This document shows positions 1 through 61,339 of a stretch of 61,339 nucleotides of DNA, piece by piece. How positions within the stretch are numbered: the stretch's first letter is position 1; every line of letters begins with the position of its first letter. Below the pieces are notes generated by a model. It worked only from the letters and a program-made list of their open reading frames with translations, did not search any database and was not told the origin of the DNA. The stretch spans positions 1 to 61,339 of the forward strand of contig SBGP01000016.1 of the NCBI GenBank assembly GCA_006226595.1, written 5' to 3'. The position numbers and the translations under genes are program-made. Source of the DNA: Deltaproteobacteria bacterium (GTDB lineage: Bacteria > Myxococcota_A > UBA796 > GCA-2862545).

Positions 1-1026
1 GAGCCGAAGCCCGAGCCCGAGCCCGCGTCCGCGGCGAAGGCCGAGCCGAAGCCCGCTCCCAAGCCCGCCGCCCCGGCGCCACCGCCCGCCGAGCGCCCGT
101 CGCTCGACCGCACCTGGCACGGCAAGGTCCTCGGACCCGAGTTCCAGGACCCGCTCGGCGACATCGGCTACGGCCGCGTGCAGCGCCGCATCATCGCGAG
201 CCCCCTCGCGAGGGCGGTTGCCGCGGACAAGGGCGTCGACCTGCGCCACGTGACCGGCACCGGTCCGAGCGGACGCATCACCCGTGACGACGTCGAGAAC
301 GCGAAGTCCGCGCCCGCGAGCGGCGGCACCGGCCTCGTGCGCCGCGACACCGAGGTGAAGCGGAACAGCCCGATGCGCAAGACCATCGCGCGTCGCCTGC
401 TCGAGTCGCACCAGGACATCCCGACCTTCTTCCTGACCGCCAACTTCGACATGGCGGGCTTCGTGGCGTGGCGCACGGCGATCAAGGCTGCCCGTCCGGA
501 CGTGAAGGTGTCCTACAACGACATGCTCACCGCGTGTGTGGCCCGCGCGCTGCGCGAGCACCCGCAGGTCAACGCCAGCTGGGACGCGAAGAGCATCACC
601 CAGCATGGTCAGGTGGACATCGGCATCGCCGTGGCCCTGCCCGACGGCTTGATCACCCCGGTCGTGCGTGACGCGGACCTCAAGTCGCCGGCCCAGATCG
701 GCACCGAGATCCGTGAGCTCGCCGGACGTGCCAAGGAGGGCAAGCTCTCCGAGGACGAGTACCAGGGCAACACGTTCACGATCAGCAACCTGGGCATGTA
801 CGCCATCGACGAGTTCACCGCGATCATCAACCCGCCCGCGAGCGCCATCCTCGCGGTGGGGTCGCTTCAGCAGGTGCCGGTCGTCGACAACGGCCAGCTC
901 TCGGTCGGCTACCGCATGAAGGTCACGATGACCTGCGACCACCGCGTCATCGACGGCGCGACCGGCGCCGAGTTCCTCAAGACCCTGCGCAGCTACGTCG
1001 AGAGCCCGGCCCTGATGCTGCTCTAG
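1..1026 (+). CDS. pdhC: Pyruvate dehydrogenase E2 (dihydrolipoyl acetyltransferase), 5' truncated
   Basis: The frame is open from the first base, so the N-terminal lipoyl domain(s) lie outside the window. Visible in order: an Ala/Pro/Lys/Glu-rich flexible linker (first ~30 residues), a peripheral subunit-binding domain around residues 60-98 (ASPLAR, GTGPSGRI), another linker, and the trimer-forming acyltransferase domain to the end. The acyltransferase carries TISNLGMYAIDEFTAIINPP and the catalytic motif DHRVIDG near the C-terminus, both typical of the pyruvate rather than the 2-oxoglutarate complex. It transfers acetyl groups from the lipoyl arm to CoA in the cytoplasm. The E3 gene follows 509 bases downstream on the same strand, separated by a small antisense gene whose stop codon begins on the next base. 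Confidence 0.95.
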   Translation, partial: EPKPEPEPASAAKAEPKPAPKPAAPAPPPAERPSLDRTWHGKVLGPEFQDPLGDIGYGRVQRRIIASPLARAVAADKGVDLRHVTGTGPSGRITRDDVENAKSAPASGGTGLVRRDTEVKRNSPMRKTIARRLLESHQDIPTFFLTANFDMAGFVAWRTAIKAARPDVKVSYNDMLTACVARALREHPQVNASWDAKSITQHGQVDIGIAVALPDGLITPVVRDADLKSPAQIGTEIRELAGRAKEGKLSEDEYQGNTFTISNLGMYAIDEFTAIINPPASAILAVGSLQQVPVVDNGQLSVGYRMKVTMTCDHRVIDGATGAEFLKTLRSYVESPALMLL

Positions 1027-1380
1027 CTACATCGGGTAGCGCACGACCACACGGCCCTCGCCGCGACTGGGAAAGCCCATCGCGCCGAGGGCTTCGTGCA
1101 TGCACGCCCGAAAGGCCGCATCCTCGCTGTCGACCTCGACACCGACGACCGCGCCGGTGGAGGCATCGACGGTAAACCCGATGCCCCGGCGACCGAGCGC
1201 CTGCGGCCGCGGACAGGCACGCACCGCCGGAAGCACGGCCTTCAGCTGCTCGCGAATCTCATCGGGCGTGTAGATGCCCGCCGGCGCGGGCTCGACGACC
1301 TTGGCGACCCCGCGCTCGACCTCCGCCAGCCCCGTGAGCACGAGCACGAGTCCGACGCCGGTCATGGCTGATGCCGCCAC
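1027..1380 (-). CDS. Small exported TonB-C/AgmX-like protein of unknown function
   Basis: A 117-residue protein. I chose the GTG at 1380 because GGGAGGT lies 4-5 bases before it; longer in-frame starts lack a ribosome site. A hydrophobic stretch (VGLVLVLTGLA) follows the start and looks like a signal or membrane anchor. The rest contains two cysteines and a pattern (EIREQLKAVLPAVRACP, then short strands and a second Cys in FRACMHEALGAMGF, ending VVVRYPM) that resembles the C-terminal TonB/AgmX-type domain common in myxobacterial envelope proteins. The two cysteines probably form a disulfide. It converges on the E2 gene with no spacer. Family assignment is an inference from pattern, not from a search. 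Confidence 0.6.
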   Translation of the reverse strand: MAASAMTGVGLVLVLTGLAEVERGVAKVVEPAPAGIYTPDEIREQLKAVLPAVRACPRPQALGRRGIGFTVDASTGAVVGVEVDSEDAAFRACMHEALGAMGFPSRGEGRVVVRYPM

Positions 1381-1534
1381 GCGACCTCCCCAGCCCAAGC
1401 CTACCCCCTGCGGACGGTTATCCCCCGAGAACTTGCGGTATGCCGGGTCGACCGAGCCTCGCAACGCACTGAATCCCCGCTCACGGTGCCCTGCCCCGGC
1501 CCCCGCGATACCCTCCCCGACTTCGGAGGAATCG

Positions 1535-2914
1535 ATGGCGGACTACGACGTTCTGGTGATCGGCGCCGGCCCCGGCGGCTACCCCGCGGCCATCCGTGCC
1601 GCGCAGCTCGGCCTGAACACGGCCTGTGTCGAGAAGGAGAAGCTCGGTGGCGTGTGCCTGAACTGGGGCTGCATTCCGAGCAAGGCGCTGCTCAAGACCG
1701 CCGAGCTCGCCCACAAGATCCGCCACGCCGACGACTACGGCCTCAGCGCCGGTGAGCTCGGCGTCGACTACCCGAAGATCATCAAGCGCTCGCGCAAGGT
1801 GTCCACTCGCTTCGAGAAGGGCGTGAAGGGCCTGTTCAAGAAGTACGGCGTGAATCACCTCAGCGGGACCGCCCGGCTGACCGCGCCGGATACGGTCGTG
1901 ATCACGAGCAGCGAGGGCGAGCAGACCGTCACCGCCAAGCACATCATCGTCGCCACCGGCGCGCGGGCGCGGACGTTCCCGGGCATCGAGGCTGACGGCG
2001 AACGCATCCTCACCTACCGCGAGGCCATCGTCTCCGAGGTCCAGCCGAAGAGCGTGGTCGTGCTCGGCGCCGGCGCCATCGGCATGGAGTTCGCGTACTT
2101 CTACAACGCGGTCGGCACCGACGTGACGGTCGTCGAGGGACTCTCCGAGATCCTGCCCCTCGAGGACCAGGAGTGCGCCGCCGTCGTCCGCAAGGGCTTC
2201 GCGAAGAGCGGCGTGAAGTTCGAGCTCGGCCGCTTCGTGAAGGAGGTCCGACGCAAGGGCGATGGCTGCGAAGTCGAGCTCCAGGACGGTACCGTGCTCG
2301 ACGCCGAGTACGTGCTCGTCGCCCTCGGCATCACCCCGAACTCCGCGGGCATCGGCCTCGAGGAGGTCGGCGTGAAGCTCGAGCGCGGCTTCATCGCGAC
2401 CGACAGCTCGATGCGTACCAACGTCAGCGGCGTGTATGCGATTGGCGACATCACCACCACGGGTGGCCTCGCCCACACCGCGACCCGCCAGGCGCACGTC
2501 TGCGTCGAGCGCATCGCCGGCGAGCACGTGATGGACGTCGACTACGGCAACATCCCCGCGTGCACCTACTGCCAGCCGCAGATCGCGCACGTCGGCCTCA
2601 CCGAGAAGCAGGCCACCGAGGCCGGCAAGTCGTTCAAGGTCGGCAAGTTCCCGTTCATGGCCAACGGCAAGGCTCAGGGCGCCGGCGCCCCCGACGGCTT
2701 CGTCAAGGTGCTCGTCGACGACCAGTACGGCGAGATCCTCGGCGCGCACATCGTCGGCAGCGAGGCGACCGAGATGATCGCCGAGTTCACCCTGGCCCGG
2801 GCGGCCGAGGTCACCGCGCATCACCTGATCGAGACCGTGCACGCCCACCCGACCTACAGCGAGGCCATGCTCGAGGCCGTGGCCAACGCCCTCGGCGTGA
2901 GCGTGCACATCTGA
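1535..2914 (+). CDS. lpdA: Dihydrolipoamide dehydrogenase (E3)
   Basis: A 459-residue flavoprotein that reoxidises dihydrolipoyl groups of 2-oxoacid dehydrogenase complexes with NAD+. The ATG at 1535 has CGGAGGA just upstream. Visible: FAD-binding VIGAGPGGYPAAIRA at residues 8-22, redox-active disulfide C41-x4-C46 (GGVCLNWGCIPSK), a second Rossmann motif VVVLGAGAIGMEF for NAD, the FAD motif YAIGD, and the C-terminal active-site motif HAHPTYSE with the catalytic His-Glu pair. Length is normal for the family. It follows the E2 gene on the same strand and most likely serves the same complex. A strong hairpin follows the stop. Confidence 0.96.
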   Translation: MADYDVLVIGAGPGGYPAAIRAAQLGLNTACVEKEKLGGVCLNWGCIPSKALLKTAELAHKIRHADDYGLSAGELGVDYPKIIKRSRKVSTRFEKGVKGLFKKYGVNHLSGTARLTAPDTVVITSSEGEQTVTAKHIIVATGARARTFPGIEADGERILTYREAIVSEVQPKSVVVLGAGAIGMEFAYFYNAVGTDVTVVEGLSEILPLEDQECAAVVRKGFAKSGVKFELGRFVKEVRRKGDGCEVELQDGTVLDAEYVLVALGITPNSAGIGLEEVGVKLERGFIATDSSMRTNVSGVYAIGDITTTGGLAHTATRQAHVCVERIAGEHVMDVDYGNIPACTYCQPQIAHVGLTEKQATEAGKSFKVGKFPFMANGKAQGAGAPDGFVKVLVDDQYGEILGAHIVGSEATEMIAEFTLARAAEVTAHHLIETVHAHPTYSEAMLEAVANALGVSVHI

Positions 2915-2928
2915 TTCCGGCCCTCGGG

Positions 2929-2963
2929 GTCGCCGGGTTCCGCTCGTCTGCGGTACCGGCGAC
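2929..2963. terminator. GC-rich hairpin between convergent lpdA and uvrA-like genes
   Basis: Perfect 8-base arms GTCGCCGG and CCGGCGAC enclose an inner CCGC/GCGG stem. The second arm ends on the base before the stop of the minus-strand gene. There is no T-tract, so termination efficiency is uncertain; its place between convergent genes supports the role. Confidence 0.5.
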
Positions 2964-5204
2964 TCACCGCGCCGGCAGCGCCAGCTCCCGGTCCGCCCAG
3001 CCCACCAGCCCCCGGTGATGCGTCGCCATCCACACGGTCGCGCCCGCGTCCACGAGCTGGTCGAGCAGGCCAACCAGGACGCGCACATCCTCGGGATGCA
3101 GGCCGCTGCTCGGGTCGTCCAACACGAGCACCGTGCCCTCGGCGCCCCGCTTGGTCGCGCGCGCGAGCTCGCGGGCGAGCTTGAGTCGCTGCGCCTCGCC
3201 GCCCGACAGCGTGTGTCCCGGCTGTCCCAACGGCAGGTAGCCGAGCCCCACGTCGACGAGCGCACGCAGAAAGCGCTCGAGGTCGGGGTGGCCGGCGAGA
3301 ACCGGCAGCAGCTCGCTCGGTGACCCGGCCAGCAGCTCGTCCGGCGACAGCCCCTTCCAGCGCACCTCGAGCACGTCCGCGGCGAAGCGCCGGCCATCGC
3401 ATACCGGGCACCGCGTGAACACGTCGGGCAGCAGGTTCAGCGTGACCCGCCGCAGCCCGCTGCCCTTGCACGCCTCGCAGCGCCCCCCATTGGTGTTCAG
3501 CGAGAACTGGCTCGCGGAGAAGCCACGTACCCGTCCCTCGCGCGTCGAGGCGAGCAGCGGCCTCAGCACGTCCCACAGCCCGGTGTAGGTCGCGGCATTC
3601 GAGCGCGGAGAGCGCGGCACCGAGCGCTGATCGGCATGCACGACGCGGGACACCCCTTCGGCCTCCGCCGCCGCCGTGGCCGCGAGCTCCAGCAGCCGTG
3701 ACTTGCCCGAGCCGTTGGGCCCGGTGACCGCGAGTACCGCCCCGAGCGGAAGCTCACGGCCGTCGACCCGGAGCCTGCCCGAGGGCGCGCGACCGCGGCT
3801 CGCCGGCAGTGCCGCCCGTCCCGCGAACCACGCACCCGTGGTCGTCTCCGCGACGCGCAACGCATCCACAGAGCCGTCGAAGACGATGCGCCCGCCCTGC
3901 TGGCCCGCACCCGGACCGAACTCGACGACCCGGTCGGCCGCGGCGATGACCACCGGGTGGTGCTCGACGACGAGCACGGTGTTGCCGGCGTCGACGAGCT
4001 TGCGGAGCAGTCCGACCACGCGCTCGACCTCGCCATCATCGAGGGCCGCCGCAGGCTCGTCCACGACGTACACGACGCCTGACAACGCGCCGCCGACGTG
4101 GCGAGCGATACGCAGGCGCTGCCGCTCGCCGGCGGAGAGGTCCGCCACCGGTGCGTGCAGGCTCACGGTGCCCAGCCCGACCTCGTCGAGCACGCCGAGT
4201 CGCTGCACGAGCTCGTCGAGCACGGGTCCGGTGATCTCCGTCCGCGCGAAGGCCGAGGCCTCGCGAGCGAGCTCGCCAGCGGAACAGTCGAGCCAGCCGA
4301 GCAGGTCGCGACCGGCGTAGCGCACCGCCCGCGCCTCCTCGCACAGCCGTGTCCCGCCACAGTCCTCGCAGGTGCGCTCGTCGACGACGCCGCGCCCATC
4401 GCAGGTCTTGCAGGCGCCGGCCCCGTACCAGGACAAGAGCTCGGGCTCGAGCGGAGGTAGGGAGCGGTCGCAGCTCGGGCAGTAGGGGCGGTCGACGAAC
4501 CGGGTGTCCACGCCGCTTCGGTGGGCGATGAGCACGCCGCGTCCAACACGCGCCGCGGTACGCACGGCGTCCTGGAGCCGACCGAGCTTGTCGGCGGACA
4601 CGCGGATGCGGTCGACGACGATGCGCACGACCTCGGGCAGCTGGTGCGGTGCGATCTCCTCGATGCGGCGCGTCTCTCCGTCGATGCGCATACGGGAGAA
4701 CCCGAGCCCGGCCACCTCGTCCATGAACGCCCGGGCCTCGGCGGAGCCCCCCCGACGGACCGGGGCATCGAGCTCGAGCCGCCCCTCGTCGCGGAGCAGC
4801 TCGGCGACGATCTCGTCGTGCGTGCGCGGCACGACCGGCTCCCCACAGCTCGGGCAGTGCTGGGTGCCCGCCCGCGCCACGAGCACGCGCAACAGCGCCG
4901 CCACATCGGTGGAGGTCGCCACGGTGCTTCGCGTCGACGGCCCGCTGCCCCGCTGATCGAGGCCGATGGTCGGCGGCAGACCCTCCACCAGGTCCACGTC
5001 TGGACGCGCCAGACTGGACGCTCCGCGCTCCCTACCGACGAGCGCCTCGAGGTAGCGCCGCTGCCCCTCGGCATGCACGGTGTCGAAGGCCAGCGACGAC
5101 TTGCCCGACCCCGACCGCCCGACGAACACGGTGAGCGTGCCTGGTGCGAGATCGAGGTCCACACCTCGCAGGTTGTGCTCGCGGGCACCGCGGATGCGGA
5201 TCAT
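2964..5204 (-). CDS. uvrA: Short UvrA paralog (excinuclease ABC subunit A-like ATPase)
   Basis: A 746-residue protein, about 200 residues shorter than standard UvrA (about 940). The ATG at 5204 has GGAGG four bases upstream. It has the UvrA layout: Walker A GRSGSGKSS near the N-terminus, a zinc module (CPSCD...CKTCDGRG...CEDCGG), ABC signature LSAGERQRLRIA and Walker B VVDEP, then Walker A GPNGSGKSR, a second zinc module (CEACKGSG...CPVCDGRRF), signature LSGGEAQRLKLARELA and Walker B LVLDDP. The second Walker B has DDP where UvrA normally has DEP, and the last switch is ATHH instead of an EH motif. It is probably a specialised paralog for DNA damage or DNA-bound drugs rather than the housekeeping UvrA. 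No uvrB or uvrC is nearby. Confidence 0.9.
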   Translation of the reverse strand: MIRIRGAREHNLRGVDLDLAPGTLTVFVGRSGSGKSSLAFDTVHAEGQRRYLEALVGRERGASSLARPDVDLVEGLPPTIGLDQRGSGPSTRSTVATSTDVAALLRVLVARAGTQHCPSCGEPVVPRTHDEIVAELLRDEGRLELDAPVRRGGSAEARAFMDEVAGLGFSRMRIDGETRRIEEIAPHQLPEVVRIVVDRIRVSADKLGRLQDAVRTAARVGRGVLIAHRSGVDTRFVDRPYCPSCDRSLPPLEPELLSWYGAGACKTCDGRGVVDERTCEDCGGTRLCEEARAVRYAGRDLLGWLDCSAGELAREASAFARTEITGPVLDELVQRLGVLDEVGLGTVSLHAPVADLSAGERQRLRIARHVGGALSGVVYVVDEPAAALDDGEVERVVGLLRKLVDAGNTVLVVEHHPVVIAAADRVVEFGPGAGQQGGRIVFDGSVDALRVAETTTGAWFAGRAALPASRGRAPSGRLRVDGRELPLGAVLAVTGPNGSGKSRLLELAATAAAEAEGVSRVVHADQRSVPRSPRSNAATYTGLWDVLRPLLASTREGRVRGFSASQFSLNTNGGRCEACKGSGLRRVTLNLLPDVFTRCPVCDGRRFAADVLEVRWKGLSPDELLAGSPSELLPVLAGHPDLERFLRALVDVGLGYLPLGQPGHTLSGGEAQRLKLARELARATKRGAEGTVLVLDDPSSGLHPEDVRVLVGLLDQLVDAGATVWMATHHRGLVGWADRELALPAR

Positions 5205-5263
5205 GGAGCCTCCGGGCCTCCCAATATCGCGCTGACCACGCGCACAGCGGTTATGCCTGCGCC

Positions 5264-6175
5264 ATGTCGGACCCCTTCGAGCCCTCAGAGGCCCCACCCA
5301 GCGTGATCGAACGTGGCTGGAACCCGCTGGCGGTGTTCGGCCTCATGGTCGCCGCCATGCTCGTGTGGCGCTTCTTCGTCGAGTGCGGCATCGGCATCGG
5401 CCTGGTCGCCATGGCCGCCGCATCGGGCGCCAACCTCCAGCAGATTGCCGCCGACCCGGCGGTGATGATGCGCGCCGACGTGCTCGCCATCGGCACGGCC
5501 GTTCAGCTCGGCGGCATGGTCGTCGTGCTCGGGCTGGTCATGCGCAGCGCCGGCTGGTCGTACCACCAGGGCTTCGGGCTCCGCGGCAGCCGCGCCTCCC
5601 AGTTCGTGGCCGCCGTGCTCGGCGGAAGCGTGGTCGGCTTCTTCGCCGGCTACATCAACGAGTTCCTGATCTCGATGCTGCCCGATGGCATGCAGCTCGC
5701 GATGCAGGAAGAGATCGTGAAGGCCCTCACCGAAGGCCCCGTCCTCGGCCGCGTGCTCATGGTGCTCGCCGTAGCCGTGGCCGCGCCGGTGTTCGAGGAG
5801 CTCGCGTTCCGCGGCGCGCTGTGGGACGCCGTCGAGCGCATCGTGCGCTTCACCACCGCAGAGGACTCGCCGGCCGCGGGACTCGTCGCGATGGTGGTCA
5901 CGAGCCTGGCCTTCGCCGCCTACCACCTCGACCCCATCCACGTGCTGAGCCTGATGCCCACGGCCTTCATGCTCGGCTGGCTGCGCTACACGAGCCGAAG
6001 CGTGTGGCCCGGCATCCTCGCGCACTTCGTGAACAACGGCCTCGCCACCGTGCTCTCGCAGATGGAGCACGACCCGAGCACGTCGATGCCCTGGTGGGCC
6101 GCCGCGGCCTCGCTCACCATCACCCTCGTCGCCTGTACCGTCGCCGGCGTGTTCGCCGACCGGGAGTCCGCGTGA
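5264..6175 (+). CDS. CPBP family intramembrane metalloprotease
   Basis: A 303-residue membrane protein with about eight hydrophobic segments. The CAAX-protease/bacteriocin-processing (CPBP, Abi) signature is clear: EELAFRG for the EExxxR motif, a second motif with AAYHLDPIHV and a third with HFVNNGLA. These supply the glutamates and histidines of the membrane-embedded metal site. The substrate cannot be told from sequence. It is divergent from the uvrA-like gene (59 bases between starts) and begins a four-gene run; its TGA overlaps the GTG of the next gene (GTGA). Confidence 0.9.
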   Translation: MSDPFEPSEAPPSVIERGWNPLAVFGLMVAAMLVWRFFVECGIGIGLVAMAAASGANLQQIAADPAVMMRADVLAIGTAVQLGGMVVVLGLVMRSAGWSYHQGFGLRGSRASQFVAAVLGGSVVGFFAGYINEFLISMLPDGMQLAMQEEIVKALTEGPVLGRVLMVLAVAVAAPVFEELAFRGALWDAVERIVRFTTAEDSPAAGLVAMVVTSLAFAAYHLDPIHVLSLMPTAFMLGWLRYTSRSVWPGILAHFVNNGLATVLSQMEHDPSTSMPWWAAAASLTITLVACTVAGVFADRESA

Positions 6176-6891
6176 AGTACCGCCTGCTCCAGGCCCGTCT
6201 GCCCAAGGACCTCGTGAAGGCCGAGGAGCGCGCCTCCTTCGCCACCAAGCTCGGGGTGCCCGTCGAGGATGTGCTTCCGTACGATCTGATCGCGGGGGCC
6301 GAGGTCGACGCGGTGCTCGACGGCGTCGATGCCGTGCTCGTCGGCGGCTCCGGCGAGTTCGGTGTGACCGACGATGCCCCCTGGCTGCCGGCCTTCTTCG
6401 ACACCCTCGGCGCCATCGCGGATCGCGGCTTTCCCATGTTCGCGAGCTGCTTCGGCTTCCAGGGCCTGGTCGTCGCGCTCGGTGGCGAGGTCCGCCCCGA
6501 TCCGCCGGGCTCGGAGGTCGGCTCCTACGAGCTGGAGCTCATGCCCGAGGCCAGCGAGGACCCGCTGTTCTCCACCCTGCCAGCGCAGTTCGTCGCGCAG
6601 GAGGGTCACAAGGACCGGGCGCTGAGCCTGCCCTCGCAGCTGGTGCACCTCGCCCGCTCGGAGCGCTGCCCCTACCAGGCCGTGCGCGTGGCCGGAAAGC
6701 CGGTGTGGGCCACCCAGTTCCACCCCGAGCTCTCCGGCGACGAGAACGCCCAGCGCTTCGCGCGCTACTTCGAGCTGTACAAGCACGTGTTCGGCGAGGA
6801 GGTCGCGCGACAGAAGCTCGAGTCGATGCGCCCGTCCGAGGCGTCGAACGCCCTGCTCGCTCACTTCCACGCACACCTCGTCGCGCGATGA
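6172..6891 (+). CDS. Class I glutamine amidotransferase-like protein
   Basis: A 239-residue cytoplasmic protein with the class I glutaminase core: the nucleophile elbow FASCFGFQGL (catalytic Cys in place of the usual GxCxGxQ surroundings) and the His-x-Glu pair in TQFHPELSGDEN. Similar stand-alone domains are annotated as GMP synthase-like amidotransferases. No synthetase partner is adjacent, so the ammonia acceptor or hydrolysed gamma-glutamyl substrate is unknown. The GTG start overlaps the previous stop and its own TGA overlaps the next ATG (ATGA), so it is translationally coupled to a protease and an exporter. Confidence 0.88.
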   Translation: MKYRLLQARLPKDLVKAEERASFATKLGVPVEDVLPYDLIAGAEVDAVLDGVDAVLVGGSGEFGVTDDAPWLPAFFDTLGAIADRGFPMFASCFGFQGLVVALGGEVRPDPPGSEVGSYELELMPEASEDPLFSTLPAQFVAQEGHKDRALSLPSQLVHLARSERCPYQAVRVAGKPVWATQFHPELSGDENAQRFARYFELYKHVFGEEVARQKLESMRPSEASNALLAHFHAHLVAR

Positions 6892-8222
6892 ACGCGGCTC
6901 CGGTGCCCATCAGCGGGCGCCTGACGCGACGCGAGGTGCTCGGGCTCGCCATTCCGGCGACGCTCTCGGCGGTGGTGCACCACGCCTACCGCCCTCTCGA
7001 CCAGTTCTTCGTCCAGGGACTCGGCAAGGAAGCCCAGGGCGCCCTCGGGGCGTCGACCTTCGTGATCATCCTCACGGTGTCGACCTACCTCGTCATCTCC
7101 GCAGGAGTGGGACCGCGCGTCGGCCGCGCGACCGGCGCTGGCGATGCGGACAAGCGACGCGAGGTGATCGGCGAGGGGCTCGCGGCGTGCGGGATCATCG
7201 CCGCCGGGCTGTTCCTGACCGGACTGCTCGCCGCGGACCTGATCCCGAGCCTTCTCGGGCTCTCGGATGCCACGAGCGCGCATGCCGCGAGCTACCTGCG
7301 ATGGCTGTTCCTGACTGGCGCCGCACTGGTCGCGTCCCCCGTGGTCGACGCGAGCTTCCACGCGATGGGAAATACGCGCCTGCCGATGATCCTGCAGACG
7401 GCGGGACTCGCGCTCAACGCGGTGCTCAACCCGCTGCTCATCTACAACGCGGGCCTCGGGACCGCGGGTGCCGCGCTGGCGACGACCATCGCCCAGACGA
7501 TGACCGTCGGCATCGGCCTCTACTTCCTGGTCCGCCAGGTCCACCTCACCCTCGCGGACATCCGCCTCGGGCCGCACATCCGCGGCATCATCCAGGTCGG
7601 CACGCCGGTCGCCGTGTCGACTGCCGCCTACGCCATCGTGTACTGGGCGCTGATCCGCACCTCCATCGCACCCCTCGGAGACGACGTGGTCGCCGGCCTG
7701 GGCATCGGCTTCTCGGCCCTCGAGGCCGTCACCTGGCCGCTGTACGCGGGGTGCTCGGTCGCGGTGTCGTCCATCGTCGGTCGACGCCTGGGAGCCCGTG
7801 AGCCCGAGGAAGCGTGGCGCGCCGTGCGCTGGCTCGGCGGGCCCACCATCACCCTCGGCGTGCTGTGCGCCGGGGTGTTCGCCTTCGCCGGGCCCTTCCT
7901 GGTGAGCGTGTTCACCGACGACCCGGACGCCGCCAAGCAGGCCATCCTCTACGCCGCCGTGCTCGCGTGGTCCCAGCCTTTCGTCGCCGTCGAGGCGCTC
8001 ACCGAGGGCGTGCTCTCCGGCGCCGGTGACACGCGCAAGGTGCTGCTCGGTACCGTGCCCTACAACCTGCTCCGCGTCCCGCTGGCGTGGGCCCTCGCGT
8101 TCCCGCTCGGCCTGGGCGCCGCCGGGGTGTGGTGGGCCATCAACCTCACCACCCTCTCCAAGGCCCTGGTCAAGGCCTGGTTCGTGTGGCGCGGCGAGTG
8201 GGCGGAGCTCGAGCTCGACTGA
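6888..8222 (+). CDS. MATE family multidrug efflux transporter
   Basis: A 444-residue integral membrane protein with about twelve hydrophobic helices in two related halves. The first helix region (LAIPATLSAVVHHAYRPLDQFFVQGLG) and the repeated G-DTR/GNTRLPM and VLSGAGDTRKVLLGTVPYN loops are typical of the MATE superfamily, which exports cationic drugs or metabolites using Na+ or H+ gradients. The start overlaps the amidotransferase stop by four bases. It is the third gene of a run flanked by two unrelated intramembrane proteases. Confidence 0.92.
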   Translation: MNAAPVPISGRLTRREVLGLAIPATLSAVVHHAYRPLDQFFVQGLGKEAQGALGASTFVIILTVSTYLVISAGVGPRVGRATGAGDADKRREVIGEGLAACGIIAAGLFLTGLLAADLIPSLLGLSDATSAHAASYLRWLFLTGAALVASPVVDASFHAMGNTRLPMILQTAGLALNAVLNPLLIYNAGLGTAGAALATTIAQTMTVGIGLYFLVRQVHLTLADIRLGPHIRGIIQVGTPVAVSTAAYAIVYWALIRTSIAPLGDDVVAGLGIGFSALEAVTWPLYAGCSVAVSSIVGRRLGAREPEEAWRAVRWLGGPTITLGVLCAGVFAFAGPFLVSVFTDDPDAAKQAILYAAVLAWSQPFVAVEALTEGVLSGAGDTRKVLLGTVPYNLLRVPLAWALAFPLGLGAAGVWWAINLTTLSKALVKAWFVWRGEWAELELD

Positions 8223-8260
8223 CGCGCGCCGTCCTCGGGTAGGCTGGCAGAGGAGGCGCC

Positions 8261-9253
8261 GTGCCCCTCGTCCTCGTCCTGCTCTCGGCCTTCTTCGCGA
8301 CCGTCCCGATGCTCGTGCTCCTCGGCATCGTGTGGTGGGCGGACCGCTACGAACGCGAGCCCGTGTGGCTCCTGACCCTGACCTTTCTGTGGGGGGCCAT
8401 CGGCGCGATCTTCACGGCGCTCGACGGCTCGTCAGCGGTGATGGCCCCGGTCGGCGCGCTGGCCCCGCCGCTGTGGTTCACGGACGCGGTGGGCGCGGTG
8501 CTGGTCGCGCCGTTCGTCGAGGAGCCGGCCAAGGCCATCGTGCTCCTCTTCGTGGCGATGACGCGCCACTTCGACAACGCGACCGACGGCTTCGTCTACG
8601 GCGCCGCCTCGGGCCTCGGCTTCGGTATGACCGAGAACTTCCTCTACTTCTCGGCGTCGGCGAGCACGGGCGATGTCGGCCTGTGGGTCGGAACCGTCAT
8701 CGTGCGCACGCTGTACTCGGCCGTGATGCACGCGACCGCGAGCTCGGTGGTCGGCGCGGCACTCGGGTTCACGAAGTTCCGCGGACTCGGGTGGATGTTC
8801 GGAGGTCTGGTCGGCGGGCTCGCGGTGGCGATGTCGATCCACATGGCGTGGAACGGCCTGCTCACGCTCGATGGCATCGCTCAGGCCGGCGGACTGCTGG
8901 CCCTGAGTAACTTCCTGCTGTTCCCGCTCGAGGTGCTCACCATCTTCCTCGTGTTCGAGGCGACGCTGTGGCACGAGTCCGCGGTCATCCGTCGCGAGCT
9001 GGGGGAGGAAGCCGAGCAGGGGCTGCTACCGAAGGAGCACGCTCACGTGCTCGCCTCCTACTGGCGACGGCTGCGGGCTTCGTGGACCGACCCGCGCTTC
9101 ACCCGGGAGTACGTGCACGCGGCGACGACGCTCGCCGTCCGCAAGCACCAGCACCGCCTGCTCGCCGCGCGAAACGCGGCGCGGACCGAGCCCTACGCCC
9201 GCGCGGTCGAGGCACTGCGCGACGAGCTCCGGACCCACGCCAGCAAGGCCTGA
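8261..9253 (+). CDS. PrsW family intramembrane metalloprotease
   Basis: A 330-residue protein starting with GTG, chosen because GAGGAGG lies four bases upstream. It has about eight hydrophobic helices and the PrsW motifs: FVEEPAKA (EExxK-like), the GFVYGAASGLGFGMTENF helix with a second glutamate, HATASSVVGAALG, and HMAWNG. In Bacillus, PrsW cleaves an anti-sigma factor within the membrane, but orthologs in other phyla have unknown substrates. The last ~70 residues are charged and cytoplasmic. It ends three bases before the stop of the convergent S41 protease gene. Confidence 0.88.
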   Translation: MPLVLVLLSAFFATVPMLVLLGIVWWADRYEREPVWLLTLTFLWGAIGAIFTALDGSSAVMAPVGALAPPLWFTDAVGAVLVAPFVEEPAKAIVLLFVAMTRHFDNATDGFVYGAASGLGFGMTENFLYFSASASTGDVGLWVGTVIVRTLYSAVMHATASSVVGAALGFTKFRGLGWMFGGLVGGLAVAMSIHMAWNGLLTLDGIAQAGGLLALSNFLLFPLEVLTIFLVFEATLWHESAVIRRELGEEAEQGLLPKEHAHVLASYWRRLRASWTDPRFTREYVHAATTLAVRKHQHRLLAARNAARTEPYARAVEALRDELRTHASKA

Positions 9254-9256
9254 CGC

Positions 9257-12238
9257 CTACTCTTCCTTCTTGTTGTCCTCGGCAGGCGCGGCAGCGGCCT
9301 TGGCCGGCGGTTCGTAGAAGGTCATCTCCGAGCGCGTGGCGGTGAGGCCGTCACTGTCCTTGGCGAGCACGGTGATGGTGTTCATGCCCTCTTCGAGGGC
9401 CACGTCGACCGTGAACGGCAGGCGGGTCAGGCCGTTCGCGCCCGCCCCGCCTTCGTAGAAGATCTTGTCGTCGTTGTGGAAGACCATCACGTGGGACAGG
9501 CCCGCGTCGTCACTGACGAAGCCGCTCACGCTCACGGTGGACACGTCGAGCAGCTCCGGGGCCTTCTGCGTGATCTCGACCCGCGGCGGCTCGCGCTCGG
9601 GCGACGAGGTCAGCGGCGTGCCCACCGGGATCTCGATGGTCTCGGTCTGGCCGAAGTAGCCGTAGAACCCGGCACGCACGATGGACGCGTGGTCGTAGGC
9701 GCTGCCGTCACCGATGGACAGCTCGAGCTCGAGCGGCGCGGCACCCGCCTCGCGGATCTCGACCTGCATGGTGCCGGTCCACTCGTCTCCGGGGCGCAGG
9801 CTGCGGTCACAGCCCGACTGGTACACGGGCCGCTTGCCTTCCTTGACTCGCTCGGACTCGGGGTCACCGACGACGCGGCCGCCCTCGACTCCGGGCTGCT
9901 CGACCGGACAGGCCTCGCCGGCGTCGGTCCGCATCTCACCGGGCTCGAGCGTGCCGGAGCGGATGTCGAGCGCGCGGCCGCTCTTGTTGCGGATGCGCGC
10001 GTAGGCATCGCCGGTCTCGCCCTCACCGTCATTGAGGAGGCGCAGGGACACGTCGATGACCTCGCCGACCTCGGCCACGCCGTCTCCGTCGCCGCCGGCG
10101 GCATCGGAGAGGGTCCACTGCCAGCGCAGGCGCGGCAGAGCCCGCCCCTGGACCTCGATCGACTTCTTGGCGCTCGCGACGGACTTGCCGCCGACGTCCC
10201 GGAACTCGAGGGACAGCGGCGCGGTCTCGCTGGGGTAGCCGTCAGCCACGGACACCGGCTGCTTCCAGGTGCGGGTCTCACCGGGAGCGAGCTTGCCGAA
10301 CACGAACTCGAGTCCACCGAGCAGCTCGTGCTCGGAGTTGCTCACCGCGGCGAGGCGGTACAGCGGCTTGTCACCGGTGTTGGTGACGCTCACCTCGATG
10401 TGATCGAGCTCCCCGGCGCGGAGCTTGCCCTCGTCACCGATGCTGACCTTCACGTCGAGAGACGCCTCGTCCACCGCCTCGCCCGTGCTCCAGTCGACGC
10501 CGAGCTCCGACAGGCTCTTCGCGAGCTCGCTCTCGGCCTTGCGCTGGTGCGTGCGGACCACGGTCGCTGCCGACTTGAGGACCTCGGCGCGGTGCGAGGA
10601 CGGCGCGTTGAGCAGGACATCCTTGGCGAACTGCACCTCGAAGTCACTGGAGAGGTCGAGGGCATCGCTCTTCGCGCGCCCCTTCTTCTGCCAGTGGTAG
10701 GTCAGCGAGTACGCCGGCTCGCCGAACACGAGGTCGGCGTAGTTGAGGTGCTTGTCGAGGTCCGCCTCGCGACGGACGCGCTCGCGCCAGAACACCGCGA
10801 CATTCGGCTCTTCCTCGCCCTCGATCTCGCGCTTCTCGGCGATGACCGGAATCAGCGCGATGTCGGCGGGGATGCCGACGCTCTGGATGCTCTTGTCGCC
10901 CGGCGTCAGGTACTTGGCGATGGTGAGCTTGAGCTTGGAGTCGTCGGCGAACGGATGCAGGTTCTGGACGCTGCCCTTGCCGAAGGTGCGCTCGCCGATG
11001 ACCACGGCGCGGTCGTTGTTGCGCAGGGCCCCGGAGACGATCTCGGAGGCCGAGGCGCTGTTCGCGTTGACGAGCACGGCGATCGGGTAGTCGTCCTGCG
11101 TGCCGTGCGAGCGCGCGCGGCTGTTGTCGCGCTTGCGGCCGTCCGCCTCGACGGTCGACACGATGTCGCCGCTGTCGAGGAACAGGTCGGACATCTCGAT
11201 GGCCTGGGTCAGGTACCCGCCGGGGTTGCCGCGGAGGTCGATGACCAGGCCCTTGAGGCTTCGGCCGTTCGCCTTGCGCTGGAGCTTGCCGAGCTCCTCG
11301 CGCAGCTGGGCGGCCACGTCGGCGTGAAAGGCGGTGACCTGGACGTAGCCCACGTCCCCGTCGAGCATCGCGGACTTGACCGGGTTGAGGCGGATCTCGG
11401 CGCGGGTGACCGTGACGTCGAAGGGCTCGGTGAGCCCGTCGCGCTCGATCTCGAGGACGACGTCGCTGCCCACCCTGCCCCGGAGGCGGGACACGGCCTC
11501 GTCGAGGGACATGTTGATCGTCGACTCGCCGTCGATGCGGGCGATGTGGTCGTCGGGCTGCAGCCCGGCTTCCATCGCGGGCGTGTCGTGCAGCGGGTAC
11601 TCGACGGTGAGCTTGCCCTCGCGAAGGATGATCGTGATGCCGAGGCCGCCGAACTTGCCCTCGTTCTCGGTGTCCATCTCCTTCGACGCCTTCGGCGGAA
11701 GCAGCGCCGAGTGCGGGTCGAGGGTGGAGAGCACGCCGTTGACCAGGGCGTACTCGACCTCGGCGAGCGGTTCGCCGAGCGCGTCGTCGTCCCGCGGGAT
11801 CTCGGTGGGGTCGAGCTCCTCCGCGAGGACCGAGGCGACCTCGGCAAGGGCGTCGTGCAGCTCGGAGCGCGAACCGATCGGGTTGACCTCGATCACGGCA
11901 CGGTGGTCGCCGACCTCGACGAACAGCATCGACCCACCGGGCTCGCGGCGGAACATCGCCGCCGGCACGCGTCGCTCGACCGCGAGGAGCGCCGCGTCGT
12001 ACATGGCCTCCCAGTCCACCCGCTCGGGCTCTACGTAGGACTCCTCGACGTAGTAGAGGGTCGACTCGAGGATCTCGAGCTCCGCGAGGCTGTACCCGCG
12101 ACCGAGCGCGAACGCCTCGATGCCGCCGGTGAAGTTCGTGAGCTCGCCCCCGACCGCGCCACCCGTGTAGTGGAAGGCCAGGAGGCTCATCGAGCTGGCG
12201 GCTCCGAAGACGGCGAGGGGTCGAACGATTGCGAACAT
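9257..12238 (-). CDS. ctp: Carboxy-terminal processing protease (S41) with long C-terminal extension
   Basis: A 993-residue secreted or periplasmic protease; GGAGGAA lies just before the ATG and a hydrophobic N-terminus (residues 5-25) acts as signal or anchor. A PDZ domain covers about residues 197-280 (KFGGLGITI...GLQPDDHIARIDG), followed by the S41 core with LVIDLRGNPGG, Ser396 in NSASASEI and Lys421 in FGKGSVQ as the predicted Ser-Lys dyad (25 residues apart as in known Ctp enzymes). Residues ~450-993 form several predicted beta-sandwich modules (including CARDB-like and a final VSVSGFVSDDAGL unit), much longer than ordinary Ctp proteases of 400-700 residues. These probably bind substrate or the cell surface. 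A promoter is visible at 12274-12301. Confidence 0.93.
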   Translation of the reverse strand: MFAIVRPLAVFGAASSMSLLAFHYTGGAVGGELTNFTGGIEAFALGRGYSLAELEILESTLYYVEESYVEPERVDWEAMYDAALLAVERRVPAAMFRREPGGSMLFVEVGDHRAVIEVNPIGSRSELHDALAEVASVLAEELDPTEIPRDDDALGEPLAEVEYALVNGVLSTLDPHSALLPPKASKEMDTENEGKFGGLGITIILREGKLTVEYPLHDTPAMEAGLQPDDHIARIDGESTINMSLDEAVSRLRGRVGSDVVLEIERDGLTEPFDVTVTRAEIRLNPVKSAMLDGDVGYVQVTAFHADVAAQLREELGKLQRKANGRSLKGLVIDLRGNPGGYLTQAIEMSDLFLDSGDIVSTVEADGRKRDNSRARSHGTQDDYPIAVLVNANSASASEIVSGALRNNDRAVVIGERTFGKGSVQNLHPFADDSKLKLTIAKYLTPGDKSIQSVGIPADIALIPVIAEKREIEGEEEPNVAVFWRERVRREADLDKHLNYADLVFGEPAYSLTYHWQKKGRAKSDALDLSSDFEVQFAKDVLLNAPSSHRAEVLKSAATVVRTHQRKAESELAKSLSELGVDWSTGEAVDEASLDVKVSIGDEGKLRAGELDHIEVSVTNTGDKPLYRLAAVSNSEHELLGGLEFVFGKLAPGETRTWKQPVSVADGYPSETAPLSLEFRDVGGKSVASAKKSIEVQGRALPRLRWQWTLSDAAGGDGDGVAEVGEVIDVSLRLLNDGEGETGDAYARIRNKSGRALDIRSGTLEPGEMRTDAGEACPVEQPGVEGGRVVGDPESERVKEGKRPVYQSGCDRSLRPGDEWTGTMQVEIREAGAAPLELELSIGDGSAYDHASIVRAGFYGYFGQTETIEIPVGTPLTSSPEREPPRVEITQKAPELLDVSTVSVSGFVSDDAGLSHVMVFHNDDKIFYEGGAGANGLTRLPFTVDVALEEGMNTITVLAKDSDGLTATRSEMTFYEPPAKAAAAPAEDNKKEE

Positions 12239-12273
12239 GCATTTCCTCCGGACGCGCGAGCGTCCACGCTCTC

Positions 12274-12301
12274 ATCGTAGGTTGCGTCCACCGAGAGTCA
12301 A
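12274..12301 (-). promoter_or_regulatory. Sigma-70-like promoter of the S41 protease gene
   Basis: On the minus strand TTGACT (12301-12296) and TACGAT (12279-12274) are 16 bases apart, predicting a start near 12267 and a 29-base leader to the ATG with a good ribosome site. Confidence 0.5.
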
Positions 12302-12568
12302 GCGCCGCGACACGGGCCTGACCGCTGGCGACGTTTCGTGACCACGCACCCTTCCGTCGCGTCGCGGACCAACGCCACGAGCCCGCCCGCCCCGCCCGCA
12401 CCGTGCGGCGCATCGGTCGGCCGGACCGCAAGATGTTTCGATTCCGCAAGCATCTCGGCGTCCAGGGACTGCCCGCCCGCAGCGCTCGCGCGGCGGAGGT
12501 GCCGAACACGGCGCGCCGAGCCGCATCCTGGGCTCCGGCAGCGGCACCATCCGGCGGAAAGCCAGGCA
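12302..12568. other. Intergenic stretch with no gene seen
   Basis: About 270 GC-rich bases between the promoters of the divergent S41 protease and PBP1A genes. I find no open frame with a ribosome site and no strong hairpin. Confidence 0.4.
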
Positions 12569-12597
12569 TGGACGCAGGGATCGCATCGAGGTACAAG
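12569..12597 (+). promoter_or_regulatory. Candidate promoter of the PBP1A gene
   Basis: TGGACG and TACAAG are 17 bases apart, each 4 of 6 to consensus, predicting a start near 12604 and a 74-base leader. The leader ends in a C-rich run without a Shine-Dalgarno sequence. Confidence 0.3.
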
Positions 12598-12677
12598 ACA
12601 GGTCACGATCCGCGCCTGCGCGTGCGGAGCAGCCCTTCATTCCGCCGTCTTCGGCGCCCCGGTCGAGCCCCTCCCCC

Positions 12678-15600
12678 ATGTCCCTCAAGCTGTCCTGTCC
12701 GACCTGCGGAGAGAAGAACCGACTCGCGGAGCCCCTGCCCCTGCCCGGGCACACCGTGCCGTGCTCGGCTTGTGGCACGTCGATGGCGGTGACCTACCCG
12801 CCCGGGGTGATGGAGAAGCTCAAGGCCAAGGGCAAGACCTTCCGCCCGGAGCCCGAGGCGCGTCGCCCCATGGCGGCCGCGCCCCGCCCGCGTGTCGAAG
12901 AGGACTTCACGCGCGCACACGCGACCCGCGCCGAGGACGAGCCGACCGGCATCCTCGACGGCAGCATGCTCATGCCGGGGCAGTTCTTCCCGACGTCGGC
13001 GCCGACCAGCGCCGACCGCACCGCCATCGACCGCACCAGCGTCGATGCCACGGCCGTGGGTCCTCCGACCGCGGCCGCCCCCGAACCGCCGGAAGCGGAC
13101 CACTTCGATCGAACCGTCCCCTCGATCCGCAGTCCGTACGGACAGCTGCCCGGGAACGTTCCCGAGGCGGACTCCGTGACCAGCGCCCAGCCCGAGCCCA
13201 CCGACGGGCACTACGAGCCCACCCAGATCGACCGCCAGGAGGCCCGCCCCATGGCCCCATCGCCCGAAGCCCCGAGCAGCTCCCCGCCCGTCAAGGCCGG
13301 CGCGCCCCCGGCCCCCGTGGCGAAGAAGGGTGGCTGCATGAAGCGGCTGGCCGGCCTCGCGATGATCGGTGGTCTCGCCAGCGTGCTCCTCGCCGGCGTC
13401 GGCTACCTCGGCGTGACCAGCTACTACGGCAAGGATCTGCCGACGATCGAGGCGCTGCAGGCCTACTCCCCGCCGACGGTCACCGTGGTCTACGACAAGG
13501 ACGGGCAGGTGCTCGGCGAGCTGTTCGAGCAGCGCCGCTACGTGGTCGAGCTCGACGAGATGCCCGAGCACCTCAAGCAGGCCTTTCTCGCCGCCGAGGA
13601 CGCCAACTTCTACAACCACGACGGCGTCGACTACATGGGCATCGTCCGCGCCATCCTCCGCAACGCGGCCCAGGGACGAAAGGCGCAGGGCGCCTCGACG
13701 ATCACCCAGCAGGTGACGCGAAACTTCCTGCTGACCCGCGACAAGAAGATCGAGCGAAAGATCAAGGAGATCCTCCTCTCGTGGCGCATCGAGAAGGCCT
13801 ACGACAAGGAGCACATCCTCTTTCTGTACCTGAACGAGATCTACCTCGGGTCCGGCGCCTACGGCGTCGAGGCCGCGAGCCAGGTGTACTTCGACAAGTC
13901 GGTGAAGGACCTCACCGTCGCCGAGGCCGCGATTCTCGCCGGGCTGCCGCAGCGACCCAGCGACTACTCGCCGCACAAGCACTGGGAGAAGGCCCGCGCT
14001 CGCCAGGAGTACGTGCTCGGGCAAATGGTCCGCAACGAGTTCATCACCCAGGCGGAGATGGACGCGGCCCTCGCCGAGGACGTCGTCGTCGTGCCGATCA
14101 CCAACGACTTCGCGACCAAGGCCCCGCACTTCACCGAGTACGTGCGCCGCTACCTGGTGGACACCTACGGCCACGACCGTGTGTACAACGAGGGCCTGCA
14201 GGTGACGACGACCTGCGATCTCGCCCTGCAGGAGCACGCGCAGCAGGCGGTAGTCAACGGCATCTACGACGTCGACCAGCGCATGGGCTTTCGCCGTGAG
14301 GGCCTGACCACGGTGAGTGGTGCCGAGCTCGACGCCAAGCGCGCCGAGATCACCGAGAAGATCCGCAAGGAGCGCGCGCTCGAGCTCGACCCGGCCGGCC
14401 GCACGCCGCCGGCGGACACGACCGAGCTCGTCGCCGACCGCGTGTACGACGCCGTCGTCCTCGACGTGAAGAAGAACTACGCCAAGGTCGGCATCGGCGA
14501 CATCGAAGCCCTCGTGCCCCTCGCGTGGACCGAGTGGCTGTACGAGCCCAACCCGCGCAAGTCCTGGCGCTACCGCACCGCGACCGACATGACCGCCGAC
14601 GGCATCCTCAAGAAGGGCGACGTGGTGCTCGTGAAGACGGCGGCCCTGTCGACCCAGGACTCCGCGGTCTCCAAGGCGTTCAAGAACACGCCGGGTGCCG
14701 ACAAGGCCTACGTGGCCGCCCGCCTGTGGCAGGACCCCGAGGTCGAGGGCGCCCTGCTCTCCTACGAGGTCGACTCCGGCGCCGTGCGCGCGATGGTCGG
14801 CGGCGCGTTCTGGGAGAAGTCCGAGTTCAACCGCGCGGTGCAGTCCAAGCGCCAGGTCGGTTCGACCTTCAAGCCCATCGTGTATGCGGCGGCGATCGAG
14901 TCCCAGCGTGTGACCACGGCGACCATGCTCGTCGACGGTCCCCTCGCCTTCTCGACGGACCAGGACTTCATCTGGAAGCCCGCGAACTACGGCAACGACT
15001 TCCTCGGCAACATCACCCTGCGCAAGGCGCTGGCGATGAGCCGCAACACGTGCACCGTGCGCGTGCTCGAGGCGATCGACCCGGGCATGAACGACGACGT
15101 CGTGTACTCCTTCGCGCGACGCCTCGGCATCGGCGGGCCCCCGAGCCACCGCCTGCCCGAGGATCACATCGCGACCGAGGAGAACGACCACCTGTGTCCC
15201 TGGGTCCGAGAGACGCCCGAGTCCACGATCTGCATGGATCGCAACCCGCCGAAGGACCCGAACATCAGCAACACCCGGCATCGCCAGCTGATGGGTCCCG
15301 ACGACGTGTACATGTGCCGTGCGTGTGACCTGTCGATGGGCCTGGGCTCCGCATCGCTGACGATGGAAGAGCTGGCCCGCGCCTACTCGGCCTTCGCGAG
15401 CGGCGGCAAGCTGATCGACCCCTACTACATCGAAGAAGTCCGCGACGTGAAGGGCAACGTCCTCGAGAAACACGAAGTCCCCGAGTTCGAGGAAGTCATG
15501 TCGCCCGAGGTCGCGTCGATCACCACCTGGCTGCTGGAAGCCGTCGCCACCGAGGGCACCGCTGCCCGCGCGGGTCGACTCGGCATTCCGGTCGCCGGCA

Positions 15601-15950
15601 AGACGGGCACGACCAACGACGAGAAGGACGCCTGGTTCGTGGGCTTCACTCCCCAGATCATCACCGCCGTGTGGGTGGGCTACGACCAGCCCCGCTCGCT
15701 CGGCGTCAGCTCCACCGGTGGCCGGACCTCGCTCCCCATCTGGATGGACTACATGGAGGTCGCGGCGCCCAAGGACACGCCGCCCTTCGTGATGCGCGGG
15801 GAGATCGAGTGGGCCCAGATCGATCAGGACACCGGCCGTCGCGTCTCCTCGGGCGGACGCCGCTACCCCTTCCTCAAGGACACCCTGCCCGAGGCCACCG
15901 GCGCCTCTGCGGGCCAGGTGACCGCCGAAGACCTGATCACGGAGCTGTGA
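12678..15950 (+). CDS. mrcA: Class A penicillin-binding protein (PBP1A) with N-terminal zinc ribbon
   Basis: A 1090-residue bifunctional peptidoglycan synthase. Residues 1-35 form a zinc ribbon (Cys7, Cys10, Cys29, Cys32), which must lie in the cytoplasm, followed by ~185 low-complexity Pro/Ala/Asp residues and one membrane helix (about 224-245). The GT51 glycosyltransferase domain follows (AAEDANFYNHDG near residue 306, GASTITQQVTRN, KIKEILLSWRIE). The transpeptidase has Ser729 in GSTFKP, SRN at 788-790 and KTGT at 975-978. A Cys-containing insertion (CPW, ICM, CRAC) lies between SRN and KTGT. No Shine-Dalgarno sequence precedes the ATG. The stop overlaps the start of the next gene by one base. 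Confidence 0.95.
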   Translation: MSLKLSCPTCGEKNRLAEPLPLPGHTVPCSACGTSMAVTYPPGVMEKLKAKGKTFRPEPEARRPMAAAPRPRVEEDFTRAHATRAEDEPTGILDGSMLMPGQFFPTSAPTSADRTAIDRTSVDATAVGPPTAAAPEPPEADHFDRTVPSIRSPYGQLPGNVPEADSVTSAQPEPTDGHYEPTQIDRQEARPMAPSPEAPSSSPPVKAGAPPAPVAKKGGCMKRLAGLAMIGGLASVLLAGVGYLGVTSYYGKDLPTIEALQAYSPPTVTVVYDKDGQVLGELFEQRRYVVELDEMPEHLKQAFLAAEDANFYNHDGVDYMGIVRAILRNAAQGRKAQGASTITQQVTRNFLLTRDKKIERKIKEILLSWRIEKAYDKEHILFLYLNEIYLGSGAYGVEAASQVYFDKSVKDLTVAEAAILAGLPQRPSDYSPHKHWEKARARQEYVLGQMVRNEFITQAEMDAALAEDVVVVPITNDFATKAPHFTEYVRRYLVDTYGHDRVYNEGLQVTTTCDLALQEHAQQAVVNGIYDVDQRMGFRREGLTTVSGAELDAKRAEITEKIRKERALELDPAGRTPPADTTELVADRVYDAVVLDVKKNYAKVGIGDIEALVPLAWTEWLYEPNPRKSWRYRTATDMTADGILKKGDVVLVKTAALSTQDSAVSKAFKNTPGADKAYVAARLWQDPEVEGALLSYEVDSGAVRAMVGGAFWEKSEFNRAVQSKRQVGSTFKPIVYAAAIESQRVTTATMLVDGPLAFSTDQDFIWKPANYGNDFLGNITLRKALAMSRNTCTVRVLEAIDPGMNDDVVYSFARRLGIGGPPSHRLPEDHIATEENDHLCPWVRETPESTICMDRNPPKDPNISNTRHRQLMGPDDVYMCRACDLSMGLGSASLTMEELARAYSAFASGGKLIDPYYIEEVRDVKGNVLEKHEVPEFEEVMSPEVASITTWLLEAVATEGTAARAGRLGIPVAGKTGTTNDEKDAWFVGFTPQIITAVWVGYDQPRSLGVSSTGGRTSLPIWMDYMEVAAPKDTPPFVMRGEIEWAQIDQDTGRRVSSGGRRYPFLKDTLPEATGASAGQVTAEDLITEL

Positions 15951-16465
15951 TGCCCTCCCTGTACCGCGTCCGCGCGGCCGCACTCTGCCTCTTGCTGGCG
16001 GCGTGTGGGACTTCCTCTGACCCGGTGAGCGACCTGTGCACGGTCGACGGCAGCCTCGACCTCAGCGAGGGCCTGCCCGGTGCCACCGTGGTGTTCACCG
16101 GCCGCCCGACCTCCGAGCTCTTCGACACCGTGGTGCACGTCGGCGGCGTGGAGGCCGAGGTCGTCAGCGTCGATCGCAGCGACGACTGCGTGTTCTGCGA
16201 TGCCTGCGTCACGGATGCCGACTGCACCGGCTGCGAGACCTCGTGCGCGGACTGTGACGCCGTGTGCGAGACCTGCGTCGAGACCACGACCTTCCTCGTC
16301 CCGGATCTCCTCCCCCAGGAGACCACGGTCGTCCTCCAGAACCTCTGGGGTTCCACCGACCCGATTCCGTTCACCGTGCTCGGCGAAGACACGGGGTACA
16401 CGGGCGCTCGACGCCGCCGTACCCAGGGCTTCCGCCTGCCGAGCCTCCTCCCGTTTACGAACTGA
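15950..16465 (+). CDS. Cys-rich lipoprotein with an IPT/TIG-like fold
   Basis: A 171-residue protein with a signal peptide ending in lipobox LLLAACG. The mature part begins like an IPT/TIG immunoglobulin-like domain (LPGATVVFTGRPTS...VVHVGGVEAEVVSVD). A 35-residue insert follows with ten cysteines (CVFCDACVTDADC, GCETSCADCDAVCETC), after which strands resume (LPQETTVVLQNLWGSTDPIPFTV). The C-terminus is basic (ARRRRTQGFR). It starts on the last base of the PBP1A stop codon, so the two are translationally coupled, which suggests a cell-wall-associated role. The fold assignment is by pattern only. Confidence 0.75.
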   Translation: MPSLYRVRAAALCLLLAACGTSSDPVSDLCTVDGSLDLSEGLPGATVVFTGRPTSELFDTVVHVGGVEAEVVSVDRSDDCVFCDACVTDADCTGCETSCADCDAVCETCVETTTFLVPDLLPQETTVVLQNLWGSTDPIPFTVLGEDTGYTGARRRRTQGFRLPSLLPFTN

Positions 16466-16501
16466 GACGCCGGAACACCTCGACTTCGACGGCTTCTCGA
16501 C

Positions 16502-16530
16502 TTGATCGCCCCCCTCGGGTGGTGTAGAGA
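16502..16530 (+). promoter_or_regulatory. Candidate promoter before the 197-residue envelope protein
   Basis: TTGATC and TAGAGA are separated by 17 bases, predicting a start near 16537 and a 20-base leader containing CGGAGAT. Confidence 0.4.
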
Positions 16531-16556
16531 CACCGTCTCGCACCTACGGAGATCTC

Positions 16557-17150
16557 ATGCGCACTGTCGCGGCCCTGCTCGCTGGCCTCGCATTCTCGAG
16601 CCCCGCCCTTGCCGGTGGACTCGGCGTTCTCGGCACTTTCGGCATCCACAACGAAGCCGTCTACTACTACGACTCCAGCAACGACTTCGCGCAATGGAAG
16701 ATGACGCAGACGATCCCCAACTACGGAGCGGGCTTCGAGCTCATCCTGGGCGATCGTGACGACCGCATCCTCGGCACGCTTCGCGGCTACTGGGTCCAGG
16801 ACGCGCCGCAGCGCTCCCCCGAGGACATCCAGAGCAACGTCGCCGCGCAGAACGTCGTCTCCGAGTTCCGCGACACCCCGACCAACGTCGGCATGGCCAG
16901 CGTCGGTCTGCAGTGGGGCATCGTCGGCTCGCCCGACCTGTTCCAGCTCAACGCCGTCGGCGGTGTGGGCTCCGGCTTCCTCACGAACGACCACACCGAG
17001 TTCCTCTTCATCGAGGGTGGCATCGGTGCGCACTACCAGTTTGCACGGTCGATGCAGGCGTTTGGTAACGTGATGTACAGCGCTCGCTGGCGTAAGGGGT
17101 ACGAGCACGGCCCCATCGCGTACGCTGGCGTTCGTTACCTGTTCGACTAG
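16557..17150 (+). CDS. Small outer-membrane beta-barrel candidate
   Basis: A 197-residue protein with a clean signal peptide (cleavage likely after SPALA) and GGAGAT before the ATG. The mature part alternates short amphipathic strands rich in Gly, Tyr and Phe and ends in VRYLFD, with an aromatic residue close to the C-terminus as in outer-membrane barrels. No further domain is recognisable. It may be a porin-like or structural protein. It has its own promoter and is followed 45 bases later by a lipoprotein gene. Confidence 0.65.
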   Translation: MRTVAALLAGLAFSSPALAGGLGVLGTFGIHNEAVYYYDSSNDFAQWKMTQTIPNYGAGFELILGDRDDRILGTLRGYWVQDAPQRSPEDIQSNVAAQNVVSEFRDTPTNVGMASVGLQWGIVGSPDLFQLNAVGGVGSGFLTNDHTEFLFIEGGIGAHYQFARSMQAFGNVMYSARWRKGYEHGPIAYAGVRYLFD

Positions 17151-17194
17151 ACAGGCCAGCCGACCCAGGACCTGGCCGCCAAGGAGAGGTCCTC

Positions 17195-19162
17195 ATGAGC
17201 CCGACACGCGCGCTAGCGTTGACCGCCGTAGCGACGCTCGTCGGGCTCGGTACGTCTTGTGGGTTGATCGAGCCGAAGGACGCTCCGAGCTGGACGGAAC
17301 AGCTCGAGGCCGACTCGCCCTGTTACCGGGTGGACCTGCTCGACGGCCTCGATGAGGAGAGCACCGCGGAGTTCCGCGATCTCTTCGACTGCCTGAACCA
17401 CAACGGCCACTTCGAGTCGCTCGCTCCGACCGTGAGCGCGCTCGAGACCGCCACCACCCGGCGCGGAAAGATCGCCGCGCTCGAGGCGGCGCACGCGGTC
17501 AACGTGCTGCCCGACGCTGGCGTCGACGTGTTCGCCCTCGCCGGCGTCGGCGTCGACCTCCTTCGCGCCGAGGATCGGCCGATCGACGAGATCATGAACG
17601 TCGTGCTCGAGCTCGAGTACGGCGTCCGCGCCGACATCGTGCGCGGCGGCCTCGAGCTCGACAGCCCCACGGCCCTCGGCAACGGCGCCCTCGTGCCGCT
17701 CGCGCCAGTGCTACCCGCAGCAGCCGGCGCGATGCTCGACGACGACCTCGAGACCGCGCAGTGGGCGGGCAGCCTGCTCCGCGACCCGGAGACCAAGCGG
17801 TGGATCCGCACCTTCGGCAGCATGGCGACCAGCGAGCAGCCGGCGATCGAGCCCGTGCTCGATCGACTCGTGTACGACCTCGGTCGCGCGGTACAAGACA
17901 CGCGCACGCCGGGCAATGACCACTGGGTGGGCGCGAGCGGGGACAGCCTGCGCGACGCCGTCGACGTGATGGTGCTCGGCCCCACCCCGCTGATGCCTGC
18001 GATTGCCCCCGAGACCGATGCCATTCTCTCGGACGCGCGCACCCGGATCCTGCTCGAGGACAAGCTCGTCCAGCGCTATAACGAGGGCGTACTCCAGGAC
18101 CTGCCCCGGGAGCTCGTGTGGCTCGCCACCGTCGACATCGACGGCAACCCGATCTCCCGCGGCGAGATGTCCGCACTCGCCCACTTCGTGCGGCTGCTCC
18201 ACGACACGAACCGGCCGATGGTGTGCACCATCGACCTGTGGCTGACCGAGATCAACATGAACCTGGGCAACCTCGCCCAGACGATCCTGCGCACCCTCGC
18301 GGGCATGGACCCGAACTTCGTCTCCGGCGGTGCGGGCCTCCTCGGCGGCATCCTCGACACGGGCCTGTCCCAGACGATGATGGACGAGCTCGCCGGCAGC
18401 GGCATCTGCCCGGCGATCACCCAGGACGTGATCACCGACCTGCAAGCCATCGACGTCATCGCCGGCCCCGAGACCGAGAACCTGCTCATCGTGTTCATCG
18501 ACATCCTCGCGGCGATGCGCGACGGAAACCAGGACCGGATCGGGGCCTTCGCCGACCTCGCCTCCGACCTGCACGGGACGGGCGCGATCAACCCGGTCGA
18601 GGAAGTCGTCGTCGACCTGGCGAAGGCACGCATCATCAGCGACATCATCGACCTGCTCCCCGTGCTCTCCGACCCGGCCGCCTATGGACTCACCGCGGGA
18701 GACGAACCGGCCGCCACGCTGCAGGACGGGCTCGATCTGATGACGTGGCTCGTGCACGACGATGGCAGCGGCACCGGCTACGACCAGATCGCGCCGCTGC
18801 TGCGCCCGGTGCTCGACGAGGACGGCACGTTCACCGCACTCCACGCCGCCGCGGGCGTGATGGCGGACAGCGGCAGCCAGACGTCCGCTGCGCTCGACAT
18901 CGTGCCGCCGCTGCTCGCCGCGGACCCGGACCTCGAGCTGCTCGAGGCTATCGCCCCGCTGCTCGAGAACCCCGAGGTCGCCCGGAGCCTGCTCGAGATC
19001 GTCGAGGCACCCGGCGTGACCGACGAGCTGCTCGCGACCACACCCACCGTCGGCCAGAAGGAGGTCCCGCTGGCCTTCCTCGGCCGGCTTGTCGTCAACG
19101 GCACCCTCGACGACCTGCTGCACATGCTCGACATCATGCTGCTGAGCTTCGACGAGCTGTAG
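17195..19162 (+). CDS. Large alpha-helical lipoprotein of unknown function
   Basis: A 655-residue protein whose signal peptide ends in lipobox GLGTSCG; GGAGAGG precedes the ATG. The mature protein is rich in Leu, Asp, Ala and Glu, with repeated helix pairs such as LLDGLDEESTAEFRDLFDC, VVLELEYGVRADIV and LELLEAIAPLLENPEVARSL, suggesting an all-helical repeat (HEAT-like) fold. Four early or mid-protein cysteines could make disulfides. I do not recognise the family. Similar large Asp/Leu-rich lipoproteins are frequent in myxobacteria. It lies 22 bases before ridA. Confidence 0.7.
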   Translation: MSPTRALALTAVATLVGLGTSCGLIEPKDAPSWTEQLEADSPCYRVDLLDGLDEESTAEFRDLFDCLNHNGHFESLAPTVSALETATTRRGKIAALEAAHAVNVLPDAGVDVFALAGVGVDLLRAEDRPIDEIMNVVLELEYGVRADIVRGGLELDSPTALGNGALVPLAPVLPAAAGAMLDDDLETAQWAGSLLRDPETKRWIRTFGSMATSEQPAIEPVLDRLVYDLGRAVQDTRTPGNDHWVGASGDSLRDAVDVMVLGPTPLMPAIAPETDAILSDARTRILLEDKLVQRYNEGVLQDLPRELVWLATVDIDGNPISRGEMSALAHFVRLLHDTNRPMVCTIDLWLTEINMNLGNLAQTILRTLAGMDPNFVSGGAGLLGGILDTGLSQTMMDELAGSGICPAITQDVITDLQAIDVIAGPETENLLIVFIDILAAMRDGNQDRIGAFADLASDLHGTGAINPVEEVVVDLAKARIISDIIDLLPVLSDPAAYGLTAGDEPAATLQDGLDLMTWLVHDDGSGTGYDQIAPLLRPVLDEDGTFTALHAAAGVMADSGSQTSAALDIVPPLLAADPDLELLEAIAPLLENPEVARSLLEIVEAPGVTDELLATTPTVGQKEVPLAFLGRLVVNGTLDDLLHMLDIMLLSFDEL

Positions 19163-19184
19163 CCCCAAGCCCCCTGGAGCCCTC

Positions 19185-19562
19185 ATGAAGCGCGTGTCCA
19201 CCGACAAGGCGCCCGCCGCCATCGGTCCCTACTCCCAGGCCATCGTCGCCAACGGCATGGTGTTCTGCTCCGGCCAGATTGCCATCGTGCCGGAGACGGG
19301 AGCGCTGCTCGAAGGCGACGTGAGCGCGCAGACGCGCCTGGCGCTGGCGAACCTCGCGGCGGTGCTCGACGCCGCCGGAAGCAGCCTCGGCCAGGTGGTG
19401 AAGACCACGGTCTTCCTGAAGAACATGGACGACTTCTCCGCCATGAACGCGGTTTACGGCGAGGCCTTCGGCGACCACCGACCCGCACGCGCGGCGGTCG
19501 AGGCCGCGCGCCTTCCGAAGGACGTGGACGTCGAGATCGAGTGCATCGCTCTCGTCTCGTAG
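19185..19562 (+). CDS. ridA: RidA family enamine/imine deaminase
   Basis: A 125-residue protein of normal length for RidA (YjgF/YER057c/UK114). It hydrolyses reactive 2-aminoacrylate and related imines released by pyridoxal-phosphate enzymes. Seen: APAAIGPYSQAI at the N-terminus, CSGQIAI, VVKTTVFLKNMDDFSAMNAVY, and RPARAAVEAARLPKDVDVEIE, where the first Arg is the substrate carboxylate-binding residue. It follows a lipoprotein gene by 22 bases and precedes the nucleoside phosphorylase by about 80 bases. Confidence 0.95.
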   Translation: MKRVSTDKAPAAIGPYSQAIVANGMVFCSGQIAIVPETGALLEGDVSAQTRLALANLAAVLDAAGSSLGQVVKTTVFLKNMDDFSAMNAVYGEAFGDHRPARAAVEAARLPKDVDVEIECIALVS

Positions 19563-19645
19563 GGCGCATGCACTGAAGAAGTGCGCCTGAAGCGCCCCTC
19601 AGCGACGCGAGGCTGCTAATCTTCCGCGATCGACGGAGGATGCAC

Positions 19646-20461
19646 ATGACCCATCCAGAGGATGGACCGGTCTCGGCAGTGGCCGAGGCCCTGGCGCGCG
19701 CGTTCGGCGACGCGCCCCACACGGCCGTGGTGCTCGGCAGCGGCCTGTCCCTGCTGCTCGACCGCATGGACATCGCCAAGCGCGTGCCCTACCCGGAGCT
19801 GAAGCTGCCCGGGTCGGCCGTGGTCGGCCACGCCGGCGAAGCGGTGCTCGGAGACCTCGGTGGCACCCGCATGCTGGCCATGGCAGGCCGTGTGCACTTC
19901 TACGAGGGGTGGACCCCCGCCGAGCTCGTCCGCGGCGTGCGCGCCCTGCATCGCTGGGGCGTGCGCGAGATCGTGTTCACGTGCAGCGCGGGCGGCATCT
20001 CCGACGAGATGCAGCCTGGGACCCTCGCGATCATCACCGACCACATCAACTTCCAGGGTACGAGCCCGCTGATCGGGCCGAGCTGGGGCGAGACCCGCTT
20101 CCCGGACATGTCCACGGCGTACCACCCGCGACTGCGGGCCGCCGTGCAGGAGGCGGCGGAGAGCCTGGGTATCCCCGTCGAGAGCGGTGTGTACGCGGCG
20201 ATGATGGGCCCGGCCTACGAGACGCCTGCCGAGATCCGCATGCTCCAGACCGTCGGCGCGGACCTGGTCGGCATGTCCACGGTGCCCGAGATCCTCGCAG
20301 CCGCGGGATGCGGACTGCCGGCGGTCGCCATCGCCATGGTGAGCAACCGGGCGGCGGGGCTCGCGGGTCATCCCCTCACCCACGAAGAGGTCACCGAGAC
20401 CGCCCAGGCTGCCGCCGATAGCTTCGCGAAGCTCATCGAGGCGAGCATTGCCCGGTTCTGA
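19646..20461 (+). CDS. punA: Purine nucleoside phosphorylase (trimeric type)
   Basis: A 271-residue enzyme that splits purine nucleosides with phosphate. Two ATGs (19640 and 19646) are in frame; GGAGG ends directly at the first, so the second, six bases away, is the better start. Family features: VVLGSGLS (phosphate loop), MAGRVHFYEGW, TCSAGGI, DHINFQG, GVYAAMMGPAYETPAEIRM, VGMSTVPE, and the purine-binding region AIAMVSNRAAGLAG. Length and motifs fit the trimeric class. It overlaps the cytidine deaminase by 14 bases, making a small nucleoside-salvage unit. Confidence 0.95.
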   Translation: MTHPEDGPVSAVAEALARAFGDAPHTAVVLGSGLSLLLDRMDIAKRVPYPELKLPGSAVVGHAGEAVLGDLGGTRMLAMAGRVHFYEGWTPAELVRGVRALHRWGVREIVFTCSAGGISDEMQPGTLAIITDHINFQGTSPLIGPSWGETRFPDMSTAYHPRLRAAVQEAAESLGIPVESGVYAAMMGPAYETPAEIRMLQTVGADLVGMSTVPEILAAAGCGLPAVAIAMVSNRAAGLAGHPLTHEEVTETAQAAADSFAKLIEASIARF

Positions 20462-20873
20462 GGTCACCGAGGCAGACCGAGCGCTGGCGGCCGCCGCGCG
20501 GGAGGCACGCTCACGCGCCTGGGTGCCCGTCACCGGGTACGCGGTCGGGGCGGCGGTGCGCGCGGAGAGCGGCGAGGTGTTCGGCGGCTGCAATGTCGAG
20601 CACCCCGTGCCCCATGAGGGCTGCTGCGCCGAGAAGGTCGCCTTGTACACCGCGGTGGCGGCTGGCCATCGCGCGTTCACGGCGGTCGCCGTCGTCACCG
20701 ACGACGAGCCCCCGGCCACCCCCTGCGGCTCGTGCCGCCAGACCCTGCACCACTGGGGCATCGAGCGCGTCGTGCTCGCCCATGTGGACGGCCGGACCCG
20801 AGTGGTTTCGCTCGCGACCCTGCTGCCCGAGTCCTTCGACTGGCATCCCGCGAAGTTCGTTCCGCCGAGCTGA
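20448..20873 (+). CDS. cdd: Cytidine deaminase
   Basis: A 141-residue zinc enzyme that converts cytidine and deoxycytidine to uridine forms. The only start compatible with the full N-terminal helix is the TTG at 20448, which overlaps the end of the phosphorylase gene. Motifs: VPVTGYAVGAAV, GCNVEHP, the zinc site CAEKVA (Cys and catalytic Glu) and PCGSCRQ with the other two zinc cysteines. The usual CNVENASYG segment reads CNVEHPVPH here, a mild change near the substrate pocket. Confidence 0.92.
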   Translation: MPGSEVTEADRALAAAAREARSRAWVPVTGYAVGAAVRAESGEVFGGCNVEHPVPHEGCCAEKVALYTAVAAGHRAFTAVAVVTDDEPPATPCGSCRQTLHHWGIERVVLAHVDGRTRVVSLATLLPESFDWHPAKFVPPS

Positions 20874-20897
20874 CGGTGGCTTCTTCAAAAGGACCGC

Positions 20898-20929
20898 CAC
20901 AGCGGGGTTGCCGCGCGTCCGCCGCTGTG
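20898..20929 (+). terminator. Hairpin between cdd and rnd
   Basis: Perfect 8-base arms CACAGCGG and CCGCTGTG with a 16-base loop. No T-tract follows, so a terminator role is only possible. Confidence 0.3.
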
Positions 20930-20957
20930 TGATAGGCGGGCGAAACCCGGGAGACCC

Positions 20958-22214
20958 ATGTTCGACGAGACGCCCCTCGTCATGATCGAGGATGCCGAAG
21001 GCCTCGCCAAGCTCGTCGCCAAGCTTTCCGAAGCGCCCGTCATCGGCGTGGACACCGAGTCCGACTCGATGTTCTCGTACCAGGAGAAGGTCTGCCTGCT
21101 CCAGTTCTCCGACTCGGAGGCCGACTACATCGTCGATCCGCTGAAGATCGACGACATGTCGCCCCTCGGAGAGGTGATGTCGAACCCGGACATCGTGAAG
21201 GTGTTCCACGGGGCCGACTACGACGTCGTGTGCATGAACCGCGACTACGGCTTCAAGATCGTGAACCTCTTCGACACGATGGTCGCCGCGCAGTTCCTCG
21301 CCTTCGACAAGCTCGGCCTCGCCGATCTCATCGGCCGCTTCTTCGGCCACGAGATCGAGAAGAAGTTCCAGCGTCACGACTGGTCCAGGCGCCCGCTCCA
21401 CAAGGAGCACCTCGACTACGCACGCGGCGACACCCACTGGCTGCTCGCCATCCGTGAGCTGCTCATCTGGCGGCTGCAGGAGGCCGGTCGCCTCACGCAC
21501 GTCGACGAAGAGTGCGCACTGCTCGAGCAGCGCGAGTGGACGGCTCGCCCCGACGACCCGCACGCCTACCTGCGGGTCAAGGGAAGCCGCGACCTCAAGG
21601 ACGGCGAGAAGCGCATCCTCCGCCGGCTCTACGAGTGGCGCGACAAGGTCGCCGCCGAGGGCAACCGGCCGCCGTACAAGGTGGTTCCGGACTCGGTGAT
21701 GGTGACCCTCGCGCGCAAGAAGCCCGAGGACGTCGACGACCTCGACCGCATCTTCTCGAAGAAGTCCGCGATGAAGCGTCGCTACGGCAACGAGCTCGTC
21801 GCCGCCGTGGCCCAGGGCCTCGAGGACGACTTCGAGGTGCCGTCGCGTCCGCCTTCCCGCCCGAAGGCCAGCAGCGGACCGTCCGGTCCGCCGGCCCGCC
21901 TCCGGGGTGGCCTGCTCGATCGCGCCGCGACCGCGCTCAAGGACTGGCGCAACGACCTGACCCGCAAGGACAAGACGATGACCTCGGTCACCGTCGTCTC
22001 CAACAGCACGCTCAAGAGCATCGCGGCGGTGCGGCCCACCACCCTCGAGGAGCTCGCCGAGATCCCCGACGTGCGCCAGTGGCAGGTCCAGGACCACGGC
22101 GAGGCCATCCTCGCCGTGCTCGACAAGGTCGCCCCGGTCCTCGAGACCGACGACGACGACAAGCCCCTGTTCCAAGAGAAGAAGAGCGGCAGCGGCCGAC
22201 GCCGACGCCGCTAG
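20958..22214 (+). CDS. rnd: Ribonuclease D
   Basis: A 418-residue 3'-to-5' exoribonuclease of the DEDDy type, acting in tRNA 3' maturation. The DEDD residues are visible: Asp32 and Glu34 in VDTES, FHGADYDVVCMNRDYG for motif II, and LDYARGDTHWLL for motif III. An HRDC domain follows (residues ~225-300), then a Pro/Ser-rich linker and a second helical HRDC-like segment near the C-terminus (TLKSIAAVRPTTLEELAEIP). GGGAGA precedes the ATG. It ends 37 bases from the stop of a convergent lipoprotein gene. Confidence 0.95.
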   Translation: MFDETPLVMIEDAEGLAKLVAKLSEAPVIGVDTESDSMFSYQEKVCLLQFSDSEADYIVDPLKIDDMSPLGEVMSNPDIVKVFHGADYDVVCMNRDYGFKIVNLFDTMVAAQFLAFDKLGLADLIGRFFGHEIEKKFQRHDWSRRPLHKEHLDYARGDTHWLLAIRELLIWRLQEAGRLTHVDEECALLEQREWTARPDDPHAYLRVKGSRDLKDGEKRILRRLYEWRDKVAAEGNRPPYKVVPDSVMVTLARKKPEDVDDLDRIFSKKSAMKRRYGNELVAAVAQGLEDDFEVPSRPPSRPKASSGPSGPPARLRGGLLDRAATALKDWRNDLTRKDKTMTSVTVVSNSTLKSIAAVRPTTLEELAEIPDVRQWQVQDHGEAILAVLDKVAPVLETDDDDKPLFQEKKSGSGRRRRR

Positions 22215-22233
22215 CAGGCTGCTGAAAAAGTCG
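22215..22233. repeat. Short motif resembling a common IS-end/repeat sequence
   Basis: The run AGCAGGCTGCTGAAAAAGTC stands out between two convergent stops. Similar GCTGCTGAAAAAGTC strings are common at insertion-sequence ends and dispersed repeats in other bacteria, from memory. No transposase or matching inverted copy is in the window. Confidence 0.2.
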
Positions 22234-22251
22234 GACCGAGTGGTGACGCGC

Positions 22252-24108
22252 CTACGGTACGGGCTCGGCGATGCAGCCAAGCTGCACGAGCTCGTACCAG
22301 GTGTCCATGAGGCCGGAGACCTCGACCACGCCGACGGCGCCCATGGCGACGAATGGCTTGCGGAGCTTCACCTCGAGCGCCGCATCTTCGAAGGCGTCGC
22401 GACAAGCGGGCTCGTCGGCACGCGCCCGGTCCTTGTGCGCCGGTGCACTGGCGAGCAGGGCCACGGCGCTTCCCGCGTCCGTCAGCCGTGCCGCGTGGCC
22501 ATCCAGGCAGCCGAAGTCCGCCCAGCGAGCGTAGATCCGGCCCAGCGGGTGCCCGTGGTAGGGCATCAGCCGTCCCTGGGGACGCGCCTCCTCCGCGTAG
22601 CTGCGAATCAGGGGTGCCTCGCTCATCGCGAACTGTGTGCACAGAGCGCTGTGCTCGGTCTCGAGCATCGACGGTTCGCCAGTGACGACGGCGTGGGCGA
22701 AGGCGTACAGCGTCCCCTCGTGCGCACCGCGCCAGGCCTGGTGCCGACGTGCGGCGCCGAGCACGCGATCGAGCGCCTTCAGCACCGCATCCCGCCCGTC
22801 CGTGCCCCGCGGGTGATCGGCGAGGAGAGTCGCCGCGCTTTCGGAAAGCGATGCGGACGAACCCGAGACGCGAGCCCGTCGGTACATGGCGTGGAGCGTG
22901 GCCTGCTCGGCGAGACTCACCCCCGTCCAGGTCGCCGGCTCGTCGTGGTCGGCGAGGGACTGCGCCCAGCGCTCGGCCCGCTCGGCCAGGGCTGGTGGGT
23001 CGTCACACCGCGCCGCGAGCGCCAGCAAGCCTTCGTCCGGCTCGAGTTCGTCGCCGAAAGCCTGCGTCGCCCCCGCAGAAGACACCAGGCGAGCGAGTCG
23101 CACCACCGGATCGGTCGGCGAGTCCTCGGCGTCGACGCCGTGGGTTCGAGCGAGCCGCACGACGGTGGCCCGAAGGTCTCGACGGGGCGGCGACCAGGCA
23201 TGGCGGTCCAGGTAGTGCTCCCATTCTCGGGTCGCCTCGCACGGCGGGAGCAGATGGACGCGGAGCGCCAGAGCGGCCTGCTGGGCGGCATCCGCCTTGC
23301 CGGTCTGGTCGAGCTCGGAAGGCAGCGCGGTCAATGCCGCGCTCAGGGCCGCATGCTCGTCGTGGGCGTCGGCGAGCAGGTCCTCGAGCCGCGCGGTCTC
23401 GACCGTGTCGCGCAGCGCCGCGAGCTCGGCGAGGGCAGCGGGGAAGGCCGGGTCTACCGCGAGTGCTGCCTCGAGCTGTGCGCGACGCGAGGGAGCATCC
23501 GTGGCCTCGAGCGCGCGTCCCCACGCAGCGGCCGCTTCGAGCGCCTCGGTCTGGCGCTGAGCACGCATGCGGGCTTCCACCGCCGGCGCCAGGCTCCGGT
23601 CGAGCCGGTCGGCCAGTGAGGCGACGAGCGACTTCTCCACCTCGACCCAGTCCTCCCGAGGCCCATCCCTGCCCTCCGCATCGAGGACGACCCCGGTCTC
23701 GACCTGCACGATGCGCCCGTCCATCGCGAAGCGGTCATCGACCAGCGCGTAGCCTCCGAGGATGACCAGGTCGGCCCCGAGCCCCTTGCCAGCAGTCACC
23801 GCGGTGGCGGGGTCGATGAACGTCGTCTTCGACAGGGCCAGTTCGTCGAGCAGGGCATCGAGACGGTCTCGCTCGACCAGCGTGAGGGCTGGGACCTCCA
23901 CCAGGTCCGCAGTGACGAGCGCCGAGAGGGCGCGCCCGAGGCCCGGAGGGTCCTCCGGCGGCGTGGGCGGGGTCCACGGAAGCACGGCCGCGACCAGCGG
24001 CGGAGGCGAGGCGTCCAAGCGCGGTTCGACCGGCCCGGAGCAGGCGCACGACACCCAAGCGACCCACGCGAGCGGGGCGCCGAGACGTCGCGAAGCACCG
24101 TCGCGCAA
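22252..24108 (-). CDS. CsgG-like lipoprotein with helical repeat region
   Basis: A 618-residue protein starting at TTG, three bases after the stop of the upstream helix-turn-helix gene. The N-terminus has a signal with cysteine (WVSCACSG), consistent with a lipoprotein. Residues ~38-150 match the CsgG/FlgO-type pattern (ALSALVTADLVEVPALTLVERDRL, then TVTAGKGLGADLVILGGYALVDDRFAMDGRIV), found in proteins that assemble outer-membrane secretion or motility structures. The remaining ~450 residues are helical, Ala/Leu/Glu rich and TPR-like (LEATDAPSRRAQLEAALAVDP). The function is unproven; an envelope assembly or regulatory role is plausible. Confidence 0.7.
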   Translation of the reverse strand: MRDGASRRLGAPLAWVAWVSCACSGPVEPRLDASPPPLVAAVLPWTPPTPPEDPPGLGRALSALVTADLVEVPALTLVERDRLDALLDELALSKTTFIDPATAVTAGKGLGADLVILGGYALVDDRFAMDGRIVQVETGVVLDAEGRDGPREDWVEVEKSLVASLADRLDRSLAPAVEARMRAQRQTEALEAAAAWGRALEATDAPSRRAQLEAALAVDPAFPAALAELAALRDTVETARLEDLLADAHDEHAALSAALTALPSELDQTGKADAAQQAALALRVHLLPPCEATREWEHYLDRHAWSPPRRDLRATVVRLARTHGVDAEDSPTDPVVRLARLVSSAGATQAFGDELEPDEGLLALAARCDDPPALAERAERWAQSLADHDEPATWTGVSLAEQATLHAMYRRARVSGSSASLSESAATLLADHPRGTDGRDAVLKALDRVLGAARRHQAWRGAHEGTLYAFAHAVVTGEPSMLETEHSALCTQFAMSEAPLIRSYAEEARPQGRLMPYHGHPLGRIYARWADFGCLDGHAARLTDAGSAVALLASAPAHKDRARADEPACRDAFEDAALEVKLRKPFVAMGAVGVVEVSGLMDTWYELVQLGCIAEPVP

Positions 24109-24111
24109 CGA

Positions 24112-24354
24112 CTAGACCGGCTCGGGCTCCGAGTGCTCGAGCACGTCCGCAATCTCCGGGTGGACCTGGTACATCGTCAGCACGCGCCCAAAGGCATTCT
24201 TCCACTGCCGTACGCGCTCGCGGCTGACGTCGAACTCCTCCGCAATGGCCTGCCCCGACTCGCCATCGGCAAGGGCATCGAGGAGTCGCCGAAGGCGCTC
24301 CTCGCCGTAGCGGTTGATGAAGTTTCGGGCCACGCGCGTGCGGCTGGTCGACAT
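24112..24354 (-). CDS. Small helix-turn-helix DNA-binding protein
   Basis: An 80-residue protein. The ATG at 24354 is supported by an upstream GGGGA; longer frames run into non-coding sequence. Residues ~14-56 form a helical domain with a clear helix-turn-helix (GQAIAEEFDVSRERVRQWKN), like the Trp-repressor/transposase-type or sigma-region-4-like folds. The C-terminal tail is acidic (EHSEPEPV). Its promoter overlaps a perfect 12-base palindrome at 24460-24471, and a near copy lies at 24844-24855, so it may regulate itself and the divergent gene. The start of the next gene lies three bases after its stop. Confidence 0.75.
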   Translation of the reverse strand: MSTSRTRVARNFINRYGEERLRRLLDALADGESGQAIAEEFDVSRERVRQWKNAFGRVLTMYQVHPEIADVLEHSEPEPV

Positions 24355-24443
24355 GAGGATTCCCCTTTGATGCGAGGCCCACCCCGACCCCCCGGTCGGA
24401 CGCGATGCGGAGCGCCACTCGTTGGACGCCCATGGGCGCTCCC

Positions 24444-24471
24444 ACCCTAGCAGACTCCGTTGACATGTCAA
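24444..24471 (-). promoter_or_regulatory. Promoter with palindromic operator for the HTH gene
   Basis: Minus strand: consensus TTGACA (24471-24466), 16-base spacer, TAGGGT (24449-24444). The -35 is half of the perfect palindrome TTGACATGTCAA (24460-24471), so a protein bound there would block RNA polymerase. Confidence 0.55.
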
Positions 24472-24558
24472 TCCCTGCGGGAGGCATTCCCCGCCCGTGC
24501 TTGTCACGAACCGTCTCGCAGGGATGAGTCGGCGAGGATCAGGGGTCGACATAGCGAA

Positions 24559-24620
24559 CCGAGCGTCGCCGCCGACCCTCCAAGGGCGGTCCAGAGTGGC
24601 GGGAAGGCGGTGACGCTCGG
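24559..24620. repeat. 15-base inverted repeat
   Basis: CCGAGCGTCGCCGCC (24559-24573) and GGCGGTGACGCTCGG (24606-24620) pair along all 15 positions with one G-T wobble; the 32-base loop can fold further. GTCGAC flanks the structure on both sides. It lies between divergent genes, so it is not an ordinary terminator. Confidence 0.7.
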
Positions 24621-24713
24621 TCGACTCCAGACGCTCCGCCTCTGACGTCGAGCGCCCCCCTTCGAGGGTCCTCGATCGCTGCCGAAAACCGCGCGCCCCG
24701 CGGTGCACCACAT

Positions 24714-24740
24714 GCACCAGACGGTGTGCGATTTTTTTTG
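24714..24740 (+). terminator. Possible intrinsic terminator with T8 tract
   Basis: GCACC pairs with GGTG-T-GC around a four-base loop and is followed by TTTTTTTT (24733-24740), the longest T-run seen in the window. Confidence 0.4.
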
Positions 24741-24741
24741 T

Positions 24742-24916
24742 GATCGACCGATGATCCCCGACCAACGTCGATCCACGAAGGAACACCCGATCAAAACCAA
24801 GATCGGATCGGCATTTTGATCCGGCCGGTCATTTTCGACCGTATTGACACGTCAATCTTTTTCCTAGAATACTTCTTAAAAAACATGTCTAGGATCCGCA
24901 TGGCGTTTACACGATC
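24742..24916. promoter_or_regulatory. AT-rich region with nine GATC sites and operator-like palindrome
   Basis: GATC occurs at 24742, 24753, 24770, 24789, 24801, 24806, 24818, 24893 and 24913, far above the chance rate for this base composition. TTGACACGTCAATC at 24844-24857 repeats the palindrome of the HTH promoter with one change, and TAGAAT at 24865-24870 gives a -35/-10 pair with a 15-base spacer for the gene at 25012. Confidence 0.5.
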
Positions 24917-25011
24917 GAGGGTCCACGCTACAGTCCTCTTGGCCCCGCCAGGGTCCGAGCGGTGAGGTTGGACCCCCATCCCCAACCCCCCCCTTTCCCA
25001 CCCCCCAAACC

Positions 25012-26094
25012 ATGTCCCCCCTTCCAGACCGGAAGAGACCCAACCTCGTCCCCCCCGCTCGGACCCTGGCGAAGTCCCTGGCTCGAATGGCTCTCGCGAC
25101 TGCGTGGAGAAGCCTGAATCCCCGAGCCCGGGAACGCTTCCTCGAGGCGGACGCTCCCCCACCCCTCCGGCGGCTGTACTACGCCGCGGCGGATGGATGG
25201 CGCGCCCCCTTGTTCTGCGTCGATGCCTGTCCGGGCGGCTCTGGCGAGCCGGTCCTCCTACTCCACGGCCTCGTCCTCGGTCCACAGTCCGCCCGCTACG
25301 GCGGTGGGGACACGCTCGCCTCGAGCCTGGCCGCCGCGGGATTCCGCGTCTATTGCGCCGCACACCGCGGAGACCGCGATGCATTCGGGGGGACCGAGGT
25401 CCACCTCGACGGCGTACTCGAGCACGATCTGCCGGCGGCCCTCGCCGCCATCGCCGAGGACACCGGGTTCGCCCGCGCCCACGTCGTGGGGCACGGACTC
25501 GGGGGACAGCTCGCGATGATGCTCGCGACGCGCGCCGATGTCGCCAGCGTCACCGCCATCGCCGCGCCAGTACGCTTCCGCACGCCTCGAAGCCAGGTGC
25601 TCGCCGCACACCGCATGCTCTCGCTGCTCCCGCCACACTGGCACTTGCCGACACAGACCCTGGCCCGGCTGTCGTCGCCGTGGCTCGACGAGAGCGCGTC
25701 ACTCGGGGACCACGTCGCGCCCGGCGCCACGCCACCCGAACGCCTGCGCGGTGCACTGCACCACACCTCGGACGACCTCGCCCTCGGCATCCTCGACCAG
25801 CTCGGGGTGTGGGTCGAAGAGAACAGCCTCACCAGCCGGGATGGCGGCCTCGACTATGTGGAGGCCCTGGTCTCGGCGACCGCCCCGCTGCACCTGGTGC
25901 ACGCGCCTGGCGACCGCCTGGGGCACGCAGCGTCTCCAGACGCCGTCATCGCCCGCTGGCGCGGGGTGGTCACCCGCCGCGACCTGCCCGAGAGCCTGGC
26001 GCGACTCGACTGCCTGCTCGGCGAGGACGCGCCGGAGCAGGTGTTCACGCCGGTGGTGAGCTGGCTGGACGAGCATCGCCGCCGCGCCTGGTAG
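25012..26094 (+). CDS. Alpha/beta hydrolase-fold protein lacking the nucleophile
   Basis: A 360-residue protein with the alpha/beta hydrolase pattern: strand and oxyanion turn VLLLHGLVLG (residues 81-90), a second strand FRVYCAAHRGDRD, nucleophile elbow at 160-165, and late VHAPGDRLG with a possible acid. The elbow reads GHGLGG, so residue 162 is Gly where Ser, Asp or Cys is required. It may be a pseudoenzyme or bind a ligand without hydrolysis. The N-terminal ~50 residues are basic and helical. The leader is C-rich and has no Shine-Dalgarno sequence; a later in-frame ATG (codon 26) is a possible alternative start. Confidence 0.8.
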   Translation: MSPLPDRKRPNLVPPARTLAKSLARMALATAWRSLNPRARERFLEADAPPPLRRLYYAAADGWRAPLFCVDACPGGSGEPVLLLHGLVLGPQSARYGGGDTLASSLAAAGFRVYCAAHRGDRDAFGGTEVHLDGVLEHDLPAALAAIAEDTGFARAHVVGHGLGGQLAMMLATRADVASVTAIAAPVRFRTPRSQVLAAHRMLSLLPPHWHLPTQTLARLSSPWLDESASLGDHVAPGATPPERLRGALHHTSDDLALGILDQLGVWVEENSLTSRDGGLDYVEALVSATAPLHLVHAPGDRLGHAASPDAVIARWRGVVTRRDLPESLARLDCLLGEDAPEQVFTPVVSWLDEHRRRAW

Positions 26095-26102
26095 GCCCCA
26101 CG

Positions 26103-26132
26103 AAAAAGGCCCGAACCGCAGGGGTCCGGGCC
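26103..26132 (-). terminator. Intrinsic terminator of the PpiD-like gene
   Basis: On the minus strand a 10-base stem with one mismatch (GGCCCGGACC against the GGTTCGGGCC arm) is followed directly by TTTTT (26107-26103). It lies between convergent genes and may stop both. Confidence 0.7.
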
Positions 26133-26154
26133 TCTCGTCGCGGGACACCGAGCA

Positions 26155-27603
26155 CTACTTGATGGACGCGCTCGCGACCGCGGAGTCGAGCCAGTTCTTG
26201 CTGAACTGCTGACGCTTCTGGGCGAGCACCTCTTCGTAGATGCGCGCCTTCTGGTCCTCGTAGAGGCTCATGTCGGCCTCGGTGCGGCTGCGCAGCGAGA
26301 CGACCCAGTACACGCCGCCGGTCTCGACGACCTTGTCGGCGACCGCTCCCGGCTCGAGGTCACGCGCCGCGGAGAGCACGATCTCGGGCACACCGCCGCG
26401 CACGTCGCCGGCCAGGGACACCGGACCCGTGGACTGGACCGTGAGCTCCTGGCTGTCGAGCAGCTCCTGCGGCGCGGTGCCAGCCTCCTTCCACTTGGCG
26501 AGGAGGTCCTCGGCGTAGGCGGCGGCCTTGCCCGGCGCCGCATCGTCGATCATGTGCTTGCGGGCGATGTCGCGCTTCACCGTCTCGAACTCGACAATGT
26601 GCGCGGCCTCCTTGCCCTCGAAGCGGTACAGGCGAACCTCGCGCTCGTTGACGAGCACGCCAGACAGCGCCCCCTCTTCGAGGCCGGACAGCGCACTGAC
26701 CACCTTGCTGCCGAGCTGGCTCTCGGTGAGCAGGCCCAGATCACCGCCCTCGGCGGCGGAGGGGTCCTCGGACCAGCGACGCGCGAGTGCATCGAAGTCG
26801 GCGCCACCCTCGAGCTCGGCCTTGAGGCCCTTCATCCGCTCTTCGAGATCGGCCGGCTTCACGCCGTCCTCGAGGATCTCGAAGCGGATCAGGCGGGCCC
26901 GGTACTTGTCGGGGACGTCGTACAGGCGCGAGAAGTCGCTGTCGTAGGTCTCCTTGGCGCGCGCTTCGTTCTCGGCGAGCCATGCGTCGACCTCTTCGTC
27001 CGAGAACGTGATGTCGTCCTTGAACATGGCCGGACGGACCCGGACGTAGCCGAGGTCGATGCGGGTCGCGCCCTCGACGAAGGCCTTCTTGACCTCGGGC
27101 TCGGCGACCGTGGTGCCCATCCACAGGAGCAGGGTCAGCTTGTCGCGGAGCAGATCCTTGCGAACCCGGTCCTCGAACTCGGCCCGCGTGAAGCCCTGCT
27201 GGCGGATGATCGCCTCGTAGCGCTTCTCGCTGTACTTGCCGTCCTCCTTGAAGTACTCCTGATCGAGCACCCAGGCGGCAAGCTCGGCCTTCGACACCTG
27301 CAGGCCGAGGTCCTCGGCCTCCTGCAGGGCGACTTCCTTGCGGATCATCTGCTGCTTGACGCGGTCACCGAGAGCCTCGCGGCCCGCCTCGTCCAGGGAC
27401 CCGGCCGCACCGCGCTCGGCGAGGCGGTATTCGCGCTGCCAGTCGGTCGCGCGAATGGGGGTGCCGTTGACGGTGGCGACGGTGCCGACCGTGTCGCCCG
27501 AGGTCTGGCCGTACGCGAAGATGAACGCGATGACGATGGCCATGAACACGAGCTGCATGAAGCTCGAGTCCGAGCTCGAGCGCATTCTTTCCAGGAGCGA
27601 CAT
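26155..27603 (-). CDS. ppiD: PpiD/SurA-like periplasmic peptidyl-prolyl isomerase
   Basis: A 482-residue membrane-anchored foldase. One membrane helix at residues ~17-31 (QLVFMAIVIAFIFAY) is preceded by a short cytoplasmic tail. A SurA-N/PpiD-type helical chaperone region covers ~40-230 (VNGTPIRATDWQREY, QMIRKEVALQEAEDLGLQVS). A parvulin-like domain lies at about 245-345 (ARLIRFEIL, LARRWSEDPSAAEGGDLGLL). The C-terminal part is helical again. It helps fold exported proteins. It is co-oriented with an M48 protease 77 bases upstream, a plausible envelope quality-control pair. Confidence 0.88.
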   Translation of the reverse strand: MSLLERMRSSSDSSFMQLVFMAIVIAFIFAYGQTSGDTVGTVATVNGTPIRATDWQREYRLAERGAAGSLDEAGREALGDRVKQQMIRKEVALQEAEDLGLQVSKAELAAWVLDQEYFKEDGKYSEKRYEAIIRQQGFTRAEFEDRVRKDLLRDKLTLLLWMGTTVAEPEVKKAFVEGATRIDLGYVRVRPAMFKDDITFSDEEVDAWLAENEARAKETYDSDFSRLYDVPDKYRARLIRFEILEDGVKPADLEERMKGLKAELEGGADFDALARRWSEDPSAAEGGDLGLLTESQLGSKVVSALSGLEEGALSGVLVNEREVRLYRFEGKEAAHIVEFETVKRDIARKHMIDDAAPGKAAAYAEDLLAKWKEAGTAPQELLDSQELTVQSTGPVSLAGDVRGGVPEIVLSAARDLEPGAVADKVVETGGVYWVVSLRSRTEADMSLYEDQKARIYEEVLAQKRQQFSKNWLDSAVASASIK

Positions 27604-27680
27604 AGGGTCTGCGCCTCCGAGCGCTCGGGTCTATCGGGCTGGTGGCCCCCGATCAACCGGAGAAGCCCTCGGAGCAGCGC

Positions 27681-28523
27681 TTAGAGGCGTCGCCCCCGCC
27701 CGGTCGCGTTGCCGGACCACAGGACCTCGCGGGTGTTGCGGTCGAGCTTGTTCCGCTCGTAGCGCTTGCGCGCGCGCGGCATCCACTCGCGGAGGTTCTT
27801 CTGCCGCTTCTTGTGAGACGGGTGGGTCGACAGGAAACTGGGAAGGCCCGGTCCGGCAGCCTCGTTCATGCGGTCCCACACGCGAATCGACTCCGCGGGC
27901 GGGTAGCCGGCCTCGGCCATGTACATGAGCCCGATGACATCCGCCTCGGTCTCGTGCATGCGCGAGAAGGGCAGCATGATGCCGAACTGCGCGCCCACCC
28001 CGAGGGCTCCGAGCACGATGGCGCGCTCCTCCGGGTTCCAGTTCGTCTCCTTGGAGAGGAGAAGCTCGAGCCCCACGAGCCCGCCGATCAGGGTGAGCTG
28101 CTGGCTGATGCGCTCGGCGCCGTGGCGCGCGGTCGCGTGGCCGACCTCGTGCCCCATGACGAAGGCCATGCCCGCCTCGTTCTTGAGCACGGGAAGGATG
28201 CCCGTGTAGAAGCCGATGTACCCACCGGGAAGACACCACGCGTTGATGGTGCTGTCCGAGATGAGCGAGAACTCCCACTTGTACTTGGGCTTCTTGGCGA
28301 CCCGAGAGATGCGTCGCCCCACGCGCTGAAGCACGGCGGCGTCATCCCCACCGCGCCGCACGTTGGCGCCCGAGAGCATCTGCGCGTAGCTCACCCGCCC
28401 GATGCTGTTGACGAGCGGCTCGGGAATCATGTTGAGCTGGATGCGCTTGGTGTACGGCACCCGCGCGCAGGCGACCAGCATGGCCGCGGCAGCGAGGAGC
28501 GCGAGGACGCGTCGGGGGTTCAT
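27681..28523 (-). CDS. M48 family metalloprotease lipoprotein
   Basis: A 280-residue lipoprotein with lipobox AAAMLVACAR (Cys19). The ATG at 28523 has GGAGG upstream. The zinc motif HEVGH lies at residues 125-129, and the third ligand is in HETEADVIGLMYMAEAGY. The layout matches short Oma1/LoiP-type periplasmic M48 proteases, which degrade misfolded outer-membrane proteins. The C-terminus is very basic (RARKRYERNK). It is divergent from the MreB-like gene across a 318-base AT-rich region. Confidence 0.93.
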   Translation of the reverse strand: MNPRRVLALLAAAAMLVACARVPYTKRIQLNMIPEPLVNSIGRVSYAQMLSGANVRRGGDDAAVLQRVGRRISRVAKKPKYKWEFSLISDSTINAWCLPGGYIGFYTGILPVLKNEAGMAFVMGHEVGHATARHGAERISQQLTLIGGLVGLELLLSKETNWNPEERAIVLGALGVGAQFGIMLPFSRMHETEADVIGLMYMAEAGYPPAESIRVWDRMNEAAGPGLPSFLSTHPSHKKRQKNLREWMPRARKRYERNKLDRNTREVLWSGNATGRGRRL

Positions 28524-28841
28524 GCAAGGACCTCCACAGGGGCAGCAGACCCTACCTGTAACGACGTGGACGAGGCCAGGCGGCACCGCATTCGACAAGC
28601 CGCCCCGTCGCGAGATTGCCTGCACGAGACTTGACAGATTTTCCGAGATTCCCGTCGATGATCCATCTCAGCGGATCGACGGCCGATCATTCGTGGATCC
28701 GCCAAGAATCCAGATGCGCGACCGATCTGACGTGCTATCAAGACCTCGCCTGGATCTCCCCCGGTTCGGGCATCCCCAAGGCCTCCGGCCACCCTCCCCC
28801 CTCCGGCCTCGCGCCACTCCCCCCCTCCCCCCAAGTCCCCG
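28524..28841. promoter_or_regulatory. AT-rich regulatory region with GATC cluster and C-rich leader
   Basis: This 318-base stretch holds no gene. It has TTGACA at 28631-28636, six GATC sites between 28660 and 28756, an extended -10 candidate TGCTATCAA at 28733-28741, and a long C-rich, G-poor leader up to the ATG at 28842. The string CGATGATCC is shared with the region upstream of 25012. Confidence 0.45.
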
Positions 28842-29870
28842 ATGTTCAGCGCCGTCCTCGGGCTGTTCAGCCAGGATCTAGCCGTCGATCTCGGTTCGTC
28901 GGAGACCCGCATCTACCAGCGGGGCTCCGGCGTCGTGATCGCGGAACCCACCGTCGTCGCCGTCCGCACCGACCACAAGGGCCGTCGCAGTGTCCTTGCG
29001 GTGGGTGCGGACGCCCGACCGATGCTCGGGCGGACCCCCGCGAACATCGAGGCGTGCGAGCCCGTCCGTGACGGCCGCATCGCCGACTTCGAGGTCGCCG
29101 AGGCGCTGATGATGCACCTCGTGCGCCGCGTGCACGGACGAAATGGCTGGATGCGCCCCCGCGTCGCCCTGGCCATCTCCCACTGCGCCACCGACATGGA
29201 ACGCCGCGCCACCCGGGAGGCCTGCGAGGCCGCCGGCGCGCGCTTCGTTCACCTCGTGCCCCGGCCGGTCGCCGCCGCACTGGGCGCCGGGCTGCCCGTC
29301 GACGAAGCCGGTGGCTACCTGGTCGTCGACATCGGCGCCGGACAGACCGAGATCGGCGTGATCAGCCTCCATCAGGTCGTCCACGGCACCGTCGTCCCCG
29401 GCGGCGGGCGAGGCATGGACCTCGCCGTGCAGCGCTGGCTGTACGAGAGCGAGGGGCTGCTCGTCGGCGACCCCAGCGCCCGCGCACTCAAGGAGTGTCT
29501 CGGCGCCGCCCTGCCGCCGAATCGCCCCCAGCGCGACATCGTGCGTGGACGCTGCGCACGCCGCGGCCTTCCCCGCGCCGCAGAGATCGACGCGGTCGAC
29601 GTGCACACGGCGCTGTCACCCGCGATCGACGCCATCGCCGCCGGCATCCGTCGGGTGGTGAAGGGCGCGCCCCCCGAGCTCGCCGCGGACATCGCCGAGC
29701 ATGGCGTGCTGCTCACCGGCGGTGGGGCTCGCCTGCGCGGCATCGAAGGTGCCCTGCGCGAGCGCACCGGTCTGCCCGTGGTCGTCGAAGAAGATCCGGA
29801 GCACGCGGTGATCCGCGGCACCGGCGCGGCCCTCGAGTCGTTGGCCGTGCTCGAAGCGGTCACCGCCTGA
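28842..29870 (+). CDS. mreB: MreB-like actin homolog
   Basis: A 342-residue protein of MreB length. N-terminal LAVDLGSSETRIYQRGSGVVIAEPTVVAV matches the phosphate-1 region, GRTPANIEACEPVRDGRIADFEV and VVDIGAGQTEIGVISL are the MreB signatures, and LLTGGGARLRGIEGALRERTGLPVVV is the adenosine motif. MreB filaments direct cell-wall synthesis in rod cells. The usual mreC, mreD and rodA are absent, and several positions differ from standard MreB (SS-ETR in place of TANTL; IGAGQTE in place of IGGGTTE), so this may be a second, specialised copy. No Shine-Dalgarno sequence precedes the ATG. Confidence 0.88.
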   Translation: MFSAVLGLFSQDLAVDLGSSETRIYQRGSGVVIAEPTVVAVRTDHKGRRSVLAVGADARPMLGRTPANIEACEPVRDGRIADFEVAEALMMHLVRRVHGRNGWMRPRVALAISHCATDMERRATREACEAAGARFVHLVPRPVAAALGAGLPVDEAGGYLVVDIGAGQTEIGVISLHQVVHGTVVPGGGRGMDLAVQRWLYESEGLLVGDPSARALKECLGAALPPNRPQRDIVRGRCARRGLPRAAEIDAVDVHTALSPAIDAIAAGIRRVVKGAPPELAADIAEHGVLLTGGGARLRGIEGALRERTGLPVVVEEDPEHAVIRGTGAALESLAVLEAVTA

Positions 29871-29973
29871 GTCGTCTCAAAGCGTCTCACCTGGCATCGC
29901 GGCGCCCGACGGACGGAAAACACGGCTACCGTGAACAGGAGGTGGACCCGAGCCACCCCTCACCGGAGGCCGA

Positions 29974-30570
29974 ATGCGCACTGCGATGCTCGCGACGATG
30001 CTCGCTTGCTCGACTCCGGCGATGGCACGCCCGCCGCTGGCGGAGTCACAGCGGCAGGACTGGGTCGACTGGCTGATCCAGGACGGCGACCGACGCTTCC
30101 AGCAGGGCCAGGTGCTGGCCGCGATCGGAGCCGGCGTGGTCTTCCTCGGCGCCGGACTGTCGCTGGGCCCCACCCTCGAGAACGGGCGCAGCTCCGACGC
30201 CCTGCGGCCGGGTACGGTGCTTGCGTTCACCGGCGGCCCCTTGCTGCTCGCGGGTCTGCCGACCATGGCCGCTGGCGCGGGACGCATGCGCCGCGCCCTG
30301 CGCATGGAAGGCATCTTCGTGCCGAACACACCGCTTGTCGGCGCGTGGAGCATGCTCGGTGCTGGACTGGTCCTCCTGCCCATCGCGAGCCAGGTGTGGG
30401 ACATCCCGCCGGCGGCACTGCTGCTCGCCGCCGGCACCACCGGGATCAGCTGCTACGGCCTGGCCACGGCCCAGCACAAGCTCAACCGCGCCGTCGACTT
30501 CCCCCGCCCCTGGGTGTTTCCGGTCCCCATCCGACAGGGCGCCGCACTGGGCATCACCGCTCGCTGGTGA
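29974..30570 (+). CDS. Hypothetical exported membrane protein
   Basis: A 198-residue protein with a signal peptide (cleavage likely after TPAMA) and four hydrophobic segments at roughly residues 47-66, 79-100, 119-140 and 142-162. CCGGAGG precedes the ATG. I do not recognise the family. It overlaps the convergent CoaB-like gene by 17 bases. Confidence 0.6.
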   Translation: MRTAMLATMLACSTPAMARPPLAESQRQDWVDWLIQDGDRRFQQGQVLAAIGAGVVFLGAGLSLGPTLENGRSSDALRPGTVLAFTGGPLLLAGLPTMAAGAGRMRRALRMEGIFVPNTPLVGAWSMLGAGLVLLPIASQVWDIPPAALLLAAGTTGISCYGLATAQHKLNRAVDFPRPWVFPVPIRQGAALGITARW

Positions 30571-31171
30571 GCCAGCTCACGAGCGCGTGCATGGCGTCGT
30601 CACGCGCCGCGAACCAGCGGACCTCGTCGCCGACGAGTGCGACGTCGGTGGCAATACGTCCGAGCACGTTGGCGAAGACCAGGTCCGAGCCGGTACGCGC
30701 GCGCTGTTTGGTCGCCAGTGCAATCAGGCCATCGGCATCGGTCTCGGGCGAGGCCGCCTTGAAGGTGACGTAGGGCCCCGTGAGGCCCCAGTCACGCACC
30801 GCGTTCGCGATCTTGGGCGTCGGCGTGAGGCGGATCACCACCTCGTCGCGGCCCGAGGGGATCTTGGTGTCGGCGCTGCTCGCCACTTCGTAGTCTCCGA
30901 CCGCGGAGGCATGCACCACCGCGCCGTCCGGATGCTCGCGCACCCAACGCTCCATGCGCGCCATGAGATCGCGCGTCGATCCGAAGACCTCGGTCGACAG
31001 CCCCTCTCCACGAACCACCGCCTCGGGGGAGCCGAGCAGATGAACCTCGCACCCGGCATCCGCCCAGGCCCGCGCGAGCTGCACGCCCGTGCGCCCCGAG
31101 GAATTCGCCGAGATGTGCCGCATGGCGTCGATCGGGTTCCGGGTTGCCCCGGCAGTCACCAGTACGTGCAT
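30554..31171 (-). CDS. Phosphopantothenate-cysteine ligase (CoaB)-domain protein
   Basis: A 205-residue protein. The ATG at 31171 has GGAGGCGACC directly before it. N-terminal HVLVTAGATRNPIDAMRHISANSSGRTG matches the nucleotide-binding start of CoaB, and further conserved parts are GAVVHASAVGDYEV, FKAASPETDADGLI and DLVFANVLGR. Only the ligase domain is present; the flavin decarboxylase half (CoaC) of the usual fusion is missing. It may be a stand-alone CoaB for coenzyme A synthesis or a relative with another role. Confidence 0.8.
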   Translation of the reverse strand: MHVLVTAGATRNPIDAMRHISANSSGRTGVQLARAWADAGCEVHLLGSPEAVVRGEGLSTEVFGSTRDLMARMERWVREHPDGAVVHASAVGDYEVASSADTKIPSGRDEVVIRLTPTPKIANAVRDWGLTGPYVTFKAASPETDADGLIALATKQRARTGSDLVFANVLGRIATDVALVGDEVRWFAARDDAMHALVSWLTSER

Positions 31172-31215
31172 GGTCGCCTCCACCGCGTGGGATTATCCCG
31201 GGCCGCAGAGGTGCC

Positions 31216-33000
31216 GTGAGCGACTTCACCTACGAGCTACCGGATGAGCCCCACGCGCGCGGCGCGCAGGGGGTCGTGTATTTCGGTCGGCGCAGCGATG
31301 GGCGCGAAGTGGCGATCAAGATCGCCAGCGAGCACCCGTCGGCCGCAGCTGGGCTCGCCTCCGAGGTCGAGATGCTCCGGGCCTGCGCGTCGGCGCACGT
31401 CGTCGGCGTGGTCGAGGTCCTCGACTTCGTAAAGCTCCGCGGTCGCCCGGCGATGATCATGCCCCGCTACCACGGCCACCTCGGTGACTGGCTCCAGGGC
31501 GTGCTCGATGCGCCGGACGCGCGGTCTCTGGGCGAGTTGCTGCGTCGCTGTGGCCAGCTGGCGCGCATCCTCTCGGCGGTACACCGCGTGCGTCATCAGG
31601 GAAGTGCGCTGATTCACCGCGACGTGAAGCCCGAGAACATCTTCATCGACGATGGCGGCGACCTCGTGCTCGGTGACTTCGGCGGCGCGATGGGCATCGA
31701 TGGACTCCGGGCCGTCGAGCTCGCGGTGTTCGGCACCCCGATGTGGGCGCCGTTCGACCAGATCCTCCCCGGACGCGCCATGCCGGACCCCACCTGGGAC
31801 ACCTACGCGCTGTGCGTGATGCTCTTCGCGGGGCTCACCGGCGCGCGACCGGCATACCAGGCCGACCCGCGCGGTCTGCTCACCGACCGGGGCCGCGAGC
31901 TGTGGGAGACGGCGCGCCAAGCCACCTCCACCGCCGCCGAGCAGTCGCGCACGCTGCGGCAGGCCTTCCACACCAAGCGCAAGGGCGCGAGCGCCGCGGA
32001 TCTCGTCGACTTCACGGGCCGCAGCGCCCTCACCCGAGGTGACCGCCAAGCACTGGACCGCGGCGTCGCGCGCCTCGGAGAGCTGGCCGGGCTCGACACC
32101 AAGCGCATCCAGGCGGTGCAGCGCGGATCGTGGAACCTGCTGGTGCGCGGCCTGTCGCCGGCCTCTCACCCGTCGCCGCCGAACCGCTACCGGGACGCGG
32201 AGGAGCTCGCCGAACTGCTCGAGGACCTGCTCAGCGTGGTCGAAGCGACGACGTCTCCCCAGCGACGCGACCGCCTCGCCGACCTCATCGGCGGCACCAT
32301 CGAGATCGACGCCCCCGTACTCGACGAGCCGTCCTCCCTCGTCAGCGACGGCCCACGCTGGGGGTTGTGGCTGGGCCTACTGGCCTGCCTCGGCCTCGGC
32401 GCCGGCGCGTGGACACTCCGCGAGACCATCCAGGCCGCCGCTATCCAGGCCGGCGTACTCACCGCCACCGGCACGGCGCGCATTCCCGAGCGCATCGTCA
32501 CCCTCGAGGGCAGCAACCTCTCCGTGCCGGGCTTCGCGCTCGATCGCACCGAGGTGAGCGGCGACCGCTGGGCGGAGTGCACCGCAGCGGGCGCATGCTC
32601 TCCGGCGGACACGGGCGTCCTTCCCGTGATGGGCGTCACCCACGAGGAGGCTGCGGGTTTCTGCGCGTGGGCCGGCGGCCGACTGATGTCCGAGCCCGAG
32701 TTCCGCGCCGCCACTGCCGGTGGACCGTGGCCGTGGGGCCAGGAGGCGCCGACCTGCGCACACGCGGTAGCCATGGGTTGCGAGGGGCCAGCACCCGTTG
32801 GCAGCACCGCGCTCGGTTCCTCGCCGGAGGGCGTGCTCGACCTGGCTGGCAATGCGTGGGAGTGGACCTCCGAGGGCCTGCTCGTCGGCGGCAGTGCCGA
32901 GAGTGGCGCGTCGTCCCTCGGTCGTCGCGGGCGCATCGAGCTCGCCGCGGACGAGCCTCCACCGAAGACCGCCGGACTGCGCTGCGCCTACGACCTGTGA
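31216..33000 (+). CDS. Membrane Ser/Thr protein kinase with FGE-like C-terminal domain
   Basis: A 594-residue protein starting at GTG 31216, with AGAGGTG close upstream. The Hanks-type kinase domain has a glycine loop (GAQGVVY), Lys35 in VAIK, HRDVKPEN at 134-141 and DFG at 154-156, so it should be active. A membrane helix near 381-400 (LWLGLLACLGLGAGAW) separates it from an external formylglycine-generating-enzyme/sulfatase-modifying-like domain (DRTEVSGDRWAEC, FCAWAGGRLMSEPEF, LAGNAWEWTSE, AGLRCAYDL). The external part has about 150 residues, shorter than catalytic FGE, and is more likely a sensor. This fusion is typical of myxobacteria. Confidence 0.93.
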   Translation: MSDFTYELPDEPHARGAQGVVYFGRRSDGREVAIKIASEHPSAAAGLASEVEMLRACASAHVVGVVEVLDFVKLRGRPAMIMPRYHGHLGDWLQGVLDAPDARSLGELLRRCGQLARILSAVHRVRHQGSALIHRDVKPENIFIDDGGDLVLGDFGGAMGIDGLRAVELAVFGTPMWAPFDQILPGRAMPDPTWDTYALCVMLFAGLTGARPAYQADPRGLLTDRGRELWETARQATSTAAEQSRTLRQAFHTKRKGASAADLVDFTGRSALTRGDRQALDRGVARLGELAGLDTKRIQAVQRGSWNLLVRGLSPASHPSPPNRYRDAEELAELLEDLLSVVEATTSPQRRDRLADLIGGTIEIDAPVLDEPSSLVSDGPRWGLWLGLLACLGLGAGAWTLRETIQAAAIQAGVLTATGTARIPERIVTLEGSNLSVPGFALDRTEVSGDRWAECTAAGACSPADTGVLPVMGVTHEEAAGFCAWAGGRLMSEPEFRAATAGGPWPWGQEAPTCAHAVAMGCEGPAPVGSTALGSSPEGVLDLAGNAWEWTSEGLLVGGSAESGASSLGRRGRIELAADEPPPKTAGLRCAYDL

Positions 33001-33075
33001 GCCGCGTCAAATCCCCGCCACCGAGCACGTCTGCACTGTCGCGCGGATCGTGGGCCTGCTAGGATCGAGGTCCCC

Positions 33076-33513
33076 ATGGCCTCCTCTCGCTCCCGCCAGG
33101 CTCCCCGCCGTCGCCCGCTGTTCTCGCATCGCCGCCTGCTCCTCGCAGAGGCCGTGCTCGTGCTCGGCCTGTTCCAGATGGCCTTGCGCGACTGGGTGAT
33201 GGCGCAGACCAGTCTGCCGGCCCCCCTCCGGGTCGCGTTCGGCATGGCGCTCATCCTCGGCGTGTTCGGCGGCCTGCTGCTCCTCGTCCGGCGAACCGTG
33301 GAGCGAAGCCTGTCCACCACCCACGACGTGGTGCAGAAGCTCCCCCTCCCGACCCCGATGGTAGGCGTGCACGCGCTGATCTTCGCGGTGCTCTTCGGTC
33401 TGTACGCACACTACTGGCGCATGGACGACGAGGTCCTCCGGTCGCTGGAACGCGGCGCGGATCAGACCCAGCAAGCCGTCGGTGCAGGAATTTCCCGAGT
33501 CCGCAGCCGCTGA
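33076..33513 (+). CDS. Small membrane protein of unknown function
   Basis: A 145-residue protein with a basic N-terminus and three hydrophobic helices (about residues 20-42, 52-72 and 95-115). TAGGAT lies 10 bases before the ATG as a possible -10 element. No family recognised. It sits after the kinase gene and may share its transcript. Confidence 0.6.
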   Translation: MASSRSRQAPRRRPLFSHRRLLLAEAVLVLGLFQMALRDWVMAQTSLPAPLRVAFGMALILGVFGGLLLLVRRTVERSLSTTHDVVQKLPLPTPMVGVHALIFAVLFGLYAHYWRMDDEVLRSLERGADQTQQAVGAGISRVRSR

Positions 33514-33521
33514 CGGCGTGG

Positions 33522-33538
33522 GGTGCTTGCACCTTTTT
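33522..33538 (+). terminator. Short intrinsic terminator
   Basis: GGTG-CTTG-CACC is followed directly by TTTTT, eight bases after the stop of the small membrane protein gene. Confidence 0.55.
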
Positions 33539-33753
33539 CATCTAGCCTCGGGTCAGGTCTGGCCCCACCGCCCGATGCGCCTGTGCCCCGCGCCCAAATG
33601 CGACATGTGTAGTTCGCGCCGCGGTGGCGCACATCCCTCTCGGACAAAGCGCACTTTCCGCGAGGGGCGCGCGAGGTGACCGCTCGAACCCGGCCATTGG
33701 CGCGGGTTGACACCGGTTGCAGGTCCTGCGCCAGACGTGCGCGCCGCCGACGC

Positions 33754-33800
33754 GATCCTTTGCCGATCACTCCGATCACAGCGGGCTTCTCGCATGGATC
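33754..33800. promoter_or_regulatory. GATC cluster upstream of a strong promoter
   Basis: GATC occurs at 33754, 33765, 33774 and 33797. Two lie in the direct repeat CCGATCAC-T-CCGATCAC. Confidence 0.4.
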
Positions 33801-33815
33801 CGCACCATTTGGGCG

Positions 33816-33879
33816 TTCATGGATTTCAAAACCAAAAAAGTCCAAATACCCTTGAAATCATGAAACCCACTGCTATACT
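33816..33879 (+). promoter_or_regulatory. Strong extended -10 promoter with overlapping inverted repeat
   Basis: TTGAAA (33852-33857), 16-base spacer, TATACT (33874-33879) preceded by TGC, an extended -10. It is the best consensus promoter in the window. TTCATGGATTTCAA (33816-33829) and TTGAAATCATGAA (33852-33864) form an inverted repeat with one inserted base; the second arm covers the -35, as an operator would. Confidence 0.7.
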
Positions 33880-33903
33880 TCCAGTACACCGAGTGGTGAG
33901 GTG

Positions 33904-34101
33904 ATGGAAGAAATCGCACGGTACAGCACGACGCTCTCCCCGACGGCTCGTCCGTCGAGGCGCCCCAGGCCTCTGGGGGTGAGCCAGATCGCCCTGGAAG
34001 CGCCAAATGTGCGCGTGCAGGCCAGCGAGTTCTGCCTTCAGTCAAATCGCCCCGGGTTCGTGACATCACCCCTGTCCATCGCGAACGTACCGCGAGGATA
34101 G
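33904..34101 (+). CDS. Doubtful small open reading frame downstream of the strong promoter
   Basis: A 65-codon frame starting 18 bases after the predicted transcription start. GAGG lies only two bases before the ATG, and a GTG precedes it in frame. Codons use far more A and T at third positions than neighbouring genes. The peptide (begins MEEIARYSTTL, ends IANVPRG) resembles nothing I know. The transcript may instead act as a non-coding RNA. Confidence 0.25.
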   Translation: MEEIARYSTTLSPTARPSRRPRPLGVSQIALEAPNVRVQASEFCLQSNRPGFVTSPLSIANVPRG

Positions 34102-34160
34102 GGACGAGTTCCCTACGCAGCAACCTCCAAGAATCCGTCCTCGTAGACGTCTCGAACCCG

Positions 34161-34199
34161 GGGCTCCTCACTGAACGTGAGGGGCCCTTGCTGCTTTTT
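34161..34199 (+). terminator. Terminator-like hairpin at the end of the small transcript
   Basis: GGGCTCCTCAC and GTGAGGGGCCC pair over 11 positions with one wobble around a 5-base loop; TTTTT follows seven bases later. It overlaps the stop of the minus-strand nuclease gene. Confidence 0.55.
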
Positions 34200-35838
34200 G
34201 GATCTTCCACACCTCGACCGCCGCACCCGCGTCGGCCAGTCGGTGATGCCACACCCGCTGCTCGTCCCGCAGCGTATCCCCCGGCCCCTTGACCTCGACC
34301 AGGGTGACGCCGTCCGCCAGCTTGGAGGGATGCAGGTCCGCGAGCCGCACCGCGGGCCCCGGGAGCACGACGAGATCGGGCAGACCCGCTGCCGCACCCA
34401 GTCCTCGATCGAGGAGTACGTCGAGCACTGCGACGAGGGCGGACGGCTCGATACCCTTGGCCAGCGCGACGAGCTGCTCGGGACTGCCTACTTCCCAATG
34501 CCCCCCGCGCAGACGGGTCCCCCACCACCGCTCGCTGGCGGCCGCGACCCGAGCCCCGGCCTCGCCGGCCGCCACCGCATCGAGCACCGCGTCGACAGCG
34601 TCGCGCCGCCGAGAGCGAAACGCGGGTGTTCCAAGGTCCAGCGGCCCCGAGAGGAAAGGCACCGGGAGCTGACCGTGCACCGGCAGGAAGTAGACCTCGG
34701 CGAACAGCAGCGCGAACAGCGCGCGCCACACGGCCCCCTCCCCATGCAGGGCTCGCCGACCCGCAGCCTCGAGCCGCTGGATGACCGCCGCCTCGACCGT
34801 GCGCCCTTCCCAGAGGGGGCGAGCCCCCTCCCCCGGTGTCGACACCAGCCCCAGTGAGCGCTCACTCGCGGCATGGAGTGGACGCGAGGGTGCCCACGAC
34901 CCGCGCAGGCTCCGTGCGAGCCGACGGCCGGCGCGGTCGATGGCCACCCGGTCCGCGAGCCGCGCATGGCGGCGACCGGCATCGAGCACGGCGAGGGCCT
35001 CGGACGGGCGGTCCTGGAGCTCGACCACCCGGGCGAGGCGAACGGCCAGGCGCCCGGGTGCCAACAGCGGCTCCAAGCGACGGTAGAGCGCCTCGGCCTC
35101 GGCGAGCGCCCCCTGACGTTCCGTGTCCCGCGCAAGCTCGAGCACTGCGCGTGTCAGCCTACGGCGAGGATCGAGCCGGCCCGGCGGCCACACGCGCCCG
35201 GGGTCCTCGAGCACGTCCAGCGCCTGCACCGCGGTGAGCGGCCCCTCGAGCACCGCCTCCCACGCGAGCAGATCCCGCCGGGTGGGGAGCACGGCCGCGC
35301 CGCGCGTGCGCGCGTACTCGGGCCACCGGACGACCCCGATGCGCTCGCGCACGCCCTGGCTGCGGTCCGGCTCGAGCCGACCGAGGGCAAAGCGCATCAC
35401 CCGCCGAAGCAGGGCCACGTGACGCAGCGACACCACGTCCCGCTCGCGCCCGACCCGCCGTCCCGCCACGCGCTCCTCGAGGACCGCGCGCTTGCCGGAG
35501 ACTCTCAGCCGATGCGCACGGCACGCGTCCTTGAGCTCCTCGACGGTGAGTGCCTCGAGGCGACGTGGCCACGGCACGAAGCGAGTGAGCAGGCCACACT
35601 CGACCAGCTCGTCCACCGCGTCGACTGCGGGGCGCCCGTCGGGCAGCTCGAGGCGATCGACAGCCCAGGGTCGTGGCCGCCGCGCGGATAGGCGCGCGTA
35701 CAACCGCGCCGCGTCTCCATCGAGCGCCAGCATGCGCCGAAGCACGAGCTGTTCCCCAGCGGTGAGCAGGGCGCCGCCCCGGGTCAGTCCGAGCGAGAGC
35801 AGCTGCCTGAGATCGGCGACGGCGAGGTCGTCGCTCAC
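34168..35838 (-). CDS. fan1: FAN1-like VRR-NUC structure-specific nuclease
   Basis: A 556-residue protein close to the length of bacterial FAN1 homologs. In order: an N-terminal helical region, a SAP-like DNA-binding segment near residue 95 (LTVEELKDACRAHRLRVSGKRAVLEERV is split here for length), TPR-type helices in the middle, and a C-terminal VRR-NUC nuclease of PD-(D/E)XK type with Asp488 in GLPDLVVL and Glu515/Lys517 in LVEVKGPGD. The conserved LHGEGAVWRALFALLFAEVYF region precedes it in FAN1 style. It would cut branched DNA during crosslink repair. GTG start overlaps the EcsC stop (GTGA). A glycosylase gene nearby supports a repair context. Confidence 0.85.
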   Translation of the reverse strand: MSDDLAVADLRQLLSLGLTRGGALLTAGEQLVLRRMLALDGDAARLYARLSARRPRPWAVDRLELPDGRPAVDAVDELVECGLLTRFVPWPRRLEALTVEELKDACRAHRLRVSGKRAVLEERVAGRRVGRERDVVSLRHVALLRRVMRFALGRLEPDRSQGVRERIGVVRWPEYARTRGAAVLPTRRDLLAWEAVLEGPLTAVQALDVLEDPGRVWPPGRLDPRRRLTRAVLELARDTERQGALAEAEALYRRLEPLLAPGRLAVRLARVVELQDRPSEALAVLDAGRRHARLADRVAIDRAGRRLARSLRGSWAPSRPLHAASERSLGLVSTPGEGARPLWEGRTVEAAVIQRLEAAGRRALHGEGAVWRALFALLFAEVYFLPVHGQLPVPFLSGPLDLGTPAFRSRRRDAVDAVLDAVAAGEAGARVAAASERWWGTRLRGGHWEVGSPEQLVALAKGIEPSALVAVLDVLLDRGLGAAAGLPDLVVLPGPAVRLADLHPSKLADGVTLVEVKGPGDTLRDEQRVWHHRLADAGAAVEVWKIQKAARAPHVQ

Positions 35839-36542
35839 GCCACCTCGATCGCGTCCTCGACGTCGCCGCCCACGGCCGGAGCCTCGGCCAGGCGGCGGAG
35901 CACCACCAGCATCCGGCGTCCGATCTCGTCCATGCGGTCACGCGCCGCGAACGCGGACCAGCCGCTGAACACGACCGGCACGAGGCGGGTGATGCGCCGA
36001 CCGACGAGCAGCGCACTCTGCTTGGCGACGGCAGTCGCGAGCGAGCCTCCGGCGCTCTGAACATCCGAGTCGACATTCTCTACGAGCAGGCTCGGCAGGT
36101 CCCGCACCCGCACGCCGACCGTCCCGCGCTCTGGCAGGTTCACGTCGAAGCCGGCGGCGAGGGCCTGGAACACGGCCATCTCTCCGCGATCGCTGTCGGG
36201 GTCGAAGCCGTAGATCACCGCCAAGCGCTGAGCCAGGCGCAGCCCCGCAACGCCGGTGGCCGCGACCTCGGGAGGAACGGACAGCGCACCCGCGAGGGAC
36301 GCCATGCCGCCGAAGGCACCGACCCGCACGCGGCTCTGGCGAATGACGTGCAGCGCCGTGTGCTCGACCTCGGCCAGCGAAGGCCGCTCGGCGGCCTCCG
36401 GGTCCAGGAACGGCCGGCCGCTCTGGCGCAGCTGCACCCGCGTGCTCTCGGCATCCACGGAAACCGAGGCGACGAGCTGCCCGATCAGACGCTGATCAGC
36501 GCGATCGACCAGGTCCGAGAAGATGTCGCGAAGAGAAGCCAC
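35835..36542 (-). CDS. EcsC family protein
   Basis: A 235-residue protein. The EcsC-type core is visible in RVGAFGGMASLAGALSVPP, VAGLRLAQRLAVIYGFDPDSD and the following helices, with a second amphipathic region near VGRRITRLVPVVFSGWSAF. The family is widespread and poorly understood, linked in some Bacillus species to membrane transport and secretion. It is coupled by overlap to the FAN1-like gene. Confidence 0.75.
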   Translation of the reverse strand: MASLRDIFSDLVDRADQRLIGQLVASVSVDAESTRVQLRQSGRPFLDPEAAERPSLAEVEHTALHVIRQSRVRVGAFGGMASLAGALSVPPEVAATGVAGLRLAQRLAVIYGFDPDSDRGEMAVFQALAAGFDVNLPERGTVGVRVRDLPSLLVENVDSDVQSAGGSLATAVAKQSALLVGRRITRLVPVVFSGWSAFAARDRMDEIGRRMLVVLRRLAEAPAVGGDVEDAIEVA

Positions 36543-36609
36543 GTCCCCATGTACGCCGCCATGTCCGTCTCGGCACGCCGCAGTTCATCGGGTCCGATGC
36601 CCGTAGCGG

Positions 36610-37278
36610 TCACCCGTCGATGGAGCAGGCGAGAATGCGGGAGATCGCGCCGTACGAGCGACCCGACTCGGCGCGCCATGCGCGGAAAGCATCCTGTACG
36701 GCGGCGAGATCGCGCTTCGACGTCGGCTTCTTGCTGACGATGCCCTCGGCGACGAGCCGAGCGACCACGTCGTTCGAGAGGATGAACGTGTCCTTGCCGA
36801 GAAAGCGCAGCATCATCGGTCCCGTAGCGCCGCCGAGACGAGAGCCGCCCTTCGCGAGCGCGTCCCACAGGCCGATCACGTCGTCGTCCGGCCACTCGCC
36901 AATCCACCGGCCGAACCCGCCGTGCGCCTCGGAGACGTCCTGGACGAAGCGGGCGTTCTCGACCGTCGCCGCGATCTTCGGTCCGTTGCGGATGATGCGC
37001 GTGTCCTGCTTGAGGCGACCGATGTCGTCGGCGGTGTAGCCCGCGACCGTCGGCACGTGGAAGCCTTCGAAGGCCTCCTCGAAGCCGGGCCACTTGGCCT
37101 CGACCACGCTCCACACGAAGCCCGCCGAGAAGATGCGCTGGGCCATCTGGGCCAGCCACCGGTCGTCGCCGAGTGCCGCGAGCTCCGCGGGAGTGCGCAC
37201 CTCGACCTCGACTCTCGGCTCGAGGGCATCACCGTGGCGCTCGTAGGCGGTCTCGTAGATCTCGGCGAGGGTCTGCAT
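36610..37278 (-). CDS. tag: DNA-3-methyladenine glycosylase I-like protein
   Basis: A 222-residue protein with the Tag core: IFSAGFVWSVVEAKWPGFEEAFEGFH (split here by length), VAGYTADDIGRLKQDTRIIRN, KIAATVENARFV and a C-terminal helix pair. Tag removes 3-methyladenine from DNA. The zinc-binding His/Cys residues of E. coli Tag are not evident, so this is a divergent subgroup. I chose the ATG that overlaps the upstream TGA (TGATG); an ATG at 37293 is the alternative. Same operon as the EcsC and FAN1-like genes. Confidence 0.82.
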   Translation of the reverse strand: MQTLAEIYETAYERHGDALEPRVEVEVRTPAELAALGDDRWLAQMAQRIFSAGFVWSVVEAKWPGFEEAFEGFHVPTVAGYTADDIGRLKQDTRIIRNGPKIAATVENARFVQDVSEAHGGFGRWIGEWPDDDVIGLWDALAKGGSRLGGATGPMMLRFLGKDTFILSNDVVARLVAEGIVSKKPTSKRDLAAVQDAFRAWRAESGRSYGAISRILACSIDG

Positions 37279-38102
37279 CAGCTCGGGTCCCATGGAATCG
37301 CGAAGGCCGCCGGATCGACGGTCCGCTGGTTCTTCGGCAGCGCGTCGATGCGCGCCCGCTCGTCCGCCGACAGCGCGATGTCGAGCGCTGCGAAGTTCTC
37401 GGCGATGCGCTCAGCATTCCGCGACTTGGGAATCGCCGCGACCCCTTCCTGGCCGACGAGCCACGCGAGCGCGATCTGCGCCGGCGTCGCACCGTGGGCC
37501 TCTCCGATCTCGGCGAGCACCGACTGGTCCGCGAGCCGTCCCTGGGCGAGCGGGCAATACGCGGTCACCGCGATGCCGTGCTCCGCGGCGACCTCGAGCA
37601 CCGCCTGCTGCCCGAGAAGGCAGTGGTACTCGACCTGGTTCGTCGTGATTGGCGCACGAGCCGCCGCGGCCGCGAGCATTGCGCTCGGGTAGTTGCTGAC
37701 CCCGATGTAGCGGGCCTTTCCGGCCTGCTGCACCTCGACCAGCGCGTCGAGGGCGGCCTCCATGGGAAACCGCGCATTCGGCCAGTGGAGCAGGAGCAGG
37801 TCCACGTAGTCGGAGCCGATCCGAGCCAGGCTCTCGTCGGTGGTGCGGAGAATGCCATCCCGGTCGAGGTGGTCGCGCCACACCTTGGTGGTGAGGAACA
37901 CCTGGTCCCGAGGCACGTCGCTCTGCGCGATGGCCTGGCCGCACTCGGTCTCGTTCCCATACAGCTGCGCCGTGTCGATGTGCCGATAGCCGACATCGAG
38001 CGCCTCGCGGACGCCCCGGTAGGCCTCGGGCCCGGACAGTCGCCAGGTGCCGTAGCCAAGGGCGGGAATCGCGGCGCCGGTCGCCGTGGTCACGTGCTTC
38101 AT
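37278..38102 (-). CDS. Aldo/keto reductase
   Basis: A 274-residue NADPH-dependent oxidoreductase of the AKR superfamily, similar to 2,5-diketo-gluconate/methylglyoxal reductases. The ATG at 38102 has GGGGGAGG upstream. The catalytic tetrad is Asp43, Tyr48 (HIDTAQLYGNE), Lys73 (TTKVW) and His106 (LLLLHWPN). The 2'-phosphate-binding IPKSRN motif near the C-terminus is present. It heads a minus-strand run that includes DNA repair genes and is divergent from the sulfur operon. Confidence 0.93.
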   Translation of the reverse strand: MKHVTTATGAAIPALGYGTWRLSGPEAYRGVREALDVGYRHIDTAQLYGNETECGQAIAQSDVPRDQVFLTTKVWRDHLDRDGILRTTDESLARIGSDYVDLLLLHWPNARFPMEAALDALVEVQQAGKARYIGVSNYPSAMLAAAAARAPITTNQVEYHCLLGQQAVLEVAAEHGIAVTAYCPLAQGRLADQSVLAEIGEAHGATPAQIALAWLVGQEGVAAIPKSRNAERIAENFAALDIALSADERARIDALPKNQRTVDPAAFAIPWDPS

Positions 38103-38218
38103 CGAGCCTCCCCCTCGCCGGTAACGCAACGACGAGCCCGAGCAGACAACTCAATGTTGCTCGGTCCGAGCCGTCACGCGGCGCGCGCCGAAGCTACCCT
38201 CTGATCAGGAGAAATGCT

Positions 38219-38299
38219 CTGACCCTTCGCCGCCTGGACCTGCACGCTCTCGCGCTCTGTTGCGCCTGCTGCTGCTGTGTCCACGCCGGGTGTCGCTGA
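38219..38299 (+). CDS. Putative cysteine-run leader peptide of the sulfur operon
   Basis: A 26-codon frame reading L-TLRRLDLHALALCCACCCC-VHAGCR and a stop, with seven Cys codons (six of them within codons 14-20). There is no ATG, GTG or TTG in frame; a CTG at 38219 is seven bases from AGGAG (38207-38211). An ATG at 38214 is one base out of frame (ATG CTC TGA): one extra C there, a -1 slip, or CTG initiation would give the peptide. The LT-RR-DL start and Cys run resemble the leader peptides known upstream of sulfur genes in actinobacteria. Its end overlaps the first arm of the hairpins at 38285-38349. Confidence 0.55.
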   Translation: MTLRRLDLHALALCCACCCCVHAGCR

Positions 38300-38373
38300 G
38301 CTTTCTCCGCAGCAGCACACCCGGCCTCGCGCCGGGATGGTGCGAGGCCCCGGTGACACTCGGAGGCCCTGTG
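38285..38373 (+). promoter_or_regulatory. Attenuator-like alternative hairpins before the sulfur operon
   Basis: Stem 1: GCCGGGTGT (38285-38293) with ACACCCGGC (38317-38325), extended inside by GCTG/CAGC. Alternative: CCCGGC (38320-38325) with GCCGGG (38331-38336). Stem 2: GGCCTCGC (38323-38330) with GCGAGGCC (38342-38349). GGCCTC can also pair with GAGGCC (38363-38368), which contains the ribosome site of the next gene. These pairings exclude one another, as in leader-peptide attenuators. Confidence 0.6.
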
Positions 38374-38781
38374 AATCTGTACGAACCCCTCGCTGGCGGC
38401 GCCCTCATCGGGCTTGCAGCCTCCCTTCTCTGGGTGGTGAGCGGACGCATCGCCGGCATCAGCGGCATCGTCGGCCAGCTGCTCGCGCGTGACGCGGACG
38501 GTCGCCGATGGCGGTGGTCCTTCCTGGGAGGACTCGCGCTCGGCGGCGCCCTCCTCGGCTGGCTCGACCCGAGCCGGGTCGCTCCCCTGCCCGACACCGA
38601 CCTCGCCACCGTGCTCGTGGCAGGCGTCCTCGTCGGTGTCGGCACGCGTCTCGCCAACGGGTGCACCAGCGGCCACGGCGTGTGCGGCATCCCCCGAGGC
38701 TCCACGCGAAGCGGCGTCTCCACCGGCCTGTACATCGGCGTCGGCATGCTCGTCACCGCATGGCTCGGAGGTGCGCGATGA
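38371..38781 (+). CDS. pmpA: YeeE/YedE sulfur-transport protein, first half
   Basis: A 136-residue membrane protein starting at GTG 38371, with CGGAGG five bases upstream. Four hydrophobic segments and the family motif GTRLANGCTSGHGVCGI are visible; the conserved cysteines in this family handle sulfur (thiosulfate or sulfane sulfur) during import. Here the transporter is split into two ~140-residue halves, a known arrangement. Its stop overlaps the start of the second half (ATGA). Confidence 0.9.
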   Translation: MNLYEPLAGGALIGLAASLLWVVSGRIAGISGIVGQLLARDADGRRWRWSFLGGLALGGALLGWLDPSRVAPLPDTDLATVLVAGVLVGVGTRLANGCTSGHGVCGIPRGSTRSGVSTGLYIGVGMLVTAWLGGAR

Positions 38782-39230
38782 TCCGCGAGGTCCTCGCTCC
38801 CTTCGTCGCGGGCCTGCTCTTCGCACTCGGGCTCGGACTGTCGCAGATGACGCGACCCGAGGTCGTGCGCAGCTTTCTCGCCTTCGAAGATCCGTCGCTG
38901 GCGCTGGTCATGCTCGGCGCCATCGCCGTGCACCTCGGACCGACCTGGTGGGGGCTGCGCCGGGGGCGCGCGCTCACCGACCGCCTGCACCTGCCGACCG
39001 CGACGCGCCTCGACGGACGGCTCATCCTGGGTTCCGTGCTCTTCGGCGCCGGCTGGGGACTGGCTGCGTACTGCCCCGGTCCCGCCCTCGTCGCGACCTT
39101 CGCCGGCAGCGGCCAGGGCGCGGTCCTCGTGCTCGGCCTCCTGCTCGGCATGGGGGCCGTGAACGCTTGGGATGCCATGAGCACCTCGGACCACCTGCCC
39201 GCGCAGGATCTGGCGGCGAATCCGGAGTAG
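38778..39230 (+). CDS. pmpB: YeeE/YedE sulfur-transport protein, second half
   Basis: A 150-residue membrane protein with four hydrophobic helices. The motif FGAGWGLAAYCPGPALV matches the second conserved cysteine loop of YeeE/YedE transporters. Together with the preceding gene it makes a full sulfur-importing channel. The soluble C-terminus (STSDHLPAQDLAANPE) is short. The thioesterase gene begins on the next base after its stop. Confidence 0.9.
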   Translation: MIREVLAPFVAGLLFALGLGLSQMTRPEVVRSFLAFEDPSLALVMLGAIAVHLGPTWWGLRRGRALTDRLHLPTATRLDGRLILGSVLFGAGWGLAAYCPGPALVATFAGSGQGAVLVLGLLLGMGAVNAWDAMSTSDHLPAQDLAANPE

Positions 39231-39698
39231 ATGCCTGCCATGGCACACACCCACTCCCTGACCGTGCGCTTCGGCGACTGCGACCCGGCCGGCATCGCGT
39301 ATTTTCCTCGCATCTACGACTGGTTTCACCAGGCCATGGAGACGTGGTTCGCAGCCCACCTCGGCGAGCGCTACTCGGTGGTGATCCGCGAGTGGAAGCT
39401 CGGCTTCCCCGCGCTGAAGAGCGAGGCCCGCTTCCACGCGCCCTGCGCCCTCGGCGACGAACTCGACGTCGTGCTGAGCCTGCCGCGGCTGGGCAATCGG
39501 AGCATGGACCTCGCGTATCGGGTCGTCGGCCGTGACGGCGTGCTCCGCGCCACCGGGCAGACCACGGTCGTCATCGTGCGCATCGACCCCGGCGATGCCG
39601 AGCACATGCGCCCCACCGATCCGCCGGCGGCGCTGCGAGCAGCGCTGGAGGCGTTTGCCACCAACTCCTCACCTCACACCACCCCGGCGGAAGGGTAG
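39231..39698 (+). CDS. Hotdog-fold acyl-CoA thioesterase (4-hydroxybenzoyl-CoA type)
   Basis: A 155-residue protein. Near the N-terminus VRFGDCDPAGIAYFPRIYDWFH holds the catalytic Asp of the YbgC/4HBT thioesterase family, followed by a hotdog helix and strands (GDELDVVLSLPRLG, QTTVVIVRID). It hydrolyses acyl- or aryl-CoA thioesters. A second ATG at 39240 is a possible start. It lies in the sulfur operon between transporter and lipoprotein genes. Confidence 0.9.
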   Translation: MPAMAHTHSLTVRFGDCDPAGIAYFPRIYDWFHQAMETWFAAHLGERYSVVIREWKLGFPALKSEARFHAPCALGDELDVVLSLPRLGNRSMDLAYRVVGRDGVLRATGQTTVVIVRIDPGDAEHMRPTDPPAALRAALEAFATNSSPHTTPAEG

Positions 39699-39701
39699 AT
39701 T
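39673..39701 (+). promoter_or_regulatory. Candidate leaderless promoter for the lipoprotein gene at 39708
   Basis: CTCACA and TAGATT are 17 bases apart, and TAGATT lies six bases before the ATG. The string GGGTAGATTCGCGCCATG is nearly identical to the one before the gene at 57313. Confidence 0.35.
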
Positions 39702-39707
39702 CGCGCC

Positions 39708-40193
39708 ATGCGAACGCTCCTCCCTGCCCTGCTGTTCTTCGTCGCCTGCGGTCCGCCGACCGACGAGCGCGCCCTCCGCGTGCTCGAAGAGGGCCTCACC
39801 GTCGTCCCTCCCGAGGACGAGTGCCTGATCGACCCGGCGGTCATGTGCTGTGACGACTTGATCGTCACCCGCATCGAGGATGCGCCACAGCACTTCGACC
39901 TCTCAGAGAACGATCTCGGAGGCCTCGGTCGCACCGAGGAGGTGAACTTCGCCGAAGAGACGCTCGTCGTGGCGTACACCTCGTCCTGCCCCGGCTCGAA
40001 CGCGAGCCTGCGGACCATCGACCTGCGCATCGTCGACGACACCGTGGCCATCCTCACCTATGACATCGTGACCGACGAGGGCGATGGCACCGAGGATGCG
40101 GTCCGGCCCTACAGCGTGGTCACCATCGCCCGGCCCCCCGCCGAGATCACCGAGCTCCGCTACGAGATCGTGCTGCCCTCGGAGGAAGGATGA
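39708..40193 (+). CDS. Lipoprotein of unknown function
   Basis: A 161-residue protein with lipobox LLFFVACG. The mature part is acidic, with a vicinal cysteine pair and two others (DECLIDPAVMCCDDL, SSCPGS), and predicted beta strands toward the end (DLRIVDDTVAILTYDIV). No family recognised. Its TGA overlaps the start of the methyltransferase (ATGA), tying it to the sulfur operon. Confidence 0.7.
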   Translation: MRTLLPALLFFVACGPPTDERALRVLEEGLTVVPPEDECLIDPAVMCCDDLIVTRIEDAPQHFDLSENDLGGLGRTEEVNFAEETLVVAYTSSCPGSNASLRTIDLRIVDDTVAILTYDIVTDEGDGTEDAVRPYSVVTIARPPAEITELRYEIVLPSEEG

Positions 40194-40825
40194 AGTCGGA
40201 GTTCTGGCTCGAGCGCTGGGAGCTCGGTCAGACGGGCTGGCACAACGACTCGGTGCATCCGGGGCTGCAGGAGCACTGCGAGCGCTTCGGGACCGCCTCG
40301 CGGGTGCTCGTGCCCCTGTGCGGCGCGAGCCTCGACGTTCGCTGGCTGACCGAGCTGCCCTGCGTCGACTCGGTGGTCGGCGTCGAGCTCTCGGCGATCG
40401 CCATCGAGCGCCTGTTCGCCGATGCCGGGCTGAACCCCGAGCGTGAGCAACACGGCGCGTTCGTGCTGTGGAAGGCCGGACCGATCTCGATCGTACAGGG
40501 CGACTTCTTCGCCGCGCCGCCGGCTCTGGTGGGGCCCGTCGACGCGGTCTGGGACCGCGCGGCGATGATTGCCATCGACCCCGAGCGACGGGACGAGTAC
40601 GCGGCGAAGCTCAAGGAGCTCGCCCCCGGTGGACACCTGCTCCTCAACGCGCTGGTCTACGACCAGTCCGTGAATGACGGCCCCCCGTGGGCGCTGTCCG
40701 CAGAAGAGGTGGTCGAGCGCTTCGGCCCCGCCGAGACCCTGTCGTCGAAGGACGCGCTGGACGACCGCTGGCGCGAGCGTGGTCACGCGTGGGTTCGCAC
40801 CGAGCTGCACTACCTGACGCTGTGA
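40190..40825 (+). CDS. tpm: Thiopurine S-methyltransferase family protein
   Basis: A 211-residue SAM-dependent methyltransferase. N-terminal FWLERWELGQTGWHNDSVHP and VLVPLCGASLDVRWL are family hallmarks; VVGVELSAIAIERLF binds SAM. Bacterial TPMT proteins methylate sulfur, selenium or tellurium compounds. Its place in an operon with sulfur transport and a molybdoenzyme fits a role in inorganic or organic sulfur handling. It overlaps both neighbours by four bases. Confidence 0.92.
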   Translation: MKSEFWLERWELGQTGWHNDSVHPGLQEHCERFGTASRVLVPLCGASLDVRWLTELPCVDSVVGVELSAIAIERLFADAGLNPEREQHGAFVLWKAGPISIVQGDFFAAPPALVGPVDAVWDRAAMIAIDPERRDEYAAKLKELAPGGHLLLNALVYDQSVNDGPPWALSAEEVVERFGPAETLSSKDALDDRWRERGHAWVRTELHYLTL

Positions 40826-42810
40826 CCCGGGTCCGCACCACCTGCCGCATCTGCGAGTCCCGCTGTGGGGTGCTCGTCGACGTGGACGGTGCGCGGGTCG
40901 TCCGTATCCTGCCTGATCCCGAACACCCGGTGAGCCGGGGACACGCGTGTGCCAAGGGCCTCGGCTTTGCGGCGGTCCACCACGGCCCTCATCGCGTTCG
41001 CCAGCCACGTCTCGACGGCGAGCGCGCTTCCTGGGAAGAGGTCTTGTCCCGCGTCGGCGAGCGACTGCGGGCCATCCGTCACGCCCACGGTCCCGACGCC
41101 GTGGCGTTGTTCTCGGGCAACGCCGCCGGGCACAGCCTGGGCACCGTGCTCGGCGTGAGCGGCCTGCAGCGGGGCCTGGGCACGACGCGGCACTACTCCG
41201 CGCTCACGCTCGACAATGCCGAGCAGTTCGTGGTCCTCGAAGCGGTTACCGGCTCGCCACTGCACAGTTTCGCCGCGGACTTTGCGCGCTGCGACCTCGC
41301 GGTGCTGTTCGGCACGGACATGCTCGTGAGCCAGCCTGCGCAGAGCCAGAGCAACCCGCGAGGCATCGGGCACCTCAAGCAGCTCGCTGCCCGCGGTGGG
41401 TTGTGGGTGCTCGATCCGCGGCCCAGCCGCACAGCGAAGGCTGGCCACCACCTCGCCCTGAGACCGAGCTCGGACGTCGCGGTGCTCGCCTGGTTGCTCC
41501 GCGAGGCCCTGGGCCGCGGCGTCCGCGACGACCGCGTGCGCGCCGGCGACCTCGATGCGCTGGCCAGCGCCGTCCACGGCTTCGATCTCGCGGGGGCGAG
41601 CACCTGCTCCGGGCTCGCACAGCCTCAGCTCCTCGCGCTGCGCGACGCCCTGTTCGCCGCGGAGCGTCCGCTCGTATGGAGCGGCCTCGGCCTGCTCCTC
41701 GGCCCGGACGGCACCCTCGGCTACTGGCTCACCCTCGCGCTCCAGCTCGCCCTCGGCGGCCTCGAGGCGCCGGGAGGGTGGCGCACCCCGCCCTCGCCTG
41801 TCGACATGGGTGCGCTCGCAAGGCGCCTCGGTCTGCACGCGGCCCACCCCACCCTGCGCGGTCGCGCCGGCCACCCGGCGACCCTCGACACGCTGCCCAG
41901 CGCCGATCTCGCCGCCGACATCGAGTCCGGAGACGTGCGGGCGCTGATCGTCGTCGGGGGCAACCCCGCCCTCTCCCTCCCGGAACACGAGCGAGCACTC
42001 GCCGCGCTGCGATCTCTCGATCTGCTCGTCAGCATCGATCTGATCGTCAACGACACCGCCACGCTGGCCGACGCCGTGCTGCCCGCGCGCTCGTGGCTGG
42101 CCCGCGATGACGTCCCGCTGCACCTCGTCGGCCAGCGCTGGGCCGACGACGACGACGTCCACCTCTCACTCGAGCCGGCCGCCGTTCCCCCCGAGGGCGA
42201 AGCCCGCGAGGACCTGCACATCCTCCTCGATCTCGCCGACGCCGCGGGTGTGCGCGCCTTCGACTCGCGCCTGGCGCACGCGGCACTGCGCCGACTCGGC
42301 GGTGCGACCCTCGGACGCTGGGCCGCCCGCGCGCTCGGCCCACTCGGCAAGGCGCGTCCCCTGGGGCCGTCCCACCATGCCGACGGCACGCTACACCTCG
42401 CGGTCCCGTCGTTCCTGGACGCCCTCGCCGGGTGGAGGCCGCCGTCGCCAGGCCTACGCCTCGTCACGTCGTCTCGCAGCATCGAGACCATGAACCACTG
42501 GCTGCACGACTCCAGAGCCGCACAGCGCAGAGTTCCCGTCGCGCGCATGCACCCGGAGACCGCCCTGGCCCACGGCGTGGACGCGGGTGAGGTGTGGCTC
42601 GACGGCGCCGGCTCCGTCCGCGTGCAGCTCGTCCTCGACGAGGGCCTCGCCAGGGACACCGTCGTCCTCCCCTACGGCTGGGGGCACCTCGAGGGCGCGG
42701 GCGACCAGGGCGGGGTGAACGCCAATACCCTGGTCGGAAGCGAGGCGCGGGAGCCGTTCACCGGCCAGCCGATCAGCAATGGCCAGCCGGTTCGGGTCCG
42801 TCGCGCCTAG
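40822..42810 (+). CDS. Molybdopterin-dependent oxidoreductase (DMSO reductase family)
   Basis: A 662-residue protein starting with GTG that overlaps the previous stop. N-terminal Cys8, Cys11, Cys15 and Cys43 bind a 4Fe-4S cluster, followed by PDPEHPVSRGHACAKG typical of the DMSO reductase family. Other signatures are the pterin-binding VVGGNPALSLPEH and the C-terminal EVWLDGAGSVRVQL...PYGWGHLEGAGDQGGVNANTL region. No Cys or selenocysteine is evident at the usual molybdenum-ligand position (SQPAQSQSNPRG), so the ligand may be Ser or Asp. No signal peptide: cytoplasmic. The substrate is unknown; a sulfur compound is suggested by context. Confidence 0.9.
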   Translation: MTRVRTTCRICESRCGVLVDVDGARVVRILPDPEHPVSRGHACAKGLGFAAVHHGPHRVRQPRLDGERASWEEVLSRVGERLRAIRHAHGPDAVALFSGNAAGHSLGTVLGVSGLQRGLGTTRHYSALTLDNAEQFVVLEAVTGSPLHSFAADFARCDLAVLFGTDMLVSQPAQSQSNPRGIGHLKQLAARGGLWVLDPRPSRTAKAGHHLALRPSSDVAVLAWLLREALGRGVRDDRVRAGDLDALASAVHGFDLAGASTCSGLAQPQLLALRDALFAAERPLVWSGLGLLLGPDGTLGYWLTLALQLALGGLEAPGGWRTPPSPVDMGALARRLGLHAAHPTLRGRAGHPATLDTLPSADLAADIESGDVRALIVVGGNPALSLPEHERALAALRSLDLLVSIDLIVNDTATLADAVLPARSWLARDDVPLHLVGQRWADDDDVHLSLEPAAVPPEGEAREDLHILLDLADAAGVRAFDSRLAHAALRRLGGATLGRWAARALGPLGKARPLGPSHHADGTLHLAVPSFLDALAGWRPPSPGLRLVTSSRSIETMNHWLHDSRAAQRRVPVARMHPETALAHGVDAGEVWLDGAGSVRVQLVLDEGLARDTVVLPYGWGHLEGAGDQGGVNANTLVGSEAREPFTGQPISNGQPVRVRRA

Positions 42811-43643
42811 TTGCGGTCGTACGCGCGGTCACGGTCGTTCGGGCAGTCCGCGTGGATGCTGCCGTCGAGGAACGCATCGGCGAACTGGTAGCCCTGGTCG
42901 ATGCCGTCGCGAACCAGCCGACCGTAGAGGTCGTCGCCGACGGCACTCAGGGTCACGCTGGACCAGAACGCGTAGAAGCGCTTGTTCTGGCCGTCGTCGG
43001 TGGGGATCCAGATCTCCATGCCGTACAGCTCGTCCCACGAGTTGTTGCCGCCGTCCGCCATGAACTGCTCTTCCATCCACGAGCGGGAGACCATGGCCTC
43101 ACGGCCGTCGTCGAGCGTGATGACGCGGAAGTCCTTGTAGACGTCGAACCAGACCTGGGCGAGGAAGTTCTCCTTCCGGATCTCGTTGAAGGTGTTCACG
43201 CGGTCGCAGCTATCGGGGAAGCAGTCGTCCCCCGAGAGGAACGTGCGGCCGGCGTACACCGTGGTGTCGGACTCGATGCACACGTGGTTCGTCTCGAGCG
43301 CGAGCTGCTTGTTCGTCGGCAGGTCGTGGCGCGACATGGCGGCGACGCCACGCGGGATCTGCGCGCTGCCGTCGAAGTCGCTGTTGCCATTGATGCCGCC
43401 CCAGTTCTCCGAGGTGAGGATCGGAAGCTCGATGGTGCGGTTCTCGATGTCGCCAGCGAGGTCCAGACCGTCGAGGTAGGCCTCGACCTCGACCAGGCCG
43501 GATCGCAGCTCGTCCCCGCTCTCGCTGTCGAAGTTGGCGAAGAGGAAGGCCGGGACCTCCTGGAAGTCCTCGGGCGCCTCGGCGGCCGGCTTCGCACATG
43601 CAATCATCAGGAAGGGAAGGGAAACGGTGAGAATCCGGCGCAT
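42807..43643 (-). CDS. Lipoprotein of unknown function
   Basis: A 278-residue protein with lipobox LMIACAK. ATG 43643 has AAGGAG seven bases upstream, better placed than the GTG at 43649. The mature part is rich in Asp, Trp and Phe and has five cysteines (HVCIESD, DDCFPDSCDRV, HADCPND), with no family I recognise. Its stop shares bases with that of the convergent oxidoreductase (CTAG). A promoter is visible at 43665-43693. Confidence 0.7.
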   Translation of the reverse strand: MRRILTVSLPFLMIACAKPAAEAPEDFQEVPAFLFANFDSESGDELRSGLVEVEAYLDGLDLAGDIENRTIELPILTSENWGGINGNSDFDGSAQIPRGVAAMSRHDLPTNKQLALETNHVCIESDTTVYAGRTFLSGDDCFPDSCDRVNTFNEIRKENFLAQVWFDVYKDFRVITLDDGREAMVSRSWMEEQFMADGGNNSWDELYGMEIWIPTDDGQNKRFYAFWSSVTLSAVGDDLYGRLVRDGIDQGYQFADAFLDGSIHADCPNDRDRAYDRN

Positions 43644-43664
43644 GGGCACACTCCTTGGCCCGCG

Positions 43665-43693
43665 CTTTTAGCGTACCGATGCCCGGATGTCTA
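43665..43693 (-). promoter_or_regulatory. Promoter of the lipoprotein gene at 42807-43643
   Basis: Minus strand TAGACA (43693-43688), 17-base spacer, TAAAAG (43670-43665); predicted start near 43658, 15 bases before the ATG. Confidence 0.5.
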
Positions 43694-43743
43694 CGCTGGG
43701 CGCGCCGCTTTGGCGCACCCGGCAGAGGCCCCTTCTCGCTCGA

Positions 43744-44181
43744 TCAGCCCAGGAAGCGACGGCGCACGTCTTCCTGCACGAGGCCGAAGACCATGAGCGC
43801 CCCCACCGGGAAACACAGGCTGGGCACGTAGAGCGCGGAGAGGATGAGCGAGAGGAACCACGCCCACTTCTTCGCGCCGGAGAGGTTGCTGGCCGCGACG
43901 AAGTGCAGCACCGCGAAGGGCAGCGAGCAGCAGGTGCCCATCACGCCGTACATGATGCGCATCGGCAACATCTGCTCCGCGAGCTGCGCGTCAAGCATCG
44001 GGTCGCCCGTTGCAGGCGCGGACATCAGCGCGGCGGCGGCGAACATGCCGAGGACGCCGAGCAGCTGGAGCACCCCGAGGAGGTTGAGCATCAGCGCCAC
44101 GCGCCGGACCCACGGAAGATCGCCGGCGTAGCCCTCGATCGTGGGGTCGTCCATCTCGGGAAGATCACCGATGGTGTCCAA
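43744..44181 (-). CDS. Small four-helix membrane protein
   Basis: A 145-residue protein. The TTG at 44181 has AGGAGG five bases upstream; an ATG at 44154 is the alternative. An acidic N-terminus is followed by hydrophobic segments at about 30-55, 75-95, 97-112 and 115-135. No family recognised. It lies between a lipoprotein gene and a WD40 gene on the same strand. Confidence 0.55.
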   Translation of the reverse strand: MDTIGDLPEMDDPTIEGYAGDLPWVRRVALMLNLLGVLQLLGVLGMFAAAALMSAPATGDPMLDAQLAEQMLPMRIMYGVMGTCCSLPFAVLHFVAASNLSGAKKWAWFLSLILSALYVPSLCFPVGALMVFGLVQEDVRRRFLG

Positions 44182-44234
44182 GCAGGCCTCCTGTTCACGG
44201 CACCCTACAACGGGTGGGCGCCGCCCGACCAGGA

Positions 44235-45932
44235 TCAGCCCTGTAGATCCCACGTCAGGACCGTGGTGTCCGCGCCGCCGCTGACGAGCGCCTGGCTCTT
44301 CGTATCGAAAGCCAGGCTGGTCACTGGTCCGACGTGGCCCTCGAGCGCGCCGAGCGTCCGCCCGGTCTCGACCACGAACAGCCACACGCGACCCGCGGCA
44401 TCCCCCACCGCCGCCACGCGGCGGCGGCGATCGAAGGCGATGGCGGTGACCGGGGACTCGGCGAGCTGCATCACCGGCAACTGCACGCCCTCGCGCGTAT
44501 CCCACACGTGAACCGACGCTCCGTCGGCGACCCCGAGCAGCACCCCATCCTGGGAGAAGCTCTTCGGGCCCGCTGGCAACGACTCGGGACCCGAGCAGCC
44601 CACCACGCCGGCTTCGCTCGCGAGCCGCATGCCGTCGATGTCGACGTGGATGGCATCGCCACCCTCTTCGCGAGCCTCGTCGCCGAGCAACCAGCTCGCC
44701 TCGGAGGTCGCGACCGCCAGGGTGGGGCCACTGGCGGCGACCGCGTGGACCGCGTCCGAGGCGTGGAACTCGCCGTCGACCCACACACCGGCGGACGTGC
44801 CGACCGCGACCTTGTCGCCGAGGGCCAGACAGGTCGCCGACTCCGCGACCTTCTCCGCGGACACGGGCTTGCCGCTCTCGCGCTCCCAGCGCCGAAGCTC
44901 GCCATCCGCGGACACGCTGACCACCTGGTCGCCCGCGAATCCGACGCCGACGACGGCGTCGAAGTGACCTTCGCCCTTCACGATCGGGCGACCGTCGGCG
45001 TGCCAGAGGCGCACCGCGCGGTCTCCCTCGGCAGCGGCGAGGACCACCTCGCCATCCGGCGCCCACGCGAGCTCGCGAATCGCCCCCGGGAACGCCTCGA
45101 ACCGCGCCGGCTCGCCGTCGAGCTCGAGCACGGTCACGCCGCCCGAGGCGTCGCCGACGACCACGCGGCCACTCGGCGACACGTCGATGGCCGTGATCTC
45201 GTGTCCCAGCGGAAGCTGCCGTCGACAGCTCCCGTCGGCGAGGTCCCAGATGCGGAGATCCTGGTCCGTGCCGCCGGTGACGACGACCTCTCCGTCCGGC
45301 GAGAAGCTCGCGGCCTGGACCCGTCCCTCGTGTCCGTCGAGGGTGTGCTCGCGCTCCCAGCCATCGAGTCGCCACACGCGAACGCTCTTGTCGCCGACCG
45401 CGGCAAGTCGCCACCCATCGGGAGAGAACGCCACGTCACGCACCGCCGACCGGCTGCCGGTGAGCACCTTGGATGCGCGCCCGGCCTCGAGCCGCCACAC
45501 GCGCACGACCCGGTCCTGCGAGCGCCCCTTGCGCGCGCCGCCCCCCGACGCCAACCAGCGTCCGTCCGGGCTGATCGCCAGCGAGAACACCTCTTCTTCG
45601 TGTCCCTCGAGGGCGTGCAGTTCCTTGCCGTAGGCCGTGTCCCACACTCGGATCACGCCGTCGGCACCGCTGGCGGCGAGCGCGGAGCCACGCGCCGAGA
45701 TGGCCACGCAGTGCAGCTCGACCCCCGCGTCGACGGCAAGGAGCTCCTTGCCGGTCGCCGCCTTCCATACGTGCACGCCGCCGGACTTCGTCGCGGTGGC
45801 CACCATGCGGCCATCGAGCGCGAAGGCGAGGTCGGCGACCGGATGCGCGTGCCGGTAGCGGATCGTGCCGTACCGTGTGCGAATCCGGCGCCGGAGCGGG
45901 TCGCCGTAGAGATCGGTCTTGTTGTAGCTCAA
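44235..45932 (-). CDS. WD40 repeat protein
   Basis: A 565-residue cytoplasmic protein made almost wholly of WD40 repeats, from residue ~25 to the end (VRVWRL, LRIWDLADG, VHVWDTREG, VLTWDLQG), enough for two seven-bladed propellers. There is no signal peptide, membrane helix, kinase or caspase domain attached, unlike many bacterial WD40 proteins. It probably scaffolds protein interactions. The start is TTG with GGAG upstream, and a promoter lies at 45957-45985. Confidence 0.92.
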   Translation of the reverse strand: MSYNKTDLYGDPLRRRIRTRYGTIRYRHAHPVADLAFALDGRMVATATKSGGVHVWKAATGKELLAVDAGVELHCVAISARGSALAASGADGVIRVWDTAYGKELHALEGHEEEVFSLAISPDGRWLASGGGARKGRSQDRVVRVWRLEAGRASKVLTGSRSAVRDVAFSPDGWRLAAVGDKSVRVWRLDGWEREHTLDGHEGRVQAASFSPDGEVVVTGGTDQDLRIWDLADGSCRRQLPLGHEITAIDVSPSGRVVVGDASGGVTVLELDGEPARFEAFPGAIRELAWAPDGEVVLAAAEGDRAVRLWHADGRPIVKGEGHFDAVVGVGFAGDQVVSVSADGELRRWERESGKPVSAEKVAESATCLALGDKVAVGTSAGVWVDGEFHASDAVHAVAASGPTLAVATSEASWLLGDEAREEGGDAIHVDIDGMRLASEAGVVGCSGPESLPAGPKSFSQDGVLLGVADGASVHVWDTREGVQLPVMQLAESPVTAIAFDRRRRVAAVGDAAGRVWLFVVETGRTLGALEGHVGPVTSLAFDTKSQALVSGGADTTVLTWDLQG

Positions 45933-45956
45933 CCCGGGAGGCTCCAGTGGACGGTC

Positions 45957-45985
45957 ATCCTACGGCTCGCGAGCAGCAGAGTGAA
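45957..45985 (-). promoter_or_regulatory. Promoter of the WD40 gene
   Basis: Minus strand TTCACT (45985-45980), 17-base spacer, TAGGAT (45962-45957); predicted start near 45950, 18 bases before the start codon. Confidence 0.45.
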
Positions 45986-45989
45986 GCGC

Positions 45990-46355
45990 TCACGCGCCAG
46001 TCGCCTCGCTGCTCGACGCCTCCTCGGTGGAGACCTCGATCGCAGCGGGCTCTCTGCCCACCCACTTCGCGACCACAGGCGTCGCGGTGAGCACGGCGAG
46101 GATGCGCACCGGCTTGGTCAGCTGGGTCATGAGGTAGGCGACGAACACCTGCGGTCCAAGCTTGAACACCACCGCGCGGATGAAGCCCTCGTCCGGACGA
46201 CCGCCCTCGGGCACCCACGTGTCGGGCCACAGCCCGCCCTTGAGGCCCAGCCAGCACAGGAACCAGGTGGCGAAGAACAGCGCGAACCACAGCCCGAAGG
46301 CGATGCCGCCGTACTGAGCGGCGAGCTCGTCGAAGCGATTGCGGAGACCAGTCAT
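45990..46355 (-). CDS. Small membrane protein, DUF1279/FAM210-like
   Basis: A 121-residue protein with a helix near residues 17-40 (GLWFALFFATWFLCWLGL) and a second hydrophobic stretch ending VAYLMTQLTKPVRILAVL. The pattern VAYL-x6-KPVRI-x7-TPVVAKW resembles the DUF1279 domain of mitochondrial FAM210 proteins. The C-terminal tail is acidic and Ser-rich. Assignment rests on pattern only. Confidence 0.6.
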   Translation of the reverse strand: MTGLRNRFDELAAQYGGIAFGLWFALFFATWFLCWLGLKGGLWPDTWVPEGGRPDEGFIRAVVFKLGPQVFVAYLMTQLTKPVRILAVLTATPVVAKWVGREPAAIEVSTEEASSSEATGA

Positions 46356-46432
46356 GGGCCCCGCTTAATCCGCCTGGAAGCGGTCAGCTTCCCTTGCGAC
46401 CACCCATGACGCGATGGGCGGTCGCCGAGCGG

Positions 46433-47635
46433 CTAGGCGCGCACCGCATCGAGGCTCACCCCGCTGGCGTGCACCACCGTCGCCTCCCCGTCGACGCCCA
46501 GGTCTTCGGCGAGTGCGCGCTCAACCACCAGGCCATTCTCGGGGCTCGCCTCGGCCAGGCGGGCGGCGAGCGCGATGGCCTCCCCCGCGAACTCGGACTG
46601 GCCGTGCTCCATCGAGAACACGAGCACCTCGCCTCGGGCCAGCCCCATGCGCACCTTCACGCCGCGCCGACCGAGCGCCGGCACCACGGAACGCGAGGCA
46701 GCGAGCGCCTCTTTCGCGGTGGGGTACGCGATGATGCCGAAGCGGCCGGCCACCTTGTACGGAACTCCGCCATCGGCGACGAGGAAGCGCACCAGGCGGT
46801 GGATGGCGACATAGCCGTGCAGGCGCTCGAGCAGCCCAGCGGCGCTCCGATCCCGGACCGCGCGCTCGCCCTCGATGATGAGGACGGTGCGCTCCTGGAG
46901 GTAGGACACCTCGATCTCGGCGAGCACCTCTTCGGCGTCGCGTCCCTCCTGCAGCTCGCGCAGGCGCTGACGCAGCCCATCGTCGTACGGTGCCGGGTAG
47001 TCCCGGTCGTCGAGCGGAGCCTGGGGCCAGCCCGGTCCGCCGTCGACGCGCAGCCAGCCGGGCAGGTCCTCTCGCGTGGACAAGCCGAAGGCCGAGGCGC
47101 TGCGCAGGCGCTTCGCGAAGTCCGTGGACACCACGGTCTCGCCAGGCGCGGTGTGTTCCTCGCCGGTGAGGCAGATCGCATCGGCGTCTCCGCCGTACAA
47201 GCCGCCCTTGAGCGAGTAGAACTCACCGCACCCGATGGCGAGTCCGACGCGAGCCATGCCCGCGCCGTGGCGACGGTGCACCTCGAGCATCGCGCACAGG
47301 ATGCGGTCCGCGGACACGTCCTGCTCGAAGAACATCACCGCGTTGTCCGCCACCCAGCGACCCACGGCCTTGCCCCCCGCGAGCTTGCCGAGCGCGTGAA
47401 GCACTTCCTTGGGGCGCGACACCAGGGTCAACGCCTCGGTGAGTGGTACCTGCTCGGTGATCTCGGCCAGTCCCGGCGTGTCCGAGCGCACGAGCGTGCC
47501 GGTCACCCGGTACGGCGCGAGCAGCTCGCGCGCCCGCTCCTCGCTGCGATCGCCAGCTGCCCAGGCACGCGCGAGACCGATCGGGATGCCGGCGGCGACG
47601 TCCTCGGAGAGGTCGAGCAAGGCGGGGATGGGCAT
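46433..47635 (-). CDS. Protein with two degenerate class III cyclase-like domains
   Basis: A 400-residue cytoplasmic protein; the ATG at 47635 has TTGGAG upstream. Two segments follow the class III nucleotidyl cyclase pattern: about residues 90-200 (WVADNAVMFFE, RVGLAIGCGEF, GETVVSTDF) and 285-390 (YKVAGRFGIIAY, VRMGLARGEV, AGEAIALAARLAE). The first keeps an Asp where the second metal ligand lies but lacks the FxDxxG motif; the second has Arg there. Loss of metal ligands suggests a non-catalytic, possibly nucleotide-sensing, role. Confidence 0.6.
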   Translation of the reverse strand: MPIPALLDLSEDVAAGIPIGLARAWAAGDRSEERARELLAPYRVTGTLVRSDTPGLAEITEQVPLTEALTLVSRPKEVLHALGKLAGGKAVGRWVADNAVMFFEQDVSADRILCAMLEVHRRHGAGMARVGLAIGCGEFYSLKGGLYGGDADAICLTGEEHTAPGETVVSTDFAKRLRSASAFGLSTREDLPGWLRVDGGPGWPQAPLDDRDYPAPYDDGLRQRLRELQEGRDAEEVLAEIEVSYLQERTVLIIEGERAVRDRSAAGLLERLHGYVAIHRLVRFLVADGGVPYKVAGRFGIIAYPTAKEALAASRSVVPALGRRGVKVRMGLARGEVLVFSMEHGQSEFAGEAIALAARLAEASPENGLVVERALAEDLGVDGEATVVHASGVSLDAVRA

Positions 47636-47975
47636 GGACGGCTCCAAAGGGGCCAGCAATCTACCGCGAGCGGGGCGACCACCCAGACTGCACTCCGGAC
47701 GTCCGCCGGCAACCCCGCTGCAACCCGGGGTCTGTCGAGGTCGAGACCGTGCCGCTCGGTCGTCGACCGCTCCGCGTGCTGGGGCGACGCAGGAGGCGCG
47801 CAGGTGCGAAGAAAAGTTCGCACCCAGGAAACCTGGCTGAGACGCCGACTATTCGAACGTGCCCCGCCCGCCCGCGCATGCAAACCTGACGTCAAGCCTT
47901 GCCACGTCAACCGCCAGTGTTAGGCCAGAGGGGTTCCCGCGCCGTGCGGGGGCATCCTGCAACCCCGGAGACAAC
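47636..47975. other. Intergenic stretch with adjacent hairpins
   Basis: About 340 bases without a convincing gene. Two hairpins stand side by side: GGTGCGAA/TTCGCACC (47803-47824) and CCAGG/CCTGG around AAA (47824-47836). They could be part of a structured leader for the small frame at 47976. Confidence 0.4.
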
Positions 47976-48119
47976 ATGTCCGCTCAGACCACCACCTGGT
48001 TCGCGATCTCCGGCACCCCGGTCTACACCGCCGGGGTGGCAGTCGATGCCCTCGATATGGGGGTCGACAAGCCCCGCCGGAAGGCCGCGCACCGGACCGA
48101 GTGCCCGTCGAATCCCTAG
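47976..48119 (+). CDS. Small open reading frame, hypothetical
   Basis: A 47-codon frame with CGGAG five bases before the ATG and third positions mostly G or C, like the real genes around it. The peptide starts MSAQTTTWFAISGTPVY and ends RTECPSNP; it has no signal peptide and no match I know. It stands alone between a cyclase-like gene and a MATE gene. Confidence 0.4.
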   Translation: MSAQTTTWFAISGTPVYTAGVAVDALDMGVDKPRRKAAHRTECPSNP

Positions 48120-48395
48120 CGGATTCAGGGGAACTGCCACCTCGGCTGAAGTGCACGGAACGCCCACCCACCCGGTGAGCGAACCGCTGGCCCGCTGACC
48201 CGCCGCAGACCTCTGCGGACGGCGTGAACTGCGTCGCGCTGCGGCCCCGAGAGGGCGCGTGGCTCGCCGCGTCCGGACCGACCGACGCGTCCCTCGGGAC
48301 ACCGTCCATCGGTCCCTCATGGATTCGAGCCGACTCGTCGGCCCCGGCACGTCCGGGAACAACTGCCGCGCGCTCGCGCGGCTTGGAGGCCCGCC
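48120..48395. other. Leader region of the second MATE gene
   Basis: No gene seen. It contains perfect hairpins CCGCAG/CTGCGG (48203-48218) and GCCGCG/CGCGGC (48365-48382), the latter just before the GGAGG of the MATE gene. Confidence 0.35.
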
Positions 48396-49754
48396 ATGGT
48401 GCGGACCGAGATCCACAACGGACCTCGCGAGGTCCTCCGGCTCGCATGGCCGGTCATCATTCAGATGTTGTCCTACCAGCTCATGACCACCGCCGACACG
48501 ATCTTCGTGTCGCGGCTGGGCACCGCCGAGCTGGCCGCCGTCGGACTCACCCTGCCTATCGTGTTCCTGTTCCGCAGCTTCGGCCACGGGCTGCTCGGTG
48601 GTGTGCGCGTGCTCACCTCCCAGCGCCACGGCGCCGGAGACGAGGTCGGTGCGCGCCGCGCCGGGTGGCAGGGCGTGTGGATCGGCGTGGTGATGGCGCT
48701 CCCCGGACTGCTCGCCGCGGGGCTGGGCGAGGATCTGCTCCTCGCCATGGCCGCGCCGGCCGAGCTCGCCGAGATGGGCGCCGGATACTTCCGCTGGCTC
48801 ATGCTCGGCGCGCCGGTCACCTTCGGCGTGTGGGCCGCCACGTTCTGGTTCCAGGGCAAGGGGGACACCCGCACGCCGATGATCGCGTCGCTGCTGGGCA
48901 ACGCGCTGAACATCGCACTGGACCCGGCGTTCATCTGGGGACTGGGCCCCTTCCCCGCCATGGGCGTGGATGGTGCCGCGGTCGCTACGGTGCTCTCGCA
49001 GGTCCTGATGCTCGCGGTGCTCGCGTGGCGCTTCGCCATGGCCTCGCCCGGCATCGAGCCCTGGCTCCCCCTCCGCGAGGACCTCGCAGAGATCTGGACC
49101 CTCGGCTCGCCCCTGGCGTTCATGGAGGCGCTCGATCTCGGCGCGTTCGCGGCGTTCACCACCATCCTCACCACGGCTGGCGAGCTGCACCTCGCGACTC
49201 ACGTCGTCGTGCTCCGCATCGCGTCGCTGTCGTTCCTCCCGGGACACGCGCTCGCGAGCGCCACGGGCGTGCTCGTCGGGCAGGCCATCGGGCGTCAGGA
49301 TCGGCGAGGCGCAGCCGATGCCATCCGCAGTGGGCTGATGCTCGCGGTGGGCACCATGGTGTCGATCGGCGTGTTGTTCGTCGCGGCGCCAGGCCCGCTC
49401 ACCGCGGTGTTCGGCGTGGACGCGGAGGTCGCAGCCCTCGCGGCGCGGGTGCTCGTGGTCGCGGCGGCGTTCCAGGTCTTCGACGGGATCGTGATGGTGC
49501 TCTACAACGCGCTCACCGGTGCGGGCGACACGCGCTTCGTGCTCGCCGCCGGCGTGGGTGGCGCGTGGCTGGCCAAGGTGCCGGTGGCCTGGTTCCTCGC
49601 CCTGCCCATGGGTCACGGCGTCGTCGGAGCCTGGGGCGGGTTCACGGTGGAGCTGGTGCTGCTGTCCTTCGTGCTCGGCACCCGCGTTCGCCGCGGCGCC
49701 TGGCTCGACACGGCGCTCGCCGCGCAGCGCGAGAAGGCCCTCGCGACCTCGTGA
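48396..49754 (+). CDS. MATE family efflux transporter, second copy
   Basis: A 452-residue integral membrane protein with about twelve helices. Motifs: AWPVIIQMLSYQLMTTADTIFVSRLG at the N-terminus (split here for length), FWFQGKGDTRTPMIASLLGNALNI in half one and ALTGAGDTRFVLAAGVGG in half two. GGAGG lies before the ATG. It is only distantly similar to the MATE protein encoded at 6888-8222. A strong hairpin follows the stop. Confidence 0.92.
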   Translation: MVRTEIHNGPREVLRLAWPVIIQMLSYQLMTTADTIFVSRLGTAELAAVGLTLPIVFLFRSFGHGLLGGVRVLTSQRHGAGDEVGARRAGWQGVWIGVVMALPGLLAAGLGEDLLLAMAAPAELAEMGAGYFRWLMLGAPVTFGVWAATFWFQGKGDTRTPMIASLLGNALNIALDPAFIWGLGPFPAMGVDGAAVATVLSQVLMLAVLAWRFAMASPGIEPWLPLREDLAEIWTLGSPLAFMEALDLGAFAAFTTILTTAGELHLATHVVVLRIASLSFLPGHALASATGVLVGQAIGRQDRRGAADAIRSGLMLAVGTMVSIGVLFVAAPGPLTAVFGVDAEVAALAARVLVVAAAFQVFDGIVMVLYNALTGAGDTRFVLAAGVGGAWLAKVPVAWFLALPMGHGVVGAWGGFTVELVLLSFVLGTRVRRGAWLDTALAAQREKALATS

Positions 49755-49761
49755 GCGTGCT

Positions 49762-49789
49762 GGCGACGTCCCCTTCGGGGGGCGTCGCC
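49762..49789. terminator. Bidirectional terminator with TTCG loop
   Basis: GGCGACGTCCCC and GGGGGCGTCGCC pair over 12 bases (one wobble) around a stable TTCG tetraloop. An outer TGAGC/GCTCA stem spans the stop codons of both convergent genes. It has no T-tract. Confidence 0.7.
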
Positions 49790-49796
49790 TCGGTGC

Positions 49797-50477
49797 TCAG
49801 GGGCAAGCCACGGCCGCCGACGGATCGACGAGCGGTGTGGGCACGCACAGGAACTCCGCGGTGGACACGGCCTCGACGTGCACGTCGGTCCCGGCGAGCT
49901 CGAGCGGCTCGACGAGGCGAATCACGGCGCAAGCTCCCTCTCCGCAGCCCCAGGTGTTGTCGAGGCGACGTCCTCGCGCGACACCCGCGACCTCGTCCGC
50001 GGCGAGCAGGCCCTCGAGCTCGGCCTGGGCGCGATCCTGGAACCGCCCCCTCTCGAAGCGCAGCAGGAACCGCTCGAGGGCGCCGCCCTCGGTTCGCCCT
50101 GCCAGGGTGAAGCGCACGTCCCGCAGCTCGCCGGTGTCGTCGATGTCGAAGCGCCCCGCGACCACACCGCCGCGGATCTCCTGCCGAAAGCCGACGCCGT
50201 CGGCATCGGGAGTGAGGGTGAGCACGAGCACGCCCTCGGGCCCCCAGCGCGCGTGCACGGCATCGTCCACCTGCCACGCGAAGGCCTCGCCGCGCAGCGC
50301 CTCCCAGCGGGAGCGAGACACCAGTCGCGTGCGGACCTCCGCGGTCGACAGCTGGGTCACCGCGCGGGCGTGAACCTCCCACTCGGACGGCGAGAGCCAC
50401 CCGACGACCCCGATGAACAGGGTGAGGAGCACGGTTGACACGAGGGTCGCGATCACGAGCCGGCGAGCTTGTTCCAC
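49797..50477 (-). CDS. Membrane-anchored SRPBCC-like hypothetical protein
   Basis: A 226-residue protein starting with GTG. One N-terminal membrane helix (about residues 8-28, LVIATLVSTVLLTLFIGVVG) is followed by an ~120-residue region alternating strands and a long helix, with YEWEVHA-like start and ALERFLLRFERGRFQDRAQAEL near the end, in the manner of SRPBCC ligand-binding proteins. The tail contains three cysteines. Family call is tentative. Confidence 0.55.
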   Translation of the reverse strand: MEQARRLVIATLVSTVLLTLFIGVVGWLSPSEWEVHARAVTQLSTAEVRTRLVSRSRWEALRGEAFAWQVDDAVHARWGPEGVLVLTLTPDADGVGFRQEIRGGVVAGRFDIDDTGELRDVRFTLAGRTEGGALERFLLRFERGRFQDRAQAELEGLLAADEVAGVARGRRLDNTWGCGEGACAVIRLVEPLELAGTDVHVEAVSTAEFLCVPTPLVDPSAAVACP

Positions 50478-50559
50478 GCGCCCTCATACACGCACCGCTC
50501 GTGTCTCGCACGCTGCACGACGCGCTCCCCGCGGTTACTCGGGCCGCCCAGGAGGTCGC

Positions 50560-51189
50560 ATGGGCGTGGTGCACGAAGCCCTGTCGCAAGACATCGAGCT
50601 GTCGATGGGACGCCACGATCGCGGCGTGCTCGACGGACTGATCCGCCAGTGGCGCAGCGCGGATGCCGATGGCAAGGCCGCCATTGCCGGCGAGTTCCGC
50701 GAGCTGCTCGCGGCCGAGGACATCAAGCGTCGCAGCGCGGCGGTGCTGTTCTTCGAGCGCCTGCCCGCCGACGACGACGGGGCCCTGCTCGCCGAGGTCG
50801 AGGCGAACCCCGGCCGCTTCGAGCACCAGCCCGATCCCTGGTTCGGCTCCGGCGAGCTGCGTGTGCTCGTCGCGGTCGCGCTGTCCCGACGCATGCGCAC
50901 CGAGGCCGAGCGCGACTTCGTTCGCGGCGAAGCCCAGCGCCCGCACCTCGGCCACCGCGTGGTCCCGGGACTGCTCGACACCGACCGCGACTGGGCGCTC
51001 TCCCACGTCGCCGACGTGGTGAAGGCCACGCCCGAGGCCCTCGCGGCCTACGTCCACGGCGTCACCGACGACGAGCTGACCGCCGTCGCCGCCGCCGCTC
51101 GCGGCGCGCTGCTCCCCGAGGTGTTCGAGGGAGTCCTCGCCCACCACGTGGCGGACGAGAACCTGCGGACTCGCGCGCTCGGCGCGTGA
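50560..51189 (+). CDS. Helical-repeat protein of unknown function
   Basis: A 209-residue cytoplasmic protein. The ATG at 50560 has GGAGG four bases upstream. Helix pairs such as VLDGLIRQWRSADADGKAAIA, AAVLFFERLPADDD and LLPEVFEGVLAHHVAD suggest a HEAT-like repeat. No family recognised. Its TGA abuts the stop of the next, convergent gene (TGATCA). Confidence 0.6.
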   Translation: MGVVHEALSQDIELSMGRHDRGVLDGLIRQWRSADADGKAAIAGEFRELLAAEDIKRRSAAVLFFERLPADDDGALLAEVEANPGRFEHQPDPWFGSGELRVLVAVALSRRMRTEAERDFVRGEAQRPHLGHRVVPGLLDTDRDWALSHVADVVKATPEALAAYVHGVTDDELTAVAAAARGALLPEVFEGVLAHHVADENLRTRALGA

Positions 51190-51915
51190 TCACACCTGGG
51201 CGCCGAGCCCGGTGACCACGCGGGCCGAGAGCCACGCCTCGACCTTGACGATGCAGCCCACGTCGGGGTCGATGCCCTCGCACGGCGTGACGACATCGAC
51301 AGTGCCGCCGAGCGTCTTCACGAGCAACGCGAAGTAGTCGCCCCCGCCGAGCGCGTTGCGCAGCCGGCGAACCTCGAGGACGCGACCCGTGAACAGCCCG
51401 GTGGAGCCAGGCTCCCCGTCCGTCCACAGGCCGAGCGGGATGAACGCTTCAGCCGCCAGCGCGAGCTCGGCCGGCGCCGCGTGGAACGAGTCCTCGTTCG
51501 GCCAGCAGGCGATCTGCTCCGCGAAGGCCGCGATCTGCACGGTGCACAGACCACGCTCGGGCGCGAGCCGTGCGTTCGGCAGGTCGAAGACCAGCGGAAA
51601 CAGCCCGTCACCGGCCTCGGTCGGATCCACCCACACGTGCCGCGCGCCGTCGAGTGGCGAGTCGTCGGCACGTGCCACCGCGGTGGTCAGGCTCACTCGC
51701 ATGCGACCGCGACCCGCGAAGTGCGGGTTCATGCCGAACAGCTCGTCCCCCGCCCCCTGCACCCACAGCTCCGCCCCCGCGCCGTCTGCCCAGCGCAGGT
51801 AGAAGCCATCGGCACACTCGAAGCGCATGGCATCGGCCGCCGCGCTCATCGCGAGATCCACGTACTCCTGCTCGGTGCCCACGGGACAACCGAGGCACGC
51901 CATGTGGGTCGCCAT
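51190..51915 (-). CDS. Hypothetical cytoplasmic protein
   Basis: A 241-residue protein with GAGGAGG upstream of the ATG. It begins with a Cys pair (MACLGCPVG). Strand-rich regions follow (GFYLRWADGAGAELWVQG, HFAGRGRMRVSLTTAV), and the last 60 residues (FTGRVLEVRRLRN...VGCIVKVEAWLSARVV) look like an OB-type barrel. I do not recognise the family; its homologs may be annotated as DUF proteins. Confidence 0.6.
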   Translation of the reverse strand: MATHMACLGCPVGTEQEYVDLAMSAAADAMRFECADGFYLRWADGAGAELWVQGAGDELFGMNPHFAGRGRMRVSLTTAVARADDSPLDGARHVWVDPTEAGDGLFPLVFDLPNARLAPERGLCTVQIAAFAEQIACWPNEDSFHAAPAELALAAEAFIPLGLWTDGEPGSTGLFTGRVLEVRRLRNALGGGDYFALLVKTLGGTVDVVTPCEGIDPDVGCIVKVEAWLSARVVTGLGAQV

Positions 51916-52025
51916 CGCCCACCTCCTCTACGCCCCGGGCTTCGCCACGGGGTCTCGTCAACAATCAATGCCCGCAAGGGGTAGCCGAGACGCCGACAAC
52001 GCGCCACACACCAGGTGGAGGTTCG

Positions 52026-52757
52026 ATGGGACTGTACGAAGACGCCAAGCTGTACGATCTGGTGACCGCCTCCCCCGAGCGCGAGGGTCCGTTCTACGCC
52101 GAGATCGCCGAGGACCGCGGCGGACGGGTGCTCGAGCTCGCCACGGGCACGGGTCGCGTCGCCGCTTGGCTGGCCGAACGAGGACTGTCCGTGACCGGCG
52201 TCGATCGCTCCGCGTCGATGCTCGCCGTGGCCCGCGAGCGCAGCGACAAGGTCCGGTGGATCGAGGGCGACATGCGCACGGTTCGCACCGGAGAGACCTA
52301 CGACCTCGTGTTCGTCACGCTCAACTCGCTGCTGCACCTTCACGACCCCGAAGATCACCGGCGCTTCTTCGACACCGTGCGCCAGCACCTCGCCGACGAC
52401 GGTGTCCTCGCCTTCGACGTGTTCTCTCCGAGCGTGCACCTGCTCGCCCGCGACCCGTCCCGGCGGTACCCGATGGTCACCGTCTACGACGAAGAGGCAG
52501 ACGCGGAGCTGATCGTCGAGGAGACCACCTCGTGGGACGTCGCCACACAGGTCTCGCACATTCGCTGGTACTTCTCGTGGCCCGGCAGCCCCGATGCCCG
52601 CGTGTTCGACCTGCACCTGCGCTCGCTGTTCCCCGTCGAGCTGCTCACGCTACTCGAGCTTCACGGCTTCGAGCCCCTCGCCCGCTACGGTGGGTTCGGG
52701 GGCGAGCCGTTCACGAGCCAGAGCCCGATTCAGGTCGTCGTCGCCCGCGCCGTGTGA
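52026..52757 (+). CDS. Class I SAM-dependent methyltransferase
   Basis: A 243-residue protein with GTGGAGG before the ATG. Motif I is RVLELATGTGRVAAWLAERG, motif II GVDRSASMLAVARERS, then WIEGDMRTV and YDLVFVTLNSLLHL. The insertion after residue 130 (TVYDEEADAELIVEETTSW...RWYF) and the C-terminal LFPVELLTLLELHGF occur in a common bacterial subgroup of unknown substrate. Its stop abuts that of gor (TGATCA). Confidence 0.9.
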   Translation: MGLYEDAKLYDLVTASPEREGPFYAEIAEDRGGRVLELATGTGRVAAWLAERGLSVTGVDRSASMLAVARERSDKVRWIEGDMRTVRTGETYDLVFVTLNSLLHLHDPEDHRRFFDTVRQHLADDGVLAFDVFSPSVHLLARDPSRRYPMVTVYDEEADAELIVEETTSWDVATQVSHIRWYFSWPGSPDARVFDLHLRSLFPVELLTLLELHGFEPLARYGGFGGEPFTSQSPIQVVVARAV

Positions 52758-54158
52758 TCAGTCGTCGAGCCGCCGCGCGCGGGTGCGCATCGTGACGAAC
52801 TCCTCGGCGGCGGTCGGGTGGATGCCGATGGTCGCGTCGAGCTGGGTCTTGGTCACGCCGCAGGTCAGCGCCACCGCCAGGCCCTGGATGATCTCGCCGG
52901 CGTCGGGGCCGATCATGTGGAAGCCGAGGACCTTGTCGGTGTCCCCGTCGACCAGGATCTTCATGTAGGTCTTCTCCTGGCGCCCGGTCATCGTCAGCTT
53001 CATCGGCCGGAAGCTGGACTCGTAGACGTCCACGCACGCGCAGCGCCCGCGGGCCTCGTCTTCGGTCAGTCCGACGGTGCCGATGTTCGGCTGCGAGAAC
53101 ACCGCGGTGGCGACGGTGTCGTAGCGAATCGCCTCGCTGCCCGGACCGTAGAGCTTGCGGGCGACGTACATGCCCTGAGCCAGCGCCACGGGCGTGAGCC
53201 GCGGGTAGGCGATGATGTCGCCGAGAGCGAGGATGTGCGGCACGCTGGTCTCGTACTCGCCGTTGACGACGATGGCGCCGTGGCGGTCCCGCTCGACGCC
53301 GAGCTCGTCGAGACCCAGGCCGTCCGTCGCGGGCACCCGCCCGATCGCGTAGAGCACGACGTCCGCGACGAGCCGGTCCGGGTCTTCGCAGAGCACGAGG
53401 TCGTCACTCGCCACCCCGCGCGGTGAGAGCTCGGCGACGATGCCTTCGTCCGTGCGCGACAGGCGCTGGATCTCGGAGCCGGTGCGCAGGTCGATGCCGT
53501 GGGCCCGGACCTCGTCCTCGATGCGCTCGCGCACGCTCTGGTCGAAGCCACGGAGCACGTGACGGCCGTGGTGCACGAGGGTGACCTCGGCGCCGTAGCC
53601 CTTGAAGATGCCGGCGAACTCGAGGCCGATGTAGCCACCGCCGACGACGATCACGCGCTTCGGGCACGCCTCGAGCTCGAAGGCCTCGTCGCTGGTGATC
53701 GCGAGGTCGCCGCCCGGGATCTGCGGACGACGGGGGAAGCCTCCCGTGCACACGGCGATGCGCTCGGCGGTGATGCGCTGGCCATTGACCTCGACGGTGT
53801 GCGGATCGGTGATGCGCGCCCGACCGTGGTGGACCACGACCCCCGCCCGCTCGAGAATGCGTCCGTAGATCGTGTTCAGCCGCGCGATCTCCGCGTCCTT
53901 GTTCGCGAACAGCTTCTTCCAGTCGTGGGACACGCCCTCGACGTGCCAGCCGAAACCCGCCATGTCCGCGAGCTCGGTGCGGAACTCGGAGCCGTACACG
54001 AGCAGCTTCTTGGGCACACAACCGACGTTCACGCAGGTGCCCCCGAGGCGACCGGACTCGGCGAGCGCGACCCTGGCGCCGAAGCCCGAGGCCATGCGCG
54101 ACAGGCGCACGCCGGCGCTGCCTCCACCAATCACGAACAGGTCGACGTCGTAGCTCAT
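52758..54158 (-). CDS. gor: Glutathione-disulfide reductase
   Basis: A 466-residue flavoprotein. ATG 54158 has GGAG upstream. FAD-binding VIGGGSAGVRLSRMA, redox pair Cys42-x4-Cys47 (GGTCVNVGCVPKK), NADPH-binding VVGGGYIGLEFAGIFKGYG followed by HHGRHVLRGFD with the Arg residues that prefer NADPH, and the C-terminal catalytic motif GIHPTAAEEFVTMR. These fit glutathione reductase rather than lipoamide dehydrogenase or mercuric reductase. Trypanothione- or mycothione-type specificity cannot be excluded. It supports thiol redox balance. Confidence 0.92.
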   Translation of the reverse strand: MSYDVDLFVIGGGSAGVRLSRMASGFGARVALAESGRLGGTCVNVGCVPKKLLVYGSEFRTELADMAGFGWHVEGVSHDWKKLFANKDAEIARLNTIYGRILERAGVVVHHGRARITDPHTVEVNGQRITAERIAVCTGGFPRRPQIPGGDLAITSDEAFELEACPKRVIVVGGGYIGLEFAGIFKGYGAEVTLVHHGRHVLRGFDQSVRERIEDEVRAHGIDLRTGSEIQRLSRTDEGIVAELSPRGVASDDLVLCEDPDRLVADVVLYAIGRVPATDGLGLDELGVERDRHGAIVVNGEYETSVPHILALGDIIAYPRLTPVALAQGMYVARKLYGPGSEAIRYDTVATAVFSQPNIGTVGLTEDEARGRCACVDVYESSFRPMKLTMTGRQEKTYMKILVDGDTDKVLGFHMIGPDAGEIIQGLAVALTCGVTKTQLDATIGIHPTAAEEFVTMRTRARRLDD

Positions 54159-54267
54159 GCGTTCTCCACGAAGGTCAGTCGCATATCGCGGGCGAACGTG
54201 ACGCGAGGTGGCTTGCTGTGCATCGCAGCGTCCATGTACAACCGAGAGGCTGCTGGCGCCGAGGCTC

Positions 54268-54426
54268 ATGCATCCAGACGACACCCTCCTCGACCGACTC
54301 GATCGCGAGCGCACGGACCGCCCGAACCGGTCCACCCAGGCGGTGGTCTCGGTCGGGGCGCCCACCGTCGTCATCCTCGCCGTCGAGCTTGTCGGGCTGG
54401 ACCCCTTCGAGAAGGAGGAGCCCTGA
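54268..54426 (+). CDS. Small hypothetical protein upstream of the epoxide hydrolase gene
   Basis: A 52-residue frame with GAGG four bases before the ATG and GC-rich third positions. It reads MHPDDTLLDRLDRERTDR at the start, has one hydrophobic segment (TVVILAVELVGL) and an acidic end. It ends six bases before the next start and is likely co-transcribed. Confidence 0.5.
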   Translation: MHPDDTLLDRLDRERTDRPNRSTQAVVSVGAPTVVILAVELVGLDPFEKEEP

Positions 54427-54431
54427 GTCGC

Positions 54432-55277
54432 GTGCGACTCCCGACGACCGGCATCCACCTCGAGGTCGCCGAGCACGGTCCCGCGGACGGGCCCCCCGTC
54501 CTGCTGCTCCACGGGTTTCCGGAGACCATGCACTGCTGGCGGTTTCAGGTGCCCGCGCTCGCGGAGGCGGGCTACCGGGTGATCACGCCGAACCTGCGCG
54601 GCTATGGCAAGAGCGACAAGCCGCCGCGCATCCGCGACTACGGCCTGGACCTGCTCGCCGACGATGTCGCTGGGCTGCTCGACCACTACGGAATCGCCGA
54701 GGGCTCGGTGGTCGGCCACGACTGGGGCGCCGCCGTTACCTGGCACTTTGCTCGCCGGCATCCGCAGCGCGCGCGCAGGGTGGCCGTGCTCAACTGTCCG
54801 CCCGCCGAGGTCGTGGTGCGCGCGGCCCTCACCCGTCCAAGTCAGGGACTACGCGCCTACCACGGCTACCTGTTCCAGCTGCCCTGGCTGCCACAGCGGC
54901 TGCTCGCCGCACGGGACTTCGCACTTCCGTGGCGAGGCATGGCCGGGACCAGCGCCCGTCCGGGAGCGTTCACGCGCGAGGACAAGGCCTCGTACGTCGC
55001 GGCATGGCGAGAGCCGGGCAGCCTCACCGCGATGATCAACTACTACCGCGCCGCCGTGCGCGACCCCCGCGGCACGCCGAGGGTCGCAAAGGCCGTGTGT
55101 CCCGTGCTCCTCGTGTGGGGAACCGGCGATCACGTGCTCCAGACAAGGCTCATCGACGAGTGCGCCGCCTATGCCGAGGACCTGCGGGTCCGGCGTCTCG
55201 ACGGCGTGAGCCACTGGGTGAACGTCGATGCCCCCGAGCAGGTCAACGAGGCGCTGCTCGCGTTCCTCGGGGACTGA
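54432..55277 (+). CDS. Alpha/beta hydrolase, epoxide hydrolase-like
   Basis: A 281-residue enzyme. I use the GTG at 54432; a CTG nine bases earlier has a closer GGAGG. Motifs: oxyanion HGFPE (27-31), nucleophile Asp97 in GHDWGAAV, lid GYLFQLPWLPQ with a Tyr that may polarise the epoxide, and catalytic His in GVSHWVNVDAPEQV. Asp in the elbow and HGxP argue for an epoxide hydrolase over a dehalogenase or esterase. Substrate unknown. Confidence 0.88.
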   Translation: MRLPTTGIHLEVAEHGPADGPPVLLLHGFPETMHCWRFQVPALAEAGYRVITPNLRGYGKSDKPPRIRDYGLDLLADDVAGLLDHYGIAEGSVVGHDWGAAVTWHFARRHPQRARRVAVLNCPPAEVVVRAALTRPSQGLRAYHGYLFQLPWLPQRLLAARDFALPWRGMAGTSARPGAFTREDKASYVAAWREPGSLTAMINYYRAAVRDPRGTPRVAKAVCPVLLVWGTGDHVLQTRLIDECAAYAEDLRVRRLDGVSHWVNVDAPEQVNEALLAFLGD

Positions 55278-55278
55278 T

Positions 55279-56007
55279 CTACTCGACCCGCTGCAGCTGC
55301 AGCTCCACGTCCATCAAGTTGCCGAGCACGGTCCACGCGACGTCCTCGTCGGTCGCGAAGTCCACGCCATCGAAGGCCGAAGACAGCGGGCGACGGACCA
55401 CCGCCTCCAGGGTCCCCTGTTGGTACAGGTCACCGGGAAGGTCGAGCAGCGCGCCGTGCCCGTAGGTCGTGCTCACGTCGAGCGGCTCGGCGTGGCCATC
55501 CGGGTGGGTGACCGTGCCCACGAGCCGCAGCGACAGGCCGAGATCGGCGGCGGCCGCCCCGGCCGTCTCCTCGTCGGCACGCCACGCGAGGTAGTGCAGC
55601 CGGCAGTACAGCGCCTCGTCGAACACGAGGTCGCCGTAGGCCCGAGGCTCGGGGTTCACGAGGTCCTCGGTCAGCGGAGACGACCACGTGGACGGATCGG
55701 CGGCGGTGCCGTGCCCAGCGTGAGCGGTCGGCAGGAGCACGTCGAGCCAGCTGCGCGCGACCACGTCCTCACAGGCGACGAGGGCCACGGCCCAGGTCGT
55801 GAGCGAGCCCTCGGTGATCTCGACGCGATAGCCGAGGTCGGTGTCGACGGCCCACCCGGCATCGGTCGCCTCGAGCCGGGTCGTGTCGAAGGCGAGGGTG
55901 TAGCGGGCCGCCGAGAAGCCGTTCTCGGGGGGAAGCGCCTCCCCGGTGTCGAGGAGGGGAACCTCGGCCGCGCAGGCGACCAGGCTCAGCGGCCACAGCC
56001 ACCTCAC
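55279..56007 (-). CDS. His-containing lipoprotein, possible metal-binding partner of the YHYH protein
   Basis: A 242-residue lipoprotein with lipobox LSLVACA. The GTG start overlaps the TGA of the upstream YHYH gene, so the two are coupled. Mature features are a His/Gly stretch (LLPTAHAGHGTAAD), a YCRLHYLAW motif and predicted strands. The organisation is reminiscent of MbnP-type copper-associated proteins, but this is a tentative pattern match. Confidence 0.6.
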   Translation of the reverse strand: MRWLWPLSLVACAAEVPLLDTGEALPPENGFSAARYTLAFDTTRLEATDAGWAVDTDLGYRVEITEGSLTTWAVALVACEDVVARSWLDVLLPTAHAGHGTAADPSTWSSPLTEDLVNPEPRAYGDLVFDEALYCRLHYLAWRADEETAGAAAADLGLSLRLVGTVTHPDGHAEPLDVSTTYGHGALLDLPGDLYQQGTLEAVVRRPLSSAFDGVDFATDEDVAWTVLGNLMDVELQLQRVE

Positions 56008-57065
56008 TGGCAGTCCGTCGGGCAGTTGTCCACGGTCTCGGGGCCATCACACTGGCCGTCGCCACAGCACATCGAGGTCTGGCCGACGTCACTGCAGGTC
56101 GGCAGCGTGTCGCCGCCGCCACCGTTGTTGCCACCGCCGATGTTGCCGTCGACCTCGCCGCTGTAGCAGCCGAGGATGTACGGGAAGCCCGAGGTGGCGT
56201 GGTAGTGGTAGTCACCCTGCGGGCCGGTGTGACCATTGCACTGGTCCAGGTACTGCGCACCGGACTGGGCCACGTAGTCGTAGTTGTCCCAGGCATACGT
56301 CGTCGGGTCGCCGGTCTGCTGCCAGCTGGACTCGTAGGTGCGGATGCTCGTGCACCCGGAGTCCGCGCAGCCTCGCGGCCCGTAGATCGGAAAGCCGTCC
56401 ATCGCGAAGCCGATGACCGGGTCCGGCTCGCTGTTGCCGACCGTCACGCCCTGGAGCACGCAGCTGACGAGCAGTGCGTGGTAGTGGTAGTCGGCGCTAC
56501 CGCCGGTGTGGCCCAGGCACTGGTCGACGATGTCGTTGTACACGGGGTCGCCGTAGGGATCGGGGAACTGCCCCTCGTTGGGCCCGTAGATCACGAGGCC
56601 ATTCACCGCGAAGCCCGCGGTACCGAGCAGCGGAATGTCCGAGGGCGTCGTCGCGAGCGTCGGGTTGCGCGGAATCGTCCACTCCCAGCTCTGCGCGGCC
56701 AGGCCGTTCGGAGTCAGCGGCACGTACTCGTATTCGGGAATGCCGTTGCTGGTGACGACCAGGTTGTCCCCGTCGCACACCGCCTGCACCCAGGGGTCCG
56801 GGTAGGCGCTGTTCGCCGGGTCAGCGGTGAGCGTCGGGAACAGGTCCGCCTCGGGACAGAGGTTCGGGTCGGTGTCGGTGTCCGTGTCGCTGTCGGTGTC
56901 CGCGTCGGTATCGGTGTCCGTGTCCGCATCGGTGTCGGCGTCGGTATCGGTGTCCGTGTCGGTCTCGACGAGGCCGGTGTCGGCGCCGGTCGGGTCGTCT
57001 TCGACGGACGCACCCGTCGTGCAGGCGGTGAGCGAGAGGATGAGCAGAACGGCGCGGGTCTTCAT
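56004..57065 (-). CDS. YHYH-domain lipoprotein with Asp-Thr repeat
   Basis: A 353-residue protein with AAGGAGGT before the ATG and lipobox LSLTACTTG (Cys15). Residues 35-66 are an Asp-Thr repeat, probably a flexible spacer from the outer membrane. Two YHYH motifs (ADYHYHALL and GDYHYHATSG), each after a C-x-GHTG string, define YHYH-domain proteins, which are thought to bind metal. A Gly/Asn-rich linker leads to a C-terminal Cys cluster (MCCGDGQCDGPE...NCPTDCQ), a short module seen in myxobacterial surface proteins. Confidence 0.85.
   Translation of the reverse strand: MKTRAVLLILSLTACTTGASVEDDPTGADTGLVETDTDTDTDADTDADTDTDTDADTDSDTDTDTDPNLCPEADLFPTLTADPANSAYPDPWVQAVCDGDNLVVTSNGIPEYEYVPLTPNGLAAQSWEWTIPRNPTLATTPSDIPLLGTAGFAVNGLVIYGPNEGQFPDPYGDPVYNDIVDQCLGHTGGSADYHYHALLVSCVLQGVTVGNSEPDPVIGFAMDGFPIYGPRGCADSGCTSIRTYESSWQQTGDPTTYAWDNYDYVAQSGAQYLDQCNGHTGPQGDYHYHATSGFPYILGCYSGEVDGNIGGGNNGGGGDTLPTCSDVGQTSMCCGDGQCDGPETVDNCPTDCQ
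56868..56963 (-). repeat. In-frame hexanucleotide repeat coding Asp-Thr
   Basis: About 16 degenerate copies of a GACACX-type hexamer (minus strand) encode residues 35-66 of the YHYH protein. Length changes in multiples of six would keep the frame. Confidence 0.85.
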
Positions 57066-57300
57066 GGGGTGGACCTCCTTCGCGCCGCCGTACAGCAAGG
57101 GCTGTGCCACTCGCACACCGAGCCCCCTCGAACGGCACTGTGTGCGCACTCAGCGAGGAATCGCCAAGTTCACGACCGCGTGCGGCCCGACGAGGACGTG
57201 CAGCCTGCGCACGCCCCGATGCAGCCTCCGCAGTCCAGCGGATGTCAGGGCCCACGCGTGGCGGGGCCGCCGAAGTGCGACCAGCCCGCTCCGATCGGGG

Positions 57301-57306
57301 TAGGAT
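57301..57306 (+). promoter_or_regulatory. Candidate -10 element for leaderless transcription
   Basis: TAGGAT lies six bases before the ATG at 57313, so a normal start point would fall on the ATG itself. The -35 match is poor (GCGACC). The same layout precedes the gene at 39708. Confidence 0.3.
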
Positions 57307-57312
57307 CGCGCC

Positions 57313-60300
57313 ATGCATCGCACCCTGCTTCCCTCGGTCCTCACGGTCCTCGCGATCTCGGGCTGCGGCGAGCGGTCCTGTCTCGGCGGAGACGAGGACT
57401 GCCTGGTCGCCTCCCCCTGCGAAGACCTCGCATTCACCTGTGACAGCGGCTCGACCAACGCCTTCGTGGTCGACGACGTTGCGCAGATCCCCGGAGGCAT
57501 CGCCGCCTCTGGGGCGGTCGGCGACTTCGTGCTGGAGAACGACCAGGTGAAGGTCGTGATCGAAGCGCTGGACCACCCGCACTTCAACGCGACCACGGGT
57601 GGCTCGATCATCGACATGGTCGTGCAGGGCGAAGACCACGACTCGCTGCGCCACTACTGGCAGGCGACGGGCCTGCTGCCCTTCGACTACATCGACTACA
57701 CCTCGGCCGAGATCGTCGAGGACGGCGACATCAAGGCGGTGCAGTTTCACGGCACGCTCCAGGGTCGGCCCGACACGCCGGTGCACACGCGCTACGAGAT
57801 CCGTCCGTGCGAGCCCGGCGTGCGCATCCGCACCGAGATCATCAACCGCGAGCCCGAGCCGGCGTCGTGGGCGCTGGTCGATGGCATGTACTTCGGCGGC
57901 CGCGAGAACCTCGGCTTCGCCCCCTTCCCCGGCGGCGGCTTCCGCTTCCGGAGCTTCGGCCTGGGCGACCTCACCGAGGTCATGACCCCGGTGCCGTACG
58001 TGGTCGCCGGCATGCACACCGAGCCCGCCGCGACCTACGCGACCGTCGAGTGTACCGACGACGAGATCCACACCTTCCTCACCGAGGAGATCGTGCCGCT
58101 GGGCTTGGCCCCGTCGCTGGTCATGCCGCGCGACTACCTCGTGTACGAGCGCTTCCTCGCCGTCGCCGACGGCAGCGCTGTCTCGCACGGCGCCGACCTG
58201 GCGCTCGAGCTTCGCGAGCAGCTGTTCGGCGAGCCGTGGACCGAGCTCTCCGGCACGGTGAGCATTCCGCAGAACGACGGTGGAGCGCTCGGACAGGGAC
58301 TGCGCGCGGTGGTCACGGTCAGCGAAGGCACCGCGTCCACGCCCATCGAAGAGCGCATCCCGTGGACCGTGGCAATCCCGGACGACACGGGTGCCTACAC
58401 GGTGCGGGTGCCCACCGACCGCGACTACGTGGTCGAGGTCGAGGCCATGGGCCGTGTCGTCGCCGAGTCCGAGGTGAGCGTGGGCGCGAGCCCGGCGACC
58501 GTCGGCGACATCGCGCTGCCGGTCATCGCCGACGTCACCCTCACCGGCACGCTCAACGGCGTGGACGACGGCGACGAGGTGCACATCCTCGTACACCCCG
58601 CGGATGACGCGACCTACGAGGCGAGCAAGGGCCTGATGCTCGGCCACTTCGAGGAGTGCGCCCCGTTCCTCGGTCACCCCTATGGCGGCTCGCCGGCGTG
58701 TAACCGCGTGCTCGTCACCGAGGGCGAGGCCGTCACCGTGTCGCTCGTCGAGGGTACCTACGACTTCTTCGCCGTAGCCGGCCCGTTCTCGACGCTGGCT
58801 CGCGTCGGCGGCGTCACCGTGTCCGCTGGAACCGGCCAGAGCGTGGACCTGCAGCTCGAGACCATCGACGGTCTGCAGCCGAGCGGCACGCTGTCCGGCG
58901 ACTTCCACATCCACGCGCGGAGCAGCTTCGACAGCAGCTTCCCCGACGAAGACCGCATGCGGGCCATCCTCGCGAGCAAGGTCGAGGTCATCGCCTCCAC
59001 CGAGCACGACAGTGTCTTCGACTTCAACCGGACCCTCGCCGACCTCGGCGCGACCGGCGAGGTCGCGGTGATGACCGGCACCGAGAGTACCGGTCACGTG
59101 CTGTGGTACTTCAACCCCACCGTCACCTACCCGCAGGTGACCGGGCACTGGATCTACTGGCCGCTGACCTACGACCCGAGCCTGCCCTACCAGGGTGCGC
59201 CGTGGGACGAGATGGTCGAGCCGGGCATGCTGTTCACCCGCGCCGAAGAGGCTGGCTGGGACGCCGACAACGGCGTGATGCAGCTCAACCACCCGGTGGG
59301 CGGCGTTCAGTTCGGACGCGACTTCGGGTGGGCCTCGGCGATGCTGCTCGACGGCACCCAGGACCTCAACGAAGACCCGACCTCCGCCCAGGCCCTGTTC
59401 TCGCACCAGCCCGAAGGCAGCGCCTTCGCGAACGACGACTACCACGCGCAGGAGGTCATGAACGGCACGAACAACGCGCAGTTCCTGCAGTACCGCGCGT
59501 ACTGGCACTACCTGCTCAACCAGGGCGAGGTCCGGGCGGGTACCGCGAACAGCGACAGCCACACGCTCACCGACAACGTCGTCGGCACACCGCGAAACAT
59601 CGTGTTCACCGACACCACCCTGGCGACGTTCGACGAGCCCACGTTCAACCGAAGCGTGCGCGAGGGCCGCATGTTCGGCACCAACGGTCCGGTGCTGCTC
59701 GCGACGCTGGTGGATGACGCCAGCTCCTTCGGCCCGTCCACGGATGTCCTCGCGGCCCCCGGAAGCGGCGCGACCCTCGAGCTCGAGGTTCGCGCTGCCC
59801 CGTGGGTCGACGTCGAAGAGGTGCGCATCGTCGTCAACGGCGAGGTCGTCGAGACGCTCACCGACCTCACCCCGCCGCCCAGCGACCCACTGTCGGTGCC
59901 GGCGGGACCGGCCGACGTGCTGCGGCTGCAGACCAGCGTTCCGCTCGACGGGCTGCTTCCCGCATCCGGAGACGCCTGGATCAGCATCGAGGCGGGCACG
60001 CCGCTCGTCGAGAACGCGGACCTCGACTGTGACGGCTGGCCCGACACGGGCGACAACAACGACGACGGCAGCATCGACTGGCAGGACGTCGACGACGACA
60101 CCCTCGAGGGCCCACCGGAGAGCGGGTGCTTCGACATCGGCTCCGCGGGGCCCCTCAAGGACCCGCCGATTCCCGAGGACCGAAGCTCCGCAGCGTACTT
60201 CTTCCACGCGGTGCAGCCCGGCGGCTACCCGCTCGCGTTCACCAACCCCTTCGTCCTCGACCTCGATGGCGACGGTGAGTTCACGGGGGTGACCCGATGA
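57313..60300 (+). CDS. Large lipoprotein with PHP-type metallohydrolase domain
   Basis: A 995-residue lipoprotein (lipobox LAISGCGE, then a Cys-rich start). Residues ~35-520 are beta-rich, including a carboxypeptidase-regulatory-like module around 405-435. A PHP-like metal site follows: GDFHIH (His532, His534), STEHD (Glu564-His565), NHP (His660) and NSDSH (Asp748-His750). This matches polymerase/histidinol phosphatase-type phosphoesterases, here on the cell surface. A C-terminal sandwich and an Asp-rich calcium-type loop (DCDGWPDTGDNNDDGSIDW) end the protein. Its TGA overlaps the next ATG, so it is coupled to a beta-barrel candidate. Confidence 0.85.
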   Translation: MHRTLLPSVLTVLAISGCGERSCLGGDEDCLVASPCEDLAFTCDSGSTNAFVVDDVAQIPGGIAASGAVGDFVLENDQVKVVIEALDHPHFNATTGGSIIDMVVQGEDHDSLRHYWQATGLLPFDYIDYTSAEIVEDGDIKAVQFHGTLQGRPDTPVHTRYEIRPCEPGVRIRTEIINREPEPASWALVDGMYFGGRENLGFAPFPGGGFRFRSFGLGDLTEVMTPVPYVVAGMHTEPAATYATVECTDDEIHTFLTEEIVPLGLAPSLVMPRDYLVYERFLAVADGSAVSHGADLALELREQLFGEPWTELSGTVSIPQNDGGALGQGLRAVVTVSEGTASTPIEERIPWTVAIPDDTGAYTVRVPTDRDYVVEVEAMGRVVAESEVSVGASPATVGDIALPVIADVTLTGTLNGVDDGDEVHILVHPADDATYEASKGLMLGHFEECAPFLGHPYGGSPACNRVLVTEGEAVTVSLVEGTYDFFAVAGPFSTLARVGGVTVSAGTGQSVDLQLETIDGLQPSGTLSGDFHIHARSSFDSSFPDEDRMRAILASKVEVIASTEHDSVFDFNRTLADLGATGEVAVMTGTESTGHVLWYFNPTVTYPQVTGHWIYWPLTYDPSLPYQGAPWDEMVEPGMLFTRAEEAGWDADNGVMQLNHPVGGVQFGRDFGWASAMLLDGTQDLNEDPTSAQALFSHQPEGSAFANDDYHAQEVMNGTNNAQFLQYRAYWHYLLNQGEVRAGTANSDSHTLTDNVVGTPRNIVFTDTTLATFDEPTFNRSVREGRMFGTNGPVLLATLVDDASSFGPSTDVLAAPGSGATLELEVRAAPWVDVEEVRIVVNGEVVETLTDLTPPPSDPLSVPAGPADVLRLQTSVPLDGLLPASGDAWISIEAGTPLVENADLDCDGWPDTGDNNDDGSIDWQDVDDDTLEGPPESGCFDIGSAGPLKDPPIPEDRSSAAYFFHAVQPGGYPLAFTNPFVLDLDGDGEFTGVTR

Positions 60301-61091
60301 TCGCCCTGCTCCTCGCCACCGCCCTCGCGGGGCCGTGCGACGACACCGACCGCGGCATGGCCGTCGGTCCCTCCACCGTGAACCCGCGTCCCGGAGACCT
60401 CGGCAGCGGTCATCGCGTGTGCCCGCGCACCGAGGTCGGCGGAAGCGTCGGCGGCGCCGCCGTCATCGATGCGGCCAACTTCTATGGCAACCTCGCCGGC
60501 GGCCTCACCGCGCACGGCAGCCTCGCGCTCGACGACAAAACCGAGCTGTACGCGCAGGTCGAGCTCATCCGCTATGACGCGCTGATCTCCGCGTTCTCGG
60601 ACTCGGTGATGGGTCCCGGCCACACGATGGTCGGCGCCTCGCGGCGCGTGCTCGAAGGCGAGAGCTGGGGCCTGGCCGCCCACGGACGCCTGGTGCTGCC
60701 GACGGCGGTCACGCTGTACCGGCACGCCTACCCGTTCGCGCTCGATGCGGGCGGCACCTTCGAGCTCGCCGCGGGCCCCATCCGCCCCCACGCGACGCTG
60801 AACGCCGTGTTCTCCTTCGCCGCCTCGGCGGGTCCCGCAGACCCGTGGCTCGGTCTCGGCTGGGTCGGCGGCACCGAGTTCCGGGCCGGCCAGACCTTCG
60901 GCTTTCTCGTCGATCTCTCCGGCACCTACGGCTACGGCGCCGGCGGGCTCGACCACCTGTCCCTGGATCCCGGCTTCCGCTTCGGCTTCTCGGACGTCGT
61001 GGGCGCCGAGCTCGGCTTCCACATGCCGATGGGTGGGCGCGCCCGCGCCCCCCTGGGCCTCGAGCTCGCGGTGACCGGCCGCTGGCCGTAG
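60297..61091 (+). CDS. Outer-membrane beta-barrel candidate
   Basis: A 264-residue protein with a short signal peptide (cleavage after TALAG), Gly- and aromatic-rich alternating strands (GGAAVIDAANFYGNLAGGLTA, LDLSGTYGYGAGGLDH-like regions) and a C-terminal strand ending in VTGRWP, consistent with a small outer-membrane barrel. It overlaps the PHP lipoprotein by four bases and could be its export or docking partner, which is inference. Confidence 0.65.
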   Translation: MIALLLATALAGPCDDTDRGMAVGPSTVNPRPGDLGSGHRVCPRTEVGGSVGGAAVIDAANFYGNLAGGLTAHGSLALDDKTELYAQVELIRYDALISAFSDSVMGPGHTMVGASRRVLEGESWGLAAHGRLVLPTAVTLYRHAYPFALDAGGTFELAAGPIRPHATLNAVFSFAASAGPADPWLGLGWVGGTEFRAGQTFGFLVDLSGTYGYGAGGLDHLSLDPGFRFGFSDVVGAELGFHMPMGGRARAPLGLELAVTGRWP

Positions 61092-61098
61092 CTTCCGA

Positions 61099-61161
61099 GA
61101 GACGGTCCCGCTGAGCACAGCGGCCCCGCCCGAAGGCGAGGCCGCGTTCGCACACCGTCTC
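61099..61161. terminator. Nested hairpin between convergent genes
   Basis: Outer arms GAGACGGT (61099-61106) and ACCGTCTC (61154-61161) enclose an inner GCGGCC/GGCCGC stem. No T-tract. Position between convergent stops suggests a bidirectional terminator. Confidence 0.5.
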
Positions 61162-61165
61162 GGCG

Positions 61166-61339
61166 TCAGCAGCCGTCGGTATTCACCCGGCGACCGGTGT
61201 TGCCGGCGTTTCCGCTCGAGCTTCCGCCAGAGCCCGCGGCGCCGAGGTTGTAGTTGGTCGAGCCGTCGCCGGTGATCGCGCCCGTGCCGCGACAGACGAT
61301 GCCGAGGCTCGGTCCGCCGCCGCCGCCGCCGCCGTGGCC
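61166..61339 (-). CDS. C-terminal end of a glycine-rich secreted protein, truncated by the window
   Basis: The last 57 codons of a frame that is open to the window edge. It reads a Gly run, PSLGIVCRGTGAITGDGSTN and a Gly/Ser/Asn-rich end with C-terminal DGC. Such GGGGG-PSxGI tails are common in large myxobacterial surface or fibre proteins, from memory. The function cannot be told. Confidence 0.65.
   Translation of the reverse strand, partial: GHGGGGGGGPSLGIVCRGTGAITGDGSTNYNLGAAGSGGSSSGNAGNTGRRVNTDGC

Follow-up and report, generated by a model that had tools for sequence, protein, structure and literature searches.

Does the run of cysteine codons just upstream of pmpA act as a regulatory leader, and if so, what would it sense and at which step would it control the genes behind it? 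We addressed these questions in a 61,339-nt stretch of DNA from a deltaproteobacterium, called the window here, and in the genomes of its relatives. A preliminary description of the window had proposed cysteine-responsive attenuation by ribosome stalling. From comparative sequence analysis we consider it likely, with a probability of roughly 0.8, that the leader is a cysteine-responsive, ribosome-mediated attenuator of pmpAB; the features that enter this reading are collected in Table 1.

Table 1. Leader elements and target genes, in window coordinates.
Feature	Position	Strand	Remarks
-10-like element TACCCT	38195..38200	+	from alignment and promoter scoring; TAGGAT at the equivalent spot in G001
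Shine-Dalgarno site AGGAG of the uORF	38207..38211	+	7 nt before CTG
Candidate cysteine leader uORF	38219..38299	+	CTG start, 26 codons, TGA stop at 38297-38299; start, stop and length shared with G001
Cys cluster CCACCCC	38258..38278	+	codons 14-20; predicted stall site
Segment A, GCCGGGTGT	38285..38293	+	last uORF codons; would pair with B if the ribosome stalls upstream
Segment B, ACACCCGGC	38317..38325	+	can pair with A or C
Segment C, GCCGGG	38331..38336	+	second partner of B
B:C hairpin	38315-38343	+	inner 6 bp, outer GCAC/GTGC
Alternative 11-bp hairpin, GGCCTCGCGCC-GGGAT-GGTGCGAGGCC	38323..38349	+	extends the 8-base stem; source genome only, no counterpart in G001
pmpA	38371..38781	+	YeeE/YedE half, Sulf_transp PF04143; GTG start; Shine-Dalgarno GGAGG at 38362-38366
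pmpB	38778..39230	+	other YeeE/YedE half, DUF6691/Sulf_transp PF04143; 4-nt overlap with pmpA

The cysteine-codon frame and its start

According to family matches, pmpA and pmpB each encode one half of a YeeE/YedE-type sulfur transporter; their match to the solved transporter 6leo is weak. Read from CTG 38219, the upstream frame encodes LTLRRLDLHALALCCACCCCVHAGCR followed by a stop and has Cys at six of codons 14-20 and again at codon 25, confirming the 26-codon frame described earlier, and a uORF with a run of regulatory codons, as expected of an attenuator at the sequence level, precedes a gene of a sulfur-transport family. The preliminary description had regarded the lack of a normal start codon as the weak point of this frame. 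There is indeed no in-frame ATG, GTG or TTG close upstream, and the ATG at 38214 is out of frame, but CTG 38219 is a plausible start given the AGGAG before it. It is also conserved in the one relative of the same genus available for comparison (G001), so no sequencing error in 38205-38225 needs to be invoked. In G001 the CTG follows a GAGAGG Shine-Dalgarno-like site by 5 nt, and an in-frame ATG further upstream overlaps the TAnnnT element of that genome, which makes the CTG the better start candidate. CTG starts are rare, and we counted this against the attenuator.

The TAnnnT element lies 18-19 nt before the CTG in both genomes (18 nt in the source genome), and promoter scoring found only a weak -35 and no consensus promoter for the leader. 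From these elements the transcript is predicted to start some 10 nt ahead of the uORF, close to its Shine-Dalgarno site, and the source-genome uORF, with that ribosome site of its own, would be leadered. No Rfam RNA family matched the leader at its gathering score and NCBIfam gave no hit for the leader peptide; the TLRRLDLH part of the peptide, once likened to leader peptides of actinobacterial sulfur genes, is not conserved in G001, and the likeness is not supported.

The locus in G001 is orthologous and has the same gene order (a divergent aldo/keto reductase gene upstream; pmpB, thioesterase, lipoprotein and methyltransferase genes downstream), and its pmpA is 61% identical. This comparison, based on the two pmpA leaders available from the genus, bears on the frame as follows: First, the intergenic regions have diverged, yet the stretch from CTG to TGA aligns ungapped over exactly 26 codons. 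Second, Cys occupies codons 14, 15 and 17-20 in both uORFs. Third, the six shared Cys codons changed at 0/12 of their first and second positions and at 3/6 of their third positions, in contrast to 21/36 nucleotides changed in codons 2-13 (p = 4e-4 for the contrast with Cys codon positions 1-2). Cys codons that vary only at third positions next to diverged codons 2-13 indicate that the Cys codons are under selection in the uORF frame.

The same comparison bears on the idea that the Cys run is an accident, namely that pmpA has a Leu-rich N-terminal extension in its own frame, starting at TTG 38260 (LRLLLLCPRR...), which yields Cys codons when read out of frame. In the source genome no stop interrupts the pmpA frame across the leader, and CTG-rich Leu runs do yield chance Cys runs there. 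In G001, however, the pmpA frame meets a stop 3 codons upstream, which refutes the extension, and the Leu frame is not the pmpA frame; the codon changes fit the Cys frame, and in homologs of pmpA from other genera the alignment begins at residues 2-8 of P0001, with no upstream extension. We therefore regard an accidental origin as very improbable.

Within the 7.23-Mb source genome the CCxCCCC pattern occurs only twice, the second time inside a Leu-coding gene, and of 56 CCCC-type places the pmpA leader was the only one identified as a uORF preceding a sulfur gene. Other CCxCCCC matches within the family (G004, G006, G011, G013 and source contig C52) were out-of-frame Leu runs or coding sequence. 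Another intergenic Cys run in the source genome (L399, G000:C117:7772-7783; MRPRASRSCCCCWQLIVLHDD) probably reflects chance, since the downstream gene shows no sulfur link by eye.

Competing hairpins and the step of control

The preliminary description had placed a 9-base stem at the end of the frame, a second downstream partner for one of its arms, and an 8-base stem overlapping it by three bases, and all of these are present at those places: A:B forms the 9-base stem, C is the second partner of B, and GGCCTCGC (38323-38330) pairs with GCGAGGCC (38342-38349). The source genome thus has mutually exclusive stems with one arm within reach of a ribosome on the uORF. Scored against dinucleotide shuffles, the competing A/B/C stems gave p = 0.03 for the source-genome leader and p = 0.21 for that of G001, in which A:B is weaker; for ten leaders combined, the Fisher p was 2e-7, or 7e-7 once the two leaders of the source genus were left out.

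The earlier proposal to align the regions upstream of pmpA in relatives was borne out for the Cys run, its frame and the B:C hairpin. All ten B:C pairs are kept in G001, one of them by a two-sided change (A-U to G-C), and sliding the B:C partner breaks the pairing in the comparison of the two genomes; this covariation amounts to one pair, and a shuffle control is uninformative with two sequences. A:B keeps 5/9 pairs as aligned, and neither the 8-base stem nor its GGCCTC arm is conserved in G001. Taken together, the alignments indicate that the uORF, its Cys cluster, start and stop and the B:C hairpin are conserved, and that the same architecture stands before other cysteine genes (see below).

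When folding was modeled for the RNA freed by a ribosome stalled in the Cys cluster, A:B was the predicted structure; with the ribosome at the stop codon, A was covered and either B:C or the 11-bp hairpin was predicted instead. The leader may work as follows. Transcription would begin just 5' of AGGAG and translation at CTG 38219. With ample Cys-tRNA, the ribosome would reach the stop at 38297 and cover A, leaving B to pair with C or the 11-bp hairpin to form; either hairpin would lower expression of pmpAB, most likely because transcription terminates early, perhaps with the help of Rho. With scarce Cys-tRNA, the ribosome would stall in codons 14-20, A:B would pair, B:C would be blocked and pmpAB would be expressed. 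In this scheme, translation of the uORF from its CTG, the stall, which way expression responds and termination as the last step are all inferred.

Neither the source genome nor G001 has a U-tract after the hairpin, which makes intrinsic termination doubtful for the source-genome copy; Rho-dependent termination or translational control may operate there instead. In the latter case, the translation state of the uORF would respond to cysteine and set how accessible the pmpA ribosome site is, by GGCCTC:GAGGCC pairing or by coupling, while transcription would be unaffected; this is the mode attributed to mycobacterial polycysteine uORFs. GGCCTC is able to pair with GAGGCC at the pmpA Shine-Dalgarno site, the leader of a PAPS-reductase-family gene in G020 likewise has no U-tract, and translation attenuation is the mode named for Mycobacterium smegmatis cysteine genes. 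However, the modeled unpaired probability of the pmpA Shine-Dalgarno site was 0.27 in the stalled state and 0.39 with the ribosome at the stop, and low in all states; accessibility is barely altered, so simple sequestration is not supported, and the GGCCTC arm, which the preliminary description had read as complementary to this site, is not conserved in G001. Moreover, U-tract terminators follow the hairpins in sister leaders (pmpA in G068; cysteine synthase in G020, G029 and G034), which favors transcription termination. We thus consider translational control of pmpA a possible but distinctly less likely alternative to attenuation at the level of transcription. Of the earlier proposal as a whole, a Cys-run leader peptide with alternative hairpins that recurs before sulfur genes is supported, and sequestration of the ribosome site as the switch is not.

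Related leaders in the class and the phylum

We searched 71 genomes at the class level. In G068, which belongs to another family (f7), pmpA is preceded by the Cys-run uORF MTRAITPSQSLRHAAACACCPCREAG with the cluster CACCPC, and a 9-10 bp A:B stem competes with a B:C hairpin that runs into TTTTT. The uORF stop and pmpA are 82 nt apart there, 71 nt in the source genome and 76 nt in G001. Cys-run uORFs also lie upstream of cysteine synthase in four genomes (G020, G028, G029 and G034). The G020 uORF (L065, 3265-3430; MLLVRACCACCCCCPCGVGSG) is apparently leaderless, is followed by a terminator before the cysteine synthase gene, and has the cluster CCACCCCCPC, which includes CCACCCC as in the source-genome leader. 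The PAPS-reductase-family (PF01507) gene of the same genome has a Cys-run leader as well (L267). In G034 (L193) and G029 (L192), two tandem Cys-run uORFs precede one cysteine synthase gene and the first is followed by a U-tract terminator; this arrangement would be a double cysteine attenuator.

Among 178 upstream regions, which are not a random sample in that a Cys-run pattern search leading to G020 preceded the gene-based scans, four or more Cys within 8 codons close to a stop occurred in 7 on the sense strand and in 2 on the reverse strand, and all 7 sense-strand cases are leaders before pmpA or cysteine genes. The ATGs of four leader uORFs lie 6-8 nt after TTGnnn-N17-TAnnn[TC], a motif that precedes 0.085% of other ATGs; this spacing suggests that these four uORFs are probably leaderless, at the very 5' end of their transcripts.

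The range of target genes also speaks to what is sensed. Cys clusters can bind metals, and metal-sensing uORFs are known in other bacteria; the peptide could accordingly report a metal or the redox state (e.g. copper) rather than Cys-tRNA, its chemistry stalling or releasing the ribosome. The leaders, however, stand before genes for cysteine synthase, a PAPS-reductase-family protein and a sulfur transporter, and the spacing of the cluster is not conserved among the leaders (CCxCCCC, CCCC and CxCCxC), as codon-based sensing would allow. Metal or redox sensing is improbable on these grounds.

Within the class, the leader is absent from most loci of pmpA and of cysteine synthase, which weighs against the attenuator. 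Another 62 pmpA regions and 40 cysteine synthase regions, from the same phylum but outside the class, yielded no leader, and none turned up at 80 distant pmpA loci, at the cysteine synthase and PAPS-reductase-family genes of the source genome, or at cysS in ten genomes examined. In-frame TGA flags in the cysteine synthase matches turned out, in the five cases checked, to be the stop codons of those genes themselves. Meanwhile, cysE (serine acetyltransferase, TIGR01172) was not above the cut-off in ten class genomes (G000, G001 and eight relatives) that do have cysteine synthases, and the substrate route may differ there.

Known cysteine leaders and the role of PmpAB

Predictions of Cys-run leaders lacking terminators exist for mycobacteria, P. 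acnes and B. longum (Seliverstov 2005, PMC1262725), mycobacterial polycysteine short ORFs were seen by ribosome profiling (Shell 2015, PMC4633059), and such leaders were later reported as cysteine-responsive attenuators (Canestrari 2020, doi 10.1111/mmi.14498). The leaders described here share with the leaderless mycobacterial ORFs a Cys run near the uORF stop before cysteine or sulfur genes, the occurrence of leaders with no terminator, and, in several relatives, a uORF that begins at, or close to, the predicted 5' end of its transcript. Unlike them, the source-genome uORF belongs to another phylum, would start at a CTG with a Shine-Dalgarno site and targets pmpAB; conserved competing hairpins are present here, with U-tract terminators in sister leaders.

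A Cys-Cys attenuator with a terminator has also been predicted for cysS of Rhodobacterales (uORFC-8-2 motif, PMC8632094). Here as there, a uORF with tandem Cys codons is the basis for predicting ribosome-mediated attenuation, and an intrinsic terminator is present there as in several sister leaders; uORFC-8-2 has two Cys codons and occurs in alphaproteobacteria, and the source-genome leader falls outside it, its target being pmpAB and not a cysS with a U-tract. Like the classical proteobacterial attenuators (trp, his, leu, thr), our leader has a peptide rich in the regulated amino acid and a predicted A:B antiterminator opposed to a B:C terminator, segment A lying in the last codons of the peptide; unlike them, the amino acid is cysteine and the source-genome copy has no U-tract.

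Against this prior art of mycobacterial polycysteine leaders and the Rhodobacterales cysS attenuator, the phylum, the PmpAB target and the conserved CTG start are new, and no earlier report from myxobacteria was found in an incomplete literature collection, in agreement with the preliminary description. If the attenuator is real, cysteine attenuation would extend from Actinobacteria (and, by prediction, Rhodobacterales cysS, in the literature found) to Myxococcota. The evidence is about evenly balanced for a wider proposition, that one Myxococcota class has a cysteine attenuation regulon of independent origin, with both CTG-started and leaderless uORFs, tandem attenuators at cysteine synthase, and a control of PmpAB that would mark it as an assimilatory sulfur importer. 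The role of PmpAB is unsettled and has been considered not to be assimilatory (PMC11582611); contrary to that view, a cysteine-starvation leader upstream of pmpAB argues for a role in assimilation, which is now directly testable. The source genome also encodes a pmpA paralog, 51% identical, that has no Cys leader (L063, G000:C80:47000-52000); nearby ORFs resemble, by eye, a metallo-beta-lactamase-fold protein and a rhodanese-like protein, which would suggest sulfide or persulfide handling.
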